Shown here: one piece after another, positions 1 through 64,000 of the stretch
How the letters are laid out: the number at the start of each line of letters is the position of its first letter
How positions within the stretch are numbered: the stretch's first letter is position 1
Assembly (NCBI GenBank): GCA_028285495.1
Contig: JANQPB010000009.1
Location: 1 to 64,000 of the forward strand
Length of the DNA: 64,000 bases
DNA from: Acidimicrobiales bacterium
GTDB lineage: Bacteria; Actinomycetota; Acidimicrobiia; Acidimicrobiales; SZUA-35
Direction of reading: 5' to 3'
Made by a program: the position numbers and the translations under genes
The notes under the pieces: generated by a model
What the model was told of the DNA's origin: nothing
The model's database searches: none
Seen by the model: only the letters and a program-made list of their open reading frames with translations

Positions 1-215
1 AAACCCGGACACCCAGTCCCCGTGTTCGAACGGGCTCCGCCCACACCAACACCCCGGCCCCCCCGAGCCGGCACGCCGATTGCTCAGCGGTCTCCTAGCG
101 GGGCGCACCACGCAGGCCGCCTCGTGCCCGCATCCGGTCGAGTGTGGTGGTCGGCCCAGCACCCTCCGTGGGCTCACGCACCGGGCGGTGACGAGGCGCT
201 AAGCTGATCGACACT

Positions 216-3200
216 GTGGCAACGTCAACTCGGAACACCTCCCGTTCCGGTCGAGGGGCTACGGGCGGACGGAAACCGGCACGCAAGAAATCGTCGAAGC
301 GTCGCGCCCAGGAAGATCGTCGGGACATTCTGGGCCTCCTCCTGATGGCCTTCGGGGTCATCGTCGGTCTCGGGCTCTACACCGGGACAACCGGCCCCGT
401 CGGTCGCGGCCTCGGCGCCGCCTCGGGCGCCCTGTTCGGCCTCGCCCGCTTCCTGGTCCCGCTCGTCCTGCTGGCCGCCGGCTGGGTGGTCCTGCGCAGC
501 AAGGGCCGCAGGAAGCGCAAGCGTCGCCCGATCGGCGATCGGATCATGGCTGCGCTGCCGTGGGTCTGCCTGTTCATCGCCGGTTTCACGATCCTCGACC
601 TCGTCGGCGGTCGGCCCTACTGGTCGTCCCCCTCCGAGGACCTCGGCGGAGCCGGCGGCTGGATCGGTGTCTTCTTCGGCGGCACCCTCGACCGCTACCT
701 CGGCCCGGTTGGCGAGGCCATCATCGCCGCCGTCCTGCTGCTGATCGCCGCCATCCTGCTGACGTCGATGTCGCTGGCCGGTGTGGCCGACGCCGTCGCC
801 GATCGGCTCGGCCCGCTTGGCGACGCGTTCCGCGTTCGCATCGCCCGGGTCTCGCTGCCCCGGCCCCGCTTCGGTCGCTCCGCCCGGGGCGACCGGTCCG
901 ACGAGGAGCCGAGGCCAGAGCCCGACCGGCACCCCGGGCTCGCCTCGATGTTCGAGGAGCCCCCACCCCCGAGCGAGCAGGCCGACGTCTACATCGACCT
1001 CCGGCCCGAGGCCGAGGAGCCGTTCCCGCCCGAGCCGAACATCGACGACGTCCTGCCCCCCGAACCGGACGACGTCGGCGCCGCCGTGCCGTCCGCCTGG
1101 GAGGAGCCGGTCGCCCCGGTCATCGAGGTGCCCCAGGCCACCGTGGTCGAGGGCCTGGCCATGGCCGTGCCCCAGCCGCCGGAGGGCTCGTGGGACCTGC
1201 CGGTGCTCGACCTGCTCGACCGCACCGAAGCCCAGGACGTCGACCGGGCGTCGGTCGAGCAGACCGGCCGCCAGCTCGAGCACGCCCTGGCCGAGCACGG
1301 TGTCGAGACCCGGCTGATCGGCGTCGTCGTCGGCCCGACGGTCAGCCGGTTCGAGCTCGAGCTCGGCCCGGGGGTCAAGGTCGCTCGGGTCACCGCGTTG
1401 CACAAGGACATCGCCTACGCGATGGCCACCCCCGACGTGCGGATCCTGGCCCCGATCCCGGGCAAGCAGGCGATCGGGGTCGAGGTGCCCAACGTCCGGC
1501 GCCAGGTCATCACCGTCGGCGACCTGCTGGTCTCCGAGGAGGCGGCCGGCGCCACCCACCCGCTCGAGGTCACCCTCGGGCGGGACATCACCGGCCGCAC
1601 GATCATGGCCAACCTGGCCAGGATGCCCCACCTGCTGGTGGCCGGCCAGACCGGCTCGGGCAAGTCGAGCTGCATCAACTCGATGCTGACCTCGATCCTG
1701 ATGCGGTCGACCCCCGACCAGGTCCGCCTGATCCTCGTCGATCCGAAGCGGGTCGAGCTGACCCAGTACCAGGGCCTGCCCCACCTGCTGACCGAGGTGG
1801 TAACCGACCCGAAGAAGGCGGCCAACGCCCTGGCCTGGGCGGTGCGGGAGATGGAGCGCCGCTACGACCTGTTGAGCGAGGTCGGGGTGCGCGACCTCGA
1901 CGGCTACAACTCGGCGGTCGACGAGGGCAGGTTTGCACCGAGGCCCGGCGTGTCGGCCGATGGCCGACCTGACGGCCAGCCCCAGGAGTACCAGCGGCTG
2001 AGCTACATCGTGGTCGTGCTCGACGAGCTGGCCGATCTGATGATGGTCGCCGCCCGCGACGTCGAGGAGTCGATCTGCCGGATCGCCCAGAAGGCCCGAG
2101 CGGTCGGCATCCACCTGGTGATCGCCACCCAGCGCCCGTCGACCAACGTCATCACCGGCCTGATCAAGGCCAACGTGCCGGCTCGGCTGGCCTTTGCCGT
2201 GTCCAGCCTCACCGACAGCCGGGTGATCCTCGATCAGCCCGGGGCCGAGCGCCTCGTCGGTCGGGGTGACGGCCTGCTCAACGACGGCACCACCTCGACC
2301 CCGACCCGGTTCCAGGGGGCCTGGGTCACCGAGGACGAGGTGGCGGCCATCGTCGCCCACTGGACCGAGCAGGCCCCCGAGGTCCGCTACGACAGCCGGG
2401 TCCAGGGCGACGAGGTCGGTGGCGACGCCGCCACCCTGCTGCCGGGCGGCTCGACCGGCGACGAGGACGACGACGATCTCCTGCTCCAGGCGATGGAGCT
2501 GATCGTGCGGTCGCAGCTCGGCTCGACGTCGATGCTGCAGCGCAAGCTCCGGGTCGGGTTCGCCAGGGCCGGACGCCTGATGGACCTGCTCGAGGAGCGG
2601 GGTGTGGTCGGGCCGTCGGTCGGCTCGAAGGCCCGCGAGGTCCTGATGACGCCGGACGACCTCGACGCCGGCCGGTGGCCCGGCCGGACCCCACCGGGCC
2701 CCGGGGGTGCGCCGTCGCCTTCTCCTGCGCCGTCGGCCGGGGGGCCGCCGTCGCCCGGGCCGGCGCCGGCCGCACCGTCGGCCCTGCCGCCGACGCCGCC
2801 ACCCCGGTCGGCCCTCGACTCGCCGGCCCTGCCGACCCGCCAGGATCCGCCCCGGCCAACCGACCCGTCGCCGACGGCCTCCTCGGCCGCAACGGGCTCG
2901 ACGGCGGCCGTCGACGGGTCGACCCGCTCGGCCAGGGAGCGCCCGCGCACCAGCCCGCGGCCGAACGCAGACCAGCCGACCGTCGACGAGCCGAAGCGTC
3001 GGCGCCGGACCCTGGCCGACATCCCCAACCCCGAGCCGGTTCGCATCCCCGAGCGGCCTCGCGCCGGCTCGGGCCCGGTCCCGGGCGTCGACCCGACCAG
3101 GCTCGACGCCGACCTCGGCCCCGACCCCGATCTCGGGATCGAGAAGCCGACGGCCGGCTCGGAGCCGGCGGCCCCGCCACCGGGGGCCGCGCCGCCGGAC

Positions 3201-3449
3201 ACCCCGGCGATCCCGACCCTCCGGGTGGTCGAGGACCTCGACCCCGACGAGGTCGACCCCGAGCCGACGCCGTTCGACATCGACGACGAGGAGACGGATC
3301 ACGGCCTCGGGCCCGCAGGCTCCGCCGATGGGGCGGCCGCCGCACCCGTCGACGACGAGGACGGCGAGGACGACGACGAGCTCGCCGGCTTCGACGGCGG
3401 GATCGACCCGGCGCTCGCCCCACCGCCCGGCTATCGACCGCCCGAGTGA
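216..3449 (+). CDS. ftsK: DNA translocase FtsK/SpoIIIE family
   Basis: N-terminal TM segments; Walker A GQTGSGKS; VVVLDELADLMM; IATQRPSTNVITGLIKANVPARLAF; C-terminal winged-helix gamma-like region; GTG start. Confidence 0.97.
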   Translation: MATSTRNTSRSGRGATGGRKPARKKSSKRRAQEDRRDILGLLLMAFGVIVGLGLYTGTTGPVGRGLGAASGALFGLARFLVPLVLLAAGWVVLRSKGRRKRKRRPIGDRIMAALPWVCLFIAGFTILDLVGGRPYWSSPSEDLGGAGGWIGVFFGGTLDRYLGPVGEAIIAAVLLLIAAILLTSMSLAGVADAVADRLGPLGDAFRVRIARVSLPRPRFGRSARGDRSDEEPRPEPDRHPGLASMFEEPPPPSEQADVYIDLRPEAEEPFPPEPNIDDVLPPEPDDVGAAVPSAWEEPVAPVIEVPQATVVEGLAMAVPQPPEGSWDLPVLDLLDRTEAQDVDRASVEQTGRQLEHALAEHGVETRLIGVVVGPTVSRFELELGPGVKVARVTALHKDIAYAMATPDVRILAPIPGKQAIGVEVPNVRRQVITVGDLLVSEEAAGATHPLEVTLGRDITGRTIMANLARMPHLLVAGQTGSGKSSCINSMLTSILMRSTPDQVRLILVDPKRVELTQYQGLPHLLTEVVTDPKKAANALAWAVREMERRYDLLSEVGVRDLDGYNSAVDEGRFAPRPGVSADGRPDGQPQEYQRLSYIVVVLDELADLMMVAARDVEESICRIAQKARAVGIHLVIATQRPSTNVITGLIKANVPARLAFAVSSLTDSRVILDQPGAERLVGRGDGLLNDGTTSTPTRFQGAWVTEDEVAAIVAHWTEQAPEVRYDSRVQGDEVGGDAATLLPGGSTGDEDDDDLLLQAMELIVRSQLGSTSMLQRKLRVGFARAGRLMDLLEERGVVGPSVGSKAREVLMTPDDLDAGRWPGRTPPGPGGAPSPSPAPSAGGPPSPGPAPAAPSALPPTPPPRSALDSPALPTRQDPPRPTDPSPTASSAATGSTAAVDGSTRSARERPRTSPRPNADQPTVDEPKRRRRTLADIPNPEPVRIPERPRAGSGPVPGVDPTRLDADLGPDPDLGIEKPTAGSEPAAPPPGAAPPDTPAIPTLRVVEDLDPDEVDPEPTPFDIDDEETDHGLGPAGSADGAAAAPVDDEDGEDDDELAGFDGGIDPALAPPPGYRPPE

Positions 3450-3507
3450 TCGCCGCCACGGGGCGTGGCCCCACGGGTCCGTCGGCCGGTTCGGCGCGCC
3501 GCATCGA

Positions 3508-3519
3508 TAGCCTCCGACC

Positions 3520-3522
<3 letters not shown>
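3508..3522 (+). promoter_or_regulatory. Leaderless-type -10 box of antiporter gene
   Basis: TAGCCT-N6-GTG. Confidence 0.6.
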
Positions 3523-4518
<996 letters not shown>

Positions 4519-4664
4519 GCGCGGCGTGACCGACTCGACTTTGGCACCGCCACCGGGCATCATCGCGAGGGTCATCGACCGCGGGCGCCGCCTCGGACGG
4601 GCCCGGCCGGGTCGTCCGGCGCCAACGGCGGAGGCCGCCACCCGAGCCGATCGAGCAGCCGACC

Positions 4665-5630
4665 GTGCAGATGGGAGATCACGTGCCAAGCGGTAGCAAC
4701 GCATCCCCGGTCGAGACCACCGTGCTGGCCACCGACCTGCGATTCCCCGAGGGCCCGATCTGGTTCGAGGACGGCTCGATCGTCCTGGTCGAGATCGCCA
4801 GAGGCACGCTGACCCGGGTCTCGCCTGATGGCGATGTCGAGGTGGTGGCCGATCTCGGCGGCGGACCGAACGGGGCCGCGGTCGGGCCGGACGGCAAGGT
4901 CTACGTGTGCAACAACGGTGGCTTCGTGTGGCACGAGGTCAACGGCCTGACCATGCCGGGCAACCAGCCGGACGACTACACCGGCGGCAAGATCCAGCGG
5001 GTCGACGTCGAGACCGGCGACGTCGATGTGCTGTACGACGAGGTCGACGGGATCATGCTCCGCGGCCCGAACGACCTGGTCTTCGACTCCTCCGGCGGCT
5101 TCTGGTTCACCGATCACGGCAAGACCCGACCCCGCCAGCGGGATCGGGGCGGTCTGTACTACGCCAAGGCCGACGGCTCCGAGGTCCGTGAGGTGGTGTT
5201 CCCGCTCGATGCCCCGAACGGGGTCGGCCTGTCGCCGGACGAGGACGTGCTCTACGTGGCCGAGACCCACCAGGGCCGGATCTACCAGTGGCCGCTGTCG
5301 GGCCCCGGCGAGATCGCCGGGTACTTCGGTCCCGAGCACCGGGGCGTGGTGCTGGCCGACCCGGAGGGCGGCCCGCTGTTCGACTCGCTCGCCATCGACT
5401 CGCTCGGCAACGTCTGCGTCGCCACGATCCGCAACGGCGGCATCACGGTCGTGACCCCCGAGGGCGCCCACCGCCACATTGCCTTCGACGATCCGTTGAC
5501 CACGAACATCTGCTTCGGTGGCGACGAGTTGCAGACGGCGTTCGTGACGCTGTCGGGGAGTGGGCGGCTGGTGTCTCGCCGCTGGGAGGTCAAGGGCCTG
5601 CCCCTGGCCTACTCCCGCTCCTGGTCGTGA
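4665..5630 (+). CDS. SMP-30/gluconolactonase/LRE family protein
   Basis: LRFPEGPIWFEDG, GPNGAAVGPDGKVYVCNNGG, APNGVGLSPDEDVLYVAET beta-propeller motifs; start may be the GTG at 4683. Confidence 0.9.
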   Translation: MQMGDHVPSGSNASPVETTVLATDLRFPEGPIWFEDGSIVLVEIARGTLTRVSPDGDVEVVADLGGGPNGAAVGPDGKVYVCNNGGFVWHEVNGLTMPGNQPDDYTGGKIQRVDVETGDVDVLYDEVDGIMLRGPNDLVFDSSGGFWFTDHGKTRPRQRDRGGLYYAKADGSEVREVVFPLDAPNGVGLSPDEDVLYVAETHQGRIYQWPLSGPGEIAGYFGPEHRGVVLADPEGGPLFDSLAIDSLGNVCVATIRNGGITVVTPEGAHRHIAFDDPLTTNICFGGDELQTAFVTLSGSGRLVSRRWEVKGLPLAYSRSWS

Positions 5631-6235
5631 CCGACCGTCCCCGCCCTCGCCGGCGGGCCAGCGACGGTCGGCCCCGCGGTGCCGTCGAGATCCTGGTGGC
5701 CGCGCTGGTCGTCGTGTCGACGCTCGTCGCGCTGGCCGCCGGTGCCGGCCCGGCGGCGGGGCATACCGATCTCCTGCAGGGCTCGCCGGGGCCCGGTCAG
5801 CAGGTCGGCGGGACGGTCGACTTCGTCGACCTCGCCTTCGTCGGTCCGGTCACCGACGTTCGCATCGTCGTCACCGATCCCGATGGGCGGCCGGTCCCCG
5901 GACAGATGGTGGTGGCCGACGGCCAGATCGTGCGGTTCACGATGGAGCCCCTGACCGTGCCCGGCCGCCACGTGCTCGAGTACGACATGATCTCCGAGGA
6001 CGGCGACCCGACCGAGGGCTCCTACTTCTTCTCGTACACGCCGGAGGCGACCCAACCGTTCCCGCTCAGCCGGGTCAACCTGCCCGACCCGCCGAGCGAG
6101 ACCGGGGAGACCGTTCGGACGGTGGCCCTCGTCGTCGCCGTCGTCGCCCTGCTCGGGCTGTGCGTCGTCCTGCTGGTGACGCTGCGCCGGCGCCAGGCGG
6201 CGCTGGCCGCCCAGCGGGCGTCATCGCGGTCCTGA
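5627..6235 (+). CDS. CopC-domain secreted/membrane-anchored protein
   Basis: GHTDLLQGSPGPGQQV...V.L.F resembles the CopC HA.L..S.P motif; signal peptide and C-terminal TM; GTG overlapping the upstream stop. Confidence 0.75.
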   Translation: MTDRPRPRRRASDGRPRGAVEILVAALVVVSTLVALAAGAGPAAGHTDLLQGSPGPGQQVGGTVDFVDLAFVGPVTDVRIVVTDPDGRPVPGQMVVADGQIVRFTMEPLTVPGRHVLEYDMISEDGDPTEGSYFFSYTPEATQPFPLSRVNLPDPPSETGETVRTVALVVAVVALLGLCVVLLVTLRRRQAALAAQRASSRS

Positions 6236-6250
6236 ACGGTGGGTCACCGC

Positions 6251-6265
6251 TACCCTGAACGGGTG
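6251..6265 (+). promoter_or_regulatory. Leaderless-type -10 box of rimO
   Basis: TACCCT-N6-GTG. Confidence 0.6.
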
Positions 6266-7609
6266 GCTGAGCAGTTCTGGATCGAGACCCTGGGGTGCCC
6301 GAAGAACCAGGTCGACTCCGACAAGCTGCTCGGGCGCATGCTGGCCGACGGGCTCCGGCCGGCGTCGTCGCCCGGTGAGGCCGATGTCGTCGTGGTCAAC
6401 ACGTGTGCGTTCGTCGAGGAGGCCAGGCAGGAGTCGATCGACACGATCCTGGCCCTCCAGGAGGCGAGGCCCGAGGCCGAGCTGGTGGTGACCGGCTGCC
6501 TGGCCGAGCGCTACGGCGACGAACTGGCCGAGGCGATGCCCGAGGTCGATCGGGTGGCCGGGTTCGGCGTGCCGGTGACGCTCGGTCGGACCCGGTCGAG
6601 CGGGGGCGGACGCGCGACCGCCGGCGACCCGGCCGGCGGCGCCGAGGCCGCACCCTCGTTCGACCTCCTCGAGCTGCCCCGACCGGCCAGCCCGGTGCCA
6701 TGGGCCTACGTGAAGATCGCCGAGGGCTGCGACCGCCGGTGCGGGTTCTGCGCCATCCCCCAGTTCCGTGGTCCGCAGCGGTCGCGCTCGATCGAGTCGA
6801 TCGTGGCCGAGGTCGAGGCCCTCGAGGTGCAGGAGGTGGTGCTGGTGGCCCAGGACCTGGCCGCCTTCGGGCGCGACCAGGGGGTCGGCGATCGGCGGAT
6901 CGTGCCGCTCGTGGACGAGGTGGCCAGGCGGGTGCCGTGGGTTCGGCTGCTGTACCTGTACCCGTCCGACCTCGGCGACGAGTTGATCGACGCCATCTGC
7001 CGGACCGGGGTCCCGTACTTCGACCTGTCGCTGCAGCACGTGTCACGCCCCCTGCTCCGCAGGATGCGACGCTGGGGTGAGGGATCGGTGTTCCTCGACC
7101 GGATCGACACGATTCGGGCCCGGGAGCCCGAGGCTGCGTTCCGGTCCAACTTCATCGTCGGCTATCCGGGCGAGACCGAGGACGACCACGATCGACTGCT
7201 CGACTTCGTCGAGGCGGCCAGGCTGGACTGGTGCGGGTTCTTCGCCTACTCCGAGGAGGCCGGGACCCACGCCGCCGACCTCGAGCCCAAGGTGCCGCCC
7301 GGGCTGCGCGACGAGCGCCTGGCCGAGCTGCGGGAGCGTCAGGACCGCATCACCGCCGAGCGGCGAGACGAGCGCATCGGCCGCGAGATCGTCGCCCTGG
7401 TCGACCGCGCCGGCGTGGCCCGCTCGGCCAGCGAGGCCCCCGAGATCGACGGGATCGTCCGCTTCGACCCGGCGGCCAACCCGGCCATCGAGCCCGGCAC
7501 GTTCGTCCGGGGTGAGGTGGTGTCGGCCGAGGGGCCCGACCTCGTGGCCGACCGTCTCCGACCGGTCGGCGGCGGCGTGACCGGCCTGATCCCGTCGGCG
7601 GTGCGATGA
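6263..7609 (+). CDS. rimO: Ribosomal protein S12 methylthiotransferase RimO
   Basis: LGCPKNQVDSDKLLG; radical SAM CDRRCGFCAIPQFRG; C-terminal TRAM-like region. GTG 6263 preferred over ORF start 6239 because TACCCT-N6-GTG precedes it. Confidence 0.95.
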   Translation: MAEQFWIETLGCPKNQVDSDKLLGRMLADGLRPASSPGEADVVVVNTCAFVEEARQESIDTILALQEARPEAELVVTGCLAERYGDELAEAMPEVDRVAGFGVPVTLGRTRSSGGGRATAGDPAGGAEAAPSFDLLELPRPASPVPWAYVKIAEGCDRRCGFCAIPQFRGPQRSRSIESIVAEVEALEVQEVVLVAQDLAAFGRDQGVGDRRIVPLVDEVARRVPWVRLLYLYPSDLGDELIDAICRTGVPYFDLSLQHVSRPLLRRMRRWGEGSVFLDRIDTIRAREPEAAFRSNFIVGYPGETEDDHDRLLDFVEAARLDWCGFFAYSEEAGTHAADLEPKVPPGLRDERLAELRERQDRITAERRDERIGREIVALVDRAGVARSASEAPEIDGIVRFDPAANPAIEPGTFVRGEVVSAEGPDLVADRLRPVGGGVTGLIPSAVR

Positions 7610-8181
7610 GCTCGACGGCGGAGGTCAGCTTCATCGGTGGCTCGCGCTGGAGCCTGGCCGCCAACTCGTTGACGATCTTCCGCTTCGTGACGGCGCCGCT
7701 GCTGGCCGGGCTGGTGCTGGAGCGCAACCCGTGGTGGCTGACGTTCTGGTTCGGCTGGTTCCTCGGCGCAACCGATTACCTCGACGGGCACATGGCCCGG
7801 CGGGCCGAGCCGACGCGGGTCGGCGCGTTCCTCGATCCGCTGGCCGACAAGGTCGTCGTCCTCCTCGTCGGCTTCGCCCTCGTCGCCGTCGACCGGTTCT
7901 CGTGGATCCCGATCGCCCTGATCACGGCCCGCGAGGTGGCGATCATGGCCTACCGCAGCTACTGGGGACGGCGGGGGTTGGCCATACCGGCCAGGCGGTC
8001 GGCCAAGTACAAGACCCTGGTCCAGGGCGTGGCCCTGGCCGCCGCCATGTGCCCCCCGCTCGACCCGTATCCCTGGGTCGCCGACTGGCTGTTGTGGCTG
8101 GCGGTGGCCTTCACCCTGATCAGCGGTGCCCAGTACGCGCTCGACGGGCGGGACGCTCTCCGCTCGACCGGCCGACGCTGA
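7606..8181 (+). CDS. pgsA: CDP-diacylglycerol--glycerol-3-phosphate 3-phosphatidyltransferase family
   Basis: CDP-alcohol phosphotransferase motif DYLDGHMARRAEPTRVGAFLDPLADK; ATGA overlap with rimO. Confidence 0.92.
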   Translation: MSSTAEVSFIGGSRWSLAANSLTIFRFVTAPLLAGLVLERNPWWLTFWFGWFLGATDYLDGHMARRAEPTRVGAFLDPLADKVVVLLVGFALVAVDRFSWIPIALITAREVAIMAYRSYWGRRGLAIPARRSAKYKTLVQGVALAAAMCPPLDPYPWVADWLLWLAVAFTLISGAQYALDGRDALRSTGRR

Positions 8182-8219
8182 GCGGCGCTGGCAAACGACC
8201 TCCAGGAGGAGCATCGACC

Positions 8220-9488
8220 GTGAAAGTCGAAGTGGTGGCCATCGGCACGGAACTGCTGCTCGGGCAGATCGTCGACACCAACTCGTCGTGGATCGGCGAG
8301 CAGCTGGCCCTGGCCGGGCTCGACTCCCACTACCAGACCAAGGTCGGCGACAACCCGGCCAGGATGGAGGAGGTCCTCCGGCTGGCGCTGTCCCGCAGCG
8401 ACGCCGTCATCTGCTGCGGCGGGCTCGGCCCGACCCAGGACGACGTGACCCGCGAGGTGATCGCGACGGTCATGGGGGTCGAGCTGGTCCGCGACGACGC
8501 GGTGGCGGCCAGGATCGAGACGATGTTCGCCAGCCGGGGCCGGACCATGCCGGCCAACAACCTCCGGCAGGCGATGGTCCCGGTCGGGGCGTCGACGATC
8601 CCGCAGCAGCCGGGCACGGCGCCCGGTCTGATCTGCCCGGTCGGCCCGGCCCCGAACGGGCAGGTCATCTATGCCGTTCCCGGCGTCCCCTACGAGATGA
8701 AGGAGATGGTGGAGGGCACCGTCATCCCCGACCTGATCGCCCGGTCGGGCGAGCCGGCCGTGATCCGGTCCCGGGTGTTGCGGACCTGGGGCACCTCCGA
8801 GTCGGGCCTGGCCGAGCAGCTGGCCGGCAGGATCGCCGAGCTCGACGGCGACGACGGCGGGGCCGGCAATCCGACGCTGGCCTTCCTGGCCAGCGGGGTC
8901 GAGGGGCTCAAGGTCCGGATCACGGCCAAGGCCCCGACCGAGGACGAGGCCATCGCCGTGCTCGACGCCGAGGAGCCGATCATCCGCTCCCTGGTCGGCG
9001 ACATCGTGTTCGGTGTCGACGACCAGAACATGGAGGCCGTGATCGTCTCGCTGCTGGCCGAGCGGGAGCTGACGGTCGCCGTGGCCGAGTCGTTGACCGG
9101 CGGCTACGTGGCCGGCAGGATCTGTGCGGTGCCCGGGGCCAGCAATGTGTTCCGGGGCGGGGTCGTCGCCTACCAGCGCGACATCAAGGTCGGTCTGCTC
9201 GACGTCGAGGACGGGCCGGTGATCACCGAGGGCGCGGCCCTGGCCATGGCCCACGGCGTCCGGCGGCTGCTGAAGGCCGACATCGGCCTGGCCACCACCG
9301 GGGTGGCGGGTCCGGACGAGGCCGAGGGTCAGCCGGTCGGCACGGTCTGCCTGGCCGTGGCCGGTGACGAGGCCGAGCGCTCGGCCACGGTCCGCCTCCC
9401 CGGCGACCGGGAGCGGATCCGGCAGTTCTCGACGATCACCCTGCTCGATCTGCTGCGGCGGGCCCTGCTCGAGGGCCGCTTCGACTGA
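8220..9488 (+). CDS. cinA: CinA family protein (competence/damage-inducible, nicotinamide-nucleotide amidase)
   Basis: EVVAIGTELLLGQIVDTNSSWI; C-terminal VAESLTGGYVAGRIC and TGVAGPDEAEGQPVGTV; GGAGG ribosome site upstream of GTG. Confidence 0.95.
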   Translation: MKVEVVAIGTELLLGQIVDTNSSWIGEQLALAGLDSHYQTKVGDNPARMEEVLRLALSRSDAVICCGGLGPTQDDVTREVIATVMGVELVRDDAVAARIETMFASRGRTMPANNLRQAMVPVGASTIPQQPGTAPGLICPVGPAPNGQVIYAVPGVPYEMKEMVEGTVIPDLIARSGEPAVIRSRVLRTWGTSESGLAEQLAGRIAELDGDDGGAGNPTLAFLASGVEGLKVRITAKAPTEDEAIAVLDAEEPIIRSLVGDIVFGVDDQNMEAVIVSLLAERELTVAVAESLTGGYVAGRICAVPGASNVFRGGVVAYQRDIKVGLLDVEDGPVITEGAALAMAHGVRRLLKADIGLATTGVAGPDEAEGQPVGTVCLAVAGDEAERSATVRLPGDRERIRQFSTITLLDLLRRALLEGRFD

Positions 9489-9547
9489 GAGCCGGCCGGG
9501 CGGTCGGACGATCCTCGGCGCGAGGCCGCTCGACTGGGCCGGGACGC

Positions 9548-10582
9548 TCAGCCCTCGACCGGAGTGCGCCAGCCGTGGGGGTCGTCGGCCCGACCGAGCT
9601 GGATGTCGGTCAGCGCCTCCCGGAGGCGGAGCGTGTTGGCCCCGGGCTGACCGTCGCGGACCTGCAGGCGGTCGCCGGCGATCGTGATCGTCCCGACCGG
9701 GGCCAGGACCGCGGCCGTGCCCGAGAGGAAGGCCTCGCCGTGGTCGACCCAGGCCTCGAGCTCGTCGAGCGGGACCGACCGCTCTTCGATCTCGTAGCCG
9801 AGGTCGGCGGCCAGGGTCAGGACCGACGCCCGGGTCACGCCGTGCAGGAACGACTCGTCGAGGTTCCTGGTGATGAGCCGGTCGTCGTCGACCAGGAAGA
9901 AGTTGGAGGCGCCCGTCTCGGTGACGTCGCCACCGGTGGCGAACAGGACCTGGTCGGCGGCGTGGTCGCGCTTGGCGTCGAGGGTCGGGCCGAGGGCCAT
10001 GACGTAGTTGGCCCCCGACTTCACCATCCCGAACTGGGGGGTGGTGCGGGGGATCTCGGTCTCGATGTGGATGGTCAGGGGCCGGATCCCGCCGGCGAAG
10101 TAGTCGCCGACCGGCGAGGTGATGACATAGAGGAAGCCGGAGTCGCTCGGCGCCGCGGCGGCGCCGATGTTGACCAGGGTGCCGATGAGCGTGGGGCGGA
10201 TGTAGAGCGAGCCGGGGGGATCGGGGGTGAAGGAGGCGTTGGCCTCGACGGCGTCGACGATCATCGTGCGGACCAACTCGGCCGTCGGTGGGACCATGCT
10301 GAGCCGCTGCACGCTCTGGACCATCCGCTCGGCGTGGTCGTCGACGCGGAAGATGGCGAGCGAGCCGTCGGCCTGGCGGTGGGCCTTGAGGCCCTCGAAG
10401 CAGGCGCTGGCGTAGTGGAGGGCGTGGGTGCCGGGATGGAGCGACAGGTTCTCCAGCGCCACCGCGTGGCCGGGGTAGCGGTAGCCGCTGCCGGGCTCGA
10501 GGGTGGCCAGCGTCATCCGATCGCCGAACAGCGACCCGAACGGGGCGGAGAACGGATCCTGCTCTGCGGCCCCGGCGCTCAT
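9548..10582 (-). CDS. ilvE: Branched-chain amino acid aminotransferase
   Basis: Class IV PLP fold: HYASACFEGLKAHR, YIRPTLIGT, VTETGASNFFLV; ORF track overextends upstream, ATG at 10582. Confidence 0.92.
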   Translation of the reverse strand: MSAGAAEQDPFSAPFGSLFGDRMTLATLEPGSGYRYPGHAVALENLSLHPGTHALHYASACFEGLKAHRQADGSLAIFRVDDHAERMVQSVQRLSMVPPTAELVRTMIVDAVEANASFTPDPPGSLYIRPTLIGTLVNIGAAAAPSDSGFLYVITSPVGDYFAGGIRPLTIHIETEIPRTTPQFGMVKSGANYVMALGPTLDAKRDHAADQVLFATGGDVTETGASNFFLVDDDRLITRNLDESFLHGVTRASVLTLAADLGYEIEERSVPLDELEAWVDHGEAFLSGTAAVLAPVGTITIAGDRLQVRDGQPGANTLRLREALTDIQLGRADDPHGWRTPVEG

Positions 10583-10705
10583 CGGCCAGCCCCTGTCGCC
10601 ATCACTGCCTCCCCAACTCGGCCGTCGATCACGGGCCGAATGTACTCCCGTCCGGGGCGGGCCACCACCCTTCGCGTCGGCGGGCCGAGGTCGGTCGGGA
10701 GCCGC

Positions 10706-10720
10706 TAGGGTCGGCCGATG
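10706..10720 (+). promoter_or_regulatory. Leaderless-type -10 box of LLM oxidoreductase gene
   Basis: TAGGGT-N6-ATG. Confidence 0.6.
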
Positions 10721-11620
10721 CGCTTCAGCTTCTGGATCGGTGCCGGCCACAGCTGGCCGGAGATTCGGCGCTCCGCCGTCCTGGCGGAGAGCCTCGGGTA
10801 CGACGGGCTGTGGTTCGCCGACCACTTCCTGCCACCGGCGGGGGAGGCGACCGACCCCTGCCACGAGGTGTGGACCATCCTGGCCGCCCTCGGCGACGCC
10901 ACCTCGTCGGTCCGCCTCGGCCCGCTCGTGTGTGGCAACACGTACCGGAACCCCGGCGTGCTGGCCAAGCAGGCGGTGACGGCCGACCACATCTCGGGCG
11001 GCCGGATCGTGCTCGGCATCGGGTCGGGGTGGATGGAGTCCGAGCATCGGGCCTACGGCATCGAGTTCGGCACGTTCACCGACCGGTTCGAGAAGCTCGA
11101 AGAGGCGCTGCAGATCCTCATCTCGCTTCGTGACCAGGAGCTGACCGACTTCGAGGGCGAGCGCTACCGGTTCACCGAAGCCCCGCTCGGGCCGAAGCCG
11201 GTTGGCCGGCTGCCGATCCTGATCGGCGGCGGCGGCGAGCGCAAGACCCTACGGATGGTGGCCCAGTACGCCGACGAGTGGAACGTGTGGGCCGACCCCG
11301 AGGTCATGGCCGACAAGATCGGCGTGCTCGACCGGCACTGCGACGACCTCGGCCGCGACCCGGGTGAGATCGAGCGGTCCGCCGTTGCCCTGCTGTTCCT
11401 CGTCGACGACGAGGCGAAGGCCGAGGCGCTCCGCAGCCGCGACATCGGTCGCCCGGCTCTGATCGGCACGCCGGATCAGCTCCAGGAGCAGCTCGGGGCC
11501 TTCGCCGAGGCCGGGGTCGACGAGTTCATCGTCCCCGACTTCAACCTCGGCGAGCCGGGCCAGAAGGACGAGGTCATCGGCCGCTTCCTGACCGAGGCCG
11601 CCGCCCCCTTCCGTTCCTGA
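10718..11620 (+). CDS. LLM-class (F420-dependent type) oxidoreductase
   Basis: Luciferase-like fold: LGYDGLWFADHF, RLGPLVCGNTYRNPGVLAKQAVTADHISGGRIVLGIGSGW. Confidence 0.9.
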   Translation: MRFSFWIGAGHSWPEIRRSAVLAESLGYDGLWFADHFLPPAGEATDPCHEVWTILAALGDATSSVRLGPLVCGNTYRNPGVLAKQAVTADHISGGRIVLGIGSGWMESEHRAYGIEFGTFTDRFEKLEEALQILISLRDQELTDFEGERYRFTEAPLGPKPVGRLPILIGGGGERKTLRMVAQYADEWNVWADPEVMADKIGVLDRHCDDLGRDPGEIERSAVALLFLVDDEAKAEALRSRDIGRPALIGTPDQLQEQLGAFAEAGVDEFIVPDFNLGEPGQKDEVIGRFLTEAAAPFRS

Positions 11621-11686
11621 TCGACGCCCGGTTGCCCCGAAGCGGGGCCCGGCCCCCGGTGCCCGCCCCGGCGATCGCTTCGCCGG

Positions 11687-12343
11687 TCAGCGGGACGTGG
11701 TCGAGCCGGTCGGGTTCGTGCCGGCCGTCGTGGCCGAGGACGTCGTCGACGAGGTGATCGAGGTCGTCGAGGTCGCGGCCGTCGTCGAGGTCGTCGATGC
11801 CGTTGTTGCCGTCGTGACCGAGGACGTCGTCGACGAGGTGGCGCCACCGTCGGTTCCACTGTCCGGATCGGTGCCGGTGGTGGTGCCGGCGCTGGTGGCC
11901 GGCCCGATCACCGGGCGGGTCCCGGTGGTGGCCGGGGTGGTCGACGTGGTCGGGGCCGGCCGGGTGGTGCTGGTCCGGACCCCGGACTGCTCGGCCTCCT
12001 CGGTCACGAACCGGCCGGTGTGGCCGGCGTAGAGGATGGCCCGCTCGGGGCACAGGGTCGCGAACACGATGTCCTGGAAGTCGAGCTGGTCCTCGTCGAG
12101 CTGCTGCCAGAGCTCATCGAGGATCTGGTCGTCGAGCTGGCACAGGGTGGCCCCGACCTCGGCCCGCTCCGACACCTCGGCCAGCGTCAGCTGCCGGCCC
12201 TCCAGCTCGACCAGGAGGTCCTCGAAGGTCAGCTCGGGCTCCTCCTCGCCACCGCAGGCGGCCGCCCCGAGCGTCAGCGCCAGCACGAGGGCCGACAGGC
12301 GACGGGAGAGCGAGCGGTTCCGGCGAGTGAGCCCGCCGGCCAT
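11687..12343 (-). CDS. Putative lipoprotein with Thr/Ser-rich low-complexity C-terminal tail
   Basis: Signal peptide with lipobox LGAAAC; about 85-residue T/S/A-rich tail; ATGA overlap with the upstream IMPDH-like gene. Confidence 0.72.
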   Translation of the reverse strand: MAGGLTRRNRSLSRRLSALVLALTLGAAACGGEEEPELTFEDLLVELEGRQLTLAEVSERAEVGATLCQLDDQILDELWQQLDEDQLDFQDIVFATLCPERAILYAGHTGRFVTEEAEQSGVRTSTTRPAPTTSTTPATTGTRPVIGPATSAGTTTGTDPDSGTDGGATSSTTSSVTTATTASTTSTTAATSTTSITSSTTSSATTAGTNPTGSTTSR

Positions 12344-13416
12344 CAGACCAGCGTGGCGTGGGGCTGGTTCTCCCGGACCCCGTTGGCGGTGACCCGGACG
12401 AATTCGGCCTTGGTCCAGAACTCCTCGATCGTGCGGGCGTCGCTGTAGCTCATGCCCGAGCGGAGACCGGCGACCAGCTTGGCGATGACCCGGCTGGCCT
12501 CGCCCCGATAGGGCACGGTGCCCTCAACGCCCTCCGGCGACCGCTGCTCGAAGTACTCGCGGTCGACCACGCCACCCTCGCGCAGGGCTCGGGCGCTCAG
12601 CGCCTCGAACGACGCCATCCCCCGGATGCGCTTGACCAGGCCACGGGGGGACTGCTCGAGCTCGCCCGGGCTCTCCTTGGTCCCGGCGAGCAGGCTGCCG
12701 ACCATCACGCTGCTCGCCCCGGCGGCGAGGGCCTTGGCGATGTCGCCGGAGGTGCGGATCCCGCCGTCGGCGATGATCGGCACGGCGACGCCGTCGCCGT
12801 CGAGCAGCGGCTCGGCGGCGCAGTTGTCGATGGCGGTGAGCTGGGGCACGCCGACACCGGCCACCAGCCGGGTGGTGCACACGCCACCGGGGCCGACCCC
12901 GACCTTGATCGCATCGGCACCGGCCGCCACCAGGTCCTCGGCGCCTGAGCGGGTGGCGACGTTGCCGGCGATCAGGTCGACGTCGGGTACCTCGCTCTTC
13001 AGCTTCACCACCAGGTCGATGGCATGGCCGGCGTGGCCGTGGGCGATGTCGAGGACCAGCACGTCGACCCCGGCGTCGACCAGGGCGTGGGTGCGGGGGA
13101 TCGCGTCGCGGTCGGTGCCGATCGCCGCCCCGACCCGCAGGCCCTCACCCTTGACGTCGGCGACCATCGCCGCTTGGGCCTCCGTGGTCAGGAAGCGGTG
13201 GATGATCCCGATGCCGCCGAGCCGACCGAGCTCGGCCGCCATCTCGGCCTCGCACACCGTGTCCATGTTGGCGGCCACGATCGGGATGTCGAGCTCGACC
13301 CGCTTGGAGAGCCGGGTCGCCACCGAGACGTCCTGTCGGGAGCGGATGTCCGACCGACGAGGTACCAGCAGGACGTCGTCGAAGGTCAGACCGAGGGGGA
13401 GTTCAGAGAGGCCCAC
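12343..13416 (-). CDS. IMP dehydrogenase/GMP reductase family protein lacking CBS domains
   Basis: [82 protein letters not shown] at 13416. Confidence 0.9.
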
Positions 13417-13460
13417 GTCGCTCCATCGTATCCGTGACCGGTCGGCACACCGAGCAGACC

Positions 13461-13501
13461 CCTGCTGCACCTCCGGGCGGGCAGCCCGGAGGCACAGCAG
13501 G
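13461..13501 (-). terminator. Strong hairpin downstream of recA
   Basis: CCTGCTG-CA-CCTCCGGGC-GGGCA-GCCCGGAGG-CA-CAGCAGG: 7+9 bp arms with a CA/CA internal mismatch; no U-tract. Confidence 0.55.
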
Positions 13502-13572
13502 CTCCCGCTTGCTGTCGACCGGTGATCGATGACCGCGCTCGGCCGAGCCGAGCCCAGCCCGGGTGGCGGAGG

Positions 13573-14622
13573 TCAGTCCAGGGTGATCGGCTGATCGTCG
13601 GGATCGAGATCGTCGGCGTCACCCCCGGCTTCGCCGTCGCCGATCAGGCCGACCTCACGCAGCACCCGATCCTGGATCTCCATCACGAGGTCGGGGTTCT
13701 CGCCGAGGAACTTCTTGACGTTCTCACGGCCCTGGCCGATCTGCTCGCCCTCGTAGGTGTACCAGGCGCCCGACTTCTTCACGATGTCACGATCCACGGC
13801 GATGTCGAGCAGCGAGCCCTCACGACTGATGCCCTTGCCGTACATGATGTCGAACTCCGCCTGCCGGAACGGGGGAGCGACCTTGTTCTTGACGATCTTC
13901 ACCCTGGTGCGGTTGCCGACCACCTCGGCCCCGTCCTTGAGCGACTCGATCCGGCGGATGTCGAGCCGGACGGAGCTGTAGAACTTCAGGGCCCGGCCGC
14001 CTGGGGTGGTCTCCGGGGAGCCGAACATGACCCCGATCTTCTCCCGCAGCTGGTTGATGAAGACGCAGATCGTGTCGGTCTTGTTGAGGTTGGCCGTGAT
14101 CTTGCGAAGGGCCTGCGACATGAGCCGGGCCTGCAGGCCGACGTGGCTGTCGCCCATGTCGCCCTCGATCTCGGCCCGTGGGGTCAGGGCGGCGACCGAG
14201 TCGACCACGATCACGTCGATCGAGCCGGACCGGACCAGGATGTCGGCGATCTCGAGCGCCTGCTCGCCCGTGTCGGGCTGGGAGATCAGCAGCTCGTCGA
14301 CGTCGACCCCGATGGCCTGGGCGTACGTGGGGTCCATGGCGTGCTCGGCATCGATGTAGGCGCAGATGCCGCCGTTGCGCTGGGCCTCGGCCACGACGTG
14401 CATGGCCAGGGTGGACTTGCCCGACGACTCCGGGCCGTAGATCTCGACCACCCGGCCACGGGGGAGGCCGCCGACACCGAGGGCGAGATCGAGGGCCAGC
14501 GCACCGGTGGGGACCGTCCCGATCTCCATGTCGGTCTTGTCGCCCATCTTCATGACGGAGCCCTTGCCGAACTGCTTCTCGATGTTGCTGAGCGCCATTT
14601 CCAGCGCTTTGTCCTTCTCCAC
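13573..14622 (-). CDS. recA: Recombinase RecA
   Basis: [39 protein letters not shown]-like, [39 protein letters not shown] at 14622 preceded by AGGGAGA. Confidence 0.98.
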
Positions 14623-14794
14623 GGAATGTCTCCCTGTAGGTGGGTCCTGCACATGCAGGATGGGTTCGGGGGGAATGCAGGCTCGAACCTAGTGACGGGG
14701 TGTGACACGCAGTTCGCCGGCCTCGCTGGACACCCGCCGGCGTGGGGCCTCGGGGCACGGGTCAGCAAACGACACCGGTGTAAGTACGCCGCTC

Positions 14795-14823
14795 ACCCTA
14801 GTGGCGAACGCTCGTTCGTTCAA
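14795..14823 (-). promoter_or_regulatory. recA promoter with embedded LexA (SOS) box
   Basis: Minus strand TTGAAC-N17-TAGGGT; palindrome CGAAC-GAGC-GTTCG at 14805-14818 within the spacer. Confidence 0.85.
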
Positions 14824-14894
14824 CCCTCTCGGACGGATTCCGGCGGCCGTCGGCCCGACGCGCCGCCACCGCGATTCCTAGACTCGGCGGCGTC

Positions 14895-15290
14895 ATGACC
14901 GAGACCTTCTTCCCGTACCGGCTCGATCGCCGCTGGCGCCCGATGTTCCGGGCGCTCGGCGTCACCGCCGCCGACGGCGTCACCCTGATCGAGCCGGGCG
15001 ACGAGCATCCGGACGGGCTCCTGCTGGCCACCTACGGACGGGCCCGGGTCACGACACCGCTGACCAACGTCGACCACACGGAGATCTCGGGGCCGCACCG
15101 CTGGTGGACGGCCGTCGGCCTGCGGCTCAGCCTGGCCGACGACGGCCTCACGATGGGGACCAACCACCACGCCGGGCTGTGTCTCGGGTTCGTCGAGCCG
15201 ATACCGAGGGTCATCGGTCTCCGCTCGCACTCGGCGCTCTGGGTCAGCGTGGCCGAGCCCGAGGCCCTGGCCGCCGCCATCGGTCGCTGA
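14895..15290 (+). CDS. Hypothetical protein, divergent from recA
   Basis: 132-codon ORF with high GC3 and TAGACT box upstream; no family recognised. Confidence 0.65.
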   Translation: MTETFFPYRLDRRWRPMFRALGVTAADGVTLIEPGDEHPDGLLLATYGRARVTTPLTNVDHTEISGPHRWWTAVGLRLSLADDGLTMGTNHHAGLCLGFVEPIPRVIGLRSHSALWVSVAEPEALAAAIGR

Positions 15291-15360
15291 GGCGGTGGGG
15301 TCATGCGCCGCCATCGGTCGGCGAGCCGGTGGGGTCCGCGCGCCGCCGTCGGTCGTCGAC
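15273..15360 (+). repeat. Imperfect tandem duplication of about 34 bp, 2 to 2.5 copies
   Basis: GCCGCCATCGGTCG...G(C/G)GGTGGGGTC at 15273 and 15307; degenerate third start GCCGCCGTCGGTCG at 15342. Confidence 0.7.
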
Positions 15361-15475
15361 TCGCCGCGGCATCGGGGGTCGCTCATCGCCCGCCGCCCCC
15401 GCATCGACGAGCCGGACCGGCCACCGCCAGGACCAACCCCCTGCGGCGCCTGGCGGGCGCTGGTAGACAGGGCCA

Positions 15476-16273
15476 ATGCCGAGACTGCTGTGGGAGATCG
15501 CCCGGCGGAGCTTTCGCCGGGCCTCCCACTACCGCCTGGCCACCGCCGCCGGGGTGTTCGTCAACACGGTCTTCGGCTACCTCCGGGCCGCCGTGCTGGT
15601 CGTGGTGGCGGCCAGGGCCGGGGGCGAGGTCCGCGGCCTCGACGAGGTCGACCTCGCCACCTTCGCCTTCGTCTCCCAGGGCTTCATCATGGTCGTCGGC
15701 GTCTTCGGCGACCGCGAGCTGGCCCAGCGGATCCGGACCGGTGACGTCGTCATCGACCTCTACCGCCCGGCCGACATCCAGCTCTGGTTCCTCGCCATCT
15801 GGCTCGGCCGGGCCGGCTACCAGGTGCTGGCCCGTGGCGTCCCGCCGGTGCTGCTCGGCTCCCTCGCCTTCGAGCTCCGCTGGCCCGACCCGTGGTGGCA
15901 CTGGGGGGTCTTCGTCGTCTCGACGGTCCTGGCATCGATCATCGGCTTCGGCATCCGCTTCTGCTCGAACCTCGTCGCCTTCTGGCTGCTCGACAACCGC
16001 GGCGTCGAGCAGATGGTCACGATGGCCGTCAACTTCTTCACCGGCCTGCTGCTGCCGATCGACCTGTTCCCGCCCTGGCTGGAGGCGCTGACCCGGGCTC
16101 TGCCGTTCCCCTCGATGCTGCAGTTCCCGGTCGACGTCTTCCTCGGGCGGGTGTCGGGTTGGGGCCTGATCTGGCTCCTCACCCAGCAGCTGGCCTGGGT
16201 GGTGGCCATGCTCGCCCTCGGCCGGCTCATCCTCGCCGCCGCGACCAGACGGGTGGTGGTCCAGGGTGGCTGA
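15476..16273 (+). CDS. ABC-2 type transporter permease
   Basis: Six-TM ABC-2 pattern; next to a second permease and an ATPase. Confidence 0.87.
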   Translation: MPRLLWEIARRSFRRASHYRLATAAGVFVNTVFGYLRAAVLVVVAARAGGEVRGLDEVDLATFAFVSQGFIMVVGVFGDRELAQRIRTGDVVIDLYRPADIQLWFLAIWLGRAGYQVLARGVPPVLLGSLAFELRWPDPWWHWGVFVVSTVLASIIGFGIRFCSNLVAFWLLDNRGVEQMVTMAVNFFTGLLLPIDLFPPWLEALTRALPFPSMLQFPVDVFLGRVSGWGLIWLLTQQLAWVVAMLALGRLILAAATRRVVVQGG

Positions 16274-17162
16274 GCTCCCCGTCGCCTCGACGAAGGCCCC
16301 GCCAGCCCCGCCGCCGCCGGCTGCCGGCGATGCCGCGCTCGGCCCGCTCCTGGACGAGTTGGTGGCGCTGTGGCGGCTGTACCGGCGACTCGTCGGGGCC
16401 CAGATCCGCTCCGAGTGGCAGTACCGAACCTCGTTCGCCTTCTTCCTGCTGGCCCAGGCCCTGATCACCGCGCTCGAACTGGCGGCGATCGTCATCCTGC
16501 TCGACGTGGTCCCCGACCTCGGCGGCTGGTCGCCGGCCCAGGTCGCCCTCCTGTACGGCCTGGCCACGGTCCCGTTCGCGCTGACCGACCTGATCGTCAG
16601 CCCGGTCGAAGAGCTCGCCGTCCACGTCCAGGGCGGTACGTTCGACCGGCTGCTGCTCCGCCCGGTCTCGGCCCTGATCCAGCTCTGCGCCCTCGAGTTC
16701 GAGCTGCGCCGGGCGGGCAAGCTGATCCCGAACGTCGCCACCCTGGTCGTCGGCCTGGTGGCAACCGACGTCGAGCTGGACGTCCGGTCGCTCGGCCTGC
16801 TCGCGATCGGCCTGGCGTCCGGCTCGGCCATCTACGCGGCGCTGTGGATCCTGTCGGCCTCGATCTCGTTCTGGGCGGTGTCGGCCCTCCAGGCGACACA
16901 CGCGTTCACCTACGGCGGCCAGTTCGCCAACCAGTACCCGCTCCACCTCTACCCCGGCTGGATCCGAGCCATCCTCGGCTGGCTCATCCCCCTCGCCTTC
17001 GTCGCCTACGTGCCCGCGATCGAGCTGATCGGCGCCCCCAATCCGCTCGGCCTCCCCGGCTGGCTGGTGCTGCTGTCCCCGCTCGCCGGCGTTGGGGCAC
17101 TCGCGGTCGCCCTCACCGTCTGGACGACCGGGATCCGTCACTACCAGAGCACGGGGAGCTGA
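16266..17162 (+). CDS. ABC-2 type transporter permease
   Basis: Multi-TM protein overlapping the upstream permease; operon with ATPase. Confidence 0.87.
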   Translation: MAELPVASTKAPPAPPPPAAGDAALGPLLDELVALWRLYRRLVGAQIRSEWQYRTSFAFFLLAQALITALELAAIVILLDVVPDLGGWSPAQVALLYGLATVPFALTDLIVSPVEELAVHVQGGTFDRLLLRPVSALIQLCALEFELRRAGKLIPNVATLVVGLVATDVELDVRSLGLLAIGLASGSAIYAALWILSASISFWAVSALQATHAFTYGGQFANQYPLHLYPGWIRAILGWLIPLAFVAYVPAIELIGAPNPLGLPGWLVLLSPLAGVGALAVALTVWTTGIRHYQSTGS

Positions 17163-17166
17163 GGCG

Positions 17167-18231
17167 ATGACCGGAGCGACGGCAACTGCAGTGGCGACGG
17201 CGCCGGTGCCCGGGCCGGCCATCCGGCTCGACGGGATCGACAAGACCTACGTCGTGCGGACCCGGGCCGGGCGGTTGCGGCGCCACCGTCGCGAGGTCCG
17301 GGCCGTCGAGGGCGTCTCGTTCGTTGTCTCCCCCGGCGAGATGGTCGGCTACCTCGGCCCGAACGGTGCCGGGAAGTCGACCACGATCAAGATGATCACC
17401 GGGATCCTGACCCCGTCGGCCGGCGAGATCGAGGTCCTCGGACTGCAGCCGACCGGCGACCGGCGGGCCCTGACCCGACGGATCGGGGTGGTGTTCGGCC
17501 AGCGGTCGCAGCTGTGGTGGGACCTGCCACTGGCCGACTCGTTCGAGCTGCTCCACCACCTCTACCGCACCGACGCCGCCCGCCACCGCCACAACCTCGA
17601 CGCCTTCGTCGACCGACTCGACCTCGGCCAGCTGCTCCCCGTGCCCGTCCGGCAGCTGTCGCTCGGCCAGCGCATGCGGGGCGAGCTGACGGCGGCCCTC
17701 CTGCACGATCCGGACCTCGTGGTCCTCGACGAGCCGACGATCGGCCTCGACGTCGTCTCCAAGTACGCCGTCCGCGAGTTCCTGGCCGAGACCAACCGCG
17801 AGCGGGGCACGACGGTGCTGCTGACCACCCACGACCTCGACGACGTCGAGCAGCTGTGCCGGCGGATGCTGATCATCGACCGCGGCCGGGTGCTGCTCGA
17901 CGGCTCGGTCGAGGGGTTCAAGGAGGAGCACGGGACCGACCGGACCCTGGTGGTCGACCTGGAGCGGCCCGCTCCGGCCCTCGATCTGGCTCGTGGGGCC
18001 GTCGTCCGGACCGACGGTCCCCGGCAGTGGGTGCGGTTCGACCGCGAGGTGTCGGCGGCCGAGGTGATCGCCGAGGTCACGGCCCTGGCCCCCGTTCGGG
18101 ACCTGACGATCGAGGAGCCCGACATCGAGGACCTGATCCACCACGTCTACGCCTCGCTCGGTGGCGAGCAGCGCCGCGACGGGCGGTCGGGTGACGATCG
18201 ACGGGCCGGCCCGGCCGGCGAGGCCGGATGA
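17167..18231 (+). CDS. ABC transporter ATP-binding protein (ABC-2 exporter)
   Basis: Walker A GPNGAGKSTTIKM, signature LSLGQRMRGEL, Walker B LVVLDEPTIGLD, H-loop LTTHD. Confidence 0.95.
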   Translation: MTGATATAVATAPVPGPAIRLDGIDKTYVVRTRAGRLRRHRREVRAVEGVSFVVSPGEMVGYLGPNGAGKSTTIKMITGILTPSAGEIEVLGLQPTGDRRALTRRIGVVFGQRSQLWWDLPLADSFELLHHLYRTDAARHRHNLDAFVDRLDLGQLLPVPVRQLSLGQRMRGELTAALLHDPDLVVLDEPTIGLDVVSKYAVREFLAETNRERGTTVLLTTHDLDDVEQLCRRMLIIDRGRVLLDGSVEGFKEEHGTDRTLVVDLERPAPALDLARGAVVRTDGPRQWVRFDREVSAAEVIAEVTALAPVRDLTIEEPDIEDLIHHVYASLGGEQRRDGRSGDDRRAGPAGEAG

Positions 18232-19475
18232 CCACGTCGGTGGCCCCGCCCCCGGGGCGGATCGACCACGTGGCGGTGGCCGTGCTCGGCCTGGTCACGA
18301 TCGCCGCCTACGGCTCGTGGTACTACGCGTTCGGCGTGTTGTTCGACCCGATCCTGACCGCCACCGGCTGGCGGGAGTCGACGGTGGCCGCCTCGTTCTC
18401 GGTCGGCATCGTGGTCAACGGGTTCGCGTCGATGGCCGGTGGTCGCCTGCTCGATCGCCTCGGCAGCCGCACGGTGTTCCTGATCGGTGGGATCGGCGGC
18501 GGTGCGGCCCTGGCCGCCACCTCGCTCGCCCCCGATCCGCTCGTGTTCGCGCTCACCTCGGCGGTGGCCATGGGCCTGCTCGGCGGCTTCGGGTTCTACC
18601 ACGTGACGATGACCTGTGCGGTCCGGCTCCACCCCGAGCGCTCGGCCAGGGCCATCGCCGTGCTCACGATCTGGGGCGCCTTCGCCTCCGCCATCTACCT
18701 CCCGGCCACCGCCGCCCTCGTCGACCGCTACGACTGGCGCCCGACGATCCGCATCCTGGCCGTCATCGTCGCCGCGGTGTTCGTGCTGGCCGCCGTCGTG
18801 CTGCGACCGGTCCGCCCCGAGCCGAGCGATGAACCGCCCGCCTCGATGCTCCGCATCCTCGCCCGCACCGTCGACCGGCCGGACCGGCGGGCCTTCACCC
18901 TTGCCCTCGCCCTCGGCTGGATCGCCATGTCGACGATCCTCGTCTACCAGGTGCCGGTGATGACCGCCGCCGGCCTCCCGCTGGCCACCGCAGCCACCGT
19001 CGCCGGCCTCCGCGGCTTCTCCCAGACCGCCGGCCGGATCCCGCTCGGCCCGATCGTCGAGCGCCTCGGGTCGGCCCGCTCGATGTCGCTGGCCCTCGGT
19101 GCGATCGCCGCCGGCGGCGTCGTCCTCGCGTTCGCCGGGCACATCGCCCCGGCCATCGCCTTCGCCCTGCTCGCCGGCTTCGGGATCGGGGCGATGAGCC
19201 CCCTGCAGGGCATCGTCGTCGAGGAGCTCTTCGACCGCGACACCCTCGGGGCGACGATGGGGTCGTACAACCTGATCGGCATGGGTGGCGGGGCGCTCGG
19301 TCCGGCCCTGGCCGGCGTCCTCGCCGACAGCTCGGGAAGCCGCCGGCTCGTCACCGGGGTCATCGTCGTCTGCGCCATCGCCGCATCGATCCTGGCGCTC
19401 CGCATCGGCACCGGCGCCGCTCCGCCGGGCCGACCGTCCGGCGGCGGGGACACCCCCGACCGTGCTTCGGAGTAG
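18228..19475 (+). CDS. MFS transporter
   Basis: About 12 TM segments; GGRLLDRLGSRTVFLIGG; ATGA overlap with upstream gene. Confidence 0.9.
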   Translation: MTTSVAPPPGRIDHVAVAVLGLVTIAAYGSWYYAFGVLFDPILTATGWRESTVAASFSVGIVVNGFASMAGGRLLDRLGSRTVFLIGGIGGGAALAATSLAPDPLVFALTSAVAMGLLGGFGFYHVTMTCAVRLHPERSARAIAVLTIWGAFASAIYLPATAALVDRYDWRPTIRILAVIVAAVFVLAAVVLRPVRPEPSDEPPASMLRILARTVDRPDRRAFTLALALGWIAMSTILVYQVPVMTAAGLPLATAATVAGLRGFSQTAGRIPLGPIVERLGSARSMSLALGAIAAGGVVLAFAGHIAPAIAFALLAGFGIGAMSPLQGIVVEELFDRDTLGATMGSYNLIGMGGGALGPALAGVLADSSGSRRLVTGVIVVCAIAASILALRIGTGAAPPGRPSGGGDTPDRASE

Positions 19476-19486
19476 GTTGGCCGACG

Positions 19487-21874
19487 ATGACCACCTCGCC
19501 TCCCGCTCCCGCCCGACGTGACGGCGCCGGTGCCGTGATCGGCACCCCCGTCCTCCGGGTCGAGGACCCGCCGCTGCTCACCGGCCGGACCACGTTCGTG
19601 GCCAACCAACCGCTCGACGACGCACTGGCCGTCCACTTCGTCACCTCGATCGAGGCCCACGCCCTGATCCGGGGGATCGACGTCGACGAGGCCAGGGCGA
19701 TGCCGGGTGTCGTCGACGTCGTCACCGCCGCCGACCTGGAGGCCGACGGCGGGGCGCCCCCCGTGCCGGCCCGGTTCCACGGCCTGCCGGAAGGCACCGG
19801 CCGACCGGTCCTGGCCGTCGACCGGGTCCGCTACGTCGGCGAGCCCGTCGTCGCCGTCGTGGCCGAGACCGTCGCCCTGGCCGCCGACGCCGCCGAGCTC
19901 GTCGTGATCGACTACGACCCGCTCCCGGCCGTCATCGACGTGGCCACCGCAGCCGACGCCGAGACACTGCTGTTCCCCCACACGGGGACCAACGTGCTGG
20001 TCGAGGCCTCGGGCGGCCGCGAGGAGCCGCCCGATCTCGCCGAATGCGAGGTCACGGTCGAGCTGACCACGGTCAACAACCGGGTCGCCGCCTGCCCGCT
20101 CGAGACCAGGGCCGGGGCCGCCTACTGGACCGACGACGGGCGCCTCGTCCAGTACGCGTCGTGCCAGGGCGTCCACCCGGTCCGGGCCGCGCTGGCCCGC
20201 CACCACGGCCTGGAGAACGACCAGGTCCGGGTCATCACCGCCGACGTCGGCGGCAGCTTCGGGGCGAAGGGCGGCGTCTATCCCGAGGACCTGGTGCTCG
20301 GCCACCTGGCCAGACGGGCCGGTCGCCCGGTGCGGTGGACACCGCCCCGGAGCACCGACATGGTCGGCCTCGGTCACTCCCGGGCCCAGATCCAGGCGAT
20401 CGCCATCGGCGGCACCAGGGCCGGTCGGATCGAGGGCATCGTGGCCGACGTGACCGGCGACGCCGGCGCCTACCCGGTCACCGGCCCGGCCCTGATGCGC
20501 AACGCCGGGATGGTCCTCCCCGGCCCGTTCGACGTCCCCGCGGTGGCCTGGACCGGTCGGGTGGTGGCCACCAACACCACCCCGATCGCCGCCTACCGGG
20601 GCGCCGGCCGGCCCGAGGGCGGGGCCATGCTGAACCGGGCCATCGACGCCTTCGCCCGCGAGATCGGGATGGACACCCTCGACGTGATGCGGGCCAACGT
20701 GATCGACGTCGCCGACATGCCCTGGACCAACCCGACCGGTCTGGCCTACGACTCGGGCGACTACCGGGAGACGCTCGAGCTGGCGGCGACCGCCGTCGGC
20801 CATGACGCCGTCCGGGCCCGCCAGGCTCGCGAGCGGGCCGATCGCTCGACCGTCCGCACGGGGATCGGCTGGGCCGGCTTCATCGACCGGACCGCCGGCC
20901 TGCCCGGCGACGACTGGGGGCGGGCCGAGCTCCAACCGGACGGCTCGCTCGAGTTGCTGACCAGCTCGTCACCCTACGGCCAGGGCCACTACACCGCCTG
21001 GGCCATGCTGGCGGCCGAGCGCACCGGCATCCCCGTCGACCGGATCCGGGTGTTCCACGGCGACACCGACGTCGTGCCGAAGGGGCCGGTCACCGGCGGC
21101 TCCCGGTCGGCCCAGCGGGCCGGGGTCGCCGTGGCCAAGGCGACCGACGAGCTGGTCGAGGCGGCCAGGGCCCGGGCCGCCGATCTGCTCGAGGCCGCCA
21201 CGAGCGATGTCGTGCTCGACGTCGAGCGCGGCGCCTTCCACGTGGCCGGCGCCCCGGCTGCGGCCACGGTCGACTGGGTGGCCGTCGCCGCATCGGTCGC
21301 CGGCGGCTCGGCCATCCCCGCCCGGGGCGACGCCGACGACGACCTGCTCCTGGCGTGTGAGTCGGACGGCATCGGCGACGGCCCGTCGGTGCCGTTCGGC
21401 TTCTACGCCGCCGTCGTCACCGTCGACACCGAGACCGGGGCGGTCACGCTGGAGCGGATGGTCGGATTCGACGACGCCGGCACCGTGCTCAACCCCCTGC
21501 TCGTCGAGGGCCAGCTCCAGGGGGCGATGGCCCAGGGTGTCGGCCAGGCCCTGTACGAGGAGTTCGTGTACGACGACGACGGCAACCCGCTGACCGGCTC
21601 GTTCCTCGACTACCCGGTGCCCGGCGCGACCGAGCTCCCGAACTTCGAGGTCAACGTCGTCAGCTACCCGTCGCCGAACAACGCGCTCGGGGTCAAGGGG
21701 ATCGCCGAGTCCGGCTGCATCGGCACGGTGCCGGCCATCCAGAACGCCGTCATCGACGCGCTGGCCGACCGGGGCGTCCGCCACGTCGACCTCCCGCTCA
21801 CGCCCGAGAAGGTCTGGACCGCCATCGCCGAGACCGACCCCGCCCGTCACCACCAGGTACGGCTCGGGCGCTAG
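19487..21874 (+). CDS. Molybdopterin-binding xanthine dehydrogenase/CoxL-like large subunit
   Basis: VGGSFGAKGGVYPEDL, AYRGAGRPEG (form II-like), VKGIAESGCIGTVPAI. Confidence 0.93.
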   Translation: MTTSPPAPARRDGAGAVIGTPVLRVEDPPLLTGRTTFVANQPLDDALAVHFVTSIEAHALIRGIDVDEARAMPGVVDVVTAADLEADGGAPPVPARFHGLPEGTGRPVLAVDRVRYVGEPVVAVVAETVALAADAAELVVIDYDPLPAVIDVATAADAETLLFPHTGTNVLVEASGGREEPPDLAECEVTVELTTVNNRVAACPLETRAGAAYWTDDGRLVQYASCQGVHPVRAALARHHGLENDQVRVITADVGGSFGAKGGVYPEDLVLGHLARRAGRPVRWTPPRSTDMVGLGHSRAQIQAIAIGGTRAGRIEGIVADVTGDAGAYPVTGPALMRNAGMVLPGPFDVPAVAWTGRVVATNTTPIAAYRGAGRPEGGAMLNRAIDAFAREIGMDTLDVMRANVIDVADMPWTNPTGLAYDSGDYRETLELAATAVGHDAVRARQARERADRSTVRTGIGWAGFIDRTAGLPGDDWGRAELQPDGSLELLTSSSPYGQGHYTAWAMLAAERTGIPVDRIRVFHGDTDVVPKGPVTGGSRSAQRAGVAVAKATDELVEAARARAADLLEAATSDVVLDVERGAFHVAGAPAAATVDWVAVAASVAGGSAIPARGDADDDLLLACESDGIGDGPSVPFGFYAAVVTVDTETGAVTLERMVGFDDAGTVLNPLLVEGQLQGAMAQGVGQALYEEFVYDDDGNPLTGSFLDYPVPGATELPNFEVNVVSYPSPNNALGVKGIAESGCIGTVPAIQNAVIDALADRGVRHVDLPLTPEKVWTAIAETDPARHHQVRLGR

Positions 21875-22880
21875 CCCCCGGCGCGATTCGGGGGTCGGCG
21901 AAGCGCATGGCCGCGTCGACGATCGAGTTCAGCACCACGTACACGGTGACGACGTAGGTCGTGAGCGCCAGCAGCAGGTAGAGGTCGCGGTTGATGGCCG
22001 CCTCGAACACCAGCTGGCCGAGCCCACCGATCCCGAACACGATCTCGAGCACCATCGCCCCCGAGAGCAGCGAGACGATGTTGAGCCCGACGACGTTGAG
22101 CAGGCCGAGCGACGCCGGCCGGAGCACGTGGCGGGTGAGCACGTACCACGGGCCGAGGCCCTTGCCGACCGCAGCGACGATGTAGTCCGACTGCAGCACG
22201 CGGAGGGCGTCGGCCCGGATGATGCGGGCAACGATCCCGAGCTCGGCGAACACGAGCGCCGCGGCCGGCAACAGCAGGTTGCGCAGGTTGCCGGGCACGG
22301 AATCGCTGATCCGGGTCCAGCCGGCGGCCGGCAGCAACCGCAGTTGGAGGGCGAACACCCAGATCAGGAACACCGGGGTGATGAACACCGGGATCGACTG
22401 CGACAGGCCGAACACAACGTTGAGGACCGTGCCCCGCCGGCGGCCGGACCAGGCTGCGGCCAGCAGCCCGAGCGGGATGCCGAGGAGGATCGTGCCGAGC
22501 ACGCTGACCAGCACGAACTGCAGCGAGATCGGCAACCGCGGTTGGATCAGGTCGGCCACCGGCATCCCTCGGGTCGAGCGGCCGAGCTCACCGGCGAGGA
22601 GGTCGAGCACCCACCGTCCGAAGCGGACCGGCACCGGCTCGTCGAGGTGGTAGGTGTCGATGATCGACTTGGCCCGGGGCGAGCCGTCGTCGATCCCGCC
22701 CGGCAGGACGACGGTGGCGAAGCCACGGGGGATCGAGATCTCGATGGCGACGAAGACGGCCAGCGCCGCCCCCGCCACCGTGCCGGCGAGCCGGCGGACG
22801 AACCGCAGGACGCCTCGCAGCGCCGACACGGGCAACAACGCCGACGGCCAGCGTCGGAGCAACGGCCAGCCCACGTCCAC
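21798..22880 (-). CDS. ABC transporter permease, DppB/OppB family
   Basis: FGLSQSIPVFITPVFLIWVF, RIIRADALRVLQSDYIVAAVGKGLGPWYVLTRHVLRPA, VLEIVFGIGGLGQLV; start uncertain (GTG 22880 or 22874). Confidence 0.85.
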   Translation of the reverse strand: MDVGWPLLRRWPSALLPVSALRGVLRFVRRLAGTVAGAALAVFVAIEISIPRGFATVVLPGGIDDGSPRAKSIIDTYHLDEPVPVRFGRWVLDLLAGELGRSTRGMPVADLIQPRLPISLQFVLVSVLGTILLGIPLGLLAAAWSGRRRGTVLNVVFGLSQSIPVFITPVFLIWVFALQLRLLPAAGWTRISDSVPGNLRNLLLPAAALVFAELGIVARIIRADALRVLQSDYIVAAVGKGLGPWYVLTRHVLRPASLGLLNVVGLNIVSLLSGAMVLEIVFGIGGLGQLVFEAAINRDLYLLLALTTYVVTVYVVLNSIVDAAMRFADPRIAPGASARAVPGGDGRGRSRRWRSRPSRA

Positions 22881-22987
22881 GCCGGTCAGTGTGGCACGGG
22901 TTCGGCGCCGACCGGCAGCCCCGATCGACCGTCGGTGGCCTGGTTGCGGCGCCACGGGTGACATTGCCCGGTCGACGACGCCCGTCG

Positions 22988-23002
22988 TAGCCTTCGTTCG
23001 TG
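22988..23002 (+). promoter_or_regulatory. Leaderless-type -10 box of monooxygenase gene
   Basis: TAGCCT-N6-GTG. Confidence 0.6.
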
Positions 23003-24679
23003 GCAGCGCAGCAAGCAACATGGCCCGGTACCGAGGCCAGCGAGACCGGAACCGGCGTGGACGCCGACGGGGTCGAGACCCACGACGTGATCGTCGTCGG
23101 GGCCGGCGTGTCGGGCATCTACCAGATCAAGCGGCTCGTCGACGCCGGGTTCGACGCCGTGGTGCTGGAGGCCGACCCCGACCTGGGCGGCACCTGGTAC
23201 CGCAACCGCTACCCCGGGGCCCGGTTCGACTCGGAGAGCTACACCTACGGCTACTCGTTCTCCCGGGAGCTGCTCGACGAGTGGCACTGGACCGAGCGGT
23301 TCTCGCCCCAGCCCGAGAACCTGAAGTACCTGCAGTTCGTCGCCGACAAGTTCGACCTGCGCCCCCACATGCGCTTCGACTGTCGAGTCGAGACGATGAC
23401 CTGGGACGAGAACGACCGCCGCTGGACCCTCGACCTGGTCGGCGGTCGTCGCTACCGCTCCCGGTTCGTGATCACCAGCGTCGGCCCGCTGTCGATCCCG
23501 ACCCTGCCGAGCTACGAGGGCATGGACACCTTCGACGGCCCGTCGTTCCACACCTACCACTGGCCGGCCGAGCCGGTCGAGCTCGCCGGGAAGCGCGTCG
23601 GGGTGATCGGAACCGGGGCGACCGGCATCCAGGTCATCGCCGAGATCGCCGACAAGGTCGGTGAGCTGACCGTCTTCCAGCGGCGACCCAACTGGAGCAC
23701 GCCGCTCAACAACTCGCCGATCTCCGACGAGGAGATGGCGGAGATCCGGGCCCGCTACGACGAGATCTTCGCCAACTGCGCCGCATCGCCCGGTGGGTTC
23801 GAGCACGTCCCCGACTGGCGGGGTTTCTGGAACCTGACGGCCGACGAGCGGCGGGAGCGGTGGGACGAGCTCTACGACCAGCCGGGGTTCGCCATCCTGG
23901 CCGGCAACTTCGCCGAGATCTTCTGGGACGAGCAGGCCAACCGGGAGATCTCCGACTACATCGCCGACCGCATCCGCCAGCGGGTCGACGATCCGTCCCT
24001 CGCCGAGAAGCTCATCCCCCGTGATCACGGCTTCGGGATGCAGCGCCTGCCGCTGGAGACCAACTACTTCGAGGCCTACAACCGCGACAACGTGCGCCTG
24101 GTCGACCTGTCGGAGACGCCGATCGAGCGGATCACCGCCGCCGGCATCCAGACGACCGGGGAGCACCACGACCTCGATCTCATCGTCTACGCAACGGGCT
24201 TCGACGCCATCACCGGCGGCTACGACCGCCTCGACGTCCGCGGCGTCGACGGCGTCCGCCTCGGCGACAAGTGGCGCAACGGCCCGTCGACCTACATCGG
24301 GGTGTTCAGCAGCGGGTTCCCGAACCTGCTCATGGTCGCCGGACCCCAGAGCGTGTCTGGCTCGACCAACTTCCCCCGGGCCATCGAGACCGGCGTCGAC
24401 TGGGTCACCGATCTGCTGCTGCACGTCCGGGAGCGAGGCTGCACGAGGGTCGAGGCCAGGCCCGAGGCCGAGGAGGAGTGGGTCGATGAGGTCGTCCGGG
24501 CCCACGAGCGGATGCTGTTCCGCCGATCGAAGGGCTGGTTCACCGGCTACAACTCCAACGTCGCCGGCCACCAGGAGGGCCAGGTCCGCTACCAGGCCTA
24601 CTTCGGCGGCGCCCCCCGCTACACCGAGGTGATCGACCGGGCGGCCGCCGATGGCTACCCGGCCCTCGACCTCCGCTGA
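23000..24679 (+). CDS. Flavin-dependent (Baeyer-Villiger type) monooxygenase
   Basis: GAGVSGIYQIKRL FAD motif; BVMO fingerprint FDGPSFHTYHW (FxGxxxHxxxW); GTGATGIQV second Rossmann motif. Confidence 0.93.
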   Translation: MAAQQATWPGTEASETGTGVDADGVETHDVIVVGAGVSGIYQIKRLVDAGFDAVVLEADPDLGGTWYRNRYPGARFDSESYTYGYSFSRELLDEWHWTERFSPQPENLKYLQFVADKFDLRPHMRFDCRVETMTWDENDRRWTLDLVGGRRYRSRFVITSVGPLSIPTLPSYEGMDTFDGPSFHTYHWPAEPVELAGKRVGVIGTGATGIQVIAEIADKVGELTVFQRRPNWSTPLNNSPISDEEMAEIRARYDEIFANCAASPGGFEHVPDWRGFWNLTADERRERWDELYDQPGFAILAGNFAEIFWDEQANREISDYIADRIRQRVDDPSLAEKLIPRDHGFGMQRLPLETNYFEAYNRDNVRLVDLSETPIERITAAGIQTTGEHHDLDLIVYATGFDAITGGYDRLDVRGVDGVRLGDKWRNGPSTYIGVFSSGFPNLLMVAGPQSVSGSTNFPRAIETGVDWVTDLLLHVRERGCTRVEARPEAEEEWVDEVVRAHERMLFRRSKGWFTGYNSNVAGHQEGQVRYQAYFGGAPRYTEVIDRAAADGYPALDLR

Positions 24680-24955
24680 CCGCTCGCCGTCTCGACCGCC
24701 GCCACCACACCGCTCGGTGACGGGGGCTCGGCGGTGGCGCCGCCGTCGACCAGCCGGTCGACCAGACGGGCCAGGCTGCCCGCCGAGGGCCAGGAACACC
24801 AGGGCCAACCCGGCGCCGTTGCCGGGCTCAAGCCCGAGGCCGACCCCGATGTGGGGTATGGGGTCGGGGCCGACGAGCCCGGACACGACGAACGACCAGC
24901 GGAACAGGTCGTACATGAAGGTGGCGAGCGGGCCGATCACGACGGCCGAGGCCAC
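24655..24955 (-). pseudogene. Small membrane protein with apparent single-base frameshift
   Basis: Frame A (24955 to about 24782) reads VASAVVIGPLATFMYDLFRWSFVVSGL...GLALVFLALGG with high GC3; coding signal then moves to another frame reading SLARLVDRLVDGGATAEPPSPSGVVAAVETASGQRRSRAG*. Removing one G in GGCGGGCAGC joins them. Confidence 0.5.
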
Positions 24956-25006
24956 CAGGGCCCAGAGGGGGCCGGGTCGGCGGGTCGGTCGGTCGGCGTC
25001 GCTCGA

Positions 25007-26572
25007 TCAGCGCAGCTCGCGGCGGAGGATCTTGCCGGAGGCGCTCTTCGGGATGGCGTCGATCACCTCGAGCACCCGGATCTGCTTGTAGCTCACCAGG
25101 TGCTCACCGACGAGGGTCTGCACGTCCTCCAGCGTCACCGTCCTGCCATCGACCGGGACGACGAACGCCTTCGGCAGCTCGCCGGCCTCGTCGTCCGGCA
25201 CGCCGATCACGGCGACGTCGGCCACGTCGGGGTGGGTGACGATGAGCGCCTCGAGCTCGGCTGGCGGGACCTGGAAGCCCTTGTACTTGATCAGCTCCTT
25301 GAGCCGGTCGACGATCGACACGTGCTGGTGCTCGTCGACGATGGCGACGTCGCCGGTGTGCAGCCAGCCGTCCTCGTCGATGGTGGCGGCCGTGGCCTCC
25401 GGGTTGTTGAGGTAGCCGACCATCACCTGTGGGCCGCGGACCCACAGCTCGCCGCGCTCGCCGACGCCCTGGTCCTCGCCGGTGGCCGGATCGACGATCC
25501 GGCACTCGGTGTTGGACACGGTCACGCCGGACGTGCCGGGCCGGTAGTCGCCCTCGACGGTGCAGTGGCTGACCGGGCTGAGCTCGGTCATGCCGTAGCC
25601 CTGCACGATCTCGCAGCCGACCCGGGCCGCCGCCTCGTCGGCCAGCTCGGCCCCGAGCGGGGCCGCCCCGGAGAAGATCTGGCGGAGCGACGAGAGGTCG
25701 TAGTCGTCGACGATCGGGGCCTTGGCCAGACCGAGCACCATCGGGGGCACGGCGAAGAACCGGGTGACCTTCAGCTCCTGGACCGCGGTCAGGGCCTCGA
25801 CCATGTCGAACCGGGGCATGGTCACGACGGTCACGCCGTTGGCCAGCAGGCCGTTCATCAGCACCTGCATGCCGTAGATGTGGAAGAACGGCAGGGCGGC
25901 GAGGGCGACCTCGTCGTCGGTGTAGAGGATGGCGTGCTTGCACTGCTCGATGTTGGCCACCAGGTTGCGGTGGGTCAGCATCACGCCCTTCGGCAGCCCG
26001 GTGGTGCCGGACGAGTAGGGGAGGACGACGGTGTGGCCGGCCGCATCGATGTCGACCTGCTCGATCGGGTCGCCCATCAGGTCGGCAAGCGGGACGACGC
26101 CGTCCGGTAGCTCGCCGCCGTCGACGCCGGGCACCGGCATGGCCACGATCGTGGACACGTCGGTCCCCTCGGCGGCGGCGAGCGCCGTCTCCAGGAACGG
26201 GGCGAAGACCACGAGCATCGTGGCCCCGGCATCGTTGAGCTGGAACCGGACCTCCTCGGCACCGTAGGTCGGGTTGATCGTGGTCACGGCGCCGCCGGCG
26301 GTGGCGGTGCCGTGGAAGACAACGGCGTAGTCGGGCAGGTTCGGGGCCATGAGGCCGACGACGCCGTCCGGCCCGATGCCGCGGGCCCGCAGGCCGCCGG
26401 CCAGCGAGGCGATGGCCGCCGACAGCTCGGCGAAGGTGTACGAGCTGGCGCCCGTCGTGTCGCGGATGGCCACCCGGTCGGCCAGCTCGTCGGCCCGCCG
26501 GAGGACGTGGGCGGTGATCGGGACGTCGGGGATGTCGACGTCGGGCAGGGGACTGGTGTGGATGATGCTCAT
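25007..26572 (-). CDS. Acyl-CoA synthetase, 4-coumarate--CoA ligase-like
   Basis: LPYSSGTTGLPKGVMLTHRN, GYGMTELSPVSH, YLNNPEATAATIDEDGWLHTGDVA, YKGFQVPPAELEALI, SASGKILRRELR. Confidence 0.95.
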   Translation of the reverse strand: MSIIHTSPLPDVDIPDVPITAHVLRRADELADRVAIRDTTGASSYTFAELSAAIASLAGGLRARGIGPDGVVGLMAPNLPDYAVVFHGTATAGGAVTTINPTYGAEEVRFQLNDAGATMLVVFAPFLETALAAAEGTDVSTIVAMPVPGVDGGELPDGVVPLADLMGDPIEQVDIDAAGHTVVLPYSSGTTGLPKGVMLTHRNLVANIEQCKHAILYTDDEVALAALPFFHIYGMQVLMNGLLANGVTVVTMPRFDMVEALTAVQELKVTRFFAVPPMVLGLAKAPIVDDYDLSSLRQIFSGAAPLGAELADEAAARVGCEIVQGYGMTELSPVSHCTVEGDYRPGTSGVTVSNTECRIVDPATGEDQGVGERGELWVRGPQVMVGYLNNPEATAATIDEDGWLHTGDVAIVDEHQHVSIVDRLKELIKYKGFQVPPAELEALIVTHPDVADVAVIGVPDDEAGELPKAFVVPVDGRTVTLEDVQTLVGEHLVSYKQIRVLEVIDAIPKSASGKILRRELR

Positions 26573-26706
26573 AGCGCTGGCCACCCTAGACCGAGAGGGC
26601 CTGGCGACGCCCACGACCGGACCGCCGGCTCGCCGCCGGCGAGGGCCGCCGGGGAAATTGCCCATCGCGCGCAACCGGCGGGCACGTCGGCGTCGAACAC
26701 TCGGAC

Positions 26707-27081
26707 ATGAAGGACTTCAGCCTGTTCCACAGCCCCGTCCGGGCCTGGCTCCCGGTGCTGGCGATGGCTGCGATCGGCATGATCCTCTTCCTCAACCAGA
26801 ACTCGGGTGCCGCCGGCCCCGACTGTCCGACCGACGGCTCGGTCGTCTCCGCCGACTGCCCGGCCCCGCTGCCGGCCCGAGGCGAGCTCCTCGTCGACGA
26901 TCGGGTCCCGATCGGCTCGCCGACGGGCGCCGACGCCCGACCGGCCGAGGAGCCGTCGCCATGGGACCGGGCCACCCGCCCGGGGCGTGACGTGCCGTTC
27001 GTCTCGCTCCAGCCCTCGCCCGAGCCGATGACCGACGCCGGCGAGCAGCTGGTTCGCTCGGCCGCCGACGACGACGGCTGA
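26707..27081 (+). CDS. Small predicted membrane-anchored protein, unknown function
   Basis: Single N-terminal TM, DCPTDGSVVSADC pair, acidic/proline-rich tail. Confidence 0.55.
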   Translation: MKDFSLFHSPVRAWLPVLAMAAIGMILFLNQNSGAAGPDCPTDGSVVSADCPAPLPARGELLVDDRVPIGSPTGADARPAEEPSPWDRATRPGRDVPFVSLQPSPEPMTDAGEQLVRSAADDDG

Positions 27082-27173
27082 CGGCCCGCAGGCCGCACGG
27101 CCGTCGGGCCGCCGGCGGTGACCGACGGCCACCGTCCGTACGAAATTCGCGGGAGCCTGCCACACCGATCACC

Positions 27174-27189
27174 TAGCGTTGCTGGGGTG
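27174..27189 (+). promoter_or_regulatory. Leaderless-type -10 box of ABC exporter pair
   Basis: TAGCGT-N7-GTG. Confidence 0.55.
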
Positions 27190-28929
27190 ACCGCCCCGTC
27201 GTACCGCGCGACGCTGGTGGCCTACCTCGGGCCTCAGCGGGGGAAGGTCGGTGTCCTCGCGGCCGTGCTGGTCGCCACCACCGGCCTCGAGCTCGTCGTG
27301 CCGCTGTTCCTGCAGCGATTCATCGACGGGGCGCTCGCCGGCGAGGCCCAGTCGGTGCTGGTCGCAGCCGGCGTCGCCTACCTCGTCGCCGGCGTCCTCA
27401 AGCAGCTGTTCAACGGCGTGACCACCTATCTCGGGGCCGACGTCGGATGGACGGCGACCAACCACCTGCGGGAGGACCTGGCCGAGCACCTGCTGACCCT
27501 CGACATGGGCTTCCACACCAACACCACCCCGGGCGAGATGATCGAGCGGATCGACGGCGACGTGACCGCGGTGGCCGAGTTCCTGTCGCGCTTCATCGTC
27601 CGCCTGCTCGGCGCCGGGCTGCTGCTCATCGGCGTGATCGCCGTCGCCTGGTGGCAGTCGGCGCTGATGGGCATCGCCTACACCGCCTTCGTGGTGGTGG
27701 TCCTGGCGTCGGTGTGGCGGATGCGCAACATGGCGGTCGACGCCGCCGAGGAGGAGCGCGAGACGTCGGCACTGCTCTACGGGTTCATCGAGGAGCGCCT
27801 CGCCGCCATCGAGGACATCCGGGCCAACGGTGCCGGCCGGTCCACGATGCGCCGGTTCGTCGGCGTGATGCGCGACTACTTCTTCCGGACCTGCGCCGCC
27901 TGGCGCAAGCGCACGGGCTTTCAGGTCACGATCAACACGATCTTCTGGTCGGGCAGCGCCCTCGCCGTCGCCCTGGGGGCCTGGCTCGTCACCACCGGGC
28001 GGGCCACCGTCGGGACCGCCTACCTGCTCTACCAGTACGTGTTGCTGATCCAGAACCCGATCGAGCAGGTCACCCGGCAATTCTCGGAGCTGCAGAAGGC
28101 GGCCGGTGGCATCGTCCGCATCGATCGCTACCGGGCCATCGGCTCCGTGCTGCCCCCCGGCGGTGGGCGCGAGCTGCCGGACGGGCCGCTGTCGGTCGGC
28201 TTCGAGCGGGTCACCTTCTCCTACGAGGAGCAGCGGATACTGCACGGGCTCAGCTTCGAGCTGGCCCCCGGCACGGTGCTCGGCCTGCTCGGCCGTACCG
28301 GCGGCGGCAAGACCACCACGACCCGCCTGATCTCGCGGCTGTACGACCCGGCCGGCGGGGTGGTCCGCCTCGGCGGGATCGACGCCAGACAGGTGTCGAG
28401 CGCATCGCTGCGGCGCCGGGTCGGCGTCGTGCCCCAGGACGTGCAGCTGTTCCGGGCCTCGGTGCGCGACAACCTGACGTTCTTCGACCACGCCCGCTCC
28501 GACGACGAGCTGCTCGACGAGCTCGACCGGGCCGGTCTCGGGTCGTGGGTCCGCGAGCTCGGGCTCCACACCGAGCTCGGCGCCGGCGGCAGCGGTCTGT
28601 CGGCCGGCGAGTCCCAGCTCCTGGCCTTCGCCCGCGTCTTCCTGCAGGACCCCGGGATCGTCATCCTCGACGAGCCGGCCTCCCGCCTCGACCCGGCCAC
28701 CGAGTTGCTGGTGGCCGAGGCGGCCGAGCGGCTGTTCGCCAACCGGACCGTCGTGATCATCGCCCACCGGCTCGAGACCGTGCGGATGGCCGACGAGATC
28801 ATGGTCATCGACGGCGGTCGCATCGCCGAGCACGGTCCCCGCGACGTCCTGGCCGAGACCCCCGGCACCCGCTACGCCAACCTGCTCGCCGCCGGCGGTG
28901 GGGCCCTGCTCGAGGGGGTGACGGGATGA
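27187..28929 (+). CDS. ABC transporter ATP-binding/permease protein (half exporter 1)
   Basis: TM domain plus NBD: Walker A GRTGGGKTTTTRL, signature LSAGE, Walker B IVILDEPASRLD, H-loop IIAHRLE; GTG start. Confidence 0.93.
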   Translation: MTAPSYRATLVAYLGPQRGKVGVLAAVLVATTGLELVVPLFLQRFIDGALAGEAQSVLVAAGVAYLVAGVLKQLFNGVTTYLGADVGWTATNHLREDLAEHLLTLDMGFHTNTTPGEMIERIDGDVTAVAEFLSRFIVRLLGAGLLLIGVIAVAWWQSALMGIAYTAFVVVVLASVWRMRNMAVDAAEEERETSALLYGFIEERLAAIEDIRANGAGRSTMRRFVGVMRDYFFRTCAAWRKRTGFQVTINTIFWSGSALAVALGAWLVTTGRATVGTAYLLYQYVLLIQNPIEQVTRQFSELQKAAGGIVRIDRYRAIGSVLPPGGGRELPDGPLSVGFERVTFSYEEQRILHGLSFELAPGTVLGLLGRTGGGKTTTTRLISRLYDPAGGVVRLGGIDARQVSSASLRRRVGVVPQDVQLFRASVRDNLTFFDHARSDDELLDELDRAGLGSWVRELGLHTELGAGGSGLSAGESQLLAFARVFLQDPGIVILDEPASRLDPATELLVAEAAERLFANRTVVIIAHRLETVRMADEIMVIDGGRIAEHGPRDVLAETPGTRYANLLAAGGGALLEGVTG

Positions 28930-30833
28930 CGACCGACGCCACCTCACCGTCGCCAACCGATGGGCCGGCCGAGGCCACGGTCTCGCCGGAGGCGCCCGCC
29001 GGGCCCGGCTCGGCCAGGATGGGCACGTTCCGGATCGGCTGCGAGCTGCTCCGCTACCGGCCGGGCGTGTTCGGCTTCTGCTTCGTGTGCTGGACGCTCA
29101 TCCACGCCACCCCACTCGTGGTCGGGCTGCTGATCGGCCGGATCTTCGGGATCCTGGCCGACGGCGCCGAGGCCGGGTTCGACTCGGCCGGCTCCCCGTG
29201 GACCTGGGTGGCGGCGTTCGGCGCGCTGGCGGTGGCTCGCAACGGGCTGATCTGGATCGGCGACATCCGCTGGATCGCCTACTGGAACGACCAGACGCTC
29301 CAGCTGCAGCGCAACCTCCTCCGCTGGCTGCTGGAGGCCGACGGCTCCCGGGTGCTGCGGTCCTCGCCCGGCGAGGCGATCAGCACGTTCCGCGACGACG
29401 TCGAGGACCTGCTCGAGTACGCCGAGAACTACGTCGACGGTGGCGGCATCCTCGTCTACGCCGGCGGCTCGATCGCGGTGATGGCCTCCATCGACGCCCA
29501 GTTGACCGCCGTGCTGCTCGTCCCGCTCGTCTTCGTCGTCGGGGTGGCCCAGGCCCTGGGGCCCCAGATCCGCCAACGGCGCCGGGTGATGCGGCGGGCG
29601 ACCGAGGAGGTCACCGGCCTGATCGGCGAGACCTTCGGGGCGGTGCAGGCGGTCAAGCTGGCGGCGGCCGAGGGTCCGATGCTCGACGAGTTCGCCCGCC
29701 GAAACGAGGTCAGGCGAAAGGCGGCGCTGCGCGACACGTTCCTCACCGAGGCCCTGCTGTCGATCAACACCAACATGTCGACCCTGTCGGTTGCGATCGT
29801 GCTCCTCGCCGTCGCCTTCGGCGATGGCACCAGCCTGTCGGTCGGCGAACTGGTGATCTTCCTGACCCTCCTGCCCCGCCTGACCTTCTACATGGCCTTC
29901 GTCGGCCACCTGATCGCCCAGCACCGCCGCACCGGCGTCGCCTTCGACCGGATGCGGAGCCTCGCCGTCGACGCCGACGACCTCGATCTGCTCGACCGGA
30001 CCCGGGTCCCGCTCGAGGGCTCGCTCGGCGAGCTGCCGCCCAGACACCGTCCGGCTGGCGACCGGCTCGACCGGCTGCGGGTCGAGGGACTGTCGTTCAC
30101 CTACCCGGACGACCGGTCGGATCGCCCGACGGGGATCGACGACGTGTCGTTCGAGCTGGCCAGCGGCTCGTTCACCGTGCTGGCCGGTCGGGTCGGCGCC
30201 GGCAAGACCACGATCCTGCGGGCCCTGCTCGGCCTCGTCCCGGCCGACGGTGACGTGTGGTGGAACGGCCGTCGCATCGACGACCGGGCGTCGTTCCTGG
30301 TCCCGCCCCGCTCGGCCTACACCCCCCAGATCCCGCGCCTGTTCTCCGACACGCTGTCGTACAACATCGCCCTCCGCGGCAGCGACGCCGACGGGGATCT
30401 GCCGGTGCGCGACGCAGCCAGGCTGGCCGTGCTCGACGACGACCTCGACCGACTCGCCGGCGGCATCGAGACCGTCGTCGGGGCCAGGGGGGTCAAGCTC
30501 TCCGGCGGGCAGATCCAGCGGTCCGGGGTGGCCCGGATGTTCGCCACCGGGGCCGATCTGCTCGTGTTCGACGACCTGTCGTCCGCCCTCGACCTGCACA
30601 CCGAGGCCGAGCTGTGGACCCGGCTGTTCGACCACCGCGACGCCACCTGCCTGGTCGTCTCCCACCGGCCGGCGGCGCTGGAGCGGGCCGACCAGATCCT
30701 CGTCGTCGACGACGGGCGGATCGTCGACCGGGGCACGCTGTCCGAGTTGTTGCAGCGGTCGCCGGTGATGGTCGAGCTGTGGACCGCCGGTCGTCGGTTG
30801 CCCGGCGTCGAGGATCCGGCCGGCGGCGGCTGA
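28926..30833 (+). CDS. ABC transporter ATP-binding/permease protein (half exporter 2)
   Basis: TM domain plus NBD: Walker A GRVGAGKTTILRAL, signature LSGGQ, Walker B LLVFDDLSSALD, H-loop VVSHRPA; ATGA overlap with exporter 1. Confidence 0.93.
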   Translation: MTTDATSPSPTDGPAEATVSPEAPAGPGSARMGTFRIGCELLRYRPGVFGFCFVCWTLIHATPLVVGLLIGRIFGILADGAEAGFDSAGSPWTWVAAFGALAVARNGLIWIGDIRWIAYWNDQTLQLQRNLLRWLLEADGSRVLRSSPGEAISTFRDDVEDLLEYAENYVDGGGILVYAGGSIAVMASIDAQLTAVLLVPLVFVVGVAQALGPQIRQRRRVMRRATEEVTGLIGETFGAVQAVKLAAAEGPMLDEFARRNEVRRKAALRDTFLTEALLSINTNMSTLSVAIVLLAVAFGDGTSLSVGELVIFLTLLPRLTFYMAFVGHLIAQHRRTGVAFDRMRSLAVDADDLDLLDRTRVPLEGSLGELPPRHRPAGDRLDRLRVEGLSFTYPDDRSDRPTGIDDVSFELASGSFTVLAGRVGAGKTTILRALLGLVPADGDVWWNGRRIDDRASFLVPPRSAYTPQIPRLFSDTLSYNIALRGSDADGDLPVRDAARLAVLDDDLDRLAGGIETVVGARGVKLSGGQIQRSGVARMFATGADLLVFDDLSSALDLHTEAELWTRLFDHRDATCLVVSHRPAALERADQILVVDDGRIVDRGTLSELLQRSPVMVELWTAGRRLPGVEDPAGGG

Positions 30834-30861
30834 CCGCTGGTCGGCTCGGGGCCGGCCAACC

Positions 30862-30876
30862 TAGCCTCGGGTCATG
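30862..30876 (+). promoter_or_regulatory. Leaderless-type -10 box of P450 gene
   Basis: TAGCCT-N6-ATG. Confidence 0.6.
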
Positions 30877-32103
30877 GAGATCGACCTGCTGTCGGTGGCC
30901 AACTACGCCGGGAGCCAGCCGAACGACCAGTTCGCCTGGCTGCGGGCCAACGCGCCCGTGTATCGCCATGCCGAGCCGGACGGCCCGGGATTCTGGGCCG
31001 TGACCCGCTACGACGACGTCAGGACCGTCGGCCGCGATCACCAGCGGTTCTCGTCGCAGCCGACGATCATGCTCGGCGACCCCGACCCAGGCGACTCGCT
31101 GTCCGGCGGCGGCGACCACGTGATGATGCTGACCGCCGACCCGCCTGTCCACACCAGGATGCGGCGGCTCGTCAGCCGACACTTCACCCCCCGGGCGGCC
31201 CAGGCCCTCCGGCCACGGTTGGCGGAGCTGGCGACCCGGATCGTCGACGAGGTCATCGAGCGGGGCTCGTGTGATCTGGTGACCGACCTGGCCGGCGAGA
31301 TGCCGAGCTTCGTCATCGCCGACGTCCTCGGCATCCCGCTCGAGGACGGGCGCGAGCTGTACCACCACACCGAGACGATCCACTCGAGCGAGGAGGTGGT
31401 CAGCCACGACGATCGCCGGGCCGCCGTCGGCCACATGTTCGCCTACGCCCAACGGGTCTACGAGGCCAAGCGGGCCGACCCGGCCGACGACCTCGCCACC
31501 CTCCTGGCCACCGGCGAGATCGCCGGCCGACCGATCGACGGGATCGACTTCTTCCTCTGGTTCCTGCTCCTCGTCGACGCCGGCGGCGACACCACCCGCA
31601 ATCTCCTCGGCGGCGGCTTCGACTCGCTGTTCGAGCATCCCGACCAGCTCGACCGGCTCCGGGCCGATCCGGAAGGGCTCGCCCCGAGCGCCATCGAGGA
31701 GCTGCTGCGGTGGGTCAGCCCGGTCATCTACATGCGCCGGACGGCGACGGCCGACACCGAGCTGGCCGGCCAGGCGATCACCGCCGGCGACAAGGTCGTC
31801 ATGTACTACGGCGCGGCCAATCGCGATCCGGCCTGCGTCGACGAGCCCGACCGCTTCGACATCGCCCGGGCGACCAATCCCCATGTCGCCTTCGGCGGCG
31901 GCGGTCCCCACTTCTGCCTCGGCGCCCATCTGGCCCGGCTCGAGATCGAGGCCATGCTGGTCGAGATGCTGCGCCGGTTGCCCGACCTCCAACCGGCCGG
32001 CGACGTCGACTGGATGGGCTCCAACTTCATCTTCGGCCCGACCAGGCTGCCGGTCCGGTTCACCGCCGGCCCTCGGGTCGGCGCCGTACCGGCAACACCG
32101 TGA
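30874..32103 (+). CDS. Cytochrome P450
   Basis: I-helix DAGGDTTRN, ExxR-region, heme-binding FGGGGPHFCLGAHLARLE. Confidence 0.96.
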   Translation: MEIDLLSVANYAGSQPNDQFAWLRANAPVYRHAEPDGPGFWAVTRYDDVRTVGRDHQRFSSQPTIMLGDPDPGDSLSGGGDHVMMLTADPPVHTRMRRLVSRHFTPRAAQALRPRLAELATRIVDEVIERGSCDLVTDLAGEMPSFVIADVLGIPLEDGRELYHHTETIHSSEEVVSHDDRRAAVGHMFAYAQRVYEAKRADPADDLATLLATGEIAGRPIDGIDFFLWFLLLVDAGGDTTRNLLGGGFDSLFEHPDQLDRLRADPEGLAPSAIEELLRWVSPVIYMRRTATADTELAGQAITAGDKVVMYYGAANRDPACVDEPDRFDIARATNPHVAFGGGGPHFCLGAHLARLEIEAMLVEMLRRLPDLQPAGDVDWMGSNFIFGPTRLPVRFTAGPRVGAVPATP

Positions 32104-33188
32104 GCACGGCCGGCGGCCCCGTCAAGGCAGCGGGCCCCCGGGTCGTCGCCCTGGCCTACGACGGGCTGTGCACGTTCGAGTACGGCGTCGTGGTCGAGAT
32201 CTTCGGCCTGGCTCGGCCCGAGCTGCCGCCGCTGACCACCCCGTGGTATCGCTTCTCGACCGTGGCCGTCGACCCACCGCCGCTCCGGGCCGCCGGCGGG
32301 CTCACCGTGTCGGTCGACGACACCATCGACGCCATCGGCGAGCTGCGGGCCGGCGACACGATCGTCGTACCCGGGTGGCGCGACCTCGACGACCCGCCCG
32401 CCCCCGAGCTGGTGGCGACCCTGGTCGCCGCCGCCGCTCGTGGCGTGCGCCTGTTGTCGATCTGCTCCGGGGTGTTCCTGCTCGTCGCCACCGGGCTGCT
32501 CGACGGTCGCCGGGCCGCCACCCACTGGCGCCACGCCGACCGCCTGCGGGCGATGAACCCGTCGGTCGAGGTCGACGCCGACGTGTTGTACGTCGACGAG
32601 GGCTCGATCATCACCTCCGCCGGCAGCGCAGCCGGGATCGACGCCTGCATGCACCTCGTCCGCCGCGACCACGGGGCCGAGGTCGCCGGGATCGTGGCCC
32701 GCCGGCTGGTCGTCCCCCCGCACCGGGACGGCGGCCAGGCCCAGTACGCCCCCCGGCCCCACCTCGACGACGGGGTCGCCTCGGGCGAGCGCTCGCCGGT
32801 GGCCCGGGCCATGGACTGGGCCGCCGGTCGGCTCGACCGGCCGCTCACCGTCGACGACCTGGCCCGCTCGGTCGCCCTCTCGTCCCGGACGTTCACCCGC
32901 CGGTTCGCCGAGCAGGTCGGCACCAGCCCCTACCGGTGGCTGATCGCCCAGCGGCTCGGCCGGGCCCGCGACCTGCTGGAGACGACCGAGCTGCCGATCG
33001 ACGAGGTGGCGACCGCATCGGGCTTCCTCACGGCGGCGGCGCTCCGCCACCACTTCGCCAAGCAGCTGGGCACGACCCCGACGGCCTACCGGCGGAGCTT
33101 CGGCCCCGGCGATGGGTCCCCGCCGGGCTCGGGCCGCGCCGCGGGAAATGGCCGGACAAAGATCGGCGACCCTACACTCGGCTGGTGA
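32100..33188 (+). CDS. GlxA family transcriptional regulator (DJ-1/PfpI + AraC HTH)
   Basis: LLSICSGVFLLVATGLLDGRRAATHW amidotransferase-like domain; C-terminal AraC HTH; GTG overlaps P450 stop. Confidence 0.92.
   Translation: MSTAGGPVKAAGPRVVALAYDGLCTFEYGVVVEIFGLARPELPPLTTPWYRFSTVAVDPPPLRAAGGLTVSVDDTIDAIGELRAGDTIVVPGWRDLDDPPAPELVATLVAAAARGVRLLSICSGVFLLVATGLLDGRRAATHWRHADRLRAMNPSVEVDADVLYVDEGSIITSAGSAAGIDACMHLVRRDHGAEVAGIVARRLVVPPHRDGGQAQYAPRPHLDDGVASGERSPVARAMDWAAGRLDRPLTVDDLARSVALSSRTFTRRFAEQVGTSPYRWLIAQRLGRARDLLETTELPIDEVATASGFLTAAALRHHFAKQLGTTPTAYRRSFGPGDGSPPGSGRAAGNGRTKIGDPTLGW
33173..33187 (+). promoter_or_regulatory. Leaderless-type -10 box of MFS gene
   Basis: TACACT-N6-GTG. Confidence 0.55.
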
Positions 33189-34492
33189 GTTCCGAGCCCT
33201 CTGTCGTGTCGAGCGGCGCCGTCGGCCTCAGCGCCGAGGAGCGCCAGGCCATCCAGCGCCGCACGCTCGGCGTGCTGTTCGCCAGCTCGATCTTCGGGCG
33301 GGCGTCGATGTCGCTCGGGTTCGTGGTGGCCGCCGTCATCATGAAGGACATCCTCGGGTCGAGCACCTGGGCCGGCGCCTCGACCGCGGCCATCACCGTC
33401 GGCACCGCGCTGAGCGCCTCGGCCCTCGCCGCCTACATGAACCGCAAGGGTCGGCGACCCGGGCTCACCCTCGGCTACGTCGTCGCCACCGTCGGCGGGT
33501 TGATCGCCGTCGTCGGCGCAGCCCAGCTCTCGCTCGTGCCCTACCTGATCGGCCTGGCCCTGATCGGGGTCGGTCAGGGCGGCACCAACCTCGCCCGCTA
33601 CGCCGCCGCCGACCTGGCCGAGCCGTCCGGCCGCTCGAAGGCGATCAGCTACGTCGTGTTCGCATCGACGGTCGGGGCCGTCGGCGGCCCGGCCCTGGCC
33701 GGTCCGGCCGGTGACCTCGGCGAGCGGTTCGGCTACGACGAGCTGGTCGGGCCCTTCGGCTTCGCCGCCCTGTTCTTCCTGCTCGGCGGGGTCGTCGTCT
33801 GGGCCGGTCTCCGGCCGGACCCGCTGGTGGTGATCGGCGGCACGACCGAGCAGAGCGATCCCGGGTCCCGGCCGCAGGCCAGCTTCTCCCGCAGCATGCG
33901 CATCATCTGGGCCAACCCGATGGCCCGGCTGGCCCTGATCGGCCTGGTGATCTCGCAGGCGGTGATGGTCATGGTCATGGCCATGACCCCGCTGCACATG
34001 GAGGAGCATGGGCACAGCATCGGCCTGGTCGGCTGGGTCCTCTCGGCCCACACCGCCGGCATGTTCGCCTTCGCCCCCCTCGCCGGGTGGGCCTCCGATC
34101 GCTACGGGCGGGTGGCGGCCATCGCCGTCGGCGGGGCGGTGCTGGTGGCGGCGACGGTGATGACGGCCCTCGCCGGCGAGGCTCCCGCCATCCTCATGTT
34201 CCCCGGCCTCTACCTGCTCGGCCTCGGCTGGAGCTTCGGCATGGTGGCGTCGAGCGCGCTGCTGACCGAGTCGGTGCCGGCCGAGGACGCCGTCTCGGCC
34301 CAGGGCGCAGCCGACCTCGTGACCAGCTTCGCCAGCGGGGCCGGCGCACTCGGGTCTGGCCTGGTGTTCACGATGGCCGGGTTCCACATCCTGTCCGGCA
34401 TCGGGATCGTGGCCTCGGGCCTGATGATGGTGGCGGCCTACGCCAGGGGTCGGCTGTCCGGCCCCGGCCCGGTCGTCCGCCCCGCCGGCTGA
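33185..34492 (+). CDS. MFS transporter
   Basis: 12-TM pattern; AYMNRKGRRPGLTLGYVVA, AGWASDRYGRVAAIAVG; GTG with TACACT-N6 upstream. Confidence 0.9.
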   Translation: MSSEPSVVSSGAVGLSAEERQAIQRRTLGVLFASSIFGRASMSLGFVVAAVIMKDILGSSTWAGASTAAITVGTALSASALAAYMNRKGRRPGLTLGYVVATVGGLIAVVGAAQLSLVPYLIGLALIGVGQGGTNLARYAAADLAEPSGRSKAISYVVFASTVGAVGGPALAGPAGDLGERFGYDELVGPFGFAALFFLLGGVVVWAGLRPDPLVVIGGTTEQSDPGSRPQASFSRSMRIIWANPMARLALIGLVISQAVMVMVMAMTPLHMEEHGHSIGLVGWVLSAHTAGMFAFAPLAGWASDRYGRVAAIAVGGAVLVAATVMTALAGEAPAILMFPGLYLLGLGWSFGMVASSALLTESVPAEDAVSAQGAADLVTSFASGAGALGSGLVFTMAGFHILSGIGIVASGLMMVAAYARGRLSGPGPVVRPAG

Positions 34493-34526
34493 TCGCCGCC
34501 GTTCGCCGGGCCGGCCGTTCGCCGGG

Positions 34527-35402
34527 TCAGCCGACGGCCGCCCGGCGACGCCCCGGCGCCGTGGCCAGGGCGAGCAGGTGCGGCCCGAGGCCGAGCAGGT
34601 CGGGCGCCGACTCCATCGACCGCAGCACGAACAAGAGGCGCTCCCGTTCACCCGGGTCGTCGAGCCGGGCCTCGAGGTCGCCGAGCGCAACCGCCACCCC
34701 CTCGACGCTGACCACGTCGTCGACGACCAGGCCCGCCTCCTCCACCTCCCGCCGCAACTGGTCGGGGCGGTGGGCGTAGCCGTTGAAGCTGCCGTCGAAC
34801 AGCGGTGGGATGACGCCGGTGTCGCGGACCCCGTCGAGCAGACCGAGGATCTCCGGGAACGCGAGATCGGCCCGCTTGAGCAGCACGCCGTCGACCAGCA
34901 CCGAGTGTCGGCTGATGGCGGCCGCCGCGACCGCCCCGCCGGGCCGGACGATCCTGGCCGCCTCGGTGAGGGCCCGGCGGCGGTCGGCCGGGTCGACCAG
35001 GTGATAGAGGGGCCCGAGCAGCAGCACGGCGTCGACCGAGCCGTCGTCGAGGTCGAGCCGGCGGGCGTCGCCGACGGCGGCATCGAGCCGGTCGCCGGTC
35101 GGCGTGCCCGGTTGGTGGTTGGCCCGCACGTGGTCGACGTGGGCGGCGACGATGTCCCGGTGCGCGACGCGATGGCCGAGCGACAGGAGGTGGTCGGTGT
35201 AGATGCCGGGCCCGCCGCCGATGTCGGCGACCACCGCCGGGGCCGGCGGCAGCACCCGGTCGAGCAGCTCGACCGTCCGGAGGTACTCGACCCGGCCGAG
35301 GCCCTCGGTCAACCGAGCCGCCTCCTTGCCGAGGGCGTAGTAGGACTGCAGCGACGCGTCGGTCACCGGTAGCGGCGGCTCGCTCGGCGTCGTCGGTTCC
35401 AT
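34527..35402 (-). CDS. Class I SAM-dependent methyltransferase
   Basis: VVADIGGGPGIYTDHLLSLGHRV, DAVLLLGPLYHLVDPADRRRALTEAARIVRPGG. Confidence 0.9.
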   Translation of the reverse strand: MEPTTPSEPPLPVTDASLQSYYALGKEAARLTEGLGRVEYLRTVELLDRVLPPAPAVVADIGGGPGIYTDHLLSLGHRVAHRDIVAAHVDHVRANHQPGTPTGDRLDAAVGDARRLDLDDGSVDAVLLLGPLYHLVDPADRRRALTEAARIVRPGGAVAAAAISRHSVLVDGVLLKRADLAFPEILGLLDGVRDTGVIPPLFDGSFNGYAHRPDQLRREVEEAGLVVDDVVSVEGVAVALGDLEARLDDPGERERLLFVLRSMESAPDLLGLGPHLLALATAPGRRRAAVG

Positions 35403-35488
35403 GGGGCCATCGTCGTCCGCTCGCTCGCCGGGGGCCAGCGAGTTCGGGGCGGCGGCGGGTGGCCGCCCTGCGGTCGGAGGTCGACGAC

Positions 35489-36505
35489 TCAGCCGCTGAG
35501 GTCGACGACGACCTTGCCGGCGAAGGCGTTGGCCTCCATGCCCTCGTGGGCCTCGACCAGCTCGTCGAACGGGATGACCCGGTCGATGCCGGCGGCGTAG
35601 GTGCCGTCGCCGACTCGGTCGACGATCGTCTGCAGGATCGGCGTTTCGATCGCGGCGTCGAGCGTCTCACTCGAAAAGAAGTCGACGTCGTCCCGCTGGA
35701 AGGCCCCGGGAACCGAGCCGACCGCAGCGGTGCCGTAGCTCTCGGCCAGCGATCCGGCGAGGCAGATCCGGCCGCCGGCGGCCAACGCAGCCCGGTCGTC
35801 GGCCAGGCTGTCGTCGCTGGCCACGGTGTCGATGGCGCCGGTCGCTCCGTCCGGCCAGCGCCGCCTGACCTCGTCGGCCACCGGCTCGCTCGTGACCAGC
35901 ACGTCGGTGAAGCCGCCGTCGAGCAGCGCTGGGCGCTTGTGCTCGCTCCTGGTCACGCCGACCACCTCGCCGCCGGCGTTGGTCACGATCTGGGCCACCG
36001 CCAGGCCGAGGGCGGAGGCGCCGGGCCGCATCAGGATCCGGGCCGCGTCCGGCCGCTCGCCGGCCTGGCGCTCGGCGCCGGTCATGCCGCCGGCGACCCG
36101 GATGCAGCCCCAGGCGGTGAGGAACGTCTCGGGGATGGCGCCGAAGGTGGCCCAGTCGAGGTCGGTCTCGATCGGGAACACGTTGGAGCGGGGGAGCAGC
36201 GTCTTCTCGGCGTACGAGCCGTCGTGGCTCCGGCCCATGCCGCCCATCGCCGCGGCCACCCGCTGGCCGGCGACGAGGTCGGTGCCGCCGCCGTCGGTCA
36301 CCACACCGACGCACTCGATGCCGATGATCCGGGGAAAGGGGACGGCGTCGCCGGAACCGCCGGCCCTGGTCACGGCCTCGGCCCGGTTGAGCCCGAACGC
36401 CCTGATGTCGATCGAGACCCAGCCATCCCGGGGCTCGGGATCGGGGACCTCGGTCAGGTCGAGGGCGTCCGGGCCGCCCGCTTCGTGCACCACCCATGCT
36501 CGCAT
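35489..36505 (-). CDS. Zinc-type alcohol dehydrogenase/quinone oxidoreductase (MDR family)
   Basis: MRAWVVHEAGGPDALDLTEVPDPEP; GIECVGVV; GATGAIDTVASDD; ATG 36505 preferred (TAGGTT-N7 upstream). Confidence 0.9.
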   Translation of the reverse strand: MRAWVVHEAGGPDALDLTEVPDPEPRDGWVSIDIRAFGLNRAEAVTRAGGSGDAVPFPRIIGIECVGVVTDGGGTDLVAGQRVAAAMGGMGRSHDGSYAEKTLLPRSNVFPIETDLDWATFGAIPETFLTAWGCIRVAGGMTGAERQAGERPDAARILMRPGASALGLAVAQIVTNAGGEVVGVTRSEHKRPALLDGGFTDVLVTSEPVADEVRRRWPDGATGAIDTVASDDSLADDRAALAAGGRICLAGSLAESYGTAAVGSVPGAFQRDDVDFFSSETLDAAIETPILQTIVDRVGDGTYAAGIDRVIPFDELVEAHEGMEANAFAGKVVVDLSG

Positions 36506-36528
36506 GGTCGCCAACCTACCCCGGGGGC

Positions 36529-36945
36529 CTAGACCGGTCCGGCCACGTGGCTCGAGTTGACCACGAGGGTGTTGCCCTCGGGGTCGGGGGCGGTGAACAG
36601 CCGGTGCGGACCGGCCCGGCGGATCTCGGTCGGCTCGGCGCCGAGGGCGAGGAACCGGTCCCGGGTGGCGTCGACGTCGTCGACCATGAGGTCGAGCGTG
36701 GTCGAGCCGGCGGGTCCGCGGGTGATGGCCAGGTGGGTGCCGCCCCGGAGCTCGAGGATGGCCACACCGGGGAGCCGGACGACCTTGCGGAGCCCGATCG
36801 AGCGGTAGAAGCGGGCCAGCTCGCCGATGTCGTCGCCGGTCAGGGGCACGTGGCCGATGGCGACCGCCGGACGCCGATCGGGCTCGTTGCGGTCCCCGGC
36901 GGGATCCGCCGCTCGGCGGGGCAGGCGGTCGAGCAGCCGGGTCAC
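36529..36945 (-). CDS. VOC (glyoxalase/bleomycin resistance) family protein
   Basis: IGHVPLTGDDIGELARFYRSIGLRKV...HLAITRGPAG; single VOC module. Confidence 0.82.
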   Translation of the reverse strand: MTRLLDRLPRRAADPAGDRNEPDRRPAVAIGHVPLTGDDIGELARFYRSIGLRKVVRLPGVAILELRGGTHLAITRGPAGSTTLDLMVDDVDATRDRFLALGAEPTEIRRAGPHRLFTAPDPEGNTLVVNSSHVAGPV

Positions 36946-37562
36946 GCCCTATCCCCGTCGCCGGCCACCCGGACGAGCGGGATCTGGAGCTGGTGGGGGC
37001 GGCGGTCGGGCCGGTCGAACGGCGTGCCGTCGACGTGCTTGGCCCCCATGAACAGCAGGCCGTTGACGAAGTAGATGAGGTCGTAGTCGGTCAGGATCTG
37101 GCCGGCGGCGATGTCGAACAGCGGGAACGCCTTGCCGAGGATGTCCTGACGCACCCCCGGGGCGAACTCGTCCAGCTCGTCCGGTCGGCCCCGGTTGAGC
37201 ATGGCGACGACGTCGGGGACCGTCGGGGTCACGGCGAAGGCCTCGTCGAGCACGTAGTCGATCTCGAACGCCCCGTCGGCGATCGGGTGGGGCCCACCCC
37301 AGACCAGGCGGCCCCGGAACTCGAAGTCGAGCAGGTGGAGCTCGCCGTCGTCGTCGCCGTACTGGCTGATGACGCCGGTGAAGGTGTCGTCGGGCCGGTA
37401 GTGGAAGTGGCGGCGGAGGCGGGTCGGCTCGATCACCCCGTTGCCGGCCCGGTCCTCGGTCGGCCGCAGCTCGACGGTCAGGCTCTCCCAGCGGCCGACG
37501 GCGAAGGCCTTGACCTCGTCGAGGGTGCGGGGGTCGGCGGTGCCGGTCGTCTCGGCGTCCAT
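36942..37562 (-). CDS. Conserved-looking hypothetical protein
   Basis: 206-aa ORF with GGAG upstream of ATG 37562; GTGA overlap with VOC gene. Confidence 0.65.
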   Translation of the reverse strand: MDAETTGTADPRTLDEVKAFAVGRWESLTVELRPTEDRAGNGVIEPTRLRRHFHYRPDDTFTGVISQYGDDDGELHLLDFEFRGRLVWGGPHPIADGAFEIDYVLDEAFAVTPTVPDVVAMLNRGRPDELDEFAPGVRQDILGKAFPLFDIAAGQILTDYDLIYFVNGLLFMGAKHVDGTPFDRPDRRPHQLQIPLVRVAGDGDRA

Positions 37563-37583
37563 GATCGGGTCTCCTCGGATCGT

Positions 37584-37601
37584 GTTCCGCATTTACGGAA
37601 C
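37584..37601. promoter_or_regulatory. Inverted repeat, candidate TetR operator
   Basis: GTTCCG-CATTTA-CGGAAC in the 37563-37677 divergent intergenic region. Confidence 0.5.
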
Positions 37602-37621
37602 GGTTCGTATCGTCAATATAA

Positions 37622-37635
37622 ACAGAACGATCTGT
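37622..37635. promoter_or_regulatory. Inverted repeat, candidate TetR operator
   Basis: ACAGA-ACGA-TCTGT in the same divergent intergenic region. Confidence 0.45.
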
Positions 37636-37677
37636 ATCGTCAACCGTCGAGCGTGGGTTTCTGGTACGGTTCGCACT

Positions 37678-38277
37678 GTGAACCCGCCGAACCCGCCACG
37701 CCAGGTCGGCCGGCCGCCGGGCCCGCACGAGGAGACGCTCGGCAAGCTCCTGCCGGCCGCCCTGCGCATCTTCCTGAGCGAGGGCGGCGGGGCGCTGACG
37801 CCGACCCGCCTGCATCGTGAGACCGGCGTGTCCCGGGCCACGATCTACCGGAACTGGCCCGATCCGGCCGATCTGATCGAGGTCATGTTGCAGATGGCCA
37901 CGCGGCTCCCCGACGAGCTGACCTGCACCGATGACGTGCGGGCCGACCTCCACCTCGCCATGCGCACGCTGCTCGTTCGCTTCGAGCAGCGCCCGGCCAG
38001 GGCGTTCTTCGCCGCCTGCCTGGAGTACGGACGACGATCGGAGGCGGTGGCCTCGACGGCCGAGGCTTTCGTGGCCGGCATTCTCCAGCCGTTCCACCTC
38101 GTGCTGGCCGGCGCCATCGAGCGGGGCGACCTCGATGGCGATCTCGACACGCTCGTCGCCGAGGTGGCCGGACCGGTGATCCTGCGCCACGTCGTCATGG
38201 GCCAGACGGTCACCGAGTCCCAGGGTCGGGCCGTCGTCGACAACTTCTGCGACCACCACCTCGGTCCGGCCGCCTGA
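37678..38277 (+). CDS. TetR family transcriptional regulator
   Basis: N-terminal HTH LTPTRLHRETGVSRATIYRNWPDPADLIEVM. Confidence 0.9.
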   Translation: MNPPNPPRQVGRPPGPHEETLGKLLPAALRIFLSEGGGALTPTRLHRETGVSRATIYRNWPDPADLIEVMLQMATRLPDELTCTDDVRADLHLAMRTLLVRFEQRPARAFFAACLEYGRRSEAVASTAEAFVAGILQPFHLVLAGAIERGDLDGDLDTLVAEVAGPVILRHVVMGQTVTESQGRAVVDNFCDHHLGPAA

Positions 38278-38305
38278 GCGGTCGCCAGGGCGAGCGGCGT
38301 CTGGC

Positions 38306-39232
38306 TCAGCGGCGGGGCGGGACCTCGACGGTCGCCAGGTCGGCCGCCTCGACCACGTCGGGGTGATGGGCCGACGCCTCGGCCGCGAACACCCCCGGCT
38401 CGGGGTACCGGGCCGAGAAGTGGCTCAGCAGCAACCGCCGCACCCCGGCCTCGGCCGCCAGCCGCCCCGCCTGGTCGGCGGTCAGGTGGCGGTAGTCGGC
38501 GGCCAGACGACGGTGCTCATCGAGGTACGTCGACTCGAACACCGCCAGGTCGACGCCGTCGGCCAGCCGACCGATGGCCGGGCACGCTGCGGTGTCCATG
38601 ACGAAGGCCATCGACTGGCCGGGACGGGGTCCCGACACCTCGTCGAGGTCGACCCGACCGTCCGACGTGTCCAGCCAGCCCCGCTCGACCAGCCGGCCGA
38701 CGTCTGGCCCCGCCAGACCCCGCGCCGCCAGCCGTTCGGGATCGAGGCGGATGCCGTCCGGCTCGGTCAGCCGGTAGCCGAACGTGGTCACCCGGTGGTC
38801 GAGCGCCTCGGCCCGTAGCTCGAGCCCGCCGATCGTGGCGACCGGGCCGGGGCCGTCGATCGGCCGGGGTTCGACGTTGGCGGTGTCGTGGTAGATCGAC
38901 GACCCGCGCATCCGCTCGAGGTAGACCGCCCCGTCGCCGGGATGGAAGATCGGGAGCGACGGCAGCGAGCCGCCGCTCGATCTGGCGTCGAGGGCCCGCC
39001 GCTGGATGATGCCGGGCAGGCCGAGACAGTGGTCGCCGTGGAAGTGGGTGATGCAGACCGCGGTCAACCGGGCCACGGCGACGCCGGCCAGCAGGCACTG
39101 GCGCTGTGCCCCCTCGCCGGGGTCGAACAGGATCAGCTGGTCGTCCCACCGCAGCACGTAGCCGTTGTGGGCCCGCAGGCGGGTCGGGGCCTGGCTGGCG
39201 GTTCCCAGCACGATCAGCTCGCGAGCCGACAT
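38306..39232 (-). CDS. rnz: Ribonuclease Z (metallo-beta-lactamase fold)
   Basis: LGTASQAPTRLRAHNGYVLRW, THFHGDHCLGLPGIIQ, LLLSHFSARY. Confidence 0.93.
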   Translation of the reverse strand: MSARELIVLGTASQAPTRLRAHNGYVLRWDDQLILFDPGEGAQRQCLLAGVAVARLTAVCITHFHGDHCLGLPGIIQRRALDARSSGGSLPSLPIFHPGDGAVYLERMRGSSIYHDTANVEPRPIDGPGPVATIGGLELRAEALDHRVTTFGYRLTEPDGIRLDPERLAARGLAGPDVGRLVERGWLDTSDGRVDLDEVSGPRPGQSMAFVMDTAACPAIGRLADGVDLAVFESTYLDEHRRLAADYRHLTADQAGRLAAEAGVRRLLLSHFSARYPEPGVFAAEASAHHPDVVEAADLATVEVPPRR

Positions 39233-39244
39233 GGGCCGAGTCTA
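39230..39244 (-). promoter_or_regulatory. Leaderless-type -10 box of rnz
   Basis: Minus strand TAGACT-N6-ATG. Confidence 0.6.
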
Positions 39245-39314
39245 GGAGCGACCGTCGGGTCGGACGGCCCCGATCCCGGTCGGTCCGATCGGTCGCCAAA
39301 CCGGTCGGCGGGAG

Positions 39315-39329
39315 TAGCGTTGCTGCATG
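39315..39329 (+). promoter_or_regulatory. Leaderless-type -10 box of zwf
   Basis: TAGCGT-N6-ATG. Confidence 0.6.
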
Positions 39330-40664
39330 AGCGCTCCCCGAGCCGACGGGCTCGTCCTCTTCGGCATCACCGGCGATCTCGCCCGCCGCAAGCTCTTCTC
39401 CGCCCTGTACGGGTTGGAGGCCGACGGCCTGCTCGACGGCCCGATCGTCGGCGTCGCCACCCGGGCCTGGGACGACGAGCGGCTCCGGACCGAGGTGGCC
39501 AAGGCCCTGGCCGACGACGGGATCGACGTCGACGACGCCGTGCACACCCGGCTCGCTGATCGTCTGCGCTACCTGGCCGGCGACTACCGGGAGCCGGCGA
39601 CCTTCGAGCGACTGGCCGCCGAGCTCGATGGCGTGACCTGCCCGGTCTGCTACCTGGCCATCCCCCCGTCGCTGTTCGAGACCGTGATCGAGGGCCTGGG
39701 CGCCAGCGGCCTCAACCGGGGTCGGGTGGTGCTGGAGAAGCCGTTCGGGCGAGACCTCGCCACCTCCCGCGAGCTCGACGAGACCGTCCGCCGCCACTAC
39801 GACGAGGACCGGATCTACCGGATCGACCACTTCCTCGGCAAGGAACCGGTCCTCAACATCCTGGTCTTCCGGTTCGCCAACTCGATCCTCGAGCCGCTGT
39901 GGAACCGCCACCACATCACCAAGGTCACGATCACGATGGCCGAGGACTTCGGCGTCGAGGGTCGGGGCAAGTTCTACGACGGCGTCGGCGCCCTGCGCGA
40001 CGTCGTCCAGAACCACCTGCTCCAGCTGATGGCCCTGCTGGCCATGGAGCCGCCGGTGTCCGACGACGCCGACGCCCTGTCCGACGAGGTGGTCAAGGTC
40101 TTCAAGTCGACCCTGACGATCGACCCGGGTGAGGTGTGGCGAGGCCAGTACGAGGGCTACTGCGACGAGGAGGGCGTCGCCCCCGACTCCGACACCGAGA
40201 CCTACGTCGCCCTCACCTGCTGGATCAACTCGTGGCGATGGGCCGGCGTGCCGTGGTACATCCGCACCGGCAAGGGGCTCGACCGCACCAAGACCGAGGC
40301 CGAGATCGAGTTCAGCTGCCCGCCCCGCCCGCTGTTCACCGACCCGTCGTGTGCGCCCGAGCCGAACCGACTCCGGTTCGTGGTCAAGCCGAACGACCAC
40401 ATCGAGTTCGACATGCAGGCCAAGCGACCGGGTCCGGCGCTGGTCAGCGAGCCGGTCGAGATCGGCCTCGACCACCGGGCCCTCGAGGACGGTCCGAGCC
40501 CCTATCAGCGCCTGCTCGGCGACTCGCTGGCCGGCGACCGGCGCCTGTTCGCCAGGGGTGACCAGGTCGACGAGGCCTGGCGGATCGTGCAGCCGGTGCT
40601 CGACGCCCCGCCGCCGTCGGAGCCCTACCCGGCCGGAGCCAGCCGACCCGAGAAGGGTCGGTAG
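39327..40664 (+). CDS. zwf: Glucose-6-phosphate 1-dehydrogenase
   Basis: [53 protein letters not shown]. Confidence 0.96.
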
Positions 40665-40707
40665 GCGGCCGGCGACCGACGCCGGTCGCACCCCGCCATC
40701 CGCGCCC

Positions 40708-40722
40708 TATCTTGAGCCCGTG
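40708..40722 (+). promoter_or_regulatory. Leaderless-type -10 box of ROK kinase gene
   Basis: TATCTT-N6-GTG. Confidence 0.55.
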
Positions 40723-41703
40723 TCCTCCGACACCAGCGCCCCCGCCACCAACCCAGACGACGGCTCCGAGGCGGTCGACGACGGGACGACCCTCGCCGTC
40801 GACCTCGGCGGCACCCACCTGCGAGCCGCCGTCGTCGCCGCCGACGGCACGGTGCTCAGCCGTCGCCGCCGGACCACGCCGGTCGACGCCGCCGTGCCAG
40901 ATGCCCTCCCCGAGCTCGTCGTCGAGCTGCTCGACGCCTGGACCGGCACCGCCGCCGGCGGCGAGGCGGGCGAGGCTGGCCCGCCGCGGCGGGCGGTCGT
41001 CGGGGTGCCCGGGATCATCGACCACGAGCGGGAGGCGCTCGTCCACGCAGCCAACCTGCCGCCGGCCTGGACCGCGCACCTCAACGAGGGCTGGCTGGCC
41101 GAGCGGATCGGCTGCCCGGTCTCGCTGGCCAACGACGCCGACCTCGCCGCCGTCGGCGAGTCGACGTTCGGGGCCGGCCGCGACCATCGCGACGTCGTGT
41201 TCGTCACGATCTCGACCGGCGTCGGGGCTGGGCTGGTCGTCGACGACCGACTCGTGCGGGGCGCCCACTCGGGCGGCGAGCTCGGTCACACGGTGATCGA
41301 TCGGGTGGCTGCCGTCGCCGGGCAGCCGGCCACCGTCGAGGATCTCGGCTCCGGCACCGCCATCGGTCGTCGGGCGGCCGAGGCCGGCCTGGCCGAGCGG
41401 GGGGCCGAGCTGGCCGACCTGGTGCGGTCCGGCCACGAGGTCGCCTCGGGGATCTGGCGCTCCGCGATCGAGGCGGTGGCCATCGGCCTGGTCAACCTGG
41501 CCTGGGTCGTCGCCCCCGGCATCGTGGTCGTCGGCGGCGGGGTCGGGATGAACGGCGACCTCGTCCTCCCGATCATCCGCGACGGGCTGCGTCGCTTCGG
41601 TCCGGCCGAGGTACCGGAGATCGAGGTGGCCAACGCCGCCCTCGGTGACGATGCGGCGCTGGCCGGTGCCGCCAACTGGTGGAAGGCGGTCGGCCGTGAC
41701 TGA
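40720..41703 (+). CDS. ROK family glucokinase-like protein
   Basis: LAVDLGGTHLRAAVV; VTISTGVGAGLVVDDRLVRGAHSGGELGHTVI; GTG start. ROK zinc-site cysteines not seen in the usual position. Confidence 0.88.
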   Translation: MSSDTSAPATNPDDGSEAVDDGTTLAVDLGGTHLRAAVVAADGTVLSRRRRTTPVDAAVPDALPELVVELLDAWTGTAAGGEAGEAGPPRRAVVGVPGIIDHEREALVHAANLPPAWTAHLNEGWLAERIGCPVSLANDADLAAVGESTFGAGRDHRDVVFVTISTGVGAGLVVDDRLVRGAHSGGELGHTVIDRVAAVAGQPATVEDLGSGTAIGRRAAEAGLAERGAELADLVRSGHEVASGIWRSAIEAVAIGLVNLAWVVAPGIVVVGGGVGMNGDLVLPIIRDGLRRFGPAEVPEIEVANAALGDDAALAGAANWWKAVGRD

Positions 41704-42427
41704 CGATCTGCACACCCTCGACATCGCCGCCCCCGGTCGCTGGGCCGATCGGGCGGCCGATGTGATGGCCGCGGCCATCGCCCAGGCCATCGGCCGGTCC
41801 GGCCGGTGCCTGATGGCGATCAGCGGCGGCTCGACCCCGCTCCCCGTGTTCGAGGCCCTCGCCGGGCGGGACGTCCTGTGGGAGCACGTGACGATCCTGC
41901 AGGTCGACGAGCGGATCGTCCCGGCCGACGACCCGGCCCGCAACCTGGCCGAGCAGAAGGCCGCCCTCGGCTATCTCGGGGCCACGTGGTTGCCGCTCCC
42001 GGTCGACGACCTGTTGGCCATCCCGAACGATGCCGACCCCGCCGACCGGGCCGCAGCCGAAGCCACCGTCGTCGAGGAGTTCATCGCCGACCTCGTCGGC
42101 CTGGCCGACGATCCACCGATCCTCGATCTCGTCCACCTCGGCCTCGGCGACGACGGCCACACGGCCTCGTTGTTCCCCGGCGACCCGCTCGTCGACGAGC
42201 TCCGGGCTCCCGCCGGCCTGACGGGCATGCAGAACGGGGTCCGGCGCATGTCGCTCACCCGGCCGGTGCTCGACCGGGCTCGGATGGTGGTCTGGCTCGT
42301 CCGCGGCGCAGCCAAGGCCGAGCCGCTCGGTCGGCTCCTCGCCGGCGACCTGCGGATCCCGTCCGGCCTGATCCGTCCCGCCCACTCGGTCGTGCTCGCC
42401 GACGGCGACGCCGCTCGCCAGTCGTAG
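41696..42427 (+). CDS. pgl: 6-phosphogluconolactonase
   Basis: MAISGGSTPLPVFEAL, LQVDERIVPADDPARN, HLGLGDDGHTASLFPG. Confidence 0.94.
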   Translation: MTDDLHTLDIAAPGRWADRAADVMAAAIAQAIGRSGRCLMAISGGSTPLPVFEALAGRDVLWEHVTILQVDERIVPADDPARNLAEQKAALGYLGATWLPLPVDDLLAIPNDADPADRAAAEATVVEEFIADLVGLADDPPILDLVHLGLGDDGHTASLFPGDPLVDELRAPAGLTGMQNGVRRMSLTRPVLDRARMVVWLVRGAAKAEPLGRLLAGDLRIPSGLIRPAHSVVLADGDAARQS

Positions 42428-42442
42428 GCCGCCGGCCGCAGC

Positions 42443-43414
42443 CTACGACGAGGGGTCGGTCGGGTCGACGGCGCGGGAACCGAGGCGAGCCTCACCGAGC
42501 CGCAGCTCGGCGATCACCGGGACGTGGTCACTCCCCGCCGGGTCGCCGAGGCGAACGTCCAGCACCTCGAAGTGGTCGGTGACCAGCACGTGGTCGAGCC
42601 GGTAGAACGGGACCGGGATCGGTCCCCGGGCCGGCCAGGTGGCGTCGAAGCCGCAGCCCTTCGGCTCGTGGACGTCGGTCCAGCCCCCGTCGAGGAGCTG
42701 GCGGAACGGTCGGTGGTCGCCGGTGGCGTTGAAGTCGCCGGCCAGGACCGCCGGCTCGGCGGTCGGGAGCTGGTGCAGTTGCTGGAACTGGACCTGCCAC
42801 GGCCACACGGTGGTCCGCGACGACGGCGCCGCGTTGTGGATGTTGGTCAGCCGGAAGCTGCCCTGCGGGCTGTCGACCGTGGCGGTCAGGGATCGGGAGG
42901 TGACGAACGGCTCGACGGTCACGTCGTTCAGCGGCCAACGACTCCAGATGACCTTGCCGCTCACCAGGCCCCGTTCGCCGCTGTCGCTTCGGTGGGCGTA
43001 CACGTCGAGTGCCGGCTGGGCCCGGAGCTCCTGCAGCGTGTTCCAGGTGACCTCCTGGAGCACGATCACGTCGGCCCCGCTCGCCACCGCCGAGGCCGCG
43101 ATGTCGGCCGGACGGCCGGTGTCGAACAGGACGTTGGCGGAGTAGACCGTGATCGCGTCGGCTGGGGCCTGGCCCCGGCAGCCGACGACGGCGCTGACCG
43201 GGTTCATCGTCACCAGGAACACGGCGGTCACCACGGCGGTGGCGGCCCGGGTGGCGGTGCTCCGGCTCCACCAGGCCCCGAGGGCGGCCAGCGTGAGCGG
43301 GATGATCAGCGTCGGCGTCAGGCCGACCAGCGCGACGGTCAGGGGACGGTCGGCCCCCTGGTAGCGGAGCAGCAGCGCCCCGACGACGGCGACCAGCGCC
43401 GGCCATGTCAGCAC
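42443..43414 (-). CDS. Endonuclease/exonuclease/phosphatase family membrane protein
   Basis: N-terminal TM segments; VYSANVLFDTGRP, VLAGDFNATGDHRPF, AGSDHVPVIAEL. In-frame coding continues upstream of 43414, so the N-terminus is uncertain. Confidence 0.87.
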   Translation of the reverse strand: MLTWPALVAVVGALLLRYQGADRPLTVALVGLTPTLIIPLTLAALGAWWSRSTATRAATAVVTAVFLVTMNPVSAVVGCRGQAPADAITVYSANVLFDTGRPADIAASAVASGADVIVLQEVTWNTLQELRAQPALDVYAHRSDSGERGLVSGKVIWSRWPLNDVTVEPFVTSRSLTATVDSPQGSFRLTNIHNAAPSSRTTVWPWQVQFQQLHQLPTAEPAVLAGDFNATGDHRPFRQLLDGGWTDVHEPKGCGFDATWPARGPIPVPFYRLDHVLVTDHFEVLDVRLGDPAGSDHVPVIAELRLGEARLGSRAVDPTDPSS

Positions 43415-43654
43415 AACCCAACCCCACCGGACCCGCGAGGGCCGGCGGCCGCGACCGCCCGGCGGTCGGCCGGAGCCCGCCGGTGGTGGCGGGGGCGGGC
43501 CGGGGGTGACGGACGGCGGGTCGCTGATCAGGATGGGACTCGTTCTCCGGGCTGGGGGCCGATGAGCTGCTCGTCGGCCGGTTCGGGTGCCTCGGAACGG
43601 ACCCTAGCCCGGACCCCCGTTCCATCGGCTGTCGGCCCTGTGGGGTAGAGACCC

Positions 43655-43670
43655 TACGCTTGAGCGGATG
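43655..43670 (+). promoter_or_regulatory. Leaderless-type -10 box of miaB
   Basis: TACGCT-N7-ATG. Confidence 0.55.
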
Positions 43671-45098
43671 GAGCAGGCCAAGCGCTACAAGCTCGTGACC
43701 TACGGCTGCCAGATGAACGAGCACGATTCCGAGCGGATCGCCGGTCTGCTCGAGGCCGACGGCTACGAGGCGACCGAGTCGGTCGACGACGCCGACGTGG
43801 TCGTGCTCAACACCTGCTGCATCCGGGAGAACGCCGACAACAAGCTCTACGGCGCCCTCGGTCACCTCAAGGCGGCCAAGACCGAGCGGCCCGAGCTGCA
43901 GATCGCCGTGGCCGGCTGCCTGGCCCAGAAGGACCGGGACCAGATCCAGGCCCGCGCCGGCCACGTCGACGTCGTGTTCGGCACCCACAACGTGCACCGG
44001 GCGTCCGAGCTGCTGATCGAGGCCAGGGCGAACGGACCGATCACCGAGATCTGGGAGGAGGCCGGCCTCGACGACGACGAGCGGTTCCCGTCCGCCCTGC
44101 CGGCCCGGCGGGAGACCGACTACGCGGCCTGGCTGACCATCCAGATCGGCTGCGACAACTCGTGCGCGTTCTGCATCGTCCCGGCCGTCCGGGGGGCCGA
44201 GATCAGCCGCCCGTTCGACGACATCGTCGGCGAGGCCCGCCGGCTCGCCGCCGACGGGGCCACCGAGGTCACCCTGCTCGGCCAGAACGTCAACTCCTAC
44301 GGCCGAGACCTCGCGCTGGCCGCCAGGCGCGAGGGCCAGCGGGTCTCGCTGCGGCCCCGCTTCGCCGAGCTCCTCCGCTCGGTCGGCTCGGTCGACGGGA
44401 TCCGCCGGGTCCGTTTCACCAGCCCCCACCCGAAGGACATGACCACCGACGTGTTCGAGGCGATGGCCGAGACCGAGTCGGTGGTCGGCCACCTCCACTT
44501 CCCGCTCCAGTCCGGGTCGGACCGGGTCCTGGCCGCCATGCACCGGGGCTACACGGGTGAGCGCTACCTGGCGAAGCTGGCCGAGGCCCGGGCCACGATC
44601 GACGACCTGGCGGTGTCGACCGACATCATCGTCGGCTTCCCCGGCGAGACCGACGACGACTTCGAGGCCACCCTGGCCCTCGCCGCCGAGGCCGAGTTCG
44701 ACTCGGCCTACACCTTCGTGTTCTCACCGCGGCCCGGCACCGAGGCGGCGGGGCTGACCGACCGGTTCTGCGATCCCGATGAGGTCAAGGACCGCTACGC
44801 CAGGCTGCGGACCGTGATCGAGCGGTCCGCCCTGAGCCGCTACCGGGCCAGGATCGGTCGGGTCGAGGAGGTCGTGATCGAGGGCCGGTCGAAGAAGGAC
44901 GACACGCAGCTGACCGGCCGGACCGCCCACAACAAGCTGGTCCACGTGCCCACCAGGACCGACCTCGGGCCGCTGCGGCCCGGCACCTACGCAACGGCCC
45001 GCATCACCGACGCCGCCCACCAGTACCTGCTCGGCGAGCTGGTCGACGTCGTGGCCCGCCCGAGCCACCGCACCCGCATCCCGGTGATGTCGGCCTGA
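43668..45098 (+). CDS. miaB: tRNA-2-methylthio-N6-dimethylallyladenosine synthase MiaB
   Basis: TYGCQMNEHDSERIAGLLE; radical SAM CDNSCAFCIVPAVRG; LLGQNVNSYG. Confidence 0.97.
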   Translation: MEQAKRYKLVTYGCQMNEHDSERIAGLLEADGYEATESVDDADVVVLNTCCIRENADNKLYGALGHLKAAKTERPELQIAVAGCLAQKDRDQIQARAGHVDVVFGTHNVHRASELLIEARANGPITEIWEEAGLDDDERFPSALPARRETDYAAWLTIQIGCDNSCAFCIVPAVRGAEISRPFDDIVGEARRLAADGATEVTLLGQNVNSYGRDLALAARREGQRVSLRPRFAELLRSVGSVDGIRRVRFTSPHPKDMTTDVFEAMAETESVVGHLHFPLQSGSDRVLAAMHRGYTGERYLAKLAEARATIDDLAVSTDIIVGFPGETDDDFEATLALAAEAEFDSAYTFVFSPRPGTEAAGLTDRFCDPDEVKDRYARLRTVIERSALSRYRARIGRVEEVVIEGRSKKDDTQLTGRTAHNKLVHVPTRTDLGPLRPGTYATARITDAAHQYLLGELVDVVARPSHRTRIPVMSA

Positions 45099-45136
45099 GC
45101 CGACCGTCGGCCGACCGCTCCGCGTGCCGGCGCCGA

Positions 45137-46579
45137 CTACCCGGGCTCGTAGGTCCAGTCCGGGCGCTTGCGCCGCTGGCGCTCGTCGAGGGTGAACCGG
45201 CCGGCAGCGCCCCCGCCCGTGTCGCCCTCGCCGGTGACGAGATCGACGATTTTCGTGATCAACAGGCCCCGCTTCGGCGCCCGCAGGGCCGGGTCGCGCA
45301 TGTCGGGGACCAGGCTGGCCACCAGGCGCTGGGCCTGGGCCGGCAGGAAGCAGCGGGAGCTGTCGGTGACGTTGGCCAGGCGAGCCGACAGCTCGCCGAG
45401 CACCGGGGCCTCGATCGGCAGCTCGGGATCGTTGAGCGCGGTCTGTGACGCCAGGATCTCGGTGATGCGACCGGTGCCGAGTTTGCAGGCCGGGCACTGC
45501 CCGCACGACTCGACGGCCAGGAACCGCGACACCGCCTCGGCCAGCTCGACCGGGTCCGTCCGGTCGTCGAACACGAGGAATCCGGCCGTGCCGAGCCCGC
45601 TGCCGACGGCGGCGACGTGCTCGTAGGTGAGGGGCACGTCGAGGTGATCGGCCCGGATCACCGGGTTCGACACCCCCGACAGCACGTACTTCACCGCCCG
45701 GTCCGGCGGCAGCCCACCGCCGAGCTCGTCGATGACCGTGCTGAGCGGCGTGCCCATCGGGTACTCGCCGACGCCGTCGCGCACCGTGTCGCCCGACACC
45801 GTGCAGGTCAGGTGACCGGGGGACTCGTTCGTCCCGGTTGAGCGGAACCACTCGACCCCGCGACCGAGGATCAGCGGGACCAGGCTGAGGCTCTCGATGT
45901 TGTTCACCAGCGTCGGGTTGGAGCCGTCGCGGTCGGCGTCGTCGAGGGTGCTGCCCGCCGACCAACCCATCTGCGGGCTCTGGCTGAACAGCCCGTAGAT
46001 GTATGGCGGGAACAGGCGGGGGAGCGGCTCCTCGCCCTCGATGACCTCGAGCAGCGCCTTCTCCTCGCCGAACAGGTACTCGTCCGGGCCCTGGACCAGC
46101 TCGATGCTGATCCCCGCGCCGAGGCCGGCGGCGGCGAAGTCGACCGCGGCGGCGGCCACCCGCTCGGCCTCGACCTCGAACGACCGCTTGAGGGCGACGA
46201 AGGCCCGGGTGGCGCCGAGCGTCTCGGCCGCGATCAACAGCCCCTCGACGAGCGAGTACGGATCGTGGCGGAGGATGGCCCGGTCCTTGAACGTCCCCGG
46301 CTCCCCTTCGGCCCCGTTGGCCACGACGAAGCGGTCGCCGGCGGCCGGTCCGCCGGCCACGATCGACCCCCACTTCACCCCGACCGGGAAGCCCGCCCCG
46401 CCACGGCCCCGGAGGCCCGAGGCGGTCAGCTGCTCGATCACGCCGGCCGGTCCGATGGCGACGGCGGCCTCGTAGCCGGCCAGCCCGCCCCGGCGGCGGT
46501 ACTCGTCGAGGGAGCGGACGGGCTCGCCGGCCAGCAGGACCGGCGTCGACGACGGGGCCCGGGACACGTCGGCCGTCAT
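45137..46579 (-). CDS. NADH:ubiquinone oxidoreductase 51 kDa (NuoF)-like protein
   Basis: LRGRGGAGFPVGVKWG, ANGAEGEPGTFKDRAIL, ALLEVIEGEEPLPRLFPP, Fe-S ESCGQCPACKLGT...SSRC. Confidence 0.9.
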   Translation of the reverse strand: MTADVSRAPSSTPVLLAGEPVRSLDEYRRRGGLAGYEAAVAIGPAGVIEQLTASGLRGRGGAGFPVGVKWGSIVAGGPAAGDRFVVANGAEGEPGTFKDRAILRHDPYSLVEGLLIAAETLGATRAFVALKRSFEVEAERVAAAAVDFAAAGLGAGISIELVQGPDEYLFGEEKALLEVIEGEEPLPRLFPPYIYGLFSQSPQMGWSAGSTLDDADRDGSNPTLVNNIESLSLVPLILGRGVEWFRSTGTNESPGHLTCTVSGDTVRDGVGEYPMGTPLSTVIDELGGGLPPDRAVKYVLSGVSNPVIRADHLDVPLTYEHVAAVGSGLGTAGFLVFDDRTDPVELAEAVSRFLAVESCGQCPACKLGTGRITEILASQTALNDPELPIEAPVLGELSARLANVTDSSRCFLPAQAQRLVASLVPDMRDPALRAPKRGLLITKIVDLVTGEGDTGGGAAGRFTLDERQRRKRPDWTYEPG

Positions 46580-47436
46580 GTGTCCTCGGCTTCGCGTAGG
46601 AAGGTGAGGACGGCCTCGTTCCACGCCTCGGGTTGCTCGAAGTAGGGGCTGTGGCCCGCCGCCGGGATCTCGACCCAGCCGGCGCCCCGGATCAGCGCCG
46701 CCGACTCGGCCAGCAGCGGAGCGGGGAAGATCCGGTCGTGGGCGCCGGCCACGAACAGCACGGGCACGCCGAGCGCAGCGATGCGGTCGTGGGCGATCGT
46801 CCAGGCGATGGTGGCCCCGAGCTTGTCCATCGGTGGCTGATGGAACGAGCCGAGCGCCTGGTAGAGGAAGGCGTGGGCCGGGTCGCGCTCGGCGGTCCCC
46901 GACCACAGCGCCGGATGGCCGCCAAGGGTGTTCCGGCCGTCGCCGGCCAACCCACCGGTGTCCTGGAACGCCCGCATAGCCTCCCGCAGCTCGTCGGTCC
47001 AGAGGCCGCCGACGGTGTCGGCGAACACCAGCGAGCGCACCCGCTCGGGGTTGGCGTCGGCGAAGGCGGCGATGTGCCAGCCCCCCATCGACTGGCCGAC
47101 CAGGTTGGCGGTCTCGACGCCCAGCCCGTCGAGGACGGCGGTGAGGTCGGCGGCCGCCGCCTCCGGTGATGGGGAGTCGGTGTCGTTGGTCGAGTTGCCG
47201 AAGCCCCGGCTGTCCCAGGTCAGCACCCGGAATCGTCGGCCGATCACGGGGACCTGGAGGTACCAGACGGCGTGGCTGCCGCCGGCCCCGTGGGAGAGCA
47301 CCACGACCGGGCGATCGTCGTCGCGGCCGGCGTGGGCCAGCTCCCAGTAGATCTGCTCGCCGCCACTCGCCGTGCGGCCGGTGACGATCTCCAGGTCGGT
47401 CGGGCTGATCTCGGACTGGCTCGGGCCGTCACCCAT
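46576..47436 (-). CDS. Alpha/beta hydrolase
   Basis: VVVLSHGAGGSHAVWYLQVP, NLVGQSMGGWHIAAFA, PVLFVAGAHDRIFPAPL. Confidence 0.9.
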   Translation of the reverse strand: MGDGPSQSEISPTDLEIVTGRTASGGEQIYWELAHAGRDDDRPVVVLSHGAGGSHAVWYLQVPVIGRRFRVLTWDSRGFGNSTNDTDSPSPEAAAADLTAVLDGLGVETANLVGQSMGGWHIAAFADANPERVRSLVFADTVGGLWTDELREAMRAFQDTGGLAGDGRNTLGGHPALWSGTAERDPAHAFLYQALGSFHQPPMDKLGATIAWTIAHDRIAALGVPVLFVAGAHDRIFPAPLLAESAALIRGAGWVEIPAAGHSPYFEQPEAWNEAVLTFLREAEDT

Positions 47437-47496
47437 CGCCGCTCCCTTTCGTCGGTGGCCCTGGCGGTGCGTCCGGACCATCGCGGTCACGGTAGC

Positions 47497-48513
47497 TCAC
47501 CCCGGTCCGGCGTCGCCCTCCGGCCGGGAGGTGTTCGCACCGGCGCTGCGACCGGCCCCGATCAGCCGCTCGATCAGCTCGGCTCCGACGGGGTCGACCG
47601 GGGTCGACCGCCGCCGGACGAGCACGAGCCGGCGGGTCAACAGCGGAGCCCGGCGGGCCCGGACCAGCGGGTTCGGCTCGGCCTCGGCCTGCAGCACGGG
47701 CAGCACCGTCCAGCCGAGTCCGAGGTTCACGAGCTGGCGCAGCACCTCGGGCTGGTGGGACTCGGCCTCGACCCGGAAGTCGGCCCCGGTGGCCCGGACG
47801 GCGGCGGCGACGAGCTGGCGGGTGTGGGAGCTCGGTGGGAACGTGACCCACGGGCCCCAGCGGTCGGGGGCGAGGGGGACTCGGCGGCCGGGCGGGGCGT
47901 AGACCGCCAGCTCCTCGACCAACAGCTCGACGGCGACCAGGTCGGGCTGACCGGGCACGTCCATCCCGGTGGCATCCCGGTCCTCGGTCGCCGGCCGGCC
48001 GGCCGGCGACCCAGGCCGGCCCGATCCGCTCGGCGTCGCCGGCTCGACGATCACCGCCAGGTCGAGACGACCGTCGGCCAGCTGCTCGACCAGTGGGCCA
48101 GACGGAGCGACGGTGAGGTGCAGCTCGACGTCCGGCCGGTCGGCCCGGAACCGCAGCAGGGTGCTCGGGAAGTAGCCGACGGCGGCGATGTCGATCAGGC
48201 CGAGCCGGATCGCACCTCGGCGACCCTCGGCCGCATCGGTGGCCCAGATCGTCAGGTCCCGGGTGGCGCCGAGGACGTGCTCGGCGTGGACCAGCATCTC
48301 CCGGCCCCGCTCGTTGAGCGTGCGAGCTCGCCCCCGGCGCTCGAAGAGGCTCAACCCGACCCGGCGCTCCAGCTCGGACAGCGCCTGGCTGAGGGCGGAG
48401 GTGCTGATGCCGAGCTCGGCTGCGGCCTGGCTGAGCGTGTCGACCCGGCCCATCGTGGCCAGGTACTGCAGCTGGTGGGTGGTGACGTTCAGCAGGGTCG
48501 GGGTCGGTTCCAT
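47497..48513 (-). CDS. LysR family transcriptional regulator
   Basis: N-terminal HTH TLSQAAAELGISTSALSQALSELERRVGLSLFERRGR. Confidence 0.92.
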   Translation of the reverse strand: MEPTPTLLNVTTHQLQYLATMGRVDTLSQAAAELGISTSALSQALSELERRVGLSLFERRGRARTLNERGREMLVHAEHVLGATRDLTIWATDAAEGRRGAIRLGLIDIAAVGYFPSTLLRFRADRPDVELHLTVAPSGPLVEQLADGRLDLAVIVEPATPSGSGRPGSPAGRPATEDRDATGMDVPGQPDLVAVELLVEELAVYAPPGRRVPLAPDRWGPWVTFPPSSHTRQLVAAAVRATGADFRVEAESHQPEVLRQLVNLGLGWTVLPVLQAEAEPNPLVRARRAPLLTRRLVLVRRRSTPVDPVGAELIERLIGAGRSAGANTSRPEGDAGPG

Positions 48514-48581
48514 CGGCGCTCACCTGCTCGGGTCGCCCCGGGCTCGATCCCGGGTCGCTTCCAAGTTGTTCGGTCTTCCTT

Positions 48582-48606
48582 CATCATACTTGTCAATGTT
48601 TTGATG
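48582..48606. promoter_or_regulatory. Inverted repeat, candidate LysR-type operator
   Basis: CATCA-N15-TGATG spanning the ino1 -35/spacer, between divergent lysR and ino1. Confidence 0.45.
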
Positions 48607-48623
48607 TTCCTTACAGTCGAAGG

Positions 48624-48626
<3 letters not shown>
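48590..48626 (+). promoter_or_regulatory. ino1 promoter
   Basis: TTGTCA-N16-TACAGT-N6-ATG. Confidence 0.65.
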
Positions 48627-49940
<1,314 letters not shown>

Positions 49941-49983
49941 CGCCGACGACGAGGGGGTCGGCCGGGCGCCCGCTCGGGCCGAA

Positions 49984-50015
49984 CCGGGTCCGCCCCAACT
50001 TGCGGGCGGACCCGG
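49984..50015 (+). terminator. Hairpin downstream of ino1
   Basis: CCGGGTCCGCCC-N8-GGGCGGACCCGG: perfect 12-bp stem, followed by ACCTTTG. Confidence 0.6.
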
Positions 50016-50027
50016 ACCTTTGACAGG

Positions 50028-50831
50028 GTGCGACAGGCCGCAGTTCGTCCTGGCGGAGCTCCTTCCTTGTCCACATCCCGACCCCGATACGGCTGGTTGT
50101 TCGTCCCCAGCCCCCTGCTCGGCCCCACCAGCTGGGGTCAGGTGGCGGCGACGATGGTCGGGCTCGGGCAGGAGCCGATGATCGTCGACGCCCGGATGAC
50201 GTCGACGTCGGACGACGATCACATCCGCCCCTGGCTCCGTCAGATCGTGACGATGGATGCGCCGGGCGACGGCGCACCGATCGTGATCGTGAGCCACTCC
50301 GCCGCCTGCCCGAGGACGCCGCTTCTGGTGGCGGAGCTGCTCGATCGGGGCTGGCCGATCTCGACGATGCTGCTCGTCGATGGGCGGTTCCCCGACGGCC
50401 AGCCGTTCACCGCCCGCCAGCACTACGCCACGATGCTCGACCGCATGGTCAGGCCGGACGACTATCTGCCCCCGTGGCCCCGCTGGTGGGGCTCGCTGGT
50501 CGAGGGCCTGGTCGTCGACCCCGAGGCGAGGAACCTCCTGTTGACCGAGGCGCCCCCGATCCCGAGGACGTGGTTCGATCAGGGGTGCCCGGTGCCCGAG
50601 CTGCCCGACCACATCGGGCGGGGGTTCCTGTCGTTCGGGCCCGGCTACGCCCAGTCGTGTGATCAGGCCTTCGACGCCGGCTGGCTCACGATGCGGCTGA
50701 CCGGCGACCACCTCCACCAGATGGTCGCTCCCGAGAAGGTGGCCGCCGCCCTGCTGGCGATGGTGGCCGGCATGTCGTGCGGGCGGGGCCTTCCCCTGCC
50801 GGACGGGCCGCCCGAGCGCGACGACGACTGA
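50028..50831 (+). CDS. Alpha/beta-hydrolase-like protein
   Basis: VPSPLLGPTSWGQVAATM, SHSAA nucleophile-elbow-like segment, late TGDHLHQM; start uncertain. Confidence 0.7.
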   Translation: MRQAAVRPGGAPSLSTSRPRYGWLFVPSPLLGPTSWGQVAATMVGLGQEPMIVDARMTSTSDDDHIRPWLRQIVTMDAPGDGAPIVIVSHSAACPRTPLLVAELLDRGWPISTMLLVDGRFPDGQPFTARQHYATMLDRMVRPDDYLPPWPRWWGSLVEGLVVDPEARNLLLTEAPPIPRTWFDQGCPVPELPDHIGRGFLSFGPGYAQSCDQAFDAGWLTMRLTGDHLHQMVAPEKVAAALLAMVAGMSCGRGLPLPDGPPERDDD

Positions 50832-50914
50832 CCGCGACGGGCCGCTGCGGGCCATGCGGGGGTCCGGCGGTGCTCGCCGGCGGGCGCCAGCCAAGCTGTT
50901 GCCCGCCGGCCTCG

Positions 50915-50929
50915 TAGGCTGGCGGTGTG
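50915..50929 (+). promoter_or_regulatory. Leaderless-type -10 box of degenerate phosphotransferase gene
   Basis: TAGGCT-N6-GTG. Confidence 0.55.
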
Positions 50930-51697
50930 AGCGACTCCCCGTGGCCGGCTGCGGTCGAGGCCATGGCCGCCGATGCGCCCGACCCGGTGACGATCACCCG
51001 TCTCGACGGGCCGGACGGGTACCGGTCGGCCGGTGGCCAGGCCGCCATGCTGACCTGGCTCGCCGAGGCGGCGCCGTTCCCCGTGCCCGAGGTCGTCGGC
51101 GTCGACGGGCCGTGGGTCGTGACCACCGAGCTTCCGGGCCTGCCCGCCGATCGCACCGACGCCCACCCGGAGCCGGCGGCGCTGCCCGGGGCCATCGGGG
51201 CCGGTTTGGCCGCCCTCCACGCCCTCGTCCCGCCGTCGGCGCTCGCCCGGTCGGACGGGAGCGATCCGGCGGTACCGGCCGACGGCTGGACGCCGATCGT
51301 CGAGCGGTGCGCCACCCGGGTCGAGGCCGGGCTCGTCGACGGGCTGCCCGCCCCCTACGATCGCTACGAGCCCGACCGCCTGCTCGAGCTCCTGTCCGAG
51401 GGGGTCGGCGCCGCCGGTGACGTCGACGATCCGCCGGTGCTGTGCCACGGGCGACCGAGTCCCGGTCGCACGATGATCGTCGGTGACCGCTTCGCCGGGT
51501 TCGTCGACCTCGACTCGATGCTGCTGGCCGATCGCCACCTCGACCTGGCCACGGCGCATCTGTGGGTGGCCGAGCTGTTCGGCGGTGAGTCGGTGTTCGC
51601 GCTGTACGAGAGCTACGGCGCCGACCCCGACCTCACCCGGCTCGACCGGGCGGTGCTGGCCGTTCGGCTGCTCGGCACGGGTCCGCCGGTGTCGTGA
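50927..51697 (+). CDS. Aminoglycoside phosphotransferase-fold protein with degenerate catalytic motif
   Basis: TTELPGLPAD..., AGLAALHAL, LCHGRPSPGRTMIVGDRFAGFVDLDSMLLADRHLDLA (canonical HGDLxxxN absent). Confidence 0.75.
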   Translation: MSDSPWPAAVEAMAADAPDPVTITRLDGPDGYRSAGGQAAMLTWLAEAAPFPVPEVVGVDGPWVVTTELPGLPADRTDAHPEPAALPGAIGAGLAALHALVPPSALARSDGSDPAVPADGWTPIVERCATRVEAGLVDGLPAPYDRYEPDRLLELLSEGVGAAGDVDDPPVLCHGRPSPGRTMIVGDRFAGFVDLDSMLLADRHLDLATAHLWVAELFGGESVFALYESYGADPDLTRLDRAVLAVRLLGTGPPVS

Positions 51698-52668
51698 GCG
51701 GCATGGACGATCGCTCGGCCCGCCCCGCCACCGGGTCGACGGTGACGGCGCCACTGGCCATCGTCGGCCCGACGGCGAGCGGCAAGTCGGGCCTGGCCGT
51801 CGACCTGGCGCTCCGGGTCGGCGACACCGAGATCGTGTCGGCCGACGCCATGGCCATCTACCGGGGCATGGACATCGGCACGGCCAAGCCGACCGTCGCC
51901 GAGCGGCGAGGGGTGCCCCACCACCTGCTCGACGAGGCCGACCCGAGCGAGGACTACACGGTGGCCCGCTTCGCCGGCCGGGTCGGCGAGGTGGTCGGCG
52001 AGATCGAGGCCAGGGGGCACCGGGTTGTCGTCGTCGGCGGGACCGGGCTGTACGTGCGGGCCGTCGTCGACGACTTCGACGTGCCACCGCGCTTCCCCGA
52101 GCTGCGGGATCGGTTCGAGGCCGATCCAGACACCGCCGGCCTCCACCGCCGGTTGACCGAGCTCGACCCCGAGGCGGCGGCCAAGATCCTCGCCACCAAC
52201 CGCCGTCGGATCGTGCGGGCACTCGAGGTCTGCGTCGGCTCCGGGCGGCCGTTCTCGTCGTTCGGGCCCGGCGTCGACCACTACGGACCGACCCGGTTCC
52301 GGCTGGCCGGGCTCGACATCGACCGGGACCTCATGGACCGCCGCATCGACGAGCGCTACGACCGGCAGCTGGCCGACGGCTTCCTCGACGAGGTGGCCGG
52401 GCTGGTCGATGGGGGACTGTCGCCGACCGCGGCCCAGGCCCTCGGCTACCGGGAGCTGGCGGCCCACCTCCGGGGCGAGACGACGCTCGACGAGGCGCTT
52501 GCGGAGGCCAAGCGGCGGACCAGGCGGTTCGCCAGGCGCCAGCAGCGCTGGTTCCGGCGCGATCCCCGGATCCGCTGGTTCCCGGTCGGTGGCGACGATC
52601 TGGTCGACCGGGTCGCGGCCTGGTGGATCAATCCGGATGCCGACGGTCGCTCGGAGCTGCGAGACTAG
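51694..52668 (+). CDS. miaA: tRNA dimethylallyltransferase MiaA
   Basis: IVGPTASGKSGLAVDLALR, SADAMAIYRGMDIGTAKPT, GGTGLYVRAVVDDF. Confidence 0.97.
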   Translation: MSGMDDRSARPATGSTVTAPLAIVGPTASGKSGLAVDLALRVGDTEIVSADAMAIYRGMDIGTAKPTVAERRGVPHHLLDEADPSEDYTVARFAGRVGEVVGEIEARGHRVVVVGGTGLYVRAVVDDFDVPPRFPELRDRFEADPDTAGLHRRLTELDPEAAAKILATNRRRIVRALEVCVGSGRPFSSFGPGVDHYGPTRFRLAGLDIDRDLMDRRIDERYDRQLADGFLDEVAGLVDGGLSPTAAQALGYRELAAHLRGETTLDEALAEAKRRTRRFARRQQRWFRRDPRIRWFPVGGDDLVDRVAAWWINPDADGRSELRD

Positions 52669-52675
52669 AGGGCTG

Positions 52676-53563
52676 ATGTCTCCGGAACCACACGCACCGG
52701 CCGATCGCGGTTGGCCGCTCGCCCTGACCAAGCACCACGGCCTCGGCAACGACTTCCTCGTCGCCGTCGATCCGTCGCGCCCGCTCGACGGCGCCGACGC
52801 CACTCGCTGGTGCGACCGGCGGGAGGGCATCGGGGCAGACGGGCTCATCCAGGCGGTCCCCATCGTGTCGCCGGCCGACGGCGAACGACGCCCGCTCCGC
52901 TACCGCATGACGCTGTGGAACTCCGACGGCGGGCGGGCCGAGATCTCGGGGAACGGCCTGCGCTGCCTGGCCCAGGCCCTGGCCGAGCGGCTCGGGCACG
53001 ATGGGGGTGACGATCTGACGCTCACCATCGAGACCGACGCCGGGACCAGGGAGGCGATCGTCCTGGCCCGGCCGGTCGACGCCGCCCCGGGGGAGGACCA
53101 GGTCCGGGTCGGGATGGGCAAGGCGGTCGACGGGCCGGGGCCGAGCGACCGCTGGGCCGGCCTCGGCGTCGAGGTGGTCGATCAGGTCGGCGTCGACGTC
53201 GGCAACCCCCATCTGGTCGGCTTCGTCGACTCGACCACGCCGGTCGGCGGGTTCGACATGGCCGCCATCGGGCCGCCCATCGAGGGTGACCACCCGGGCG
53301 GGCTCAACGTGCACGTCGTCCGAGTGGTCGACCGGGGACGGATCGAGATGGTGATCTGGGAGCGGGGCGCCGGGGTCACCAGGGCCTGCGGCTCGGGCGC
53401 CTGTGCGGCGGCCTTCGCCGCCGACCGGGCCGGCCTCGTCGACGGTCGATCCGGGGTCGACGTGGTCATGCCGGGCGGGGCGGCGAGGGTCGAGGTCTTC
53501 GACGACGAGGTGGTGCTGACCGGACCGGCGGTCCGGGTGGCGGAGGTCCGCGTCGATGGCTGA
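52676..53563 (+). CDS. dapF: Diaminopimelate epimerase
   Basis: LTKHHGLGNDFLVAVD, WNSDGGRAEISGNGLRCLAQAL, ERGAGVTRACGSGACAAA. Confidence 0.96.
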   Translation: MSPEPHAPADRGWPLALTKHHGLGNDFLVAVDPSRPLDGADATRWCDRREGIGADGLIQAVPIVSPADGERRPLRYRMTLWNSDGGRAEISGNGLRCLAQALAERLGHDGGDDLTLTIETDAGTREAIVLARPVDAAPGEDQVRVGMGKAVDGPGPSDRWAGLGVEVVDQVGVDVGNPHLVGFVDSTTPVGGFDMAAIGPPIEGDHPGGLNVHVVRVVDRGRIEMVIWERGAGVTRACGSGACAAAFAADRAGLVDGRSGVDVVMPGGAARVEVFDDEVVLTGPAVRVAEVRVDG

Positions 53564-55049
53564 ACCGAACGGGTCGAACGGCGGGGGCGAGCCGGTCGAC
53601 GACGACTTCGACGCGCTGCTCGCCGCCAGCGGCGCCGGGGCGCCTGCCGGTGGCGGCGAGCAGACGATCGGGCCGGATGGCGAGGCCGTCGGCGACCACC
53701 GGGGGGCGCTCGGCGAGTTCGGGGCCGACGCCCTCGACGGCGACGGCGGCTTCCTCGATCAGAGCTTCCGGGAGCGGATCGTGCTGGTCGGCGTGACCGT
53801 GGCCGGCCAGTCGCCCCAGCAGACGGCCGAGTCGCTCGACGAGCTGGAGCTGCTCGTCGACACCGCCGGGGCCGACGCCCTCGACCGGGTGGTCCAGAAG
53901 CGGGAGCGGCCAGATCCCGGCACGTTCGTCGGTCGCGGCAAGGTGCAGGAGATCCTCGACTCGTCGCTGGCGATCGACGCCGACACGGTCGTGTTCGACG
54001 ACGAGCTGTCGCCCGGCCAGCAGTTCAACCTCGAGCGGATGCTGAAGCGCACCGCACTCGATCGGACCGCCGTGATCCTCGACATCTTCGCCCAGCACGC
54101 CACCTCGGCCGAGGGCAAGGCCCAGGTCGAGCTGGCTCAGCTCCGCTACCGGCTGCCCCGGCTCCGCAACAAGAAGGACTACAGCCAGCAGGGCGGCGGC
54201 ATCGGCACCAGGGGCCCCGGTGAGACCCAGCTCGAAGTCGACCGCCGGCGCCTGGTCCGCCGCATGCACAAGCTCGAGCGGGACCTGGCCAGCATCTCGG
54301 CCAGGCGGGCCAACCAGCGCAAGGCCCGTCACCGCTCGCCGTACCGAACGGTCTCGATCGTCGGCTACACCAACGCCGGCAAGTCGTCGCTGCTGCACCG
54401 GCTCACCGGGGCCGAGGTCAAGGTCGAGGACCGGCTGTTCGCCACCCTCGACCCGACCACCCGCAAGCTGCAGCTCCCCGGCGGCGAGCAGATCCTCCTC
54501 ACCGACACCGTCGGCTTCGTCAAGAAGCTGCCCCACCAGCTGGTCGAGGCGTTCAAGTCGACCCTGGAGGTGTCGGCCGGTGCCGACCTGCTCGTGCACG
54601 TCGTCGACGGCTCGGGCTCCAACCCCGACGCCCACATCGACGCCGTCCGGGACGTCCTCGGCGAGATCGAGGCCGAGGAGGTGCCCCAGCTCCTGGTGTT
54701 CAACAAGGCCGACGTCTCCCCGGAGGAGGTCGAGGCCCTCGCCGCCCGCCATCCCGGCTCGGTTGCGGTGTCGGCGGTCAGTGGGCGGGGGATCGACGAG
54801 CTGCTGGAGGCCATCGGCGACCGCCTGCGGGACCGCACGGATCTCTACGAGCTGTTCGTCCCCTGGGCCCGCGGCGATATCCTCGCAGCCGCCCACCGGG
54901 AGGGTGAGGTGCTCACCGAGACGAGCGAAGACGAGGGGATGCGGCTCCGGGCCCGCTTCGAGCCGGCGTCGGCCAAGCGGCTCGGCGACTTCGTGATCCG
55001 CCGGCTCGAGCAGCACGCCACCACCCCGCGAACCGAGACCGAGGAGTGA
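53556..55049 (+). CDS. hflX: GTPase HflX
   Basis: PDPGTFVGRGKVQEI, GPGETQLEVDRR, VGYTNAGKSSLLHRLTG, LTDTVGFVKKLPHQLVEAFKSTL. Confidence 0.97.
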   Translation: MAEPNGSNGGGEPVDDDFDALLAASGAGAPAGGGEQTIGPDGEAVGDHRGALGEFGADALDGDGGFLDQSFRERIVLVGVTVAGQSPQQTAESLDELELLVDTAGADALDRVVQKRERPDPGTFVGRGKVQEILDSSLAIDADTVVFDDELSPGQQFNLERMLKRTALDRTAVILDIFAQHATSAEGKAQVELAQLRYRLPRLRNKKDYSQQGGGIGTRGPGETQLEVDRRRLVRRMHKLERDLASISARRANQRKARHRSPYRTVSIVGYTNAGKSSLLHRLTGAEVKVEDRLFATLDPTTRKLQLPGGEQILLTDTVGFVKKLPHQLVEAFKSTLEVSAGADLLVHVVDGSGSNPDAHIDAVRDVLGEIEAEEVPQLLVFNKADVSPEEVEALAARHPGSVAVSAVSGRGIDELLEAIGDRLRDRTDLYELFVPWARGDILAAAHREGEVLTETSEDEGMRLRARFEPASAKRLGDFVIRRLEQHATTPRTETEE

Positions 55050-56179
55050 CGCCGATGGCCACCGGGTTCGTCCCACCCCCGTACCCCTACGACCGGCTCG
55101 ACGAGCTGAAGGCCATCGCCGACGACCACGATGGCGGCATGGTCGACCTGTCGATCGGCACGCCGTTCGACCCACCGCCGGACGCCGTCACCAAGGCCCT
55201 GGCCGAGTCCGGGGCCGAGCGGGGCTACCCACCGTCGATCGGCACCCCGGAGTTCCGGGAGGCGGCCGCCGGCTGGCTCAACCGGCTGGTCGGCTCGGCC
55301 CTGACCGCGGCCGACGTACGGGCCACCATCGGGTCGAAGGAGTTCGTCGCCGGCCTTCCCCACTACCTGCGGCTCCGCACCCCGAGCCGGGACACCGTGC
55401 TGTACCCGGCGATCAGCTACCCGAGCTACGCCATGGGGGCAACCCTGGCCGGGTGCCGGGCGGTGCCGGTTCCGGTCGACGACCGGTGGCGCCTCGACCT
55501 GTCGGCCGTCGACCCGGCGGATGTCGACCGGGCGCTGTGCCTGTGGGTCAACACGCCTGGCAATCCGGCCGGCGGGCTCGACGACCTCGACGCCGTGGCC
55601 CGTTGGGGGCGCGAGCACGACGTGCTCGTGGTGTCGGACGAGTGCTACATCGCCTTCACCTGGAGCGGCCCGCCCCGCTCGGTGCTCGCCACGGGAACCG
55701 ACGGCGTGCTCGCCGTCCACTCGCTGTCGAAGCGGTCGAACCTGGCCGGGGTGCGCGCCGGGTTCTACGCCGGCGACGCCGAGCTGGTCCACTACCTCGG
55801 CGAGGTCCGCAAGCACGCCGGGTTCATGGCCCCCGGGCCGGTGCAGGCTGCGGCGGTCGCCGCCTTCGCCGACGAGGTCCACGTCGAGGCCCAGCGCGAG
55901 ATCTACCGCCGCCGGCTCGAGCTGATGCTGCGCATCACCGACCGCCTCGGGTCGGCAGCCGAGATGCCGGGCGGCGGCTTCTACCTCTGGGCCCCCGCCC
56001 CCGACGGTGATGCATGGGCCTTCGCCCGCCGGTTGGCCACCGAGGCCGGTGCCCTGGTCAGCCCCGGCGAGTTCTACGGCGAGCAGGGGAGCGGGCACGT
56101 CCGCATCGCCCTGGTCCAGCCCGACCACCGCCTGGCCCTCGTGGCCGAGCGCCTCGGGGTCTCGATCGACGCCGCCTGA
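55046..56179 (+). CDS. dapC: Succinyldiaminopimelate aminotransferase
   Basis: PLP type I fold: VDLSIGTPFDPPPD, HSLSKRSNLAGVRAGFYAGD; near dapF/dapD/dapE. Confidence 0.87.
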   Translation: MTPMATGFVPPPYPYDRLDELKAIADDHDGGMVDLSIGTPFDPPPDAVTKALAESGAERGYPPSIGTPEFREAAAGWLNRLVGSALTAADVRATIGSKEFVAGLPHYLRLRTPSRDTVLYPAISYPSYAMGATLAGCRAVPVPVDDRWRLDLSAVDPADVDRALCLWVNTPGNPAGGLDDLDAVARWGREHDVLVVSDECYIAFTWSGPPRSVLATGTDGVLAVHSLSKRSNLAGVRAGFYAGDAELVHYLGEVRKHAGFMAPGPVQAAAVAAFADEVHVEAQREIYRRRLELMLRITDRLGSAAEMPGGGFYLWAPAPDGDAWAFARRLATEAGALVSPGEFYGEQGSGHVRIALVQPDHRLALVAERLGVSIDAA

Positions 56180-56271
56180 TCGCCCGTCGGCACGGTTGGC
56201 GGTCGTCGTGCGTCGGAGGTCCAGCTCGACAAGACTGTGACTTCCGCCACCAGAGACAACCGAGGGGAACC

Positions 56272-58080
56272 ATGACCGCAACGCCGACCGACGCGGCCTC
56301 CACCTGGCTCGCCGCCTTCGACGCCGCCCTCACCGCCGGTGACGTCGACGCCGCCACCGCCCTGTTCGCCGACGAGTGCTACTGGCGCGACCTCGTCACC
56401 ATCACCTGGAACCTGACCACGGTCGAGGGTCACGACGGCGTCCGGGACCTGCTGACCAGCTGCCTGGCCTCGACCGCCCCGTCCGGGTGGGAGCTCGACG
56501 GCGAGGCCAGCGAAGCCGACGGCGTCGTCGACGGGTGGATCGCGTTCGAGACCGGCGTGGCCAGGGGCAACGGCCACCTGCGCCTCATCGACGGCAAGTG
56601 CTTCACCCTCCTCACGGCGATGACCGAGCTCAAGGGGCACGAGGAGCCGTCCGGGGAACGGCGGCCGAAGGGCGTCGAGCACGGGGCCGACGCCGACCGC
56701 CAGACCTGGCTGGAGGCCAGGGCGGCCGAGGAGGCCGACCTCGGCTACGGCACCCAGCCCTACGTCGTCGTCATCGGCGGCGGCCAGGGCGGCATCGGCC
56801 TCGGGGCCCGGCTCCGCCAGCTCGGCGTTCCGACGATCATCGTCGAGCGGAACGAGCGGGCCGGCGACTCGTGGCGCAACCGCTACAAGTCGCTCTGCCT
56901 CCACGACCCGGTCTGGTACGACCACCTGCCGTACCTCAAGTTCCCGGAGAACTGGCCCGTGTTCTCGCCCAAGGACAAGATCGGCGACTGGCTCGAGATG
57001 TACACCCGGGTCATGGAGCTCAACTACTGGAGCTCGACCGAGTGCCTCGGCGCCAGCTACGACGAGGCCGCGGGGCACTGGACGGTGAACGTCGTCCGCC
57101 ACGGCCAGGACGGCGACGAGGCGGTGACCCTGCGACCGACACAGCTGGTGCTGGCCACCGGCATGTCGGGCCGACCCAACGTGCCCGAGATCCCCGGCGC
57201 CGACACGTTCGCCGGCGACATCCACCACTCGTCCGGCCACCGCGACTCGGCCGGCTACGCCGGCAAGCATTGCGTCGTGCTCGGGTCGAACAACTCGGCC
57301 CACGACATCTGTGCCGCGCTGTGGGAGTCCGGTGCCGCCGAGGTCACGATGATCCAGCGGTCGTCGACCCACATCGCCCGGTCCGAGACGCTGATGGAGT
57401 TGGCCCTCGGCGACCTCTACTCCGAGCGGGCGCTGGCCAGCGGCGTGACCACCGAGATGGCCGACATGGTCTTCGCCTCGATCCCGTACCGGATCATGCA
57501 CCGGTTCCAGATCCCGGTGTACGAGGAGATGGCCCGCCAGGACGCCCAGTTCTACGAGGACCTGGAGAAGGCGGGCTTCCTGCACGATTGGGGCGACGAC
57601 GGGTCGGGGCTGTTCATGAAGTACCTGCGGCGGGGGTCGGGTTACTACATCGACGTCGGGGCCTCCCAGCTGATCATCGACGGTCGGGTCAAGTTGCGCA
57701 GCGGGGTCAACATCGCCGAGATCAAGCCGGACGGCGTGGTGCTGACCGACGGGAGTGAGCTGCCGGCCGACCTGATCGTGCTCGCCACCGGCTACGGCTC
57801 GATGAACGGGTGGGCCGCCGAGCTGATCTCCCAGGAGGTGGCCGACAAGGTCGGCAAGTGCTGGGGCCTCGGGTCCGACACGACCAAGGACCCCGGTCCG
57901 TGGGAGGGGGAGCAGCGCAACATGTGGAAGCCGACCCAGCAGGAGAACCTCTGGTTCCACGGCGGCAACCTGCACCAGTCACGCCACTACTCGCTGTACC
58001 TGGCGCTGCAGCTGAAGGCCAGGCTTGAGGGGATCCCGACGCCTGTCCACGGGCTCGGCCCGGTCCACCACCTGAGCTGA
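56272..58080 (+). CDS. NTF2/SnoaL-like domain fused to FAD-dependent monooxygenase/oxidoreductase
   Basis: N-terminal STWLAAFDAALTAGDVDAATALFADECYWRDL; GGGQGGIGLGARL; FAGDIHHSSGH; GSNNSAHDICAAL; RBS GAGGGG before ATG 56272. Confidence 0.88.
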   Translation: MTATPTDAASTWLAAFDAALTAGDVDAATALFADECYWRDLVTITWNLTTVEGHDGVRDLLTSCLASTAPSGWELDGEASEADGVVDGWIAFETGVARGNGHLRLIDGKCFTLLTAMTELKGHEEPSGERRPKGVEHGADADRQTWLEARAAEEADLGYGTQPYVVVIGGGQGGIGLGARLRQLGVPTIIVERNERAGDSWRNRYKSLCLHDPVWYDHLPYLKFPENWPVFSPKDKIGDWLEMYTRVMELNYWSSTECLGASYDEAAGHWTVNVVRHGQDGDEAVTLRPTQLVLATGMSGRPNVPEIPGADTFAGDIHHSSGHRDSAGYAGKHCVVLGSNNSAHDICAALWESGAAEVTMIQRSSTHIARSETLMELALGDLYSERALASGVTTEMADMVFASIPYRIMHRFQIPVYEEMARQDAQFYEDLEKAGFLHDWGDDGSGLFMKYLRRGSGYYIDVGASQLIIDGRVKLRSGVNIAEIKPDGVVLTDGSELPADLIVLATGYGSMNGWAAELISQEVADKVGKCWGLGSDTTKDPGPWEGEQRNMWKPTQQENLWFHGGNLHQSRHYSLYLALQLKARLEGIPTPVHGLGPVHHLS

Positions 58081-58129
58081 GCCGAGCCGGACCGGATCCG
58101 AACGGGTTCGACCGCTCGGGGCGGGGCAG

Positions 58130-58144
58130 TAGGGTGGCCCCATG
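58130..58144 (+). promoter_or_regulatory. Leaderless-type -10 box of dapD
   Basis: TAGGGT-N6-ATG. Confidence 0.6.
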
Positions 58145-59041
58145 ACGATCACCGCAGTGGGACACAGCTACGTCGACGTCGCCACCGGCGCCCGCCTCGA
58201 TGTGTGGTACCCGGCCGACGGGGTCGAGCCGGCCAGGAGCTGCCTGGCGGAAGACGTCGGCCTCGTCCGGGGTGAGGTCATCACCACCACGATCGCCGAC
58301 CTCGCCGCCCCGCCCGTCGACGCCGCCGACGCCTACCTGCGGCTCCACCTGTTGTCCCGCCGGGAGGTGATCCCCAACTCGATCAGCATGGACGGCGTCT
58401 TCGGCCGGCTGGCCAACGTCGCCTGGACGTCGGCCGGTCCCGTCGCCCCCGAGCAGGTCGACCAGCTCCGGTCGCTGCTGGCCAAGCGCGGCCACCACCT
58501 GACCGTCGAGTCGGTCGACAAGTTCCCGAAGATGACCGACTACGTCGTGCCATCCGGCGTCCGGCTCGCCATCGCCGATCGGGCCCGTCTCGGCGCCCAC
58601 CTGGCCGATGGCACCACCGTGATGCACGAGGGTTTCTGCAACTTCAACGCGGGCACCCTCGGGCCGGCGATGGTCGAGGGCCGGATCAGCCAGGGCGTCA
58701 TCGTCGGCGCCCATTCCGATGTCGGCGGTGGGGCCTCGATCATGGGCACCCTGTCCGGCGGCGGCACCGAGGTGATCTCGGTCGGTGAGAACTGCCTCAT
58801 CGGGGCGAACGGCGGGATCGGCATCTCGCTCGGCGACGGCTGCACGGTCGCCGCCGGCGTCTACGTGACCGCCGGGACGCCCGTCACGCTGCCGGACGGG
58901 ACCGTCGTGAAGGCCAAGGAGCTGTCCGGTCGCGACGGGATGCTCTTCATCCAGAATTCGCGGACCGGCGCCATCGAGGTCCGCGACGCCGATCCCGAGC
59001 GCTGGGGCGGCATCAACGAGGCCCTCCACTCGAGCCAGTAG
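58142..59041 (+). CDS. dapD: 2,3,4,5-tetrahydropyridine-2,6-dicarboxylate N-succinyltransferase
   Basis: Left-handed beta-helix hexapeptides; [56 protein letters not shown]. Confidence 0.92.
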
Positions 59042-59119
59042 GTCAACCGGTCGCCGACCGTCCGGACGAGGCGCTCGATCAACTGGGGGTGGCCGGCGAC
59101 GGCGTCGACGGCGAGGCGG

Positions 59120-59521
59120 TCACCGGCCGGTCGGGTCGAGCCCGCGCTCGGCGAGCACCGTCTCCCTGGTCGGCACGCGGAACCCGACGTACCACACGCC
59201 GATGAGGCCGAGCACGCCGACCAGCACCCGGATGGGCAGGTTGTCGATGGCCAACGTGATGCTCAACAGCACGGCCAGGCTCATCGACCCGATGGCGAAG
59301 AACTTGGCCCGCCTCGGCATGCCGAGCCCCGATCGGTAGTCGGTGACCATCGGCCCGATGCCCGGCAGGTCGAGGATCCAGTTCTCGAGCCGCTTGCTCG
59401 ACTTGGAGAAGAACCAGGCGGCGAGGATGAACGGCCCGACGGTCGGCAGCCCGGGCACGACGACGCCGATCCCGCCGACGCCGACGCAGATCAGGCCGGC
59501 GCACAGGTAGACGATGCGCAT
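59120..59521 (-). CDS. DUF454/YbaN-like small membrane protein
   Basis: GLICVGVGGIGVVVPGLPTVGPFILAAWFFSKSSKRLENWIL. Confidence 0.82.
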   Translation of the reverse strand: MRIVYLCAGLICVGVGGIGVVVPGLPTVGPFILAAWFFSKSSKRLENWILDLPGIGPMVTDYRSGLGMPRRAKFFAIGSMSLAVLLSITLAIDNLPIRVLVGVLGLIGVWYVGFRVPTRETVLAERGLDPTGR

Positions 59522-59856
59522 CAGCCCAAGAGTTCACGCAGGTCGAGCACCATCAACACCGCGAGCAGCGCCAACACCGCGCAGTGCAGGACGGTGGCCT
59601 GCACCTTCCAACGGTGGTCGGCCCGCCAGAACCGGCGGATGCTGAACACGTTGGCGGCGATGGCAACGACGCCGACGGTGAGCCCGATGGTCGGCCCGAC
59701 GTTGGGGGCCAGCCCGATGAACGGCGCCACCAGCGGCAGGATCACGTAGGTCAGCGTGCAGCGGATCCCCGAGATGACGACCGAGGTGCTGAACCCCCGT
59801 TGCGCCGCTTCCTGCTCGAGAACCGTCGAATCGTTGGCCGCTCCGGTCACCGTCAT
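59521..59856 (-). CDS. Small membrane protein, unknown function
   Basis: Three predicted TM segments; ATGA overlap with the DUF454 gene. Confidence 0.65.
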   Translation of the reverse strand: MTVTGAANDSTVLEQEAAQRGFSTSVVISGIRCTLTYVILPLVAPFIGLAPNVGPTIGLTVGVVAIAANVFSIRRFWRADHRWKVQATVLHCAVLALLAVLMVLDLRELLG

Positions 59857-59875
59857 CGCCGACCATGCTACCGGG

Positions 59876-59890
59876 TACGGTTGCACGATG
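59876..59890 (+). promoter_or_regulatory. Leaderless-type -10 box of dapE
   Basis: TACGGT-N6-ATG. Confidence 0.6.
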
Positions 59891-60946
59891 ACCGATCTGC
59901 TGGCCCTCACCGCCGAGCTCGTCGACACCCCGTCGGAGTCGTTCGCCGAGGGCCCGCTCGTCGATCGTCTGCACGAGGAGCTGTCGTCGCTGGCCCACCT
60001 GGACGTGACCCGGGTCGGTGACAACCTCGTGGCCAGGACCGAGCTCGGCCGGCCGCGGCGCCTCATCCTGGCCGGCCACACCGACACGGTCCCCGCCAAC
60101 GGCAACGCCGGCGCCCGCATCGACGGCGACACCCTGTGGGGGCTCGGCTCGGTCGACATGAAGGGCGGGTTGGCCGTCTTCCTGCAGCTCGCCCGCACGG
60201 TCGCCGAGCCGACGGTCGATCTGAGCTACGTGTTCTACGCCCGTGAAGAGGTGGCCCAGGAGCACAACGGGCTCAACGAGCTGCGGGCCGAGCGGCCGGA
60301 CCTCCTGGCCGCCGACTGTGCCATCGTCGGCGAGCCGACCGGCGGCTGGATCGAGGCCGGCTGCCAGGGCACGCTGCGGATCCAGGTCCACCTGGCCGGT
60401 GCCAGGGCCCACACCGCCAGGCCGTGGATGGGTCGCAACGCCGTCCACCGGCTTGCTCCGATCCTGGCCGCGCTCGACGCCTACCAGGCCCGAGCCCCGA
60501 CGATCGACGGCTGCGAGTACCGGGAGGCGGTGCAGGCCGTCTCGGTCGAGGGTGGGGTGGCCGGCAACGTCGTCCCCGACGCCGCCGTGCTCCGCATCCA
60601 CCACCGCTACGCGCCGGATCGGTCGGCCGACGAGGCCGAGACCTGGCTCCGGGACCTGCTCGCCCCGCATCTCGACGATAGCGACCGGATCGTCGTCGAA
60701 GACCGGTCGCCGGCCTGCCCGCCGTCGCTCGCCGACCCGCTGCTCGCCCGGTTGGCGGCCGACGAGCGGATCTCGATCCGGGCCAAGCTGGGGTGGACCG
60801 ACGTCGCCCGCTTCGCCCAGCTCGGCGTCCCGGCCACCAACTTCGGGCCGGGTGATCCGACGCTGGCCCACCGGGCCGACGAGCACCTCGAGCGGGCGTC
60901 GATCGAGCTGGTGCACGCTGCGCTCCACGGGTTGGTGGCTCCGTGA
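59888..60946 (+). CDS. dapE: Succinyl-diaminopimelate desuccinylase
   Basis: M20 peptidase: LILAGHTDTVPANGN, LWGLGSVDMKGGLAVFL, YAREEVAQEHNGL. Confidence 0.92.
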   Translation: MTDLLALTAELVDTPSESFAEGPLVDRLHEELSSLAHLDVTRVGDNLVARTELGRPRRLILAGHTDTVPANGNAGARIDGDTLWGLGSVDMKGGLAVFLQLARTVAEPTVDLSYVFYAREEVAQEHNGLNELRAERPDLLAADCAIVGEPTGGWIEAGCQGTLRIQVHLAGARAHTARPWMGRNAVHRLAPILAALDAYQARAPTIDGCEYREAVQAVSVEGGVAGNVVPDAAVLRIHHRYAPDRSADEAETWLRDLLAPHLDDSDRIVVEDRSPACPPSLADPLLARLAADERISIRAKLGWTDVARFAQLGVPATNFGPGDPTLAHRADEHLERASIELVHAALHGLVAP

Positions 60947-62247
60947 GCGTCGCCGCCTCGGCGCTCGACATCGAGGCCCAGTTGCCCCGACCCCGGCACC
61001 GGGAGGGTCGATCGTTGACCATGGCCGAGGCGCTCGACCTGATCCCTGACGGGTCCCGGGTCTACGTGGCCCCGCTGATGGCGCCCCCGACAACGGTGCT
61101 CGAGGCGATGGCCGCCGACGCCGATCGATGGACGGCGCTCGAGACGACGTGCGACTACCTGGCCGAGCCGCTGCCGACGTTCGCCAACGCCGGGGCCCCG
61201 TTCCGCCACCTGACGGTGCAGGCGTCCCGGGCCCTGGCACCGATGGCGGAGGCCGACGCGCTCGGCGTGGTCTCGGCCTGCTCGTCGCAGCTCAGCGGGC
61301 TGTATCTCCCCGGCGGGCCGCTGGCGGTCGACGTCGCCATCGTCCAGGTCAGCCGCCCAGGGCCGGACGGGCGCTTCAGCCTCGGGGTCAGCGGCGGCAC
61401 GGCGGCCGAGCTGGTCCGGGCCGCCCCGCTCGTCCTGGCCGAGGTCAACCCGACCATGCCGTACCTGCGCGGGGTGGTCGAGTGCGAGCGCTCCTGCTTC
61501 GACGGTCTGATCGAGGTCGACCCCCACCCCCTGGTCGAGTTCACGACGCCGCCGAGATCGGACGCCACGGATCGCATCGGGGCCAACGTCGCCTCGCAGA
61601 TCGCCGACGGCGCCGTCATCGAATACGGCATCGGGGCCATACCCGACGCCTCGCTCGCAGCCCTGGGCGACCATCGGGACCTCGGCCTGCACAGCGGCAT
61701 GCTGGGCGACGCGGTGATCGACCTCGTCGAGTCCGGCGTCATGAACGGCCGGGGCAAGACCTTCGACGCCGGCCTGCTGGTCGCGGGCATGATCGTCGGC
61801 ACCCAGCGGGCGGCCGAGTGGGCGGCTGCCCGCGACGACGTGGTCCTCGTTGCCTCGAACTACAGCCACGGGGCCACCGCGTTGGCCCGCCAGGACCGGT
61901 TCACCGCCATCAATTCGGCGCTGCAGGTGGCGCTCGACGGGTCGATCGGGGCCGAGGTGGTCGGGGGCCGGGTCGTGTCCGGCCCCGGGGGCCAGCCCGA
62001 CTTCGCCTTCGCCGCCTCGGCCGCATCCGACGGGGTCAGCATCGTCGCCCTCCAGGCGACCGCCGCTCGGGGCACGGTGTCCCGCGTCGTCCCGGCCATC
62101 GACTCGGCCGACCGGGTGACGGTGCCCCACTACCTGGCCGACCGGGTGGTGACCGAGCACGGCGTCGCCTCGGTCCGCGGCCTGGGGGCCGAGGAGCGGG
62201 CCGCCGCGCTGCGGGCGATCGCCGACCCGGATCTCGTGGCCGGCTGA
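60943..62247 (+). CDS. Acetyl-CoA hydrolase/transferase family protein
   Basis: Class I CoA-transferase fold: IEYGIGAIPDASLAALGDHRDLGLHSGMLGDAVIDLVESGVM; C-terminal YLADRVVTEHGVASVRG. Confidence 0.87.
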   Translation: MSVAASALDIEAQLPRPRHREGRSLTMAEALDLIPDGSRVYVAPLMAPPTTVLEAMAADADRWTALETTCDYLAEPLPTFANAGAPFRHLTVQASRALAPMAEADALGVVSACSSQLSGLYLPGGPLAVDVAIVQVSRPGPDGRFSLGVSGGTAAELVRAAPLVLAEVNPTMPYLRGVVECERSCFDGLIEVDPHPLVEFTTPPRSDATDRIGANVASQIADGAVIEYGIGAIPDASLAALGDHRDLGLHSGMLGDAVIDLVESGVMNGRGKTFDAGLLVAGMIVGTQRAAEWAAARDDVVLVASNYSHGATALARQDRFTAINSALQVALDGSIGAEVVGGRVVSGPGGQPDFAFAASAASDGVSIVALQATAARGTVSRVVPAIDSADRVTVPHYLADRVVTEHGVASVRGLGAEERAAALRAIADPDLVAG

Positions 62248-62600
62248 GCCTCGGCCCGGTCCCGGTCCGGACCCGGCACCCCGTCAGGCTGGCCCGAATG
62301 TCGGCGCCGACGACCCGGGCGACAGCGTCCGCCTCGTCGAGGGCCGGTCGGCCGACCGCGACGTGCGGTCACCGTGGAGCGGAACCGACCGGCCGAGCTG
62401 ACGACGAGCCGCTCGATCGACTCGATGACCCCGATGGAGGCGTCCGAGACGTCGTCGCGCCAGGGAATGGCATCCGTCACATCAGACGGGTACCATGGCA
62501 CTACATCTAGATCGTTGACTGGCCGCCTCGTCGACATCCGCACAGGCACACGCCGCCTGTGGCGACACCGTTCCGGCGGCCGAGGGAGACGAACGGACAC

Positions 62601-63416
62601 ATGCGCAAGAACATCCCGCCATCGTCGCTCGCCCGTGACCGGCGCTTCAACCGGATCGACACCGAGCAGCGGATGCGGGATTTTCGGGACACGATGGTGG
62701 TCGGCAACGTCGACCCAGACGCCGAGGACGTCGCCGATCGGGCCAGGCGCCGGATGCACGGGATCTTCGTCGGGGAGATCCAGGCCCTCGAGGGGGCGGG
62801 ACGGACGGCGTTCGACTTCGGGACCGACGAGGTGCCCTACGAGCTGAAGCTCGACATGGCCCGCCAGTGCTGGGACGAGGCCCGCCACTGCGAGATCTCG
62901 GTCAAGCTGGCCGAGCACATGGGGGGCGAGCTCGGTGAGTACGCCGAGGCCACCACGCTGTTCGAGGCCGCCTGTCACGCCGACCCGGTCTTCCGACTCG
63001 CCGGTGTCAACCGGGCGCTCGAGGGTCTGGCCATCGACGTGTTCACCCAGATGCGAGAGGTCGGCCAGGCGCTCGGTGATCCGATCCTCGAGTACTGCGA
63101 GGACTACATGCTGGCCGACGAGGTGACCCACGTGAAGATGGGCTCCCGCTGGCTGCGTGAGGTCACCGAGAACGACAAGGAGCGCCGCAAGGAGGCGTTG
63201 GAGTTCCAGCGCATCGTCGATGGCCTGTTCAACTTCCGGGGCCAACGCGGCGAGGAGGCCGATTCGCCGATCCGCCTGGCCAGGGAGTTCCGCAAGATGG
63301 CCGGGTTCAGCGACGGCGAGGTCGATGACATCGCCGAGATGTCGGCGAAGTCACGGGCCGAGCTCGAATCGGAGCGAATGGCCGCCGAGTTCCGAGCGGA
63401 GGCGGTCGCCGACTGA
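62601..63416 (+). CDS. Ferritin-like-fold protein (DUF455-like)
   Basis: Helical protein with ExxH-like motifs EIQALEGAG, CWDEARHCEIS, ADEVTHVKMG. Confidence 0.75.
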   Translation: MRKNIPPSSLARDRRFNRIDTEQRMRDFRDTMVVGNVDPDAEDVADRARRRMHGIFVGEIQALEGAGRTAFDFGTDEVPYELKLDMARQCWDEARHCEISVKLAEHMGGELGEYAEATTLFEAACHADPVFRLAGVNRALEGLAIDVFTQMREVGQALGDPILEYCEDYMLADEVTHVKMGSRWLREVTENDKERRKEALEFQRIVDGLFNFRGQRGEEADSPIRLAREFRKMAGFSDGEVDDIAEMSAKSRAELESERMAAEFRAEAVAD

Positions 63417-63456
63417 CGAGATCCGAGGGGGAAACAGGGGTTCCTCGGAACCCGGT

Positions 63457-63499
63457 GGATGGGGTGGCCCGATGCAAGGGTCGCCCCATCCTCCGTTTT
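63457..63499 (+). terminator. Rho-independent terminator between convergent ferritin-like gene and lexA
   Basis: GGATGGGGTGGCCC-GATGCAA-GGGTCGCCCCATCC (14 bp with two wobbles) then TCCGTTTT. Confidence 0.8.
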
Positions 63500-63542
63500 G
63501 CGCCTCGTCCGGCAGGTCGTGACCGTGCGTGGCGCCAGCCGG

Positions 63543-64000
63543 TCAGACCCGGCGCATCACGGTGACCACCCGGCCATAGATCTGGACCTCGTCCGGGGCG
63601 AACTCCATCGGCTCGAGGTCCGGGTTGGCCGGTAGCAGCACCACCCGGCCCCGCTTGGCCGTGTAGGTCTTCACCGTCGCCTCGTCGCCGGGGATGCCGG
63701 CCACGACGATGTCGCCGTTGTCGGCCGTCGTCTGCACCCGGGCCACCACGTAGTCACCGTCGAGGATGCCGGCCTCGATCATCGAGTCGCCCCGGACGGT
63801 CAGCATGAAGAGGTCACCGTCGCCCGTCAGGTCGGTCGGGACCGGCAGCATCTCCTCGATGTGCTCCTGGGCGAGGACGTCGGTGCCGGCTGCGACCTGG
63901 CCGACGAGTGGGACGTGTCGGAACTGGCGCCGCTCGACCTCGACGGCGCCGCTCACCGGGTCCCACATCACCTTGAGGGCCCGCGGCTTCGACGGGTCTC
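63543..64000 (-). CDS. lexA: LexA repressor, N-terminus truncated by window end
   Basis: In-frame coding continues past ORF start 63971 to the window end (DPSKPRALKVMWDPVSG); VPLVGQVAAGTDVLAQEHIEE, GDSMIEAGILDGDYVVAR, catalytic Lys region EATVKTY. Confidence 0.95.
   Translation of the reverse strand, partial: DPSKPRALKVMWDPVSGAVEVERRQFRHVPLVGQVAAGTDVLAQEHIEEMLPVPTDLTGDGDLFMLTVRGDSMIEAGILDGDYVVARVQTTADNGDIVVAGIPGDEATVKTYTAKRGRVVLLPANPDLEPMEFAPDEVQIYGRVVTVMRRV

Follow-up and report, generated by a model that had tools for sequence, protein, structure and literature searches.

In mycobacteria (M. tuberculosis and M. smegmatis), recA has two promoters: a PafBC-dependent P1 and a LexA-controlled P2 (PMC5656591, PMC11804915). 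Deleting pafBC in M. smegmatis abolished P1 and not P2, and ClgR may also read P1 in this species (PMC5656591). PafBC is activated by single-stranded DNA and lets the sigma-A RNA polymerase use promoters in which a -26 element replaces the -35 (PMC11804915). The mycobacterial consensus for these promoters (PafBC/RecA-NDp) is tTGTCRgtg, then 8 nt, then TannnT (PMC5656591). The PafBC regulon of M. smegmatis comprises repair and recombination genes, and the pafB and pafC genes adjoin pafA and those of the Pup-proteasome (PMC8223512, PMC6789036). For Streptomyces venezuelae, the SOS box, which is of the Gram-positive/actinobacterial type, is tCGAAC-N4-GNNCGa, and an initial search suggested that the PafBC motif is not conserved (PMC9380542). 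None of the papers in the collection that we searched mentions both PafBC and Acidimicrobi-.

Here we describe the region upstream of recA in a 64,000-nucleotide stretch of DNA (the window) from a 6.75-Mb Acidimicrobiia assembly. We propose that this region contains two DNA-damage promoters, a distal one controlled by LexA and a proximal one controlled by PafBC, in the same arrangement as at mycobacterial recA. We give this reading a probability of about 0.82. What we observed is the sequence, its conservation and spacing, the genes that accompany it, and the presence of genes for LexA, PafB, and PafC.

The distal promoter and its LexA box

The intergenic region upstream of recA is 272 bp. The features of the window that matter for the distal promoter are:

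13573-14622, minus strand: recA coding sequence, 349 amino acids, with a GTG start at 14622 (Pfam RecA, 2e-143, and RecA_C)
14634-14630, minus strand: Shine-Dalgarno-like GGGAG before recA
14795-14800, minus strand: -10 hexamer TAGGGT of the distal promoter, with a predicted transcription start near 14788
14805-14818 (14818-14805 on the minus strand): LexA (SOS) operator CGAACGAGCGTTCG, assigned from the sequence and from 44/44 Acidimicrobiia recA upstreams
14818-14823, minus strand: -35 hexamer TTGAAC of the distal promoter, which is P2-like and very likely LexA-controlled; TTG is found there in 37/44 relatives
14895-15290, plus strand: divergent open reading frame of 131 amino acids without a Pfam match, which shares the intergenic region with recA
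63543-64000, minus strand: C-terminal part of lexA (from Pfam); the gene continues to 64178

The RecA protein is 72-87% identical to RecA from other Acidimicrobiia, and its nearest named relatives are from this class (for instance, Aquihabitans sp. G128). In some of the genomes compared, the match to RecA is interrupted. It stops at residue ~202 within frames of 700-830 amino acids in G138, G141, G036, G096, G060, G042, G281, G250, and G291, and at residue ~249 within a long open frame, also in this size range, in G032. We take these as putative inteins, which would occupy two positions in recA.

A preliminary description of the locus gave the promoter as TTGAAC, a 17-nt spacer, and TAGGGT, with a LexA box in the spacer, and this is exactly what the minus strand has at 14823-14795 (TTGAACGAACGAGCGTTCGCCACTAGGGT). 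The spacer is filled by CGAACgagcGTTCG, and the final C of the -35 hexamer is shared with the box. A sigma-70 promoter scan found nothing at the recA region because it required 9/12 consensus bases.

Within the window, the only exact match to CGAACN4GTTCG is the recA box. Allowing one mismatch gave four matches where 3.1 are expected, which is the chance level, so single weak matches in the window (the other three all need a mismatch) are meaningless. The preliminary description had also proposed a genome scan for the box as a check. Our genome-wide searches were by pattern, with the reversed pattern as the control. Across the 6.75 Mb there are 18 exact sites, as compared to 3 for the control, which puts the chance of an exact box landing in the 272-bp recA intergenic region at ~1e-4.

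Several of the 18 sites are at SOS genes. Besides recA and lexA, these are dnaE2 (PHP and DNA polymerase III alpha domains); imuA-imuB, an operon whose last gene encodes an IMS-type polymerase, beside an ImuA-like gene; dinB, with the box directly against its start codon; and a gene for an AlkB-like oxygenase. (The DinB and ImuA-like labels were given by eye, and the others are from Pfam.) An exact SOS box also lies 4-5 nt from the start codon of each of two paralogous genes (L004:1062-1496 and L007:1062-1496, both minus). Their products, of 144 amino acids and without Pfam matches, are a possible new SOS-regulated family.

LexA itself has the DNA-binding domain (LexA_DNA_bind, PF01726) and the Peptidase_S24 domain (PF00717; L011:678-1313). 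It had been placed in the same window as recA; this is true of its C-terminal part, while the start codon (64178) lies past the right edge. Its own SOS box is just beyond the edge as well (C24:64366-64379), and there are two such boxes between lexA and nrdR, one of them with a mismatch.

The box is present in all 44 of the Acidimicrobiia recA upstreams (41 exact and 3 with one mismatch). In 37 of these, TTG and TANNNT flank the box at a spacing of 17-18 nt, as compared to 1.1 expected at random positions, and TANNNT lies 1-6 nt past the box in all 44. As in S. venezuelae, the CGAAC-N4-GTTCG palindrome is found at the recA promoter, lexA, and dnaE2, but the flanking T...A of the S. venezuelae 16-mer (PMC9380542) is absent from the window's recA box, which has A before and C after. 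Small, AT-rich (~1 Mb) Acidimicrobiia (G005, G011, G017, G029, G033, G037, G045, G049, and G057) also kept a LexA-type box at recA, and where we inspected it, it has the CGAAC or AGAAC form.

If the similarity to a LexA-box promoter were due to chance, then recA could be constitutive. This is nearly excluded: the box is enriched over the control, it lies at textbook SOS targets, and the box and the promoter are conserved together. The earlier reading of the box as a LexA operator is borne out by the class-wide footprint, by a coherent genome-wide SOS regulon, and by a LexA that has both expected domains. Thus LexA very likely represses the distal promoter, and the case for this is about as strong as sequence alone allows. 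It is also nothing new, as LexA repression of recA is the ordinary state in Gram-positive bacteria.

A second conserved promoter closer to recA

By reading the recA upstreams across the class for further conserved blocks, we found a second conserved promoter, TGTCACACCCCgtcacTAGGTT, between the LexA box and recA (14686-14707, minus). In the window it reads TGTCACACCCCGTCACTAGGTT (14707-14686, minus), and its parts are:

14697-14707, minus strand: PafBC-type -26 element TGTCACACCCC of the proximal, P1-like promoter, assigned from conservation and spacing
14686-14691, minus strand: -10 element TAGGTT of the proximal promoter, assigned from the TGTC-N12-TANNNT spacing; predicted transcription start near 14679, for a leader of ~57 nt

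The TGTC is 12 nt from the TANNNT, which is the PafBC/RecA-NDp geometry. The mycobacterial extension (tTGTCRgtg) is not kept: the window has gTGTCACAC, with A at the R position and CAC in place of GTG. Because the GTG is missing, we use the name PafBC-type promoter and keep the term RecA-NDp motif for its strict meaning. Most of the Acidimicrobiia have CAC in place of GTG, and the extension for the class is CACCCC. Several other lineages that encode PafB do not keep GTG either, so GTG seems to mark the mycobacterial version of the motif and not the whole family.

TGTC-N12-TANNNT is found upstream of recA in 26/44 Acidimicrobiia, in 21/22 of the PafB-bearing actinobacterial genomes from outside the class, and at 45 of 68 further named recA loci (actinobacteria and outgroups). 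When we varied the spacing from 4 to 20 nt, there was a single peak at 12, with 0-2 matches at each other spacing and averages of 0.1-0.6 in shuffled sequences. If one-base variants (TGTGACACCCC, CGTCACACCCC, and others) are included, the proximal element is present in 37/44 Acidimicrobiia, always downstream of the LexA box; the remaining 7/44 recA upstreams have no recognizable proximal element. In Streptomyces recA upstreams (L051, L054, L056, L058, L059, L062, L068, and L070), there is an exact TTGTCAGTG-N8-TANNNT about 75 nt before recA, despite the initial search in S. venezuelae that had pointed to a lack of conservation (PMC9380542).

The element also occurs elsewhere. TGTCACACCCC-N5-TANNNT is found in 38 of 59 genomes from the order, while the reversed control had no matches in any of them. 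At 34 of the 69 sites examined, the start codon follows the -10 by 6-8 nt, and the distribution of distances has its peak there. With about half of the sites in this range, we take the -10 to be real, and 6-8 nt is as would be expected for leaderless transcripts.

At least seven further sites are at recA. We scanned 40 non-RecA proteins downstream of the element with Pfam, and 31 matched a family. Nearly all of the 31 are nucleic-acid enzymes, including five UvrD/Rep helicases, three Lhr-type helicases, three SbcD-type phosphoesterases, a RadA-like protein, RmuC, two PD-(D/E)XK nucleases, an RNase H-fold nuclease, two DNA methylases, DUF222/HNH proteins, ComM, and a ComEA-like HHH protein. An SRP54-type GTPase and a glyoxalase do not fit this pattern. 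(One protein, L208, that we had named RmuC by eye is an SRP54-type GTPase according to Pfam.) In the genome under study, the other exact site is before rmuC, which appears to be leaderless, and a site with one mismatch precedes the rpsF-ssb-rpsR region (named by eye). As judged from these patterns, TGTCACACCCC-N5-TANNNT is probably a DNA-damage promoter.

Two other observations concern this element. The lexA/nrdR region (L011/L140, C24:64366-64423) contains TGTCACACCCC, pointing towards nrdR, with no good -10 at the right distance. In the complete genome G110, DUF222 (13E12-like) genes are numerous, and each follows a PafBC-type promoter of the leaderless kind (L178, L179, L182, L186, L188-L191, and L193), suggesting a damage-inducible repeated gene family.

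Another account is that recA is controlled by LexA only, from the distal promoter, and that TGTCACACCCC-N5-TAGGTT is incidental. The LexA promoter is indeed the best-conserved part of the region (44/44), and it persists in upstreams that lack the proximal element. An incidental match is hard to reconcile with the sharp peak at a single spacing, the lack of control matches across 59 genomes, the repair genes that the element accompanies, or their leaderless start codons, so we consider this account very improbable.

PafB, PafC, and the presence or absence of the element

Contig C21 of this genome encodes prcB-prcA-pafA-pafB-pafC, with tatA-tatC further down, which is the canonical actinobacterial order. 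(We named prcA, prcB, and the tat genes by eye; PafA and the helix-turn-helix of PafC are from Pfam.) PafB and PafC match the solved chains from M. smegmatis with E values of ~4e-36 and 2e-40. In the crystal structure, R44 and R48 of PafB project from the recognition helix (PMC6789036), and both are kept in this genome's PafB.

PafC is present in essentially all of the larger Acidimicrobiia. In nine Actinomarina-like genomes, the element is absent from recA (0/9) and there is no close PafC; most of these have WYL proteins, some of them in a diverged tandem pair. Outside of Actinomarina, the apparent PafC-negatives have WYL proteins, and 4/5 have two WYL domains in one long frame, as in a fused PafBC-like protein. 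We did not find TGTC-N12-TANNNT in the nine small AT-rich genomes listed above, and several small AT-rich Acidimicrobiia have a diverged tandem pair of WYL proteins of ~280 amino acids.

Could the proximal element be a damage-inducible promoter for another activator, such as ClgR or another WYL regulator? ClgR recognizes P1 in M. smegmatis (PMC5656591), the class has CACCCC where mycobacteria have GTG, and this genome encodes three WYL proteins besides PafB and PafC. Yet the mycobacterial PafBC motif has exactly this TGTC and this N12 spacing, which 21/22 PafB-bearing genomes from other classes share as well, and pafB and pafC stand at their canonical locus in this genome. We therefore think that another activator is unlikely. 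The proximal element is probably a -10 promoter without a -35, and its geometry, its gene company, and the presence of the genes point to PafBC.

The CACCCC extension could suggest a shifted specificity of PafB. The recognition helix is mostly xR(A/T/Q)FERDK in Acidimicrobiia, as compared to xRMFERDK in Actinomycetia, but its residues do not covary cleanly with the GTG/CAC triplet: G095 has M with CAC, and M is also found with TAC, GAC, or CCC.

A third, palindrome-like element

Another element lies between the two promoters:

14767-14786 (14786-14767 on the minus strand): palindrome-like element TACTTACACCGGTGTCGTTT, class consensus GAATTACAN4TGTCRTTC

Similar sequences are found in most of the recA leaders of the class, usually over the distal -10; in the window, the element is ~17 nt further downstream. 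The weight matrix that spotted it was trained on the same sequences that it scored, and we count only an independent pattern search as evidence. With up to two mismatches, the pattern is ~4.6-fold more common than its reversed control across 59 genomes. Among 30 loci with the element, five are before dnaE1, three are before recA, two are before nrdJ-like genes, and one each is before lexA, scpA, mraZ, and a whiB-like gene (all named by eye). The best sites in this genome are at scpA and dnaE1. Besides the window, the loci with this element are L342, L343, and L216-L245; at dnaE1, it abuts TGTGGAC repeats, which resemble DnaA boxes.

We considered whether WhiA, which binds GACAC, might read this palindrome. 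It fits only some of the sites, and this genome's own scpA and dnaE1 sites lack a symmetric GACAC. Tentatively, and at somewhat worse than even odds, GAATnACA-N4-TGTnRTTC might be the operator of an unrecognized regulator in the Acidimicrobiales that ties together recA, dnaE1, nrdJ, scpA, lexA, and mraZ. If so, there would be a replication or cell-cycle regulon, and recA would have three inputs.

Probable dual control of recA

Our model for binding, derepression, activation, and the transcript starts is taken from Mycobacterium. The distal promoter (14795-14823) would be a sigma-A-type promoter whose spacer is the LexA operator, and bound LexA would block RNA polymerase until RecA filaments on single-stranded DNA trigger LexA's self-cleavage. 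At the proximal promoter (14686-14707), PafBC loaded with single-stranded DNA would bridge the TGTC element and sigma-A. Damage would then raise recA transcription by either route, with single-stranded DNA as the signal common to both. The predicted leaders are ~166 nt (distal) and ~57 nt (proximal).

The preliminary description had an intact recA promoter with a 5' untranslated region of ~165 nt. The distal promoter is conserved, and the GTG at 14622, with its GGGAG, fits a leader of this length. That picture was incomplete, as the PafBC-type promoter is ~100 nt closer to recA and would give the shorter leader.

The Mycobacterium loci that we compared (L049 and L050) have the LexA box distal and the TGTC element proximal, as in Acidimicrobiia. 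The Acidimicrobiia differ from them in that CACCCC takes the place of GTG in the -26 element, spacers are longer, as are leaders, and there is a third, palindromic element at the distal start site. As in the M. smegmatis regulon (PMC8223512, PMC6789036), the motif accompanies repair and recombination genes and PafBC lies next to pafA and the Pup-proteasome genes, but here the extension of the motif is lineage-specific, and DUF222/HNH genes, competence-type genes (ComM, ComEA, and ComFC-like), and rmuC also carry it.

The added result is probably a conserved, class-specific PafBC-type promoter that makes the recA region dual-control. This would extend dual LexA/PafBC control of recA from the mycobacteria to a large class, most of it uncultured. 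The class-specific motif could then serve to identify the PafBC regulon in any genome of the Acidimicrobiia. TGTC-N12-TANNNT appears to be the invariant core of the PafBC promoter and the remainder to be lineage-specific, a separation that is not visible in the mycobacterial consensus alone.
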